Shown here in pieces: positions 1 through 35,227 of a stretch of 35,227 nt of DNA (the stretch's first letter is position 1; every line of letters starts with the position of its first letter). A program made the translations under genes and the position numbers. The stretch lies in NCBI GenBank assembly GCA_013140605.1, contig JABFSL010000108.1, forward strand, positions 1 through 35,227. The letters run 5' to 3'. Source of the DNA: Anaerolineales bacterium. GTDB lineage: Bacteria > Chloroflexota > Anaerolineae > Anaerolineales > Villigracilaceae. The notes under the pieces are model-generated. The model ran no database searches. It was not told where the DNA came from and worked only from the letters and a program-made list of their open reading frames with translations.

Positions 1-1
1 A

Positions 2-106
2 ATTGAACGCTTATTACCTAAATCGATTCATGCTGTCACTGCCAAAGGTTTTGAAATCAAAGTTGCGCTTTTTGTGCTCGCTTGTAGCATCACTTTCCTT
101 TGGTAG
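2..106 (+). pseudogene. 3' end of an IS982-like transposase (cut by window edge)
   Basis: An open frame enters from the left edge and stops at TAG 104-106. It encodes 34 residues, including PKSIHAVTAKGFEIKVALFV. The 'IHAVT..GFE.K...F.LA' pattern resembles the C-terminus of IS982-type DDE transposases as I remember them. Only the last tenth or so is visible, so I cannot tell whether the full gene is intact. The right inverted repeat of the element would be expected in 107-169, but I cannot define it without the other end. Confidence 0.5.
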
Positions 107-169
107 GTAGCAACTTGGGTTAATTATGAGATAAGCGATAGTGTACAAGCTTAGGTCAAAAAAGTCAAT

Positions 170-1402
170 TCACCCCTTTTTCCTGCCATGTTTATTGTCA
201 GCGGTGTCTTCATTGCGTTTTCCATGAGGCAGGAAAACCACAAAGACCGTGCCAACGCCAACTTTGCTTTTTACTTCGATGCGTCCGCCGTGTCCTTGAA
301 TGATCTGTTTACATATGGATAGACCCAGGCCGGTGCCGGCGATGCGTGATTCATGTTCGCGCACGCGAAAGAATTTTTCGAATAAGTGCGGTAAGGATTC
401 TTCTGGAATCCCCAGGCCTGTATCTTGAATATAAAATGCGATTTCCTTTTCAGTTTCCTCGGCGCGCATCATGACCGAGCCATTGGGACGATTGTACTTG
501 ATGGCATTGCTCAATAAATTCAATAAAACTTGTTTGACCTTGTCGCGGTCAGCTTCGAGCAGGGGGAGTCTTTCCGGCGATTCCACGCGAATCTGAATGT
601 TGTCTTCAGTGGCCTTGGTGGACATGACATCCTTGCATTCGTAGATTAAATCCGCGATGCTGAAGATGGTCTTTCGGAATTGCACACGGCCCGACTCAAG
701 TCTTGCCAGATCCAGGAAGGACGATGCAAGCGCATTCAAGCGGATCGTTTCGTTGTGAATATTGTTGATGATCTGATCGCGCTGTTCCTGCGACATTTCA
801 GGCCGCAGCAGTAAATATGTGGCTGTACTTAGTGATGATAACGGCGTGCGCAGTTCGTGGACAAATTCGGATATCAGATCTGATTGTTGGAACAAGCGCG
901 CGTTTTCAATTGCGACTGCGGCCTGCGCACCCAATACCAACAGCATTGATTCATCTGCATCTGTGAATTTGCCTCTGTGTTTATTGATCGCTTCCAGCAC
1001 CCCGACGATCTTGTTCTTTGTAACCAGTGGGATTCCAAGAAGGGATTCTGTGGAATAGCCGGTTGTTTCCTCCACATTGGAGAAAAAGCGCGGGTCATCA
1101 TGTGCGTTGACGATGCGGACCGCCTGACGATTGTTCACGATCCAGCCTGCGATGCTTCCATCCAACGGGACGGTTATCCCGCGCCGGGTGGAGGCATCCA
1201 GATTTGTCGAGACCTGGAAATATAATTGACGGGAAGTATCGTCATACAACAAAATGGATGCGGCTTCCGCTCCGCTGATTTCTGCGGCGGCGTGCACAAT
1301 GCGTGAAAGCAGAATGTCAAGATCAAGCGTCGATGCGAGATCTCGCGCAATGTCAATTAAGCGGCGATAGCCATCCAGACGTTCGGTTTTTATTTCAGCC
1401 AT
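170..1402 (-). CDS. GAF-domain sensor histidine kinase
   Basis: Cytoplasmic two-component sensor kinase of 410 aa with no membrane segments. A GAF domain spans about residues 15-172. It is followed by the HisKA dimerisation helix with phospho-acceptor H182 in SEFVHELRTPLSS, then a HATPase_c domain with an N-box (LLNLLSNAIKYN), G1 box (DTGLGIP) and G2 box (GTGLGLS). It is the last gene of a three-gene minus-strand operon. Its start overlaps the end of the Sir2 gene by 8 bp, which suggests translational coupling. The GAF domain probably senses a small ligand or redox state, but the sequence does not show which. The likely partner is the receiver-domain protein encoded first in the same operon. 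Confidence 0.93.
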   Translation of the reverse strand: MAEIKTERLDGYRRLIDIARDLASTLDLDILLSRIVHAAAEISGAEAASILLYDDTSRQLYFQVSTNLDASTRRGITVPLDGSIAGWIVNNRQAVRIVNAHDDPRFFSNVEETTGYSTESLLGIPLVTKNKIVGVLEAINKHRGKFTDADESMLLVLGAQAAVAIENARLFQQSDLISEFVHELRTPLSSLSTATYLLLRPEMSQEQRDQIINNIHNETIRLNALASSFLDLARLESGRVQFRKTIFSIADLIYECKDVMSTKATEDNIQIRVESPERLPLLEADRDKVKQVLLNLLSNAIKYNRPNGSVMMRAEETEKEIAFYIQDTGLGIPEESLPHLFEKFFRVREHESRIAGTGLGLSICKQIIQGHGGRIEVKSKVGVGTVFVVFLPHGKRNEDTADNKHGRKKG

Positions 1403-2171
1403 TAAGAACTCTCTCTGTAATTGCGGGAATGATCATTGACACATCTTCCAGGATCGCCACATCTGCGCGGACATTCAAATAAGTCTGAGTGTTGTTGATA
1501 ATGATAAGGTGTGCGCCGCGATCGAGTGCCTGCATGGGCAACCCGGCCACGGGCAGGACTTCCAATGAGGAACCCGCAACCAGCATCAGGTCGCATTGAC
1601 GCGCTTCACGTTGAGCTTTGAACCACGCCGCCTGAGGCAGTTGCTCGCCGAAGAGGATCACATCGGGCTTTAATATCTCTCCGCATTTTGGGCAATGAGG
1701 AAGCTCGCCCTGTTCAACAAATGGAGCAAGATAAAGCGCCGCATCCACTTGATGATAACACTGGGTGCAGGTTAACGTTTTCATGGTTCCGTGCATTTCG
1801 ATTACAGTTTTTGACCCCGCCTTTTGATGCAGGATGTCAATGTTTTGAGTAATGATGGAAGATATGCGCCCCGCTTGTTCCAATTTGGCCAGCGCAACGT
1901 GCGCGGCATTTGGCTGCGCAGTATAGATTTGATTTGCCAGCGGGCGAAACCATTGAAAGAATTTTTCCGGCCTGGTTCGAAAGGTATTTAATGATGCGAC
2001 CTCCATCGGTTCATCGCTGGACCATAAGCCTGTTCCTGTGGAACGGAAATCGGGTATGCCTGACGGAGTGGAGAGTCCGGCGCCTGTCAGCACTACAGCA
2101 TGTTTTGATTGGCGGAATAAGTCCGCGGCGAAGTCAATGCTTGTTTGTGTCTGAGGCGAAAAAGAGATCAT
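1395..2171 (-). CDS. cobB: NAD-dependent protein deacylase, Sir2 family
   Basis: Sirtuin of 258 aa, the usual length for bacterial CobB. It removes acyl groups from lysines using NAD+. Visible motifs are the NAD-binding GAGLST (residues 30-35) and GIPDFRS (38-44), QNID (109-112), catalytic H127 in EMHGTM, and a four-cysteine zinc site (C135, C138, C160, C163). The start codon overlaps the stop of the response-regulator gene in an ATGA (2168-2171), and the stop overlaps the kinase start. The deacylase is therefore locked between the two halves of a signalling pair. I infer that it may act on a protein of that pathway, but nothing in the sequence names the substrate. Confidence 0.93.
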   Translation of the reverse strand: MISFSPQTQTSIDFAADLFRQSKHAVVLTGAGLSTPSGIPDFRSTGTGLWSSDEPMEVASLNTFRTRPEKFFQWFRPLANQIYTAQPNAAHVALAKLEQAGRISSIITQNIDILHQKAGSKTVIEMHGTMKTLTCTQCYHQVDAALYLAPFVEQGELPHCPKCGEILKPDVILFGEQLPQAAWFKAQREARQCDLMLVAGSSLEVLPVAGLPMQALDRGAHLIIINNTQTYLNVRADVAILEDVSMIIPAITERVLNG

Positions 2172-3331
2172 CGCGCCTTTTCACGCTCAATGATGGCATC
2201 GGAGATCTTAAGGAATTGCTGGGATGTCATGTTTGTTGGCTGGCACATGACTGCGGGTGTTTGCATCCGCTCGGCTTGCAGGAATAATTCGGGAGCGGGA
2301 GTGAGAGTGCTTGAAATCGAATGCCCTAATTTTTCCTGGACTTGAGTCCAGGCCATTTGCGCTTCGGAACGCTGACGATTGTTCAAGACCACGCTGATGC
2401 TTTTACGATCAATGTGCAGGCTGACAATATCGTCAATCAATAATTTCGTGTGTTGAATGGTGCTTGGCGCGCCTTCCAGTACGACAATGCGTTCACTGCA
2501 CAATGGGAGGACTTTTTGCACAAAGGTCGGCAGCCCCGTTCCCAGATCCAGAATAACGAAACGGGCGAGTGAAGAGAGGCGTGTAACAAGTGCTTCATAA
2601 TTTGGCACTTGAGAAGTCAATGTTATATCGCGCGGGTTTTCAGAGGCGAGGAAAAGTTTAATACCGGAGTTATGAGGAACAAGTGAAGCCTGCACCTTTT
2701 CGCGGGTCACTTCCACAACACTTCCCTGCAAAATTTCAGTTAAACCCTTTTGATTTGGCGCGCCAAAATTCAAGCCAAATGTTCCTTGTCCTGGAACAAG
2801 TTCGGCCAGGATCACATCTGATTGCGTGCGGGTAAAGATGCCGGCGGCTAAATTGGAAGCGAGTGAAGACACACCCAGCCCGCCGCGTGCGGCAAGCACG
2901 CCGATCACATAACCGTGATGCTCATGTGAAGCGGTGACTACATCAGTTGGTTCCTTGTGTATCGTGCGTGCAAGCAGGGCCTTTACATGCGCCTGCAGTT
3001 CTGTTGGGTGGGTTGGCTTGGTCAGGTAATCATCAGCGCCGACTTCAAATCCTGTCACCTTGTCGTCCAGTTGAGTCTTTGCGGTAAACATCATGATCGG
3101 AATGGCCACGGTTACCGGATTTTTTCGCAGGCGGCGTGTGACTTCGTATCCGTCCATGTCCGGCATCATCACATCCAGGAGAATTAGGTCTGGACGTTCT
3201 TCCAGAGCTTTTGTCAGCCCTTGTGAACCATTTGATGCTGCGATAATCTCATAGCCCTGTCTTTGCAGCATCAAGCCAACCAATCTCAGTGTGTCCACAT
3301 CATCGTCGATGATCAGAATTTTTTCAGCCAT
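2168..3331 (-). CDS. Response regulator receiver fused to CpaE/MinD-like P-loop domain
   Basis: 387 aa from the ATG at 3331, chosen because an AGAGG ribosome site sits just upstream; an upstream in-frame start at 3439 would add a non-conserved leader. Residues 1-120 form a receiver domain with acidic pocket DDD (10-12 region), phospho-acceptor D53 in LLDVMMPDMDGYE, and the conserved lysine in MFTAKTQ. From about residue 135 there is a ParA/MinD-like fold as in CpaE. Its P-loop reads ARGGLGVSSLASNLA, so the usual Walker A lysine is replaced by Val. CpaE proteins often have such degenerate P-loops and help localise type IV/tad pilus machinery. No pilus genes are near, so a pilus role is not supported here. 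First gene of the operon with cobB and the kinase. Confidence 0.88.
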   Translation of the reverse strand: MAEKILIIDDDVDTLRLVGLMLQRQGYEIIAASNGSQGLTKALEERPDLILLDVMMPDMDGYEVTRRLRKNPVTVAIPIMMFTAKTQLDDKVTGFEVGADDYLTKPTHPTELQAHVKALLARTIHKEPTDVVTASHEHHGYVIGVLAARGGLGVSSLASNLAAGIFTRTQSDVILAELVPGQGTFGLNFGAPNQKGLTEILQGSVVEVTREKVQASLVPHNSGIKLFLASENPRDITLTSQVPNYEALVTRLSSLARFVILDLGTGLPTFVQKVLPLCSERIVVLEGAPSTIQHTKLLIDDIVSLHIDRKSISVVLNNRQRSEAQMAWTQVQEKLGHSISSTLTPAPELFLQAERMQTPAVMCQPTNMTSQQFLKISDAIIEREKAR

Positions 3332-3370
3332 TTTCGCCTCTTTATAAAATAAATAATTGCAGTGTAAATG

Positions 3371-3376
3371 ATTATA
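3371..3376 (-). promoter_or_regulatory. Possible -10 box for the regulator-cobB-kinase operon
   Basis: Read on the minus strand this is a perfect TATAAT about 40 bp upstream of the start at 3331. No good -35 hexamer is present at 16-18 bp. A weak or activator-dependent promoter is possible. Confidence 0.35.
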
Positions 3377-3675
3377 ACGGATTAATAATGCTATGCGGCG
3401 TCGGTGTATGAAATAAAATGGAAAAGACAGGTAATGCATACCCTTAATGTTACTGACCGAAACCCATGCTCATATATTTGTTATTATATCCCGTCTGGTT
3501 CGTCTGCGCAGGAAAGTTGATTGAAATCTATGAAGAAATATCCTGTGCGAAGGAGTGCTTCGGAAGTTGTGATCAATCAATCGGGTGTTTATGCTTGAGT
3601 AAACAGAAATAACTACGGGCGTGGAAAGAGGCGGCTTCAACCGCAAAATAACAGACTCTTCACTAATTAACACCC

Positions 3676-3704
3676 TTGACGGGCATCCCCTGCGTGCGTA
3701 TAAT
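3676..3704 (+). promoter_or_regulatory. Sigma-70 type promoter for rpoC
   Basis: TTGACG (3676-3681) and a consensus TATAAT (3699-3704) are separated by exactly 17 bp. This near-consensus housekeeping promoter lies about 145 bp upstream of the rpoC start. It implies that rpoC is transcribed from its own promoter and has a leader of roughly 135 nt. Confidence 0.85.
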
Positions 3705-3737
3705 CCTTCCATTGAAGGTGAAAACCAAGTACACACA

Positions 3738-3779
3738 GCAAGCGCTTGAGGAAAAATCTCAAAGCGCTTGCCTTTATTT
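3738..3779 (+). terminator. Hairpin plus T-rich tract in the rpoC leader (possible attenuator)
   Basis: Arms at 3738-3750 and 3758-3771 pair over 13 bp with one bulged A. The loop is 7 nt (3751-3757), and the T-rich stretch TTTATTT follows at 3773-3779. It lies between the rpoC promoter and the GTG start, so a working terminator here would attenuate rpoC. Each arm also contains the palindrome CAAGCGCTTG, so it could instead be a protein-binding or processing site. Confidence 0.55.
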
Positions 3780-3849
3780 GTCTCTGACTTAAGCCGACTA
3801 CACGCTACGCAGAGAAAAGCAAAAGAACACTAATTTTAGGAGAGTACCA

Positions 3850-6800
3850 GTGGAAACTAAGGGACTGACCGCACTCCGTATCAGCCTAGCCTCGCCCCAG
3901 ACAATTTTGTCGTGGTCGTATGGTGAGGTGCTCAAACCCGAAACAATCAACTATCGCCGCTTGCGGCCAGAAAAGGATGGTTTGTTTTGCGAAGCCATTT
4001 TTGGCCCAACCCGTGACTGGCAGTGTTACTGCGGCAAATACAAGAACCCGCGTTATAAAGGCATTACCTGCGATAAATGCGGTGTGGAAGTAACCCGCTC
4101 CGCGGTTCGCCGTGAACGCATGGGGCACATCACACTTGCCACACCCGTCGCGCATATTTGGTACACCCGCCGCATCCCATCACAGATGGGCATGCTGCTC
4201 GATGTCTCGCGCCGTAACCTTGACCGCGTGTTGTACTTCGCCCAATATATCGTTACCTATGTGGATGAAGAAGCACGCAAGAAAGCTTTGCAGCGTTTGG
4301 AGGATGAAATCTCTGTCTCTGAACGGGAACAGGCTGCGGGCGTAAACGCTAAGATCGCCGAGATCAAACAGAAGCGTGATCATCAAATTTCTGATCTTAA
4401 GCAAAAGCAGGTTGTGCTTGAGCAGGGCTATGATGAAGGCATTGCCGAACAGATGGACCCGATCATTAAAGAGGGTCAGAGACTCGAGAAGCAGCTTCAA
4501 GACCAGATGGGCGAGCACGCCAAGAAAACGATCGTCTTTGAGCTTACTGGCGAAAAGATAATCGATGCTGAAGACAAGGTTGCCAGCAAACACATTACAC
4601 TCGTTCAGAAAAACGTTCAAAAGAAGATGGAAACTCTTGAGAACGAATTGAAGGATAAAAAACAACGCGATCTGGAAGCGATCAAGACCCAGTCTGCCAC
4701 CATCAAGGCACAGGCAGATCAGGAAATGGAAGCATTGCGCGGCGAGTTGGAGAATCAGACCAACGCTTCGTCGAATCAATCCTCGCGCCTGCGTGATGAA
4801 CTGGTGGAGCTTCGCCCCTTTACATTTCTCAGCGAAATTCGCTATCGCGAACTCAAACAACGTTGGGGACAGGTCTTCCGCGCCGATATGGGCGCTGAGG
4901 CCTTCTTCGATATTCTCGAACGCCTTGACCTCGATAAACTTTCAGAGGAATTGTGGCACGAAGTCCGCACCACCAAGAGCAAGCAGAAGCGCAAGAAGTC
5001 CACAACCCGTTTGAAGGTCGTGGAGGCGTTCCGCCGCTCGGGCAACAGCCCTGCGTGGATGATCCTTACTGTTCTCCCCGTGATTCCTCCAGACCTGCGC
5101 CCGATGGTGCAGTTGGATGGTGGTCGCTTTGCAACATCTGATCTTAACGATCTTTATCGCCGCGTGATCAACCGTAATAACCGCTTGAAGAGATTGCTCG
5201 AACTCGGCGCACCGGATGTCATCATCCGCAATGAGAAGCGCATGTTGCAGGAGGCTGTTGACAGCCTTATCGACAACAGTCAGCGTGGCAAGGCTCTGTC
5301 ACGCCGTGGCCGCCGCGAACTTAAGTCCTTGAGCGACATGCTCAAAGGCAAGAAGGGACGTTTCCGCCGTAACCTGCTCGGCAAGCGCGTGGATTACTCC
5401 GGTCGTTCCGTGATCGTGGTTGGTCCTCAGTTGAAATTAAATCAATGCGGTTTGCCCAAGAGCATGGCGCTTGAGTTGTACCGTCCGTTCGTGATCGCAC
5501 GACTCGTACAAAATAATTACGCGGCGAATGTCAAAGGCGCACGCCGTCTCATTGAGCGCAACAGGCCAGAGGTCTGGGAAGCTCTCGAAGGCGTAATCGG
5601 CGACCGTCCCGTTATGTTGAACCGCGCGCCCACTCTGCATCGCCTTGGTATTCAGGCGTTTGAGCCGATCCTCATCGAAGGCTCTGCCATTCAACTACAT
5701 CCGCTCGTTACAACAGCGTTCAACGCGGACTTTGACGGCGATCAAATGGCTGTCCATGTTCCACTATCCGCCAAGGCGGTATCGGAAGCGCGTGAACTTA
5801 TGCTCGCGTCCAAGAACCTGCTCAAGCCGGCGGATGGCGAGCCGATCATCTCCCCATCCAAAGATATGGTGCTTGGTGTGTATTACCTGACCATGGAGAA
5901 AAAGGCCGTTCATAAAGGTGATGGCCGCGCCTTTGCCGATATGGATGAAGTGGAACTCGCATATGCTCTCGCGCAAGTTGAAGTACACAGCGAGATCAAG
6001 TTCCGCGCGAAGACCTGGTACGATGACAATGGCGATCGCCTGCCCGAAGCTGAATACCGCATTCTTAATACGACTGTCGGTCGTGTGCTCTTCAACCGGG
6101 TTTTGCCCGAACAGGTACAGTTTGTCAACCAGAAACTCGATAAAGGCGGTGTGAAGGATCTGATCGCTGAAGTGTACGAGTTATGCGGACAGGAAATCAC
6201 AACCGATGTAGCTGATGCTGTAAAACATATCGGCTTTACATTTGCAACGATCTCCGGCACCACACTGGCGGTTGCGGATATTTCCATTCCGCCGGAACGC
6301 AAGGGGATTATCGACGAAGCTTTGAAGGCTGTCGAAGTGGTGTTGCGCGATTTCCGTCGCGGCCTTCTCACAGAACAGGAAAAGAACGAGCGCGAGATCC
6401 AGATCTGGCAGGAAACCACAGACCGTGTGGGTGTTGCTGTAAGAAAACACATGGATCCAGATGGCAATCTTTCCACTATGGCTACCTCCGGCGCGACAAA
6501 AGGCGGTTTCTCGACCATCTCCCAGTTGGCTGGTATGCGTGGTTTGATGGCTGATCCGTCCGGACGCATCATCCCCATGCCCATCCGTTCCAACTTCCGC
6601 GAAGGACTCACAGCGCAGGAATACTTCATTTCCACGCACGGCGCGCGCAAAGGTCTTGCGGATACGGCTCTCCGTACTGCTGACGCTGGTTATCTCACCC
6701 GCCGCCTTGTGGATATTGCGCAGGATATCATCATCAACGAATACGACTGCGGCACGCACGAAGGGATTTGGGTCCGCAAGTCGGATGATGTTGCCGGCCA

Positions 6801-8097
6801 GTCCATTATGAATCGCATCTATAGCCGTCTCGCTGCCGAGCGTGTGCTTGATCCGCAGACAGGCGAAGTGCTTGCTGAGTACAACGATGTGATCACGCAC
6901 GACCTCGCGCGTAAGATCGCCAACACAAGCGTCTCGGAAATGAAACTCCGTTCACCGATGACCTGCGAATTGACTCACGGCATCTGCGCCAAATGCTACG
7001 GCATCGATCTTGGACGTGGTGAAATGGTGGAACTTGGCGCAGCGGTGGGTATCGTGGCCGCTCAATCCATCGGCGAGCCTGGTACACAATTAACACTGCG
7101 CACCTTCCATACTGGTGGTGTGGCCTCCAGCGGTGCGTCAGACATCACAACAGGTCTTCCGCGCGTGGAGGAAATCTTTGAAGCACGCAAGATGCCGAAG
7201 GGCGAAGCGGTTGTCGCTGAGATCGCCGGCGTTGTGCGCGTCATGCAATCTGAAAAATATACCGACATGCGTGAAGTCCATATTGAACACGCGGAAATGA
7301 TCCACGACGAATACGCGCTTCCTGAAGATTGGAAGTTCGTGGCAAAGGATGAAACCGAAGTGCAGGCTGGTGACATCCTTGCGACCAAGGAAAAAGCCAC
7401 CATCACAGCCCAGCATGCCGGGCGTGTTGCCGTGGAAAAGAAAGACCGCAAGATCATTGTCTCCTACGAACAACGCGAAGAAGCCATCGAAGATATTCCC
7501 ACCACTTCCCGCCTGCTTGTCAAAGACGGTGTGCACGTGGAGGCTGGTCAGCCGCTCACTGAAGGTTCGCTCAACCCGCATCGTATCCTCAAGATCCAGG
7601 GACGCGATGCCTGTCAGATGTATCTCATGACCGAGGTACAAAGAGTGTATCGTTCACAAGGCCAGAACATTCACGACAAACATTTTGAGGTTATCATCCG
7701 CAAGATGTTGAGCAAGGTTCAGGTTACCCGCCCCGGCGATACCAAGTACCTGCCCGGCGACGCAGTGGACCGCCTTGAGATCCGCAAGATTAACGAAGCA
7801 TTGCTCGCAGATGGCAAGATTGCGGCGCGCTTCCAGGAAGTTCTGCTCGGCGTGACGAAGGCCTCGCTCAGCACAGACTCTTTCCTCTCGGCTTCCTCAT
7901 TCCAGCACACCATCAAGGTGCTGGCAAGCGCGGCCATCGGTTCCACAACCGATCCGCTCTTCGGCTTGAAGGAAAACGTGATCATCGGCAAGCTCATCCC
8001 TGCGGGAACTGGCTTCATCCACGGGCGTTTCGCGGACACGGAAACTGTCCACAACGCCACGCAATGGTCAAACCTCCCGGATGTCGGGAACATCTAA
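3850..8097 (+). CDS. rpoC: DNA-directed RNA polymerase subunit beta'
   Basis: Catalytic largest core subunit, 1415 aa. The start is GTG at 3850, preceded by an AGGAG site. The catalytic magnesium loop NADFDGD lies at residues 625-631. The N-terminal zinc site is C59, C61, C74, C77, and the second zinc site C967, C1039, C1046, C1049. The bridge helix and trigger loop are intact (MRGLMADPSGRIIPMPIRSN region), with no large SI3-type insertion in the trigger loop. Residues about 145-315 are a long Lys/Glu/Gln-rich coiled coil between the N-terminal clamp and the conserved core; this looks like a lineage-specific insert. The gene has its own promoter and terminator, and rpoB is not adjacent within this window. 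Confidence 0.98.
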   Translation: METKGLTALRISLASPQTILSWSYGEVLKPETINYRRLRPEKDGLFCEAIFGPTRDWQCYCGKYKNPRYKGITCDKCGVEVTRSAVRRERMGHITLATPVAHIWYTRRIPSQMGMLLDVSRRNLDRVLYFAQYIVTYVDEEARKKALQRLEDEISVSEREQAAGVNAKIAEIKQKRDHQISDLKQKQVVLEQGYDEGIAEQMDPIIKEGQRLEKQLQDQMGEHAKKTIVFELTGEKIIDAEDKVASKHITLVQKNVQKKMETLENELKDKKQRDLEAIKTQSATIKAQADQEMEALRGELENQTNASSNQSSRLRDELVELRPFTFLSEIRYRELKQRWGQVFRADMGAEAFFDILERLDLDKLSEELWHEVRTTKSKQKRKKSTTRLKVVEAFRRSGNSPAWMILTVLPVIPPDLRPMVQLDGGRFATSDLNDLYRRVINRNNRLKRLLELGAPDVIIRNEKRMLQEAVDSLIDNSQRGKALSRRGRRELKSLSDMLKGKKGRFRRNLLGKRVDYSGRSVIVVGPQLKLNQCGLPKSMALELYRPFVIARLVQNNYAANVKGARRLIERNRPEVWEALEGVIGDRPVMLNRAPTLHRLGIQAFEPILIEGSAIQLHPLVTTAFNADFDGDQMAVHVPLSAKAVSEARELMLASKNLLKPADGEPIISPSKDMVLGVYYLTMEKKAVHKGDGRAFADMDEVELAYALAQVEVHSEIKFRAKTWYDDNGDRLPEAEYRILNTTVGRVLFNRVLPEQVQFVNQKLDKGGVKDLIAEVYELCGQEITTDVADAVKHIGFTFATISGTTLAVADISIPPERKGIIDEALKAVEVVLRDFRRGLLTEQEKNEREIQIWQETTDRVGVAVRKHMDPDGNLSTMATSGATKGGFSTISQLAGMRGLMADPSGRIIPMPIRSNFREGLTAQEYFISTHGARKGLADTALRTADAGYLTRRLVDIAQDIIINEYDCGTHEGIWVRKSDDVAGQSIMNRIYSRLAAERVLDPQTGEVLAEYNDVITHDLARKIANTSVSEMKLRSPMTCELTHGICAKCYGIDLGRGEMVELGAAVGIVAAQSIGEPGTQLTLRTFHTGGVASSGASDITTGLPRVEEIFEARKMPKGEAVVAEIAGVVRVMQSEKYTDMREVHIEHAEMIHDEYALPEDWKFVAKDETEVQAGDILATKEKATITAQHAGRVAVEKKDRKIIVSYEQREEAIEDIPTTSRLLVKDGVHVEAGQPLTEGSLNPHRILKIQGRDACQMYLMTEVQRVYRSQGQNIHDKHFEVIIRKMLSKVQVTRPGDTKYLPGDAVDRLEIRKINEALLADGKIAARFQEVLLGVTKASLSTDSFLSASSFQHTIKVLASAAIGSTTDPLFGLKENVIIGKLIPAGTGFIHGRFADTETVHNATQWSNLPDVGNI

Positions 8098-8107
8098 AGC
8101 ATAAAAT

Positions 8108-8137
8108 AAAAGCGGCTTCACGGCCGCTTTTATTTTT
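8108..8137 (+). terminator. Rho-independent terminator of rpoC
   Basis: A 9-bp perfect stem (AAAAGCGGC 8108-8116 with GCCGCTTTT 8123-8131) has a 6-nt loop and is followed by ATTTTT. It begins 11 bp after the rpoC stop. Confidence 0.9.
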
Positions 8138-8155
8138 AATCTATAATCGAATTGT

Positions 8156-8998
8156 ATGAAGAAAGCATTGAGCAAAAAGCCAATCGGATTGCCCACCCGC
8201 GGAAAGACCGCTTCGAACCGTCTTCGACGAGTCGACAACTTTATCCTGCTCTATGAGCCATCGCTTCTTACGCGGACCGATGGACTGTTTCAGCGTTCCA
8301 TGTTTGTTGACCTTGGCTACGGCTTCGACGCGCGCACCACCCTCGAAAGCGCCGAGCGTTTCAGACGGGTGAATCCAAATCTGTCCATCCTTGGTGTTGA
8401 AATTGACAAGGAACGTGTTGACGCGGCCTTACCCTATGCGGACGAGATCACCCACTTTCGGCTGGGCGGATTTAACTTGCCTTTGCAACCAACTGAATCG
8501 GTCAGGTTGATCCGCGCTTTTAATGTCCTGCGTCAATACGAAGAAAGAGATTTCATCCCCGCCTACGAACAACTCGCGCAATACGTCCTGCCCGGCGGAT
8601 TAATGATCGAAGGCACATCGAATCCGTTTGGCAGTATTTGGGTCGCGAACCTTGTTAGAAAAACTCTGGAGTCCGACAGCTCGCTGTCGGGAAGTCAATG
8701 GAAATTTGAAGCGCTTGTCTTCAGCACCAACTTCCGCATGGGATTCGACATCACAGATTTTCAGGCCGTACTGCCGAAGAATTATATTCATCACGTAATT
8801 CAAGGCGAGCCAATTTATGATTTTATCGAAGCCTGGAAACGTTCCGCCGCAGAGAAGTCTCCGGCAAAAGTATTTGGGTTGAAACAATGGTTCGCCGCTT
8901 CAGTGCAGAGTCTTGCGTCAAAGGGCTATGACATCAACCTGCACAAAAAGTTTATAAACAAAGGCTGGCTGATCTGGAATTTCGGAATGCGGACTTAA
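8156..8998 (+). CDS. Class I SAM-dependent methyltransferase-like protein
   Basis: 280 aa, not assigned to a named family. The fold is suggested by a glycine-rich motif I (FVDLGYGFDAR, residues 50-60), an acidic end of strand 2 (LGVEID, 79-84), and 'LPGGLMIEGTSNPFGS' in the position of the motif after the core strands. The substrate cannot be read from sequence. It sits between the rpoC terminator and a convergent membrane-protein gene, probably as a single transcription unit. A short palindrome (8673-8690) lies inside the coding region and encodes the low-complexity SDSSLSGS. This looks like a small repeat inserted in frame. Confidence 0.72.
   Translation: MKKALSKKPIGLPTRGKTASNRLRRVDNFILLYEPSLLTRTDGLFQRSMFVDLGYGFDARTTLESAERFRRVNPNLSILGVEIDKERVDAALPYADEITHFRLGGFNLPLQPTESVRLIRAFNVLRQYEERDFIPAYEQLAQYVLPGGLMIEGTSNPFGSIWVANLVRKTLESDSSLSGSQWKFEALVFSTNFRMGFDITDFQAVLPKNYIHHVIQGEPIYDFIEAWKRSAAEKSPAKVFGLKQWFAASVQSLASKGYDINLHKKFINKGWLIWNFGMRT
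8673..8690. repeat. Small perfect palindrome inside the methyltransferase gene
   Basis: CCGACAGC (8673-8680), spacer TC, GCTGTCGG (8683-8690). It has the same layout as TGAGCAGC-TT-GCTGCTCA near 20467-20484: an 8-bp arm ending in CAGC around a 2-nt spacer. This suggests a family of tiny REP-like palindromes. Confidence 0.5.
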
Positions 8999-9010
8999 GT
9001 GCGCGCTCCG

Positions 9011-9427
9011 CTATTCCTTTTTCTTTCTTATCAAAAAGAACGGCACAAGCATTAATGGAATGGAAATCAAGATACCGATCAACCCGCCGATGCCAAACAT
9101 CCCGCCAATGGATGCCAGCGCATATTGTTCATTGCGGATGATCTTCGTGCTGCCATCCGCGAAATAGCAGGTGACTTCCACAGTGTGACCATATGTCCCC
9201 GTCGGATCACTTGTGGTCGGTGTGGATGCGCCCTCCTGTGTGGATGATGATGTAGCGCCCGGACAGAACACCGCCAGAGCGATCTTGTCATTCAAGTTGG
9301 GGATTGCAAACAATGATGGTCCAAGCATGAACGTGGTCCCAAAAATTATGCCGCATGAAATGACTCCAAGCACCACCCATGCGATAATACGCGCGATCCA
9401 AACTTCCTTTGCTGTGTTAAGTTTCAT
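9011..9427 (-). CDS. Small two-span membrane protein, uncharacterised
   Basis: 138 aa, not recognised. A hydrophobic segment spans about residues 12-34 and a second one 108-133, ending in the basic tail RKKKE. Between them lies a Ser/Thr-rich loop (about 45-105) with two cysteines, predicted to be outside the cytoplasm. The gene is convergent with the methyltransferase gene. The leader has a hairpin covering the ribosome site, described separately. No catalytic motif is visible. Confidence 0.65.
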   Translation of the reverse strand: MKLNTAKEVWIARIIAWVVLGVISCGIIFGTTFMLGPSLFAIPNLNDKIALAVFCPGATSSSTQEGASTPTTSDPTGTYGHTVEVTCYFADGSTKIIRNEQYALASIGGMFGIGGLIGILISIPLMLVPFFLIRKKKE

Positions 9428-9433
9428 AGGTCA

Positions 9434-9451
9434 CCTCTAATTTTTTAGAGG
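9434..9451 (-). promoter_or_regulatory. Hairpin sequestering the ribosome site of the 9427 gene
   Basis: On the minus strand CCTCTAA, loop AAAA, TTAGAGG forms a 7-bp perfect stem. Its 3' arm contains the AGAGG of the ribosome-binding site upstream of the ATG at 9427. Folding would hide the site from ribosomes. Confidence 0.4.
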
Positions 9452-9501
9452 ATATTTTACTGATGTACTATATGTCGCGCAATCACCTGAATGGTTGAGA
9501 A

Positions 9502-9592
9502 AGTGCGTCGCACCAGACAGATAAATAAATGCAGATTAAGTAGTTAAATCTATACGATGAGAGTCTTCTCATTAAGTAAGGTGCGACGCACT
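9502..9592. repeat. 91-bp inverted-repeat element upstream of gyrA (MITE-like)
   Basis: Perfect 13-bp terminal inverted repeats, AGTGCGTCGCACC (9502-9514) and GGTGCGACGCACT (9580-9592), enclose an A+T-rich centre with a smaller ATGAGA/TCTCAT hairpin. No coding capacity. The layout is that of a miniature non-autonomous element. Confidence 0.55.
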
Positions 9593-9606
9593 CCCTTCTG
9601 ACACAC

Positions 9607-9635
9607 TTGACGCCTTTTCCCTTTCCCCGTAAGAT
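9607..9635 (+). promoter_or_regulatory. Sigma-70 type promoter for gyrA
   Basis: TTGACG (9607-9612), 17-bp spacer, TAAGAT (9630-9635). The -35 hexamer is identical to that of the rpoC promoter. It predicts a leader of about 100 nt before the gyrA ATG at 9745. Confidence 0.7.
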
Positions 9636-9693
9636 AAGCCCCGCAATAGAACATACATTCACTGCGAAGAATACAAAAATACGAAGGTTTGGT

Positions 9694-9728
9694 TTTCCTT
9701 TGTGTACCTTGGTGTCCTTCGTGGTTAA
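9694..9728 (-). repeat. Dispersed repeat, ACCACGAAGGACACNAAGG type
   Basis: The minus strand reads AACCACGAAGGACACCAAGG followed by TACACAAAGG. A near match lies on the plus strand at 26417-26446. In the gyrA leader it ends just before the ribosome site. Confidence 0.5.
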
Positions 9729-9744
9729 AATTTTCGGAGCAGCT

Positions 9745-12333
9745 ATGGAACTCGGTATCGTTAGAAAAATAGACATTGACACTGAAATGCAGCAATCGTA
9801 TCTCGATTATGCGATGAGCGTAATTGTTGCGCGCGCCCTGCCCGACGCGCGTGACGGACTCAAGCCTGTGCAACGGCGCATCCTGTATGCGATGTATGAC
9901 ATGGGCATCCGCGCGGATACGGCTTACAAGAAGTCCGCTCGTATCGTCGGTGAAGTGCTTGGTAAATATCATCCGCATGGTGACTCGGCGGTGTACGAAG
10001 CCATGGCGCGCATGGCGCAGGATTTCTCGCTGCGGACATTGCTCGTAGATGGTCAGGGGAACTTTGGTTCTGTCGATGGCGACCCGCCAGCCGCGATGCG
10101 TTATACAGAGGCGCGGCTCACATCCGCTGCGCTGGATATTCTGTTCGATCTCAACAAGGAAACTGTTGACTTCGTCCCGAACTTTGACGACACCCTCGAA
10201 GAGCCAGGCGTTCTGCCCGCCGCGATTCCCAATTTGTTGGTGAATGGCGCAACGGGTATTGCTGTGGGTATGGCGACCTCCATCCCGCCGCATAATCTGG
10301 GCGAGATCGTTGATGCGCTGGTGTACATGATCGAGAAGTGGGACAAGCTCGATGATATTGATGTCGAGCAGTTGATGGAGTTCGTGCAGGGACCTGATTT
10401 CCCCACGGGCGGAATCATCATTCAGGAAAAGGGCGAAGAGGATATTGAGTCCGCATATGGTTCGGGTCGCGGGCGAGTCACCGTGCAGGCCAAGGCGCAC
10501 ATCGAAGAGATGGAAAGAGGCAAGAGCCGAATCATTGTCACAGAATTACCGTACCAGGTCAACAAGTCCAGTTTGATCGAGCGCATCGCCGAGCTGGCGC
10601 GCGACGGTCATCTCGAAGGTCTGTCCGATCTGCGCGATGAATCCGATCGGCAGGGGATGCGCATCGTCCTTGAAATGACGAAGAATGTCGATCCTGAATC
10701 TGTGCTGCGTGAGCTGTACAAACGCACGCCGATGCAAACTACTTTCGGCATCAATCTGCTGGCGCTGGTGGATGGTGAGCCGCGAACACTAACGTTGAAA
10801 CAGGCATTGCGCGTTTATGTTGAACATCGATTAACGATCATCAAACGCCGCGCCGAATTCGATCTGGCGAAGGCCAAAGCGCGCGCGCATATCCTTGAAG
10901 GATATTTGATCGCGCTTAAGAATTTGGATGAGATTATTCAGATCATTCGCAACGCGCCGGACGTGGAGACTGCCCGGCAAAAACTGATGAAGCGTTACAA
11001 GCTGACAGAGTTGCAGGCCAACGCCATCCTCGACATGCAGTTGCGCCGTCTGGCCGCGCTTGAGCGCAAGAAGATCGATACCGAATACAAGGAAGTCGCT
11101 GGGATCATCAAAGATTTAAATACGTTACTGAAATCTCAGAAGTTAATGCGCGCTGTGGTATCCGATGAACTCCTGCGCGTGAAAGCCGCCTACGGTGACC
11201 GGCGCCGCACACAAATCGTAAATCTTAAGAAGAGTGGAAAAGGCGTCAGGTCATTGGTCGCCACGGATTTGATCACCGAGCAAACCGTTTGGATCGGCGT
11301 GACCGCGGACGGTATCATGGCGCGTACGCATGAGGATAAAGCGCCGCGTCCATCGGGCAATGAAGCACCGCATTTCCTGGTCAGAGCTTCATCCACAGAC
11401 ACACTTTATCTGGTCGCTGAAAGTGGCAAAGCCGCCGCCATCGCATTGCACACCCTGCCAGAGATCGGCTCGAACGGACATTTATCCGATGGCATTCCAT
11501 ACTTCAAAGCCTCACCGTTGAATGAGGATGATAAACTCGCGGCTTTATTTTCCCTGCCTGCCAAACGCTCTGAATTCGCACCAGAGACTTGTGTCATCAC
11601 AATCTCACGCTTTGGTTTGGTCAAGAAGAGTCTCGTTACTGAATTACCTGGCCCATCGGCGCAGACGTTTGTTCTCGCCAGAGTCAACGAAGGCGACAGG
11701 CTCGGCTGGGTTGGATTAACTGACGGTTTAAAGAAGGATGTCCTGCTGGTCACATCCAGCGGAATGGCGATCCGCTTCAAGGAAGATGATGTGCGCCCGA
11801 TGGGACTCGTAGCTGCGGGTGTGAACGGAATCAAGTTGGATGAAAGTGATGAATTGGTTGGCGCAGAAATCCTGCCCACCGAAGGGGAAATCCTGTTGAT
11901 GACATCTGAAGGCAAAGCCAAGCGAGTCAGCGAAAAGGAATTCCCAACCCAGGGACGCTACGGTAAGGGCGTGAATGTTTGGACATTGCCTAAGAAGGTT
12001 ACGATTGCAGGCGTTGCCTCGGGCAAACCGAATCACATCGCCACCATCCACACCAGCAAAGGCGCACCCAAGTCCGCAAGATTGGACGCGGCTGGAATCC
12101 GCAAGCGCGCATCCACAAAAGGCGATTCGATTGTGGAAGTAAAGCCTAGCGAAGCGGTTACATCCGTGATCGTGGCTTGGACGGTGGATCGGTTTGTGAA
12201 GGTGATTAAGGTGGAGGAGAAGAAAGAAGGAAAGAAGAAAGAGGCGAAACCTGCTAAGTCTGTGAAGAAGGTTACAGCAAAAAATACAGCAAAGCCTGCG
12301 AAGAAGAGTGTTGCGAAGAAAAAGAAGAAGTAG
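9745..12333 (+). CDS. gyrA: DNA gyrase subunit A (type IIA topoisomerase A subunit)
   Basis: 862 aa. The ATG at 9745 was chosen because it follows CGGAGC and begins the conserved [20 protein letters not shown]; an upstream in-frame TTG at 9607 is the first base triplet of the promoter -35 box. The catalytic tyrosine is Y120 in AAMRYTEAR, equivalent to E. coli Y122. The winged-helix/tower core is followed by a beta-pinwheel C-terminal domain from about residue 500, with a degenerate GyrA box (QGRYGKGV). The protein ends in a Lys/Ala/Pro tail of about 40 residues, probably a disordered DNA-binding extension. ParC cannot be wholly excluded, but the pinwheel and overall length favour GyrA. gyrB is not adjacent. 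The RAYT unit follows directly. Confidence 0.92.
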
Positions 12334-12345
12334 GTTTGCGCCCTA

Positions 12346-12396
12346 AAACCTCCGAGGTCTTGCGAAGCACCCTGTGGGTAAAGACCTCGGAGGTTT
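12346..12396. repeat. REP-like hairpin left of the RAYT gene
   Basis: Perfect 16-bp arms AAACCTCCGAGGTCTT (12346-12361) and AAGACCTCGGAGGTTT (12381-12396). The 19-nt loop can form a small ACCC/GGGT stem. It also lies immediately after the gyrA stop and could act on the gyrA mRNA 3' end, but no T-tract follows. Confidence 0.8.
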
Positions 12397-12414
12397 GGTT
12401 TGAGGAGGATACCA

Positions 12415-13050
12415 ATGCCCCGCAGATTAATCCCATTCATGCCTGAACTGTATTATCACATCTACAATCGCGGCAATAATCGCGAGAAAATTTTCTTCGA
12501 GCCTGATAATTACATTTACTTCTTGAAGAAGATCAGAGAGTATCTTGTTCCTATTTCGGATATCGTTGTGTATTGCCTGATGCCGACACATTATCATATT
12601 ACAGTCAGGATAAAGCAGACCTCCGAGATTTCTAAAATCTCGGAGGTCTTGGACGCTAGCAAACCTGAACATTCCCTAATCTCAACCGCAATGATGAAAC
12701 TCTCCGTCTCCTATACCAAGGCCATCAATAAACGATTTCAGCGTGTGGGTGTTTTGTTCCAGGGACAATTTCAAGCCAAACCTATTCTAACTTCAGAATA
12801 TTTGCTGAATCTGTGCCGCTACATTCATGGAAACCCCGTCAAAGATGGAATTGTTTCGGATATTACACAATGGCCTTATTCCAATTATCTCGAATGGATC
12901 GGCGAGCGTGATGGCAAATTGTTTGATAAAGCTTTTGTTCAAGATAACTTTGATACTCCTGAAGAATATCGCAAATTCGTTTTGGAATATTTACGCTCAC
13001 GTCAATTGCCTGAGGATATTCAACGCTATTTGGATTCGCTTGATAAGTAA
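12415..13050 (+). CDS. REP-associated tyrosine transposase (RAYT, Y1/HUH, IS200-like)
   Basis: 211 aa from the ATG at 12415, chosen for the strong GAGGAGG site 6 bp upstream. HUH-type single-strand DNA transposase. The N-terminal strand ELYYHIYNRGNN is typical, the HUH metal motif is H59-Y60-H61 in CLMPTHYHITV, and the likely nucleophile is Y136 in LCRYIHGNPVK. Proteins of this family nick and rejoin REP palindromes. Residues 68-79 are encoded by a 33-bp palindrome matching those on both sides of the gene. It is in frame and lies in the loop after the HUH strand, where family members vary in length, so the enzyme may remain active. Whether it is active or a domesticated copy cannot be told. 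Confidence 0.92.
   Translation: MPRRLIPFMPELYYHIYNRGNNREKIFFEPDNYIYFLKKIREYLVPISDIVVYCLMPTHYHITVRIKQTSEISKISEVLDASKPEHSLISTAMMKLSVSYTKAINKRFQRVGVLFQGQFQAKPILTSEYLLNLCRYIHGNPVKDGIVSDITQWPYSNYLEWIGERDGKLFDKAFVQDNFDTPEEYRKFVLEYLRSRQLPEDIQRYLDSLDK
12617..12649. repeat. REP-like palindrome inside the RAYT coding sequence
   Basis: AGACCTCCGAGATTT (12617-12631), spacer CTA, AAATCTCGGAGGTCT (12635-12649). This is a perfect 15-bp stem. The total of 33 bp keeps the reading frame and equals the length of the palindrome at 13053-13085. Confidence 0.85.
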
Positions 13051-13052
13051 GA

Positions 13053-13085
13053 AGACCTCCGAGGTTTTAAAAACCTCGGAGGTCT
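13053..13085. repeat. REP-like palindrome right of the RAYT gene
   Basis: AGACCTCCGAGGTTTT (13053-13068), one A, AAAACCTCGGAGGTCT (13070-13085). It is a 33-bp palindrome that begins 2 bp after the transposase stop. Confidence 0.85.
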
Positions 13086-13093
13086 GGGAATAG

Positions 13094-13141
13094 AAATCAA
13101 AAGCGAAACCTGTTGCGAAGAAGGCGAAGAAGAAAAAGTAA
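13094..13141 (+). pseudogene. Detached lysine-rich tail resembling the gyrA 3' end
   Basis: The frame between TAG 13091-13093 and TAA 13139-13141 encodes KSKAKPVAKKAKKKK. It closely resembles the end of GyrA ([15 protein letters not shown]) at codon level as well, with gcg-aag-aag blocks. There is no start codon or ribosome site. It is best read as the original or a duplicated gyrA 3' terminus separated from the gene by the RAYT unit. Confidence 0.6.
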
Positions 13142-13144
13142 TGT

Positions 13145-13178
13145 AAAAACTCCGAGTTGTAGAAGACTCGGAGTTTTT
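13145..13178 (+). terminator. Rho-independent terminator after the gyrA-like tail
   Basis: A 13-bp perfect stem AAAAACTCCGAGT (13145-13157)/ACTCGGAGTTTTT (13166-13178) with an 8-nt loop and a terminal T5. It probably was, or still is, the gyrA terminator. Its CTCCGAG core resembles the RAYT palindromes. Confidence 0.7.
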
Positions 13179-13218
13179 GATCTAAAAACAAACCTGAATT
13201 TCAAAAAAGATTCTGTTT

Positions 13219-13224
13219 TATAAT
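13219..13224 (+). promoter_or_regulatory. Possible -10 box for the 13253 gene
   Basis: TATAAT lies 28 bp upstream of the ATG at 13253 in an A+T-rich stretch. No clear -35 hexamer is seen. Confidence 0.35.
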
Positions 13225-13252
13225 ATCATCAGTTTACAAACAAGAAAACTCT

Positions 13253-15232
13253 ATGGAACAATTTAATCAATATATAGAATCAATTCTATTACGAGATGAA
13301 TCTTATGCCGACAGGTTGTTTCCTGTAAAAGCCACATTGTCTACAATCAGGGCGTACAGTGAGCCTTTAGAAAAGGTAATGGCTTGTTATGAGGCTTTGT
13401 CAAAATGTTCGTTTGATGAAATAAAAACGTCCCAAAAACACAGAAAATCTCTTGCAAAACTATTAGCGCATACTTGGCTAATTTCAAGAACTCGTACGGA
13501 CACAATTTATCGTTTTTGTTTGCCGTTTAGTGTTTTGTTAGATCAGCCATATGTGTTTGAACTCAATTATGAAACACTCTTTTTTGATTTATTTTCCCGA
13601 CCAATCCAAACGATTGAATATCCAAAACCAATATTTCACTCGGTGAAATATGAAGAGAGGTTGGCTTTATTTCCCGACCTTGAAAACCTTCAAAATCTAT
13701 CCCTCGCAACCAAATTGACATTTGCCTTGCTAATTTTCAAAGCGGATGCAATTTCGGGAATACTATCAACTGAAGATATACCTAACCTGCGTTTGTTCAA
13801 AGATGACATTTCTATACTTGAACAAAAAGGGTTGATAAGCGCAAATCCTTCTGATGTAGACTTGCTTGCGACTTTTGGGTATGAAGATTTAAAACGGTTT
13901 GCGCAAAAGCATGATATTTACATCTTCAAAAAAAGAGACGACTTAATCAACGAAATCTCACAAAAGATTTCAGAGTCAGAAATTCGGAAATTTATCAGGC
14001 CTCATTTAGAGATTGTCAAACCTCTGATGCCTAAAATAAAGCAGATGCAAGTATTGCGAAAATTCATGCTGGAAGAATCTAATCGGTTGAGTATTTACCT
14101 TGAATGGGTGGCTTTAAAGTTATGTGGTATCCCCTCTGTTGTTGCCCCGCTTTTAGTTAAGCGCACGCTTCCAGGCGATGTTATACCAAGGCCTACCCCA
14201 AAGAAAAAAGACTATCACAAAAACCTATATCGTTCAGAGGGAAGTTTTCTAAATTACTATTCAAAGAGGGAAATAGAAATTATCAAGTCGTTTTGGGACT
14301 CGTACTGCGATAAAGTTATTGCGGAAGAACCCGTTTTTGATGATGGGGTTAAAAAATTAGCGGCTTATATGTTTGAGATTGGCGCAGTGGAATATTTCAT
14401 TAAGAGCCTTGGAAAAGACAAGAAACTTTGGAGAAGTATTTTTGCAGCATTTGTCTCTTCCAAATACAGGAAAAAATACAAACCAAGCCCCCAACTCTTA
14501 ACTTGTAACGGGTGCGGTGCCCAATTTCGAGAATACTCTGTTAGTTGGCGCTTAATTCAATGTGTAAATGGGAATGTTCAATTTTGCCAGTTTTGTTATG
14601 AAGAAATCCTCAATCATGACTACTGTGCCAACAACGCAGAGATGGAGAAACAAGATAACGCTAAAATGTTAGAAAATCTACATAGGCTTTATGTAAGCCT
14701 TGAACGAATTCCCACATTAGAACTACTGAAAAATATTCCGACAAGAATACCATCCCATCCAACTGAAAAGCAAATCGCAGTAGGAAAATCTCTTCTAGTG
14801 ATGCCTTCGCAATTATTATATGTGAAGAGGTTTGGTTCATGGTTAAAAAGTTTGGAAATGGCGGGCATTCTTGAAGGTGGATATCGTAAAACAGCACGTG
14901 GTATTCAAGTATTTGCTAATGACGGACATATTTGTTTGTCGCTTGCAGAGAAAGTGGTGGATGATTGGTTAAATGCTCACCATATCAATCATGAAAAAGA
15001 ACCAAAGTATCCCTTTCACATTGAATTTAATCCCCGCAAACTTATGAGGGCAGATTGGAAAATCGAAGATACTTTTATAGAATACGCTGGTTTAATGGAA
15101 GACTACGAATACGCTCTTAAAATGGTCCGAAAAAAATCGCTAGCCGAATCATTAAATCTTGATGTTATCGTTTTATCAGAAAAAGACCTTGACAATCTGA
15201 GTTTGAAGCTAGAGAGGTTGTTGACTCGCTAA
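13253..15232 (+). CDS. Orphan protein with SAP-like segment, zinc-binding Cys cluster and probable PD-(D/E)XK nuclease domain
   Basis: 659 aa, not recognised as a named family. Residues about 203-240 (YEDLKRFAQKHDI...KKRDDLINEI) resemble a SAP-type DNA-binding helix pair. C418/C421 and C445/C448, with C437 between, form a CxxC-x(23)-CxxC zinc site. The C-terminus has E581/E583 (HEKEP), D601 (MRADWKIED), E610-Y-A (FIEYAG) and a later lysine helix. This is the acidic-residue layout of PD-(D/E)XK nucleases of the Vsr or homing-endonuclease sort. It is visibly more A+T-rich than gyrA and rpoC, and it lies beside a transposase, so acquisition by transfer is likely. A role in defence or mobile-element biology is inference only. 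No partner gene is co-directional and close. Confidence 0.68.
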   Translation: MEQFNQYIESILLRDESYADRLFPVKATLSTIRAYSEPLEKVMACYEALSKCSFDEIKTSQKHRKSLAKLLAHTWLISRTRTDTIYRFCLPFSVLLDQPYVFELNYETLFFDLFSRPIQTIEYPKPIFHSVKYEERLALFPDLENLQNLSLATKLTFALLIFKADAISGILSTEDIPNLRLFKDDISILEQKGLISANPSDVDLLATFGYEDLKRFAQKHDIYIFKKRDDLINEISQKISESEIRKFIRPHLEIVKPLMPKIKQMQVLRKFMLEESNRLSIYLEWVALKLCGIPSVVAPLLVKRTLPGDVIPRPTPKKKDYHKNLYRSEGSFLNYYSKREIEIIKSFWDSYCDKVIAEEPVFDDGVKKLAAYMFEIGAVEYFIKSLGKDKKLWRSIFAAFVSSKYRKKYKPSPQLLTCNGCGAQFREYSVSWRLIQCVNGNVQFCQFCYEEILNHDYCANNAEMEKQDNAKMLENLHRLYVSLERIPTLELLKNIPTRIPSHPTEKQIAVGKSLLVMPSQLLYVKRFGSWLKSLEMAGILEGGYRKTARGIQVFANDGHICLSLAEKVVDDWLNAHHINHEKEPKYPFHIEFNPRKLMRADWKIEDTFIEYAGLMEDYEYALKMVRKKSLAESLNLDVIVLSEKDLDNLSLKLERLLTR

Positions 15233-15448
15233 CGCATTTCATGATGGAGTAAGTGAATGTTTAGGATATTTTGCGACGAAACTTGGACTATTCAAAGCGA
15301 TTTTTCGAAAGTAAAAGCGCCCACCATTGTTTTTTGATGTAAGTTTAGGTGAGGTTATGGTAACTCCCTGTAATATGTGCGTGTTGATATTATAGGACAA
15401 AAGGACACGATTGGACGGGTATAATTACCATTATTCAAGGAGTTTCTC

Positions 15449-15658
15449 ATGCGTATTGACTCGCATAAACATATTGCGGCTGATTCTGATATCCATCACG
15501 GTGAGCCGTGTATCACAGGCACACGCATCCCTGTCTCAATGATCGTGGGCAGTGTGGCCGATGGAATGACCTTCGATGAAATCTTGGACGCATATCCGCA
15601 GTTGAAAAAAGAATCCATTCAGGCGGCATTGGCATATGCGGCGGATATTGTCCGCTAA
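15449..15658 (+). CDS. DUF433 family antitoxin-like protein
   Basis: 69 aa, a typical DUF433 length. The family signature is clear: 'GEPCITGTRIPVSMIV' followed by a 'G.t.deIL..YP.L....I.AALAYAA' helix-turn-helix-like half. DUF433 proteins usually sit directly upstream of a DUF5615 PIN-like toxin and are regarded as antitoxins. An AAGGAG site (15437-15442) precedes the ATG, and a TATAAT lies at 15420-15425. The expected toxin is missing; only its C-terminal stub follows. Confidence 0.88.
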   Translation: MRIDSHKHIAADSDIHHGEPCITGTRIPVSMIVGSVADGMTFDEILDAYPQLKKESIQAALAYAADIVR

Positions 15659-15659
15659 T

Positions 15660-15725
15660 TTGGAAGACCTTGTTGGAACAGTCACGGTGGCAACACCGCG
15701 AGGGATTCGGATGAGAAGAGAATAA
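15660..15725 (+). pseudogene. C-terminal stub of a DUF5615-type PIN-like toxin
   Basis: An open frame begins 1 bp after the DUF433 stop and runs to TAA 15723-15725. It encodes LEDLVGTVTVATPRGIRMRR. The '.L.g..vvv.p..iRiRr' ending is what DUF5615 proteins carry at their C-terminus. No start codon is present, so this is a remnant of a deleted toxin gene. Confidence 0.5.
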
Positions 15726-15741
15726 GACTCAATAACAATGA

Positions 15742-15784
15742 TAAAACGAGTAATGGATTTAAAATCCATTACTCGTTTTATTTT
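15742..15784 (+). terminator. Rho-independent terminator after the DUF433 locus
   Basis: An 18-bp near-continuous palindrome (left arm 15743-15760, right arm 15762-15779) centred on TTTAAA is followed by ATTTTAT. The symmetry and flanking A/T runs allow it to work in both directions. Confidence 0.8.
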
Positions 15785-15799
15785 ATCTGCTTTTTATAA

Positions 15800-15828
15800 T
15801 TGAAATCTACACCCTTTTGTCGTATAGT
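15800..15828 (+). promoter_or_regulatory. Sigma-70 type promoter for the S41 peptidase
   Basis: TTGAAA (15800-15805), 17-bp spacer, TATAGT (15823-15828), 26 bp upstream of the ATG. The ribosome site AGAGGT follows. Confidence 0.75.
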
Positions 15829-15854
15829 GTCACCTACTTGAGAGGTAACAGATC

Positions 15855-17249
15855 ATGAAACTTAAACGGTTGACTTATGTGCTCTTAATCGCTTCCATGC
15901 TGGCCTGCAATTTTGTGACCAGCAAATTGATTCCCCCAACGGCGACACCTGTGCCTTCCATAACGCCATCGCTAACGCCGTCCCTGACGGCAACGCGAGT
16001 GGTACTTACACCAGCATACATCCCATCCATTTGCCAGAACATCCCTGTTGCTACGATCGCACCCGCCACGGCGCTGGCCCTGCCGACGCCGGAGATCGAA
16101 GCCAACCCGGAGATATCACAGGAACTTCAGCAGAAGGTATTTGATCAGACCGTTGAAGTGATCGAAAGGGTCTATGTATATACCGACTTTAACGGACTTG
16201 ACTGGCCTGCGATGGTTTCAAAATATCAGGCAAAAATAGATGCGGGGCTGGGCACACAGGATTTTTACATCACGATGTCAGACATGATCATTGAGCTGGG
16301 AGATGAACACTCATCATTTCTATCGCCAGTCGATGTCGCGGCGAATGAAGCGGAATTATCGGGGAATAATGAATTCGTCGGCGTGGGCGTTTTCATCATC
16401 CCTCAAATGGATAAGGAACAGGTCGCCCTGATTTCTGTTTTTCCGAATTCACCCGCTGAATATGGCGGATTGAAAGCGCACGACTCCATCCTCGCTGTGG
16501 ATGGAAAACGCATTATTGAAAACGGAGAGGTGTATATCTTTTTGGCGCGTGGACCGGAATGCTCGGCAACCGTGCTGACGGTTAAGTCGCCCGGGCAGGA
16601 ACCGCGGGATGTGATCTTTGTCCGCGAGCGCATTCAGGGTCCCTCGTTGATCGATGCGCGTCTTGTCCCCACGACAGATGGCTCCCGCGTCGGTTATATT
16701 TTCATCCCCTCTTTTTTTGACCGCACCATCCCCCAGCAAATTGAAGATGCTTTAAATGAATTCGGTCCGCTAGACGGATTGATCCTCGATAACCGCATGA
16801 ACGGCGGAGGCAGCAGCGATGTGCTTGAGCCGATCCTTTCATATTTTACTGCGGGCACGCTGGGCGAATTTGTCAGCCGCGAAGAATCGCGTCCGCTTGT
16901 GATCAACCCTGATCCGATTCAAAACTCACAGGATGTCCCGCTGATCGTTCTTGTCGGCGAAGAGACCGCAAGCTTTGGCGAGATATTTTCAGGTGTGCTT
17001 CAAGATACCGGTCGCGCGAAAATTGTCGGCCAAACCACTCCGGGCAATGTGGAAACATTGCATGGATATGACTTTGAAGATGGCTCCCGCATGTGGATCG
17101 CAGAGGAAGTATTCGATCCTTCCATTTCACATGCAAAATGGGAGGATACCGGTATCGTCACCGACCTGGAAGCATATGCAGATTGGGATACGTTCACATT
17201 TGAAAACGATCCATCCGTAGCAGCGGCATTAACCTTGTTGGGACATTAA
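15855..17249 (+). CDS. S41 family peptidase, lipoprotein with PDZ domain
   Basis: 464 aa exported lipoprotein. The signal peptide ends in a lipobox with C18 (SMLAC). A Thr/Pro-rich linker is followed by an N-terminal helical bundle, a PDZ domain (about residues 172-250) and the S41 catalytic core. The nucleophile is S373 in GEETASFGEIFSG. The catalytic lysine of carboxy-terminal processing proteases lies 25 residues after the serine (TFGKG); here that position is N398 in TTPGNVET. It is therefore not a standard CtpA/Prc. It may use a different base, as tricorn-like S41 members do, or be inactive. Monocistronic, with its own promoter and terminator. Confidence 0.9.
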   Translation: MKLKRLTYVLLIASMLACNFVTSKLIPPTATPVPSITPSLTPSLTATRVVLTPAYIPSICQNIPVATIAPATALALPTPEIEANPEISQELQQKVFDQTVEVIERVYVYTDFNGLDWPAMVSKYQAKIDAGLGTQDFYITMSDMIIELGDEHSSFLSPVDVAANEAELSGNNEFVGVGVFIIPQMDKEQVALISVFPNSPAEYGGLKAHDSILAVDGKRIIENGEVYIFLARGPECSATVLTVKSPGQEPRDVIFVRERIQGPSLIDARLVPTTDGSRVGYIFIPSFFDRTIPQQIEDALNEFGPLDGLILDNRMNGGGSSDVLEPILSYFTAGTLGEFVSREESRPLVINPDPIQNSQDVPLIVLVGEETASFGEIFSGVLQDTGRAKIVGQTTPGNVETLHGYDFEDGSRMWIAEEVFDPSISHAKWEDTGIVTDLEAYADWDTFTFENDPSVAAALTLLGH

Positions 17250-17253
17250 GGTA

Positions 17254-17279
17254 GGGCGACCTTCATGGTCGCCCTTTTT
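17254..17279 (+). terminator. Rho-independent terminator of the S41 gene
   Basis: GGGCGACC (17254-17261), loop TTCAT, GGTCGCCC (17267-17274), then T5. It overlaps the last bases of the convergent HD-domain gene. Confidence 0.9.
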
Positions 17280-17844
17280 ATTGAATATTCCCCACCAGCC
17301 CCAATTCCGGCGCGATCTTTCGCATCGCGGTAATAACATTCCCTACATGCGTCCAGATCTCAACGCCGAGATCCTGCGCGGCATGTTCCATTTCAGAGCG
17401 GTCAGTGCCAGCCGCGAAGGCTTTATCCTTCCATTTCTTTTTGACTGATGACGCTTCAAGATCATACAAAGAACGTGAGGGGCGCACCAATGCCACGGCA
17501 GTGATCAACCCTGTCACCTCGTCACACGCGGATAATGCTTTGCGGCGGATGGTATCGCGCGGTACGTTGCAATGGTCCGCGTGGCTGAGAATATCCTGAA
17601 TGATCTCTTCGCTCACGCCGTGTTCGCGTAAAATGGCCGACCCCGCCTGCGGATGCTGTTCCAGCGTGGGGTGGATCTCCCAATCAAAATCATGCAGCAG
17701 ACCGATCAACCCCCATGTTTCCACATCCTCGCCATATATTTCTGCATAGAAACGCATGGCGGCTTCTACAGATAACATGTGACGTACAAGACCTTCATTT
17801 TTAACAAATTCACGCACAAGGCTAAGGGCTTCATCGCGGGTCAT
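17278..17844 (-). CDS. HD-domain phosphohydrolase-like protein
   Basis: 188 aa. HD superfamily metal-binding residues are visible: H22 in LVRHMLSVE, the H51-D52 doublet in GLLHDFDWE, H88/H91 in LSHADHCNV, and a later Asp in SACDEVTGLI. Short HDIG proteins of this type are metal-dependent phosphohydrolases, but the substrate is unknown. A GGAGA site precedes the start. It is convergent with the S41 gene, and a nested palindromic repeat lies upstream. Likely monocistronic. Confidence 0.85.
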   Translation of the reverse strand: MTRDEALSLVREFVKNEGLVRHMLSVEAAMRFYAEIYGEDVETWGLIGLLHDFDWEIHPTLEQHPQAGSAILREHGVSEEIIQDILSHADHCNVPRDTIRRKALSACDEVTGLITAVALVRPSRSLYDLEASSVKKKWKDKAFAAGTDRSEMEHAAQDLGVEIWTHVGNVITAMRKIAPELGLVGNIQ

Positions 17845-17869
17845 TGGTTTTCTCCATTTTTTAGTGAGT

Positions 17870-17960
17870 CATGTCGTTGCGAGGGCGTTCTTTGCCCGAA
17901 GCAATCCCTCATCGTTTAGGAGATTGCTTCGTCGGAAAAGCACCTCCTCGCAAAGACATG
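17870..17960. repeat. 91-bp nested palindromic repeat (MITE-like)
   Basis: Outer arms CATGTCGTTGCGAGG (17870-17884) and CCTCGCAAAGACATG (17946-17960) pair with one mismatch. Inner arms CGAAGCAATC (17897-17906) and GATTGCTTCG (17922-17931) pair perfectly. No coding potential. Similar 'TTGCGAGG...GAAGCAATC' repeats are, as I recall, common between genes in several bacterial phyla. Confidence 0.7.
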
Positions 17961-17975
17961 GAACGAGTAATATCG

Positions 17976-18626
17976 TTATTTAAATATCGGTTCAGGCTCG
18001 CCCAGCACAGGTACAGGCTTGATTACAATCACATCCCAAACTGCCTGGACGGTGGCGAACAACTCGCGTGTATTCCAATAGAAACGCGAGATCTTTCTAA
18101 AGTAATTATTGTTTGATTCCACACCGACAGATTCCACACCGAACCAGTTGCATAAAAATATGGCGCGCGGCAGGTGAAAACCCTGAGTTACAAGAATGGC
18201 CGAATCCACTTGAAAAATGAAGTTGGCGCGGTAGCAGGTATCGTATGTGCGGCGGCCTGCGTAATCCAGAACAATATCTTCATCGGGAATCCCAAAGGCC
18301 AGCGCGTATTGGCGCATCGCCTCAGGTTCATTGTGTTCAACAACGCTATTGTCACCGCTCATCAACAACTTGTTTACTTTGCCTTGTTGATAAAGCTGCA
18401 CGGCGGTCTCCACACGGTCACGCAAAACGGGGCCAGCCGAACCATCACGCAATAAACCAGCGCCGAAGACGATAGCCACATGTTCAGCCGGGACATCATT
18501 CACGGTGAACATTCGCGGAGAGGCGTATAACAACACGATCAACTTTGGAAGGAACACGCCTGAAAGAACAAACAGGCTGACGATCAGCGCAAGGCGCCAG
18601 ATAAATTTCAATATTTTTTTGAACAT
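17976..18626 (-). CDS. DUF218 (SanA/YdcF/ElyC-like) membrane-anchored protein
   Basis: 216 aa. One N-terminal membrane anchor (about residues 10-34) is followed by a DUF218 domain. Its pattern is 'VAIVFGAGLLRDG..GPVLRDRVETAVQLYQQGKV.KLLMSGDN' and later 'EPEAMRQYALAFGIP...I.LD..GRRTYDTCYRA'. Family members act in envelope or peptidoglycan-precursor homeostasis, but the reaction is not settled. The ATG lies 14 bp after the stop of the PhnD-like gene and lacks a clear ribosome site, so it is probably translated by coupling from that gene. Confidence 0.88.
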   Translation of the reverse strand: MFKKILKFIWRLALIVSLFVLSGVFLPKLIVLLYASPRMFTVNDVPAEHVAIVFGAGLLRDGSAGPVLRDRVETAVQLYQQGKVNKLLMSGDNSVVEHNEPEAMRQYALAFGIPDEDIVLDYAGRRTYDTCYRANFIFQVDSAILVTQGFHLPRAIFLCNWFGVESVGVESNNNYFRKISRFYWNTRELFATVQAVWDVIVIKPVPVLGEPEPIFK

Positions 18627-18640
18627 GAAAAATTACAACA

Positions 18641-19651
18641 TTACTCTGCGAGCAGGTCCTGCAAATTCAACCCCGAAGCCTTTGCGTACACCACAAAATC
18701 AGCATACGCGGAATCTTCAATGATTTGCAATTCATCCACCCCGTACACAGTTTGCATCGCGGCCTTCCCCTCAGGCGTCAGCATCAGGTCGATGAACGCG
18801 CGCTGGATCACGCGCCGCATTTCAAAAGGCAGTTTGTTGGAAATGGAAATATTCTCATACGGAATGATTTTCGGCGCGCGCCAGATGACGACCACCATAT
18901 CCATCACATCCGGATAATTCGCCTCAAGGGTGCGGGACTCGCGGGCATCTATGAATGTAGCACCGAAGTCGCAGATATTGGCGGCGTAGACTGCCCGAAC
19001 CACACTGGGCTGTCCTTCGATGAATGCCCCGCTTCTGGTCTGGACCTGGGCCTGATTCAGCAATCCGAGCGGCACCACATACGCTGACGGCGAAGCGTTA
19101 TCGCTCCAGCAGGGTTTTTTATCTTGAAATTGTTTTAGCGCCTCGGCGGCCTCGGCCGTATTTGCATTTCGCGCCTTGTCAAAATAAGGAATGAAATCGC
19201 TCTCGCGGTTGGCTATGAATTGCGCGCCATAGAAAATTTCACCGTTGCGCACGCTTGCCAGCACTGCTTCGACTGAATTGTTTTCGCGGGCAAGCACGTA
19301 GCCAAACGGTGAAAGGGATGCGATGTGCGTATTGCCTATGCTGATCGCATCCACCAGTGCGCCTTCAGAGGCTGGTGTGACTGCCACGATCCTAAAGCCT
19401 GTGCGTGATTCGATAAAAGCCGCGATCACCTGACCCGCCGCGATGACCGCATCGTCCGGGTGCGGGGAGGGTGCCAAAGCGAGGATCAATGGATTCGATT
19501 CAGTACCAGGCTCGGACGTGGGAAGAGGCGTCGGTGCCAGTGTCGGAGTCTGCGTGGGAGTCGGAATCGGTGTGGGCGTTCCGCTGGTCAATTGAACAGG
19601 GAATGAACATCCAAGAATTGCGAGAGAAAGTAGTAATAAGAGTTTTTTCAT
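18641..19651 (-). CDS. PhnD-like substrate-binding lipoprotein
   Basis: 336 aa. A signal peptide with lipobox cysteine C15 (AILGC) and a linker of Thr-Pro repeats precede a phosphate/phosphonate-type periplasmic binding domain. The domain shows 'LALAPSPHPDD....AGQVIAAFIESRTGFRI', 'LVDAISIGNTHIASLSPFGYVLA', 'GATFIDARES' and a C-terminal 'RAFIDLMLTPEGKAAM'. Such proteins normally deliver ligand to an ABC importer. No ATPase or permease gene is nearby, so it is an orphan. It could feed a transporter encoded elsewhere or act as a sensor. It is first in a two-gene unit with the DUF218 gene. Confidence 0.85.
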   Translation of the reverse strand: MKKLLLLLSLAILGCSFPVQLTSGTPTPIPTPTQTPTLAPTPLPTSEPGTESNPLILALAPSPHPDDAVIAAGQVIAAFIESRTGFRIVAVTPASEGALVDAISIGNTHIASLSPFGYVLARENNSVEAVLASVRNGEIFYGAQFIANRESDFIPYFDKARNANTAEAAEALKQFQDKKPCWSDNASPSAYVVPLGLLNQAQVQTRSGAFIEGQPSVVRAVYAANICDFGATFIDARESRTLEANYPDVMDMVVVIWRAPKIIPYENISISNKLPFEMRRVIQRAFIDLMLTPEGKAAMQTVYGVDELQIIEDSAYADFVVYAKASGLNLQDLLAE

Positions 19652-19685
19652 CTTTCAAGTTTGTAGGCGCACAATCATACTATGT

Positions 19686-19694
19686 TGCTATAAT
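19686..19694 (+). promoter_or_regulatory. Extended -10 promoter for the DUF4230 gene
   Basis: TGC-TATAAT (19686-19694), 25 bp upstream of the ATG. There is no well-spaced -35 hexamer, as is usual for extended -10 promoters. The region is only 68 bp and also serves the divergent PhnD-like gene. Confidence 0.55.
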
Positions 19695-19719
19695 TAGGCA
19701 AGTATAAGAAAGGAATTTT

Positions 19720-20400
19720 ATGAAAAATGGTCTGAACACATTTATGTCCATCCTGATCCTGGCCGTGCTGGCGTCAGGGGTGTATTTTATCGTACAAACT
19801 GTGCGCGAGAGTGCCAATGCTGCGGTGAATGCCGCGTCTGCTCCATTTCAGGGATTACAGGAAGCGAATTCTTCGATGCAAACGCAGGTTTCACAATTGC
19901 TGAACCCTACGCCCACAATCATACCCGACCCCGTCACTTACATCAACGAAATTCGCGCAATTGCGCGGCTCGAAACGATTCAATATAGTGTTGAAAAAGT
20001 GATCACCGCCGAGGTGGGGCAGGGCACGTTTGGTTTTGCGTTTGGAGATAAGTTGTTGTTCGTGGCGCACGGCGTTGTGATCGCGGGCATTGATATGGAG
20101 AAATTACAGCCCGGCGATATGCGTTTGGATAACGGCGTGCTGTATGTAAGGCTGCCCCCCACAGAGATTTTTATTGCCACGCTCGATAATGAAAAATCCT
20201 ATGTCTATGACCGCGAGACCGGGTTGTTGACCAAGGGTTTTACCAACCTTGAAACGCTCGCCCGCCAGACCGCGGAAGCTGAGATCCTCAAAGCCGCACT
20301 CGAAGATGGCATCCTTACGCAGGGACAAACGAACGCGGAAAATTATTTACTCAAGTTCTTTACCGCGCTGGGATATAAGATGGTGGTTTTCGAGCATTAA
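19720..20400 (+). CDS. DUF4230 domain membrane-anchored protein
   Basis: 226 aa. One N-terminal membrane segment (residues 7-26) and a low-complexity stalk lead into a DUF4230 domain from about residue 70. The domain starts with 'IRAIARLETIQYSVEKVI' and continues with 'GDKLLFVAHGVVIAGIDMEKL' and 'VYVRLPPTEIF...LDNEKSYVYDRETGLL'. The domain should lie outside the membrane. Its function is unknown. The short ribosome site AGGAA precedes the ATG, and a strong terminator follows. Confidence 0.87.
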   Translation: MKNGLNTFMSILILAVLASGVYFIVQTVRESANAAVNAASAPFQGLQEANSSMQTQVSQLLNPTPTIIPDPVTYINEIRAIARLETIQYSVEKVITAEVGQGTFGFAFGDKLLFVAHGVVIAGIDMEKLQPGDMRLDNGVLYVRLPPTEIFIATLDNEKSYVYDRETGLLTKGFTNLETLARQTAEAEILKAALEDGILTQGQTNAENYLLKFFTALGYKMVVFEH

Positions 20401-20415
20401 GATTAAATTGTTTAT

Positions 20416-20454
20416 AAAAACACGCGGACTGAAAATCAGTCCGCGTGTTTTTAT
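20416..20454 (+). terminator. Rho-independent terminator of the DUF4230 gene
   Basis: A 17-bp perfect stem (20416-20432 with 20436-20452) and AAA loop, ending in TTTTT-ATTT. It can also work on the minus strand for the convergent SH3 gene. Confidence 0.9.
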
Positions 20455-20466
20455 TTAATCTGAAGT

Positions 20467-20484
20467 TGAGCAGCTTGCTGCTCA
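20467..20484. repeat. Small palindrome between convergent genes
   Basis: TGAGCAGC, spacer TT, GCTGCTCA. It has the same layout as the palindrome at 8673-8690. Confidence 0.4.
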
Positions 20485-20493
20485 GGTTTTGAA

Positions 20494-21192
20494 TTACGGT
20501 GTACAACTCACCGGGAAATTCACCTGCTCTTCCAAAGCATTCGGCGTGAGGATGTGGAGTTTCACCCAATATTCATTGGGCCCGCCGACCGGGTAAAACT
20601 CATTGATCACCTGCGTGCCGGCTTCTTCAAAGATCATGGACCCAACATTGGATGCAACACCTGTGCTTGCCTCCCAATTCCATGTCAGCAAGGTCGGTCC
20701 ATTTGTGGTGACTTCAGCCTCGAAGAAAACAGTCTGCGGAAATTGTGAACAGTTGACCAAAATCCGATTCGGCTCGGCGCGCAAGCTGACATCTGTTACT
20801 GTCACGAAAGGAGGAAGTGTCACTGGAAGTTGATCCACCTGCCCTTCAAGCACTATCACGGACGCGGAGAGCCAGCAGAATCCGCCGGGGTTGCCGGGGT
20901 CGCGGACATACAGCCAGCTGGATGCGTCATTCCTGCCGATCACGCGCGCGGTTACTCCTCTGGGCAATTCGTTTACCGTGACATACCCAGTCCCCGGGCC
21001 GAACCTGCAATTGACCAGTTCATCTTTTACGCGCAGGCTCAATTGAACTGGAGTGGGGGATGGGGTGACAGTCGGTGTGGAGGTTGCGATTGTTGGGACC
21101 ATGGTTGGCGTTGACGTGGCGGTTGGCGCTGAAATGGAACATGCCGCCAAGAATACAGAAAGTGCACCAGTAAATAGAATATGGCGTTTCAT
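20494..21192 (-). CDS. SH3-domain lipoprotein
   Basis: 232 aa. The signal peptide ends at lipobox C18 (FLAAC) and is followed by a Thr/Pro linker (about 22-48). A bacterial SH3 domain (about 50-117) shows 'VNCRFGPGTGYVTVNELPRGVTARVIGR...WLYVRDPGNPGGFCWLS'. The C-terminal half (about 130-232) looks like an Ig-like beta domain with Cys pairs. Bacterial SH3 domains commonly bind cell-wall components. It is the third of three consecutive minus-strand lipoprotein genes. A terminator separates it from the chagasin-like gene. Confidence 0.82.
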   Translation of the reverse strand: MKRHILFTGALSVFLAACSISAPTATSTPTMVPTIATSTPTVTPSPTPVQLSLRVKDELVNCRFGPGTGYVTVNELPRGVTARVIGRNDASSWLYVRDPGNPGGFCWLSASVIVLEGQVDQLPVTLPPFVTVTDVSLRAEPNRILVNCSQFPQTVFFEAEVTTNGPTLLTWNWEASTGVASNVGSMIFEEAGTQVINEFYPVGGPNEYWVKLHILTPNALEEQVNFPVSCTP

Positions 21193-21206
21193 TATCTCCT
21201 CCTCGG

Positions 21207-21236
21207 AAATAAAAGGCGACCAACCTCGGTCGCCTT
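21207..21236 (-). terminator. Rho-independent terminator of the chagasin-like gene
   Basis: On the minus strand AAGGCGACC, loop, GGTCGCCTT (arms 21228-21236 and 21213-21221) is followed by TTATTT. It lies just after the stop at 21243. Confidence 0.85.
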
Positions 21237-21242
21237 ATTCAT

Positions 21243-21647
21243 CTACTTTACTGTAACAATGAAAGTCACCGTTTGTTGCGGTTCTACAGGGTCATTTGAG
21301 GGTGGATAGTACCCAAGAGTGATATGGGTCTCACCCGCCGCAATGGCTTTGAATACCCATACGTCCACGCCGCCGGAGCCGGGCATCACAGGCTCATCAG
21401 CCCGGTAATCATTAGTGATGAACTCGACAATATTTTCATCCACTTCCCCAACGATCTCCCAGTGATAACCGGTGCTCGGGTTTGAGTCGATGATAAGCTT
21501 GAACTCATTGCCCGCGGTCGCTTCCAGGTTTTTTGCAGGGTCAGAGATGTTCAATTGTGGAACAGCTGTCGGCGCTTTGGTTGCTCCTGCCAGGGAACAG
21601 GCAGAGATAAGGGCTGTTAGGAACAGTAATGTCAAAAGATTTTTCAT
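21243..21647 (-). CDS. Chagasin-like (I42) cysteine protease inhibitor, lipoprotein
   Basis: 134 aa from the ATG at 21647, chosen because GGAGG lies 6 bp upstream; the in-frame ATG at 21659 would overlap that site. Lipobox cysteine C17 (ISAC). The mature domain carries the I42 loop NPSTGYHW (56-63) and the second signature 'GSGGVDVWVFKAIAAGET' plus 'LGYYPPSNDPVEPQQTVTF'. These loops bind the active-site cleft of papain-type cysteine proteases. As a lipoprotein it would act on the cell surface, against secreted or foreign proteases. Confidence 0.85.
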   Translation of the reverse strand: MKNLLTLLFLTALISACSLAGATKAPTAVPQLNISDPAKNLEATAGNEFKLIIDSNPSTGYHWEIVGEVDENIVEFITNDYRADEPVMPGSGGVDVWVFKAIAAGETHITLGYYPPSNDPVEPQQTVTFIVTVK

Positions 21648-21799
21648 GTGTGCCTCCATGAAGATTATAAATCTTCTGTCTGCTGAAATCTAAACCAGTA
21701 TTGATCCAGTGGTGATAGATCAGTTATGAGACCCAGGCCATCACCTGTTTTTTGATAATCCATTGACCATCCTTTTTCCATCAGTCCACATCTGAAAGA

Positions 21800-23443
21800 T
21801 CATCGGGTGGAATCAATCAGCCAGACATTTTCCAATAACGTTGTCTTTGTTCCACTGGCCGGGTCAAAGCGGACAAGATCGAAGTTGTCACCATCTGTTC
21901 GATAGAACCAGCAGACAAGAGTCCCATCTTCGAGAAGGTCCGGGCAGGTATTGATCTCGGCGTTGACATCCTCCCAGTTTAGGGCGGTTGATGTTTTGAA
22001 GTCATACAAATAATAGAAGTTATGATAAACGTTATTTTTTGTACCCGGCTCAGAGGCGCTTGAGTCGGCCAGCATCCCGTTATCGAAAAACTTGATCGTG
22101 ACAAGCGGATCTTCCAGGTCAGGGTTGATCGGCATATCAAACAGCGGACGGTCTGCAACCGCATCGTAAATAAAGAACGAAGTCTTGTCAGTTGGTTTCA
22201 TTAGGATAAATTGACCGTTGGGTGAGACGTTGCTGGTAAAGTCACCCTCGATATAAAATCCCACAAGACGCGTCTGCCCATCGGGTGTCAGGCGAAAGAG
22301 CGGAATATCGAGCTGTGTCATCTCGGGATAGGTCTCCACGATGGCGGGTATATTTGAAAGTGCCGAATAAGACATCCCGGCAAATAATAAGCTTTGATCA
22401 GGCAGGACTTGGCGGACGTTAACGTAGGATGTGGAGCCTTCGATAGTCCACGGTAAATTGTAGGTCAGCGCGGCGTCGTTCCCAAAAGGCGTGATCACGT
22501 TAAGCTCACAGTTATCCACGCAATCCCAATCATAGACAAGACCTTTGCCATCCTTCAGAGGAGTGAACATCTGCGCCTCATCTGCGAAATCCATTTGATT
22601 TCCGTTGAGATCCAGAATGAGGTTTGCGCTGTCTGGATACCAGAGATCACCCTCGGGAGAAGCATGTACCCTGGTTGGCGGACCCTGATTCGTGTTGATC
22701 GTACGCGCGGCGCCAGTCACCAGATCCAATTCACGGATCTCGATCTTTTCTGCATCCGCGTTGCCGTTAAGATAACGCAGATAGCGGCCATCCTGCGAGG
22801 TGCGGAACCATGTCCGGTTCGCATCGTAAGGGTCGAGGCTAACCTCATTATCGATCAGGGCTGCTGTTAAGGATTTTAGATCCACCAGGAAAATTGGACC
22901 GGTATCCACCGCGCCCATGCTCATGCTTTGACTGGAATCCATTGTGGTATACGTGAAGACAGCGGAATCAGCATGGACAGCGACAACCGCGCGGCTGAAT
23001 TGTGAAAGTTCGGTGTCGAAATAAACAGGCTCGGAAGGAAGCTTGATCTTTTGCATTCCATCTGGCGTGAGCAGATAGACGCGCAGGGTATCGTCGTTAT
23101 CCAGAAAAAGTAATGCGCGTTCATCATCAAGAGATGTCGCCCTGGCGTGAAGATAATCTGCCTGACTTAGTTCGCCGATCTCTTTCCTGTCTCCGAGTTG
23201 ATTCACCGCGATCACTTTCAGCGTATCTGAATCGACTCCCCAATACCAATGCAGAGATGGCGGCACGGGCGTGGGTGTTATGGTCGGCTCGGGAGTAAAC
23301 GTGGAGGCTGATGTTGCCGTACTTTCCACAGGCTGTGACGTGGATGTCGACTCGACTTGTACAGTGGGCGTGGATACAGCGGGACTCGCACAGGCGAATA
23401 TAAATATAACCAATGTGGATAACAGGGAGATGATTCGTTTCAT
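21800..23443 (-). CDS. Large lipoprotein, probable beta-propeller
   Basis: 547 aa from the ATG at 23443, which has an AGAGGA site; an in-frame ATG at 23464 is less well placed. Lipobox cysteine C18 (FIFAC) is followed by a Ser/Thr-rich linker to about residue 60. The rest has repeated short beta-rich units with patterns such as 'RTSQDGRYLRYL', 'HASPEGDLWYPDS', 'FRLTPDGQTRLVGF' and 'NVSPNGQFILMKP'. This S-P-D/N-G signature is seen in TolB/WD40-type propellers. No enzyme motif is seen. Probably a surface binding protein. Confidence 0.7.
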   Translation of the reverse strand: MKRIISLLSTLVIFIFACASPAVSTPTVQVESTSTSQPVESTATSASTFTPEPTITPTPVPPSLHWYWGVDSDTLKVIAVNQLGDRKEIGELSQADYLHARATSLDDERALLFLDNDDTLRVYLLTPDGMQKIKLPSEPVYFDTELSQFSRAVVAVHADSAVFTYTTMDSSQSMSMGAVDTGPIFLVDLKSLTAALIDNEVSLDPYDANRTWFRTSQDGRYLRYLNGNADAEKIEIRELDLVTGAARTINTNQGPPTRVHASPEGDLWYPDSANLILDLNGNQMDFADEAQMFTPLKDGKGLVYDWDCVDNCELNVITPFGNDAALTYNLPWTIEGSTSYVNVRQVLPDQSLLFAGMSYSALSNIPAIVETYPEMTQLDIPLFRLTPDGQTRLVGFYIEGDFTSNVSPNGQFILMKPTDKTSFFIYDAVADRPLFDMPINPDLEDPLVTIKFFDNGMLADSSASEPGTKNNVYHNFYYLYDFKTSTALNWEDVNAEINTCPDLLEDGTLVCWFYRTDGDNFDLVRFDPASGTKTTLLENVWLIDSTR

Positions 23444-23465
23444 GGTTCCTCTTTTTGTGGACAAA

Positions 23466-23494
23466 ATAAAAAAGGGCGGGAAGCCCCGCCCCTG
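23466..23494 (-). terminator. Rho-independent terminator of the zinc-ribbon gene
   Basis: On the minus strand GGGCGGG, loop GCTT, CCCGCCC (arms 23485-23491 and 23474-23480) is followed by TTTTTTATTTT. It lies between the zinc-ribbon gene and the propeller lipoprotein gene. Confidence 0.9.
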
Positions 23495-23524
23495 CGCTTG
23501 CGAATATCGATTATCGCTTCATTA

Positions 23525-24073
23525 TTAGATTCGGAATTCCAATGTTTTCGCCGGCGCGCCCGCTGAAAATTGCAGACATTCGATGGCACTCTCAGGCGGC
23601 AGGACGAATGCGAGCCAGCCTCTTAATCTCATACCCGGATTAAGGATGCGCTGCATGCCCAGATAGATCTTTTCTTTTTTATACAGGTGTGGATGTGAGA
23701 AATCCTTGACCGCTTCATAGGTGTACCCTGTTTTGTCGTAGACGATCCATTGGTCGTGACGATACTTCAAAGGGTCTGGAGTTTTATTTTCATATTCGAC
23801 TTCAATAAAAAGGACTTCTTCCTTGCCAACTTTTTCGTTTGAAAATTTATGCAGGAAGATATCCACTCCGGCCACTTTGATCCATTGACTGGGTTTGTTG
23901 GCATACGTGATTGTAGGTGAGAGGTGCTCGCGTTCAGCTTCGTTCATCTGCCCGATCTTCTGGTCGAGCAGATATTTATTTCCGCAGTGTTCGCAGAGGA
24001 GGTTTCGGCTTTCACCGTCAGCTTGCAGGCTGGCGCCGCAGGTGGGGCATTGGAGGTTGAAAAGGTTTGGCAT
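23525..24073 (-). CDS. Zinc-ribbon protein, uncharacterised
   Basis: 182 aa. The N-terminal zinc ribbon has C9, C12, C27 and C30 (LQCPTCGASLQ...LLCEHCGNKY). From about residue 60 there is a beta-sandwich-like region resembling DUF4352-type Ig domains ('VEYENKTPDPLKYRHDQWIVYDKTGYTYEAV...GMRLRGWLAFVLPPES'). There is no signal peptide or membrane span, so it is probably cytoplasmic. It lies 41 bp downstream of the membrane-protein gene and probably shares its transcript. Confidence 0.7.
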   Translation of the reverse strand: MPNLFNLQCPTCGASLQADGESRNLLCEHCGNKYLLDQKIGQMNEAEREHLSPTITYANKPSQWIKVAGVDIFLHKFSNEKVGKEEVLFIEVEYENKTPDPLKYRHDQWIVYDKTGYTYEAVKDFSHPHLYKKEKIYLGMQRILNPGMRLRGWLAFVLPPESAIECLQFSAGAPAKTLEFRI

Positions 24074-24114
24074 GGATATATCTGTGCTTTGCGCGAAGGG
24101 GCGAATATTCGTTC

Positions 24115-24615
24115 CTAAAACGGTTTAAAGATCATTAGCCAAAGAACAAAGGCTGGAATACCATACCCAATAACAGCCCACTGAACCGGTCTTATCCTTT
24201 TGAGCAGCGCCGCCACTTCTTCAGGGCTGGCAGGCGGCCTGGCAGGGATTACCTTATTCCCTTTCATATAAGGTAATCCCACCAAAAGTCGTAATTGCTG
24301 CATTTGTTTTTCATTGACCTGACCCATCCAGGCGGCAACGAACAAGATTAAAACGATCGAGAGCCAGATGTACCCTCTGTTCCAGATGTTGGTGAGGAAG
24401 GGAAGGGTCAGCCCTGTGAGACTCATGGCGGCAAATGCGAACATATATATCTTGATGGTTGATGCGGAAAGATCAAGCATGGCGCGGATGCGGACGAAAT
24501 CTGTTTCCGTGCGAATTTTAAATGTCATCGCCGCGGCGGTGCCGTGTGCAAGGTAGAAAGTGAACGCCGATAAAACGTGCAGGAAAATAAGCCAGCGGAC
24601 TAAAATTCCAAGCAT
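24115..24615 (-). CDS. Four-span membrane protein, uncharacterised
   Basis: 166 aa from the ATG at 24615, chosen for the AAGGAGA site; an in-frame ATG at 24654 lacks one. Predicted membrane segments are near residues 5-27, 50-70, 78-97 and 143-163. A histidine-containing first span (FLHVLSAFTFYLAHGTAAAM) recalls DUF2269/CopD-like proteins, but I would not assign a family. First gene of a likely two-gene unit with the zinc-ribbon gene. Confidence 0.65.
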   Translation of the reverse strand: MLGILVRWLIFLHVLSAFTFYLAHGTAAAMTFKIRTETDFVRIRAMLDLSASTIKIYMFAFAAMSLTGLTLPFLTNIWNRGYIWLSIVLILFVAAWMGQVNEKQMQQLRLLVGLPYMKGNKVIPARPPASPEEVAALLKRIRPVQWAVIGYGIPAFVLWLMIFKPF

Positions 24616-24708
24616 GAGATTTTCTCCTTTACCAATAAAATATTTTACGAACAAATAAGCGTTATTTCAAGTGGATGGAAGCCACCAGAAACAACGACAT
24701 GAATTTAA

Positions 24709-26382
24709 TTATCTCTTCAACTGACGATACTTCACCCGATGAGGCTGTAAATCCTTCCCGAACTTTTCCATCATCATTTCTTCGTAATCAGACCAGTTGC
24801 CAATATACATTTTGGCAATGGACTCGCCTTCGAAGGCGATGATGTGGGTGCAGATACGGTCAAGGAACCAGCGGTCATGGCTGACGACAACGGCTACGCC
24901 TGCGTATTCTTCGAGAGACTCTTCCAAAGCGCGGAGTGTGTTTACATCCAAGTCATTGGTCGGTTCATCGAGCAGAAGAACATTCGCGCCTTCGGTTAAC
25001 GTCTTTGCTAAATGCACGCGATTCCTTTCACCACCAGAGAGCACGCCTACTTTCTTTTGCTGGTCTGCGCCTGCGAAGTTGAACGAGGAACAATATCCGC
25101 GCGCGTTGACTTTGCGTTTGCCAAGTTCCAAAAAGTCCGCGCCGCCTGATATTTCTTCATAGACTGTTTTTTCTGAATCAAGTGTGCGGGATTGATCAGC
25201 GTATGCCAACTTCACCGTCTCACCAATTTTGATCGTGCCGCTATCAGGTTTTTCTGAGCCAGTGATCATTCTCAGCAAAGTAGTTTTACCCGCACCATTG
25301 GGACCAATGATACCGACGATACTGCCCGGGAGAATGGAAGCAGAAAACCCGTCGAGAATGAGGCGGTCGTCATAAGACTTTGTCACCTTATCAAATTCAA
25401 AGACCAAGTCGCCTAAACGCGGACCGGGCGGGATGTAAATTTCCAAGTCCTCGCGGCGCTTCTCAGCTTCTTGACTCAACAACTGTTCATAAGATGTAAC
25501 GCGCGCCTTGCCTTTGGATTGACGCGCCTTGGGCGACATGCGAATCCATTCGAGTTCGCGCATGAGAGTCTTTTGTCGCTGACTTTCAGCCTTCTCCTCG
25601 TTCGCGAGTCGGTTTTCTTTTTGCTCAAGCCAAGAAGAATAATTTCCTTTCCACGGAATTCCATAGCCGCGGTCCAGTTCAAGAATCCAACCCGCCACGT
25701 TATCAAGAAAATAACGATCATGGGTAACCGCAATCACGGTGCCTTTGTATTCGCGCAGGTGATGTTCGAGCCACGCCACAGATTCGGCGTCGAGGTGGTT
25801 GGTGGGTTCGTCGAGTAGGAGAATGTCTGGTTCGCTGAGCAGCAAGCGGGTCAGTGCGACGCGGCGTCTTTCTCCGCCAGATAAAATCTTGATCGGTGTA
25901 TCCCCTGCGGGGCAGCGCAACGCATCCATCGCCACTTCCAGATGGCTGTCGAGATTCCAAGCGTCGTGCTTGTCGAGTTCTTCCTGCAATTTGGATTGCT
26001 CTGTGACAAGCGCGTCGAAGTCCGCATCGGGCTCGGCGAATTTGGCGTTGACCTCATCGAAGCGCGCCAGCATTTCGACAATGGGAGCGACCGCTTCCTT
26101 TACGACCTCGATGACTGTTTTTGTTTCATCGAGTTTTGGTTCCTGTTCGAGAAACCCAACCGTGTAGCCTTTTGCCGCGGAGATCTCGCCGATGTAGTCA
26201 TGGTCGATGCCCGCCATAATGCGCAGCAGCGTGGACTTGCCCGCGCCGTTCAGACCGAGCACGCCAATCTTGGCGCCGTAATAGAATCCGAGCGAAATAT
26301 CGCGCAGGATCATTTTGTTACTGGACGGGACGAGTCGTCCCACTTTGTTCATGGAGTAGATTACAAGTGATTCATTTGCCAT
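24709..26382 (-). CDS. ettA: Energy-dependent translational throttle protein EttA (ABC-F ATPase)
   Basis: 557 aa, nearly the same length as E. coli EttA (555). It has two ABC domains and no membrane segments. Walker A sequences are GLNGAGKST (43-51) and GPNGAGKTT, and signatures are LSGGERRRVALTRLLL and LSGGERNRVHLAKTL. Both Walker B motifs read LLLDEPTN.LD. Between the domains lies the charged P-site tRNA-interaction motif region (SSWLEQKENRLANEEKAESQ). EttA binds the ribosomal E site and gates elongation according to ATP/ADP ratio. Monocistronic. Confidence 0.95.
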   Translation of the reverse strand: MANESLVIYSMNKVGRLVPSSNKMILRDISLGFYYGAKIGVLGLNGAGKSTLLRIMAGIDHDYIGEISAAKGYTVGFLEQEPKLDETKTVIEVVKEAVAPIVEMLARFDEVNAKFAEPDADFDALVTEQSKLQEELDKHDAWNLDSHLEVAMDALRCPAGDTPIKILSGGERRRVALTRLLLSEPDILLLDEPTNHLDAESVAWLEHHLREYKGTVIAVTHDRYFLDNVAGWILELDRGYGIPWKGNYSSWLEQKENRLANEEKAESQRQKTLMRELEWIRMSPKARQSKGKARVTSYEQLLSQEAEKRREDLEIYIPPGPRLGDLVFEFDKVTKSYDDRLILDGFSASILPGSIVGIIGPNGAGKTTLLRMITGSEKPDSGTIKIGETVKLAYADQSRTLDSEKTVYEEISGGADFLELGKRKVNARGYCSSFNFAGADQQKKVGVLSGGERNRVHLAKTLTEGANVLLLDEPTNDLDVNTLRALEESLEEYAGVAVVVSHDRWFLDRICTHIIAFEGESIAKMYIGNWSDYEEMMMEKFGKDLQPHRVKYRQLKR

Positions 26383-26416
26383 AGTGGGATGATTTTACCC
26401 GATGATTCTTTTTTTA

Positions 26417-26446
26417 CCACGAAGGGCACGAAGTACACAAAGGTTT
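26417..26446 (+). repeat. Dispersed repeat, ACCACGAAGGGCACGAAG type
   Basis: ACCACGAAGGGCACGAAG then TACACAAAGG. It matches, in the opposite orientation, the repeat in the gyrA leader (9694-9728). Confidence 0.55.
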
Positions 26447-26596
26447 AAGGGATGCTGACGAACGCAGATGGATTCTTTTTTGGATGATGAAAACCCGCCT
26501 CTTTCTTAACTGGAGGTTGGTGCTGTTTCGAGGGCGTTGTCTTTGGCTGTTAGCCCGCACGGGGATACCCTAACGGGCACACGTGAATCACCCGTG

Positions 26597-26627
26597 CTAT
26601 TTTTACGAAGTCCGCTCGAAGCGGACT
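26597..26627 (+). repeat. 31-bp direct repeat, copy 1
   Basis: Identical to 27193-27223. It contains the palindrome AGTCCGC-TCGAA-GCGGACT. Both copies are preceded by a related CCCGCAYGGGGAT segment (26554 and 27172 regions). The two copies bracket the coiled-coil gene. Confidence 0.85.
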
Positions 26628-26728
26628 CTGTTTTGTGGGCGGAGAAATTGAGAATGACCATGTTTTAGCGATAATTGATTAAGGAAGATGTAGATATTGG
26701 AATGTAAGACAAATTTGCAAATATTCCT

Positions 26729-26758
26729 TTGACTAGACAAGTGTTCTGGGTGTATATT
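26729..26758 (+). promoter_or_regulatory. Sigma-70 type promoter for the coiled-coil gene
   Basis: TTGACT (26729-26734), 18-bp spacer, TATATT (26753-26758), 31 bp upstream of the ATG at 26790. Confidence 0.6.
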
Positions 26759-26789
26759 GACCGAAGAGTGATTTTTCCGCGAGGCATCT

Positions 26790-27143
26790 ATGTTTAGTCT
26801 CAATCTCAATAGCGAAAAGGAAACTGCTGAATTATTGGGCGAATTATTTTCTATTAAACGTAGAAAGCAGGGTGAGAAAAAGCGAAATCTTGAAATCGCC
26901 CAAAGGCAAGCAGAAATTCAAAACATTAATGCTCAAACGCGCGCTGAAGAGTCCAAAACACAGCGTGAGACCGCGGCAGTTAATTTAGATAATGCACAAG
27001 CTATGAAAACGCAAGAGGAAGCTTTGAAGTTGAGACTTGAAAGTATCAAATTAGTTTTTGAATTGGCAGAAAAAGAGAACAAAATATTTACTCCTGAACA
27101 AAAAGTAAAAATGCTCATTAAGGCTCTATTTGAAGAAGAATAA
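26790..27143 (+). CDS. Small coiled-coil protein, uncharacterised
   Basis: 117 aa, not recognised. Residues about 10-100 are rich in Glu, Lys, Gln and Ala with heptad-like spacing, and form a long charged coiled coil without membrane segments. The C-terminus (FTPEQKVKMLIKALFEEE) looks like a short amphipathic helix. It has its own promoter and lies between two 31-bp direct repeats. It is upstream and co-directional with the 754-aa membrane protein but separated by 131 bp including a repeat. Confidence 0.6.
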   Translation: MFSLNLNSEKETAELLGELFSIKRRKQGEKKRNLEIAQRQAEIQNINAQTRAEESKTQRETAAVNLDNAQAMKTQEEALKLRLESIKLVFELAEKENKIFTPEQKVKMLIKALFEEE

Positions 27144-27192
27144 ATTGAGGCGTCGTCTCATATTTTTAACCCGCATGGGGATGAGCCCCGCC

Positions 27193-27223
27193 CTATTTTT
27201 ACGAAGTCCGCTCGAAGCGGACT
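27193..27223 (+). repeat. 31-bp direct repeat, copy 2
   Basis: Identical to 26597-26627. Its AGTCCGC/GCGGACT hairpin is followed by ATTTTG, so it may also act as a terminator for the coiled-coil gene. Confidence 0.85.
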
Positions 27224-27274
27224 ATTTTGTATTAAATCCACTTATAATCCGCCTGTAAGGGAGTTCCCCCAATT

Positions 27275-29539
27275 ATGCAAATTGCCTTTTCTCTAACTCT
27301 TATATGGACTATTGTTGCAATACTTGTTCTGGGTTTTATAAGATATTACAAAATATCTTTACCAAAACTAAACCAATGGCGTAACACATTGCTCTTGATT
27401 CTTGAGGTCTTTGCAATAGCCACCGCGATATTTTCTAATAACGAAGGCAGCCTTTCGCCTTATATGTTATTTGCCGCGATTTTTCTTCTCTTAGTTGGAT
27501 GGATAAAATCACATCAAGATTTGCTTCTCAGGTTTTTCAAAGGGGCTAAAAAGCGACCTTGGCTTTGGCGGTTGAATATATTGACCGAAGGTACTCAACA
27601 TTCACAAAATCCTTACTTTCTCGGAGATTGGTATCAAATTATCGCTATTGCTATTATGTGGAAGTCCCTACCTTCCCTAATAGTAGGCTGTTTAATATAC
27701 CCAGTGGTGGTCTACATTTTTTCTTTAATAAACGTCAGAAATTTCAACAAAAGTGTTAGTGAAGAGTCTGAGTTAATAAAAAACGATGTTTGGGCAAATT
27801 TTGCTAAAACGATATTTAATAACATCACAAGAAGCGCAGTCATTGTTCTGTTTTTTATTGTTCCAATCGCCATAACGAGACGCGAGTGGACAATATTTTA
27901 TGGAACATCGCAAGATGCAATTAACTTAGTTACCACATTGGTTCAAGTCGAAGCAACTGTTTTTGCTCTTGTAATCACTTTTTTGTTTGTGCTAGTTGAA
28001 TTCACAAATTCTGCTTATTCGCCCAGATTAGTCAGGTCTTTTACTAGTCAATGGACGTTTAGGTTAATGGCGTTCACTGCCATTACATCGATCATGACGA
28101 AAATTTGGCTCTTGGCTAATGTTTCTAGTTATATAAATCTGCAAGACTTGCCAAGTAAGAACATCGCCATTGATTGGACATTAACTCTAACTGCATTTTC
28201 AGTCTTATGTTATTTCATCTTTATTAGAGATACTATTAACTTGATGCAGCCTGAAGCGATTGCTAAGCAAATACTGATTAATTTCAACGAAAAATGGATG
28301 GAGCTTGTCCGAAGGAATTGGAAGGAAAGGAATAGAATTGAAAGATTAGCTTTGTCTGACAATGATAACGACCCCATGATTCTGTTTGAAAGATATTTAT
28401 CTGCTACGATAGAACGCAAAGATATCTACTCGACAAAAGCTGCGCTTGCATTAATGGGGGATCGAATCTCTCATATTATGGACAAGAATGATGGTTTTGT
28501 AATTGATAATTATCTTCACAATAGGCTCGGACACATAGTTAATACACTAGCAGATAGCCATTCGGATTTGGGTCTCGAAATCTTTTGCGGGGTTATCAGC
28601 GTAATAACAAATCCTACACCAATGGAATTGAAAAAATCTGATATTGGCATGTTTGGTGAACCTCCAGGTATGTTACTTCTCAGCCATATTGCCGAAAAAG
28701 CCATAGATCTTCAGTTATTGAACTCAGGACGTCAAGCAATTTGGCGTATTGCTGACCGATGTGAAGGAGCTATAAAAGCATTACCCGCTTACTCAGAACT
28801 GTGGTTAATAAATCCCGATAATTTTAATAATGATCAAGTTGAAAAAGAAAAACTTTGGAAAAACGATCGGCAGTTGGAAAGTGTGACGAATGGGTATTTC
28901 AATTTCTTTGAGAAGCTTGGCGTTAAAGCAATTAAGAATAGGTCGAGAGAGCTGGCATGGACAGTTTCACATACTATGTCACATGAAATTCTTCATATCA
29001 TCGAACTTATTAACGAGGAACCATACCAGAGAAGTTTAGTTTTGAATTGTTTATGGAGTTTGGAAGAAATAGTTAAAACATCGTGTGAAGAGAAATTTCC
29101 TGGATGTATTTATTTTGGAATTTTAGATTTCGGAGTTGAGAAAATCGGAAACGAATCTACAGCCATGATAATAGCAACTAGTTTTGCTAGATTTGTTCAC
29201 CTTATGGCAAATGCAGGAACGCTAGATAATAACCATGTGAGAGATATAGCTGTAATGGGCGTCTATCTTTCTAAGAAATATCCACAAGCTACTATTCCTA
29301 TACTAAATAGCTTAGGAAGTGCAGGTGAGAGTTTCAAAAAGACCAAAAGCGACACAAGGCAAGAGAATTTAGATTATGCTCTCACTGAGATATTGGGGAG
29401 AATAGATCAGGTTGAGAAGGCTGGATTAACTACTGCAAAAGGAAATATAAGAACAAAGATTACTTTGACTGCAAAGTCTGCAAGAAAGAAATCAAAACAA
29501 GTAGCGGTTCGTAATTCTCGGAAAATAGCTAAGAAGTAA
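27275..29539 (+). CDS. Multi-span membrane protein: ICMT/PEMT-like N-terminus with DUF2254-like core and long cytoplasmic tail
   Basis: 754 aa. About eight hydrophobic segments lie in residues 1-325: roughly 3-23, 38-54, 63-77, 121-153, 188-204, 222-246, 262-283 and 301-320. Residues 104-175 contain 'THS.NPYFLGD' and later SEESEL, which resembles the SAM-binding C-terminal part of isoprenylcysteine/phospholipid methyltransferases (H..NP..LG ... EE..L). Residues 220-256 (VQVEATVFALVITFLFVLVE, then YSPRLVRSF) resemble DUF2254 membrane proteins. The last 430 residues are soluble and helical, with a basic end (KKSKQVAVRNSRKIAKK). AAGGGAG lies upstream of the ATG, with a TATAAT at 27243-27248. The gene is A+T-rich relative to neighbours, suggesting transfer. 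Function unknown. Confidence 0.6.
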   Translation: MQIAFSLTLIWTIVAILVLGFIRYYKISLPKLNQWRNTLLLILEVFAIATAIFSNNEGSLSPYMLFAAIFLLLVGWIKSHQDLLLRFFKGAKKRPWLWRLNILTEGTQHSQNPYFLGDWYQIIAIAIMWKSLPSLIVGCLIYPVVVYIFSLINVRNFNKSVSEESELIKNDVWANFAKTIFNNITRSAVIVLFFIVPIAITRREWTIFYGTSQDAINLVTTLVQVEATVFALVITFLFVLVEFTNSAYSPRLVRSFTSQWTFRLMAFTAITSIMTKIWLLANVSSYINLQDLPSKNIAIDWTLTLTAFSVLCYFIFIRDTINLMQPEAIAKQILINFNEKWMELVRRNWKERNRIERLALSDNDNDPMILFERYLSATIERKDIYSTKAALALMGDRISHIMDKNDGFVIDNYLHNRLGHIVNTLADSHSDLGLEIFCGVISVITNPTPMELKKSDIGMFGEPPGMLLLSHIAEKAIDLQLLNSGRQAIWRIADRCEGAIKALPAYSELWLINPDNFNNDQVEKEKLWKNDRQLESVTNGYFNFFEKLGVKAIKNRSRELAWTVSHTMSHEILHIIELINEEPYQRSLVLNCLWSLEEIVKTSCEEKFPGCIYFGILDFGVEKIGNESTAMIIATSFARFVHLMANAGTLDNNHVRDIAVMGVYLSKKYPQATIPILNSLGSAGESFKKTKSDTRQENLDYALTEILGRIDQVEKAGLTTAKGNIRTKITLTAKSARKKSKQVAVRNSRKIAKK

Positions 29540-29556
29540 ACTCGTTTCTTGTTTTA

Positions 29557-29782
29557 TCAAATCCAAACGGGGGAGGGAAGAGTCGGTCAGCGGACTTTAT
29601 CACGGACTCACGGACAGGAACGGACTTTTCCGCAAATTCACCCTTCATCATTCATCTTTGCTCTTTGGCGGGAGAAGGCGTTGTCCGCGCTGGAGATGAG
29701 GGTGGTCAGGTTTCGGAATGATGAGATTGTGAGGGAGTTGTCCGCGGTGGTGGGGAAAATTAGAGCAGCTATTCGTCAGTAA
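29557..29782 (+). repeat. ~230-bp direct repeat, copy A, with DUF559 3' fragment
   Basis: Closely similar to 30564-30802. The 3' half encodes the end of a DUF559-type endonuclease: ALWREKALSALEMRVVRF then RNDEIVRELSAVVGKIRAAI, with TAA 29780-29782. The 5' half (GGGGGAGGGAAGAG, ACGGACTCACGGAC) is non-coding in character. Recognisable nuclease catalytic residues are absent, so this is a remnant. Confidence 0.75.
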
Positions 29783-29794
29783 AAAACCCCGCCC

Positions 29795-29823
29795 TTGCCA
29801 AACATCTCATTTTGAGATATAAA
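29795..29823 (+). promoter_or_regulatory. Promoter with overlapping palindromic operator for higBA
   Basis: TTGCCA (29795-29800), 17-bp spacer, TATAAA (29818-29823). The palindrome ATCTCA-TTT-TGAGAT (29804-29818) fills the spacer and touches the -10. This is the expected place for autorepression by the antitoxin. The predicted start of transcription falls at or next to the toxin ATG at 29831, so the mRNA may be leaderless. Confidence 0.65.
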
Positions 29824-29830
29824 AGAAGCC

Positions 29831-30130
29831 ATGCACATCATCACCCGCAAAACGCTCATCCAGTTTTGGGAGAAACATCCCGACAGCCGAATGGCATTAA
29901 TACGATGGTTCAAGATTGTGCAAAAAACCGAATTCCATAGTTTTGCCGAATTGAGGCAGGTATTCCCCTCCGCCGATAAACTTGATCATTGGGTCATCTT
30001 CAATATTGGCGGCAATAAATACAGGTTGATCACATCCATTCACTTCAATCGTGGCAAAGTGTATGTCCGTCATGTTCTGACCCATGCGGAATATGACCGA
30101 GGAGATTGGAAAAATGACGCTCGCAACTAA
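29831..30130 (+). CDS. higB: HigB-type mRNA interferase toxin
   Basis: 99 aa, the usual size. The HigB_toxin family (RelE superfamily) signature is clear: 'LIQFWEKHPDSRMALIRWF' at the start and HWVIFNIGGNKYRLITSIHF followed by 'KVYVRHVLTHAEYDRGDWK' at the end. Such toxins cleave mRNA on the ribosome. The toxin gene comes first and the antitoxin second, the order typical of higBA. Its 3' end overlaps the antitoxin start by 17 bp. The pair sits between two long direct repeats. Confidence 0.93.
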   Translation: MHIITRKTLIQFWEKHPDSRMALIRWFKIVQKTEFHSFAELRQVFPSADKLDHWVIFNIGGNKYRLITSIHFNRGKVYVRHVLTHAEYDRGDWKNDARN

Positions 30131-30512
30131 AGAACTTGAAGTCCACTGGGCAAATATCGCTCCGCTACTGTCCATTCGCAATGAGCGTGAATATAACGCG
30201 GCGGTAAAACGGCTCAATGAATTGCTGGACGAAATCGGGGACAACGAGAAACATCCGCTTTATGGGTTGTTGGATACTCTTGGAACACTGATTCAAATCT
30301 ATGAAGAAGAGCATTACCCGATCCCTGATGCGACTGGTGCAGAAGTATTGCGCTTTCTTTTGGAAGAGTATAGCTTGACTCAGTCTGACCTGCCAGAAGT
30401 GGGATCGCAAGGCGTGGTCTCTGAGATTTTGAACGGTAAACGCGAACTGAATGTTCGTCAGATCCGATTTCTTGCGGAGAAGTTTAAAGTTTCAAGCGCC
30501 GCGTTTTTGTGA
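30114..30512 (+). CDS. higA: HigA-type antitoxin with XRE helix-turn-helix
   Basis: 132 aa from the ATG at 30114, chosen for the GGAG site at 30101-30104; an in-frame ATG at 30084 lacks one. The N-terminal half (about 1-70, 'YNAAVKRLNELLDEIGDNEKHPLYGLLDTLG') is the extended HigA region. The C-terminal XRE domain shows 'LRFLLEEYSLTQSDLPEVG', then 'VVSEILNGKRELNVRQIRFLAEKFKVSSAAFL'. It should neutralise HigB and bind the palindrome at 29804-29818. A hairpin terminator follows. Confidence 0.93.
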   Translation: MTLATKELEVHWANIAPLLSIRNEREYNAAVKRLNELLDEIGDNEKHPLYGLLDTLGTLIQIYEEEHYPIPDATGAEVLRFLLEEYSLTQSDLPEVGSQGVVSEILNGKRELNVRQIRFLAEKFKVSSAAFL

Positions 30513-30524
30513 AAGATATAAGCG

Positions 30525-30550
30525 AACTCCGAGTTTCCTCGGAGTTTTTT
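30525..30550 (+). terminator. Rho-independent terminator of higBA
   Basis: AACTCCGAG (30525-30533), loop TTTC, CTCGGAGTT (30538-30546), then T4. The stem core matches that of the terminator at 13145-13178. Confidence 0.85.
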
Positions 30551-30563
30551 GTTGTGCGATGTG

Positions 30564-30802
30564 TCAAATCCAAACGGGGGAGGGAAGAGTTGGTCAGCGG
30601 ACTTTGTCACGGACTCACGGACCGCTTCGCGAACGGACTTTTCCGTAAATTCATCATTCATCCTTCATAATTCATCCTTGCTCTTTGGCGGGAGAAGGCG
30701 CTGTCCGCGTTGGAGTTGAGGATTGTCAGATTTAGGAATGATGAGGTCGTGAGAGAGTTGTCCGCTGTGGTGGGGAAGATTAGTGAATTGATTGCGAGAT
30801 AA
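30564..30802 (+). repeat. ~230-bp direct repeat, copy B, with DUF559 3' fragment
   Basis: Second copy of 29557-29782, with about 13 extra bp including a CCGCTTCGCGAACGG hairpin. It ends in the same kind of fragment: LWREKALSALELRIVRFRND then EVVRELSAVVGKISELIAR, with stop TAA 30800-30802. Nucleotide changes between copies keep the reading frame in the fragment. Confidence 0.75.
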
Positions 30803-30835
30803 AAAGAGTGGCTCATTTAGAGTCGCTCTTTGTTT
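30803..30835 (+). terminator. Hairpin after repeat copy B
   Basis: AAAGAGTGGCTC and GAGTCGCTCTTT pair over 12 bp in RNA, with two G-U wobbles. TGTTT follows. A weak terminator, possibly the one of the former DUF559 gene. Confidence 0.45.
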
Positions 30836-30880
30836 ACGCCATTGCCAGCGGAAGAATGATCGTCTTACTCACGCTCAACA

Positions 30881-32314
30881 TCATGGTTTTTCAGTTCCAG
30901 AACTTTTACGCGAAAATCTCCACCAGAGCAAACCACCTATCATAATAACAATCGAGCCTAAAATAAGGCTCAGGCTAAATCTCCCTGAAGACGGAGTTTC
31001 TGTTTCAGCGGCAAGCGGAGTTTCCGTGGGCGGCGGAGTCATGGATAGAATTGGAGAGGGTGGTACCGGCGTAGGAGTGAGAGTCGGGGTTTCTAAAGCA
31101 GTGGGTGTTGCGGGCGGGGTCACGAGAAGCAACAATTTTTGTTCCGGGCGGATAACAGAGGCGGCATCCAATCCATTCCAAGCCATCAGATTCGATAGTG
31201 AAACGTCATACAGTCCAGCGATCCAAAAGAGCGTTTCGCCGCTCTGGACCGTATGATAGTAGCTACCATCCGCTTCAGGGGTGAGTTTCTCAATATTGCT
31301 TAGAGTCGGGCTGGGGGTGATATTGCCCGGCGAGATCAGCAGCTTCTGCCCAATTTGCAGCGGCCAATCGGCCTGGAGCCCATTCAATATCAGGATCCGA
31401 TCCACAGGGACGTGATACGCATCAGAAATTGTGATCAACGCCTGATACGCCTGCACTTCATGGACGATCCTGCCATCCGCATCCGCGACTGCGGGCACGA
31501 TCATGCCAATGGGAGTCGGCGTGGCATAGCCTGCTGTGTCTTTACCCGGGATGAACAAGCGCTGACCGGCTTTCAGCGGAGTATCACGGGACAGGTTGTT
31601 CCAGACCTCCAGGTCGTGGATGGTAATCTGGTAGGCGATTGCGATTGACCAGAAGGATTGCCCCGCCTGGACATCATGAAAGACCTTGCCTTCCGCGTCG
31701 GCTGTGGCGATCTTTACCGGCAAGATCAACTGCGATACCGGGTTTGGAATGGTCCCCACTTGCGGAGTGCCGCCTATGGAAGGGGATGAACTGCCGCACT
31801 CCTGCCCGGAGACATAAGCGGCCTGCAGGATGTAATAGATCCGTCCATCCGAAGTCTGAGCCGCGCCCGCGCCGACATGACAGTACGCCGCAGTGACCGC
31901 CGGGCGCATATGGTCCGGGTCCGCCCAGGCGGCCATGATCTCGTCAATGCCCATGCCCCCGCTGCTGACGGCAAAATTTTCCGTGGCCCAGACCGTTCCG
32001 CCGCCCCCATATCCAGCGGATGCGATGCGGCCGCGCACATCGCCGATATGCCAGGACATATTATTGGCGGCCATGATCGCCGCCGTATTTTGGGCAACCG
32101 CATTGACAATCGGGTCTTCGATCAGCGCCGGGAGTCCGTACGAAACGCGCAAAGTGTTCATCGCAAGGATCAATTCATAAGCGCTGACCTGCTGCGCTGG
32201 ATGCTGCGGTGGAGCAGGATGAACCTCGCCTGCCCTCACAACTTGCGGCGGTTGGAATGCCCCCATTCCGAACAGGACGAGTACACACAAACCAAGAAAT
32301 CGTTTAAAACTCAT
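30881..32314 (-). CDS. CAP/SCP-domain protein with three LysM repeats and a C-terminal membrane anchor
   Basis: 477 aa exported surface protein. The signal peptide covers about residues 1-28. The CAP domain (about 45-172) has 'ELILAMNTLRVSYGLPAL', 'MSWHIGDVRGRIASAGY' and 'WATENFAV'. Three LysM modules follow at 213-256, 284-328 and 353-397 and should bind peptidoglycan or another glycan. A Thr/Pro-rich stretch (398-440) leads to a membrane span (446-465) and the basic tail RFSRKSSGTEKP. CAP proteins bind lipids or glycans, or act as proteases in a few cases. The domain set suggests a wall-attached protein. It is convergent with repeat copy B. Confidence 0.9.
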   Translation of the reverse strand: MSFKRFLGLCVLVLFGMGAFQPPQVVRAGEVHPAPPQHPAQQVSAYELILAMNTLRVSYGLPALIEDPIVNAVAQNTAAIMAANNMSWHIGDVRGRIASAGYGGGGTVWATENFAVSSGGMGIDEIMAAWADPDHMRPAVTAAYCHVGAGAAQTSDGRIYYILQAAYVSGQECGSSSPSIGGTPQVGTIPNPVSQLILPVKIATADAEGKVFHDVQAGQSFWSIAIAYQITIHDLEVWNNLSRDTPLKAGQRLFIPGKDTAGYATPTPIGMIVPAVADADGRIVHEVQAYQALITISDAYHVPVDRILILNGLQADWPLQIGQKLLISPGNITPSPTLSNIEKLTPEADGSYYHTVQSGETLFWIAGLYDVSLSNLMAWNGLDAASVIRPEQKLLLLVTPPATPTALETPTLTPTPVPPSPILSMTPPPTETPLAAETETPSSGRFSLSLILGSIVIMIGGLLWWRFSRKSSGTEKP

Positions 32315-32646
32315 CTGATAATTATAATTCTATAAGTCACCCCAAAAATAACATCTCGTTACACATGGACCTGCGTTCACTTTGGTTTTGGAGACATATC
32401 TTTTTCAAAGTTAAAATAGATCTCTTGCAAAAGTCCTTTTTGCCACAGAGAACACGGAGAAAAAAGAGTTTTAAAGACTTTTCTCAAAGGCCTCTGAGCA
32501 CTCTGTGGCTTTGTTTCACTTACTTATGCAAGAGGTCAAATATATTTAATGCGAATTTTCAGCTTATCGTGAAATTCGAGTTAGGCACTCACTGCGAACT
32601 TGAAAATTAAGAAGACCATAACCGCGCAAGGAACACAGCCATAATA
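32315..32646. other. Intergenic region with a nested palindrome
   Basis: Beyond the palindrome at 32422-32534, nothing in this 332-bp stretch looks coding. It would contain the promoter of the minus-strand CAP/LysM gene (near 32320-32370), but I see no convincing hexamers. Confidence 0.5.
32422..32534. repeat. 113-bp nested imperfect palindrome
   Basis: Outer arms are CTCTTGCA (32422-32429) and TGCAAGAG (32527-32534), inner arms GCCACAGAG (32442-32450) and CTCTGTGGC (32501-32509). The centre has GAGAAAA and CTTTTCTC that can pair in part. It begins with the CCACAGAGAACACGGAG phrase, similar in style to the CCACGAAGGACACGAAGG repeats. It could be a miniature element or a terminator for the caspase operon. 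Confidence 0.5.
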
Positions 32647-34635
32647 TTACTTGCGCATGACAATGAAAATTGCGGCTGGGACAGAGAAAAGAATAGAGAT
32701 GGTCAACACAATGCTGTTCGCCTCAGAATCATACACAACCAGGCCTGATGCGCCAGTGACGATGAGATAAGCAGACAATGCGATAAAGCCAATATTCCTC
32801 CACGTTTCCTTTTGGGAGATCCAAAAAACGCCGCTGACCATGGCCAGAATGCCGTTCAGAGTAAAGTAATACCGCGAATACTCAGGGTTGAAGGCGAGGC
32901 GCACCACATTGAAACCATCGAAAAATAAAAAGAGAGCCAGTGTGATAAATCCAAAATCGCGCGGCAGTTCCCTGTTCATGACAATGGACAGGCTGACCAG
33001 AATGGCGGAAATGCCATACAGGGTCCAGAAGATATTCAGAAATTCGTAATCTTCCAACACCAAAAGAACATTGGCTATGCTGGCAAATATCAAAGAGATC
33101 ATAAAGTACAACCGAAGGATATCCTGACCTCGCCCGCTTTCCATAATGGCAGACAAGCCTCTTGATCTCTGCGGCGTTTCTCTCATAAGAACAGGGCCAA
33201 GAACCGCATTGACGATCACCCACGCGGCGAGCAGGAATAGCAAGCTTTCAGTGCCCCAACCTGTATTTTCATATAAATATTTATGGAACAGACCAAGGCC
33301 AAGCCCTGTGACCATATTCGCCGCAACCCACCACCACCCCAATCGGCTTCGAAAAGCGGACCACTGTACCAGTCCCGTCAACCCTGTAGCCACACCGAAG
33401 AGGATGCGAAGTGACTCGAGGGATTCATTAATTGTCCGATGGTAATAAAACACCAAAATGGAGGACACAACCGCCAGTGTCACGGCCGCGGCCCATTTGG
33501 CGCGGAAGGTATTGTCGAATTCCTGCTCGCGGGGCGGATTCATTTTTTCGGCGTTCGGTTGAAATGCTTCAGCGGAAGAAATACTTGCAGTAACCGGCAT
33601 CAGGCTTTCGGGAGAAAGAGGCGTCATGCCCGGCTGTGGATCGGCCATGTTGGCAGCATCCATAAGTGCGCGAGCCTTATCAAACGCGGCCAGTAAGGTC
33701 CCCGCAGCATTGGATATTTTGCGGCTGTCGTCGCCCATCATTTTTTCAAGAGAGGTGCGCGCCAGATTCGCCAACTCCGCATCGCGTGAACGCAGCAGTT
33801 TTCCCAACTCATGCACGGCGCTTTCACGGATGGACGTGAACGAACTTTCCACGGCCTGCGCAAGTTCGAAGGGCAACTCTGCAACCTTTTTTCTGGCATT
33901 CGGATTTCTGGCGATGATCAGATCACCCTGCTGGTTGTACGACCAGCGGTGCGGACTTTGCCTCGGCGTTTCGGCGACGACTCTGGCGTAGGTGTAGTCG
34001 TACCATTCGTCGAGCGAGATGTGACCGTCGTTGTCCATGTCGGCTTCGCCCGTTTTCAGGCCTTCCAATAAAAAGTGGGTGAAGAGCGAAAGGTCGGTCT
34101 GGCGGATGACCTGATCGCCTTCCAACGCGTACTGCATCGAGTCGGATGCGGTCATCACCACGCGCCCGTAGCCGCTGCCTTCGAAGGTCGCTTCGGTGAC
34201 CGCCTTTGGGTCGCCCTTCGTTCCCCGCGCAAATGCGCCGCTGTGACAGCAATCCAGGATCAGCACCTGCCGTTTGGAACGACAGCTATCCATCTCATCC
34301 GAAATAAACGTGGACGAGATGGCGGTTGCTTTTAGTAAATTGGTTTGGGTGTCTTTGAGGCTGAGGAATAAACGGCCGCGGTCATCCAGAATGCCGTGCC
34401 CCGAAAAATAAACCAGCACCAGGTCATCGGGCTTTTTGTTGTTGAGGAAGCTGCTGATGGCGCGGCGGATCTCGCTTTCATTTCTATTGATAAGCGGCGT
34501 GACCTCATCAAAGGAACCGATGGATTGATCTCCCAGCACCTTTGCCAGCGCCTGCGAATCGGCGGCGGGAGTTTTCAGCTGCGCCAGTTTGGGGTCGTCA
34601 TATTGATTGTTACCGATAATAAGTGCGTATTTCAT
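32647..34635 (-). CDS. Caspase-like (C14) protease with EF-hand and multi-span membrane module
   Basis: 662 aa. The caspase/metacaspase domain covers residues 1-245. The catalytic dyad is H80 in VYFSGHG and C130 in LILDCCHSG (C129 is adjacent). A perfect EF-hand loop lies at 199-210 (DMDNDGHISLDE). Metacaspases are often calcium dependent, so this may be the switch. 'SPHRWSYNQQGDLIIARNPN' closes the domain, and a helical HEAT-like segment (about 255-325) follows. After a linker, about ten hydrophobic spans occupy 372-662, ending at the C-terminus. The protease should face the cytoplasm. The gene starts 6 bp after the EACC1-like gene and lacks a good ribosome site, so its translation is probably coupled. 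Confidence 0.88.
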   Translation of the reverse strand: MKYALIIGNNQYDDPKLAQLKTPAADSQALAKVLGDQSIGSFDEVTPLINRNESEIRRAISSFLNNKKPDDLVLVYFSGHGILDDRGRLFLSLKDTQTNLLKATAISSTFISDEMDSCRSKRQVLILDCCHSGAFARGTKGDPKAVTEATFEGSGYGRVVMTASDSMQYALEGDQVIRQTDLSLFTHFLLEGLKTGEADMDNDGHISLDEWYDYTYARVVAETPRQSPHRWSYNQQGDLIIARNPNARKKVAELPFELAQAVESSFTSIRESAVHELGKLLRSRDAELANLARTSLEKMMGDDSRKISNAAGTLLAAFDKARALMDAANMADPQPGMTPLSPESLMPVTASISSAEAFQPNAEKMNPPREQEFDNTFRAKWAAAVTLAVVSSILVFYYHRTINESLESLRILFGVATGLTGLVQWSAFRSRLGWWWVAANMVTGLGLGLFHKYLYENTGWGTESLLFLLAAWVIVNAVLGPVLMRETPQRSRGLSAIMESGRGQDILRLYFMISLIFASIANVLLVLEDYEFLNIFWTLYGISAILVSLSIVMNRELPRDFGFITLALFLFFDGFNVVRLAFNPEYSRYYFTLNGILAMVSGVFWISQKETWRNIGFIALSAYLIVTGASGLVVYDSEANSIVLTISILFSVPAAIFIVMRK

Positions 34636-34641
34636 GGAGGC

Positions 34642-35034
34642 TCACGCTTTCAGCGATTTGCCCAACGTCTTTACCAGCACTTCCAATTCCTGTGCCGATG
34701 TTTTCGTGGGGTCGTATTCGATCAGCGCAGTCCGTTTGCCGACTTTGACCCTGATCTTGACCGGTGTGGACGGTTTGCGTTCCACCCATGATTTCAGCAA
34801 TTCAAAAAGCGGCGGGATGATGGCCGGGGCGAGTGTGACAACCATCTGACCGATGATCGTGATATCCAGCGCTTTTGTGCCGTCTGGGGCGCTTCCATTT
34901 GTAACGTCTTCCACCGAATCCACGCTCAGGTCTTCCACTTCGGCCTTCAACTGACGGGTTAATTCATCCAACTCGGCATGGTCTTCCCCATCCAGCAATA
35001 CTTCGATAAATAGTTCGGCAAGGTATTCGGACAT
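34642..35034 (-). CDS. EACC1-like adaptor (effector-associated constant component 1)
   Basis: 130 aa from the ATG at 35034, preceded by GGAGAG; an upstream in-frame ATG at 35100 would add a non-conserved leader. The pattern is 'LDELTRQLKAEVEDL.VDSVEDV', a Gly/Ala-rich helix 'LDITIIGQMVVTLAPAIIPPLFELLKSWV', then 'VKIRVKVGKRTALIEYDP...AQELEVLVKTL'. It matches my memory of EACC1, described by Aravind and colleagues as the constant partner of diverse effectors, including caspases, in bacterial conflict systems. Position directly upstream of a caspase supports this strongly. The domain is thought to link sensing to the effector; its binding partner is not known here. Confidence 0.75.
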   Translation of the reverse strand: MSEYLAELFIEVLLDGEDHAELDELTRQLKAEVEDLSVDSVEDVTNGSAPDGTKALDITIIGQMVVTLAPAIIPPLFELLKSWVERKPSTPVKIRVKVGKRTALIEYDPTKTSAQELEVLVKTLGKSLKA

Positions 35035-35069
35035 ATTCTCTCCAGAATTTAGGTATATCATACGATTAA

Positions 35070-35227
35070 TTAAGGCGGATTGCAAATGGCAATTTTCCAC
35101 AGGGTGCGGTTGAAAGTTTCGGAAAAATCACGTTCTTCGCTGGTAAAGAGCTTTGCCATGCTTGAAATTTTTCCAGGAGTTGGTTCTTCTTTTCTGTGGT
35201 GATGGCCCCAATGGGAGAGGATCATTC
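35070..35227 (-). CDS. Partial open frame entering from the right edge
   Basis: An open frame runs from the window edge to TAA 35070-35072. It contains MAKLFTSEERDFSETFNRTL (internal ATG at 35159) and ends KIAICNPP. The stretch looks protein-like, but it may be the end of an upstream operon gene or a small gene or remnant. There is no clear ribosome site at 35159. It lies 36 bp upstream of the EACC1-like gene. Confidence 0.3.
   Translation of the reverse strand, partial: MILSHWGHHHRKEEPTPGKISSMAKLFTSEERDFSETFNRTLWKIAICNPP

Follow-up and report, generated by a model that had tools for sequence, protein, structure and literature searches.

The window that we analyse is a stretch of 35,227 nucleotides of DNA from an Anaerolineales bacterium, and it carries a gene for a RAYT-type transposase that has a palindrome on each side and a third palindrome, in frame, inside its own coding region (Table 1). 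The reading that we consider likely is that the in-gene palindrome is ancestral, resides in a vertically inherited and domesticated RAYT, and has been kept in most of the descendants. The internal palindrome belongs to the family of the flanking and dispersed copies, it occupies a fixed site in a fixed frame, it has undergone paired changes between homologues, its arms pair beyond the need of the encoded peptide, and palindromes of the same family lie in frame in other genes, in the manner of the Rickettsia palindromic elements (RPE-like copies).

Table 1. Genes, palindromes and hairpin at the RAYT locus, in positions of the window
Feature	Position	Strand	Details
gyrA	9607..12333	+	NCBIfam gyrA over cut-off; RAYT is its downstream neighbour here and at 7 related loci
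RAYT-type HUH/Y1 transposase gene, 211 aa	12415..13050	+	ORF intact, Pfam Y1_Tnp match
Upstream palindrome	12346..12396	.	arms 12346-12361/12381-12396, 16 bp, 100%, 19-nt spacer
In-frame internal palindrome, 33 bp	12617..12649	+	arms 12617-12631/12635-12649, 15 bp, 100%, 3-nt spacer
Downstream palindrome, 33 bp, same family as internal	13053..13085	.	arms 13053-13068/13070-13085, 16 bp, 100%, 1-nt spacer
Further hairpin, CTCCGAG core and T tract	13145..13178	.	inverted-repeat detection; putative terminator

The three palindromes that the first-pass annotation had placed around and within the gene are all recovered as inverted repeats with arms at 100%, and, counted from the ATG at 12415, the internal one does occupy codons 68-79, as claimed, with the peptide QTSEISKISEV. 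The common core that it had described is found as well: the internal and the right-hand palindromes are 85% alike over 41 aligned nt, and the core ACCTCCGAG, with at most one mismatch, occurs 19 times on the two strands of the window versus 5.1 expected, a number that 0 of 100 shuffles reach. As single-stranded DNA, the three palindromes fold with z of -7.6, -7.7 and -7.6, and 0 of 200 shuffles fold equally well. The upstream palindrome sits between gyrA and the RAYT gene, at about the position where, by eye, a hairpin follows gyrA in relatives that have no RAYT there. Its 19-nt loop (12362-12380) itself forms two small hairpins; extra sequence in the loop, in some cases with a second hairpin, is also seen in L292, L081, L120 and L071, and looks as if palindromes were nested inside palindromes. 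Following the downstream palindrome, the segment 13092-13135 resembles the lysine-rich 3' end of gyrA and is possibly a duplicated gyrA tail. After this segment comes the hairpin 13145-13178, whose core is related to that of the palindromes and which is probably a terminator.

The protein matches Pfam PF01797 (Y1_Tnp, E 7.8e-7) and has the histidines H59 and H61 of the HUH motif, invariant in 36 aligned rows, together with the near-invariant Tyr100, which from its family would be the catalytic residue. The predicted structure (mean pLDDT 88.2) is confident outside residues 1-4 and 72-85. The latter stretch, with pLDDT below 50, overlaps the palindrome-encoded codons 68-79, in a loop between the HUH-motif strand (59-66) and the long helix (87-107) that carries Tyr100. 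Among solved structures, the best match of the predicted fold is 4er8, in which a RAYT binds a REP hairpin; a PDB sequence search with the protein gives no match at 0.001. The RAYT of the window would bind the palindrome hairpins as single strands. Beyond the Y1_Tnp match, the HUH motif and the tyrosine, we find the other marks of a RAYT. Two palindromes flank the gene in the window, and in its clade 24 of 32 rows have an upstream palindrome (by a script that missed the window's own) and 23 of 31 a downstream one; copy number, gyrA synteny and dN/dS speak for few copies and vertical inheritance. There is usually one close RAYT copy per genome, not the multicopy mobile element of the IS200/IS605 type; two copies over 205 bits occur in G298, G306 and G312, and several genomes have weaker RAYT-family matches besides the close copy.

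The homologues come from a scan of genome contigs with six peptides, none of them from the palindrome-encoded stretch, that yields 80 loci. The tree has 71 rows, with the loop left out of the alignment, and it omits L061, L092 and L112, as well as L114, L117, L119, L122, L123, L131 and L132 (fragments or far), rows with fewer than 120 aligned residues, and L024-L052 (several equal to included rows). On this tree, a clade of 32 rows with support 97/83 contains 23 full internal palindromes (14-15 of 15 pairs), four partial ones (L059, L069, L081, L082) and five rows without one (L057, L062, L066, L080, L111), the states being assigned from the inspected homologue sequences. The gene is apparently intact in the first four of the rows without one and broken in L111, and therefore the palindrome is not essential. 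A scripted check for a stem after the HUH motif finds at least 12 pairs in 24 of the 32 clade rows (the 23 full ones and L081); in the 39 other rows only L076 does so, and L107 reaches 11. The palindrome of L076 is a different one, of the AAAATCCCGAATTC type, perfect and encoding NPEFFKNSGF; a clade of 33 rows that takes in L076 is not rejected (p-AU 0.336). The first-pass annotation had asked whether the segment is missing from close relatives; 0 of 26 RAYTs outside the clade have an internal palindrome. Homologues with the residues on non-palindromic DNA, which it had named as counter-evidence, are not what we see, as the majority of the close homologues have at the same site both the encoding residues and the palindromic DNA.

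All 27 extracted internal palindromes share one codon register; L061, which is not in the tree, has its internal palindrome within a broken ORF. L057, the sister of L056, has lost one arm in frame, and L082 has a shifted version. In L073, the internal palindrome is lengthened to a 26-bp stem. The presence of the palindrome changes at least seven times on the tree. We read this as one gain and several losses, although the count by itself fits gains as well as losses. By their titles, most of the named records are metagenome assemblies, so that single cases may be mis-assembled, and the pattern rests on many.

As judged by tblastx of the flanks, the gyrA region that precedes the RAYT of the window does so in L053, L054, L055, L056, L057, L058 and L061 as well, and by the same comparison L059, L060, L064 and L070 have a common, different downstream neighbour. 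Since the neighbours differ between subclades, RAYT has moved at times; a recent transposition to the present site is rejected on the gyrA synteny. Six relatives of the same genus have, by eye, no RAYT start in the 260 nt after the gyrA end, and RAYT has therefore also been lost or gained there; five of them (L166, L167, L169, L170, L175) have a hairpin after gyrA. The hairpin of L166 shares its CTCCGA core with the palindromes, so palindromes may have given rise to some terminators. With the internal element common to most of the clade and to the gyrA orthologues, its gain would precede the diversification of the clade, and we hold this identity and age of the element to be highly probable. 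The first-pass annotation had offered self-insertion of a REP-like unit. The REP-like nature stands, since the flanking and dispersed copies belong to the family of this element; a recent insertion in this copy is not supported, as most of the clade and the orthologues behind gyrA share the element. The alternative that it had offered, a transcript structure by which the transposase controls itself, may apply.

Elsewhere in the genome the palindrome is far from absent: exact arms are found at 22 places, the three at the RAYT locus included, against 0 for a reversed-pattern control, and a relaxed pattern gives 30 copies. Each of 25 genomes, the present one included, has 1-76 copies (reversed control 0 or 1), and across the searched genomes the number runs from 1 to 97, below that reported for classical REPs. 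A search of 298 genomes of the class finds the palindrome in 98. In three genomes of genus g71 (G123, G142, G160) the reversed control has 12, 15 and 31 matches beside 0-3 palindrome matches, perhaps another repeat family. At least five palindromes are present in 28 of the 88 genomes with a RAYT match (E up to 1e-10) and in 11 of the 210 without (odds ratio 8.4, uncorrected for kinship). G081, although it lacks a RAYT match at 1e-10, has 94 copies, which suggests another mobiliser or a recent loss of RAYT. From this association, and by analogy with known systems, RAYT probably recognises the dispersed palindrome family.

Among the matches listed for 11 genomes, 125 palindromes were classified; 80 are intergenic and 45 are inside an ORF of at least 90 aa, some of these ORFs being spurious. 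Of the intergenic palindromes, 74 lie between two ORFs, which converge in 27 cases, run in the same direction in 41 and diverge in 6, and the 73 with a neighbouring 3' end are a median of 13 nt away from it (54 within 40 nt). A T tract (at least 6 of 8 bases) stands beside 12 of the 125 versus 15 of 1229 controls. This share exceeds the control, and some palindromes therefore probably double as terminators; as a general explanation of the palindromes, with only 12 of 125 so placed, the terminator is rejected.

The main arm types are CTCCGAG and TTCCGAA, counted in 34 genomes with the RAYT locus subtracted. Once L065 (both types) and L075 (mixed) are set aside, a single full internal type is listed for 23 RAYTs, and a two-by-two table of 19 remains when both G298 RAYTs and L061 and L079 (genomes with fewer than five other palindromes) are taken out. 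The internal type equals the majority type of the genome in 17 of the 19 (Fisher P 0.001, uncorrected). The mismatches among the 23 are L072 (13 versus 14), L073, L079 (too few copies) and L068, and L061 is a tie. G298 has two RAYTs, one per type, together with palindromes of each type (41 and 32 copies, L053 locus removed); G306 also has two RAYTs, L063 with TTCCGAA and L244 with CTCCGAG. The palindrome of L076 occurs three times in its own genome and has one loose match in 33 others (control: 1 in one genome). On the tree, the arm type at the RAYT site switches at least three times; the independent comparisons come to three pairs, random pairings give 1.9 concordant and 0.0 discordant, and the sign test is not significant. 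Co-evolution of palindrome type and RAYT is suggested, not proved.

The palindrome is not special to the transposase, because the same palindromes are found in frame in unrelated genes. From the 45 ORF cases, 30 were chosen for Pfam, 16 have a match and 11 are counted, with the palindrome within, between or just before the domains of the gene. Nine of the 11 are in the TSEV frame, which is that of the transposase, two in the second frame and none in the third. The TSEV-frame carriers are HemW twice (G000 and G299, at the same C-terminal site), aconitase AcnA, ValS, a bifunctional homocysteine methyltransferase/MTHFR and phosphoglucose isomerase (NCBIfam over cut-off), an XdhB-like flavoprotein (NCBIfam under cut-off) and two Eco57I-type methylases. 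The second-frame carriers are a D-cysteine-desulfhydrase-like PLP enzyme and a dihydroorotate-dehydrogenase-like protein (both under cut-off), whose models align without clear added length, so that the palindrome replaces rather than adds. Uncounted are the palindromes outside domains near the ORF end (L216 and L245 in the TSEV frame, L208 in the second, L217 and L238 in the third). L009 was rejected as a C-terminal in-frame insertion, its palindrome being near the start of another ORF.

The aconitase site has a CTCCGAG palindrome in the present genome (L288) and a TTCCGAA palindrome in L291 and L292, the last with a long extra sequence in the loop. By eye, L289, L293, L294 and L298 have remnants or shortened forms, and others (e.g., L290, L295, L299) show no trace. 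The palindrome replaces about six residues here and is therefore not a clean 33-bp addition. Within the genus it is full, by eye, in three of the seven genomes with a trace, our own included, and the relatives are at dS 0.7-1.5 from the gene of our genome; the contrast of this retention with that of the RAYT site (23 of 32) is only suggestive.

The RAYT protein is under purifying selection, with dN/dS outside the palindrome of 0.05-0.11 at dS 0.60-1.15 in seven pairs, and one may ask whether selection on the peptide TSEVxxTSEV alone would leave the palindromic DNA as a by-product of its codons. The TSEV codons do pair with each other, and for this reason each segment was synonymously recoded; recoding still leaves a mean of 10.2 of 15 pairs, as such a by-product would, but 14.6 are observed (n=26; single P 0.0005-0.07). 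Between the window and L053, moreover, both bases of pair 12-22 differ, with the residues altered (V/I and T/I) and the pair kept, L076 has its perfect palindrome with another peptide, and residues 72-85 are the low-confidence part of the fold. We regard selection on the peptide alone as very improbable. Chance or codon by-product is rejected on shuffles, recoding and ssDNA folding. In a paired-change test with 24 distinct 33-mers (identical ones merged, the short L069 out, L061 and L076 added), 8 of 15 pairs have a both-sided change in at least one row versus a shuffled mean of 5.0, with 3 of 500 shuffles reaching 8, and cells with both-sided change number 46 versus 12.3 in the shuffles; further pair types are no more numerous than shuffled (14 versus 14.0). 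The arms pair at 98.1%, and at 55.8% or less once the partners are slid, a percentage that is partly circular with rows chosen as palindromic, the paired changes being less biased.

Paired changes would also arise in a passive resident with no function in the gene, if template switching between the arms during replication repairs mismatches and makes double changes. Excerpts of PMC8794818 describe template switching as a neutral cause that restores hairpin arms and yields compensatory changes, and the dispersed copies are near perfect as well (95 of 125 with 15 of 15 pairs, by a search pattern that favours near-perfect copies). The palindromes at the aconitase site, however, seem to decay within one genus, and repair within a hairpin leaves unexplained that the internal type usually follows the population of the genome; we take a passive resident to be rather improbable. 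Repeated replacement, in which new palindromes keep entering the loop beside or over the old and RAYT itself refreshes the hotspot, would account for the two tandem palindromes of L065 (one of each type), for the extra TSEV-like half copy beside the full palindrome in L054, L067 and L071, and for the switches of arm type on the tree. Against it are the same frame in 27 of 27 and nearly the same residue, for which random re-insertion would need strong filtering, and the identical 33-mer in L060, L063 and L067 despite a dS of 1.15 between L063 and L067; it appears unlikely to us. In the ancestral-palindrome reading that we prefer, the RAYT gene would be a domesticated, vertically inherited single-strand transposase, with 33-bp palindromes that flank the gene and are scattered through the genome. 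In the common ancestor of the clade, one of these would have been gained once, in the loop that follows the HUH strand and in a frame that gives a hydrophilic peptide, and would have stayed perfect or nearly so in most descendants. The internal copy may be kept palindromic through continuing exchange with the other palindromes of the population, or through being read in the same way as they are. The cause of retention that we prefer is a hairpin serving as a putative binding site, with RAYT acting on its own gene or mRNA, and we put forward such self-binding tentatively. A doubtful extension is that the in-gene palindrome works as an operator, through which the RAYT protein recognises the gene that encodes it, and that this RAYT lineage mobilises RPE-like coding palindromes in Anaerolineae.

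The arrangement is like the RAYT/REP system (REPtron) of Stenotrophomonas and E. coli in that, according to excerpts of PMC2817692, PMC3733652 and PMC8266576, a Y1 HUH gene lies between palindromes and the dispersed copies are mostly beside genes. The flanking REPs of orthologous rayt genes in Stenotrophomonas and relatives likewise change and stay palindromic (excerpts of PMC2817692). Group 3 REPs are described as perfect GTAG-headed palindromes, with a 3-nt interruption in Stenotrophomonas (excerpts of PMC8266576). The Anaerolineae palindromes, unlike these, have no GTAG head and fewer copies, and one lies inside the transposase gene itself and is kept by most of the clade; excerpts of the open-licence PMC literature describe no REP within a RAYT gene. 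Compared with GTAG-class REPs (20-50 nt, many copies, mainly extragenic), they are 33 bp long, intergenic in 80 of 125 cases and present in 1-97 copies per genome. GTAG is not a regular neighbour of the palindrome, being enriched yet rare (13 of 250 14-nt flanks versus 45 of 2459 control stretches), CGTC is in 9 of 250 flanks versus 132 of 2459, and no conserved flanking tetranucleotide was found beside the palindromes.

The Rickettsia palindromic elements are found both between genes and, in frame, within conserved genes that are unrelated to each other (excerpts of PMC10969869 and PMC2229807). Intragenic GTAG and CGTC REPs are reported from O. terrae, Thauera, R. conorii and others, the CGTC repeats not being associated with transposase genes (excerpts of PMC3733652). 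Like the present palindromes, these REPs can be wholly within coding regions, near stop codons; unlike them, they are tagged, and the same excerpts mention none inside a RAYT gene (PMC3733652). The coding palindromes of Nematomorpha mitochondria are similarly perfect inverted repeats in translated genes, and differ in their length of up to 284 bp, their mitochondrial location and a transposase link that goes unmentioned in the excerpts (PMC6649704). With the Rickettsia elements, the present palindromes have in common the in-frame copies in unrelated protein genes (11 cases, with aconitase relatives that have none); they differ by being 33 bp rather than about 105-150, by having no CGTC end, and by a transposase gene that both carries the element and is flanked by it. 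Protein-coding palindromes are reported from Wolbachia as well. In the excerpted literature cited here, no enzyme behind protein-coding palindromes of the Rickettsia type was found.

For one family of coding palindromes there is now a candidate enzyme, encoded by a gene that both contains the palindrome and lies between two copies of it. What mobilises these palindromes can thus be tested with a single purified protein and short oligonucleotides. The switched arm types make a natural series for the study of transposase-target matching. If the operator and mobiliser reading is true, the enzyme behind a coding palindrome would be identified, and the transposase would be unable to lose its substrate without changing itself.

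RAYTs outside the clade also have flanking palindromes (upstream in 12 of 25, downstream in 17 of 26), mostly of other families, namely the GTGACAGTCAC, TTTCCCCGGAAAC, AACCTCCCGGAGGTT and GGTGCAACGCAC types. As the flanking families vary by subclade, each subclade tends to have its own palindrome, a pattern that one would expect of RAYTs that recognise their flanking palindromes. The flanks of L083-L109 hold the own palindrome families of other Anaerolineae RAYT subclades, and these are often 33 bp long.
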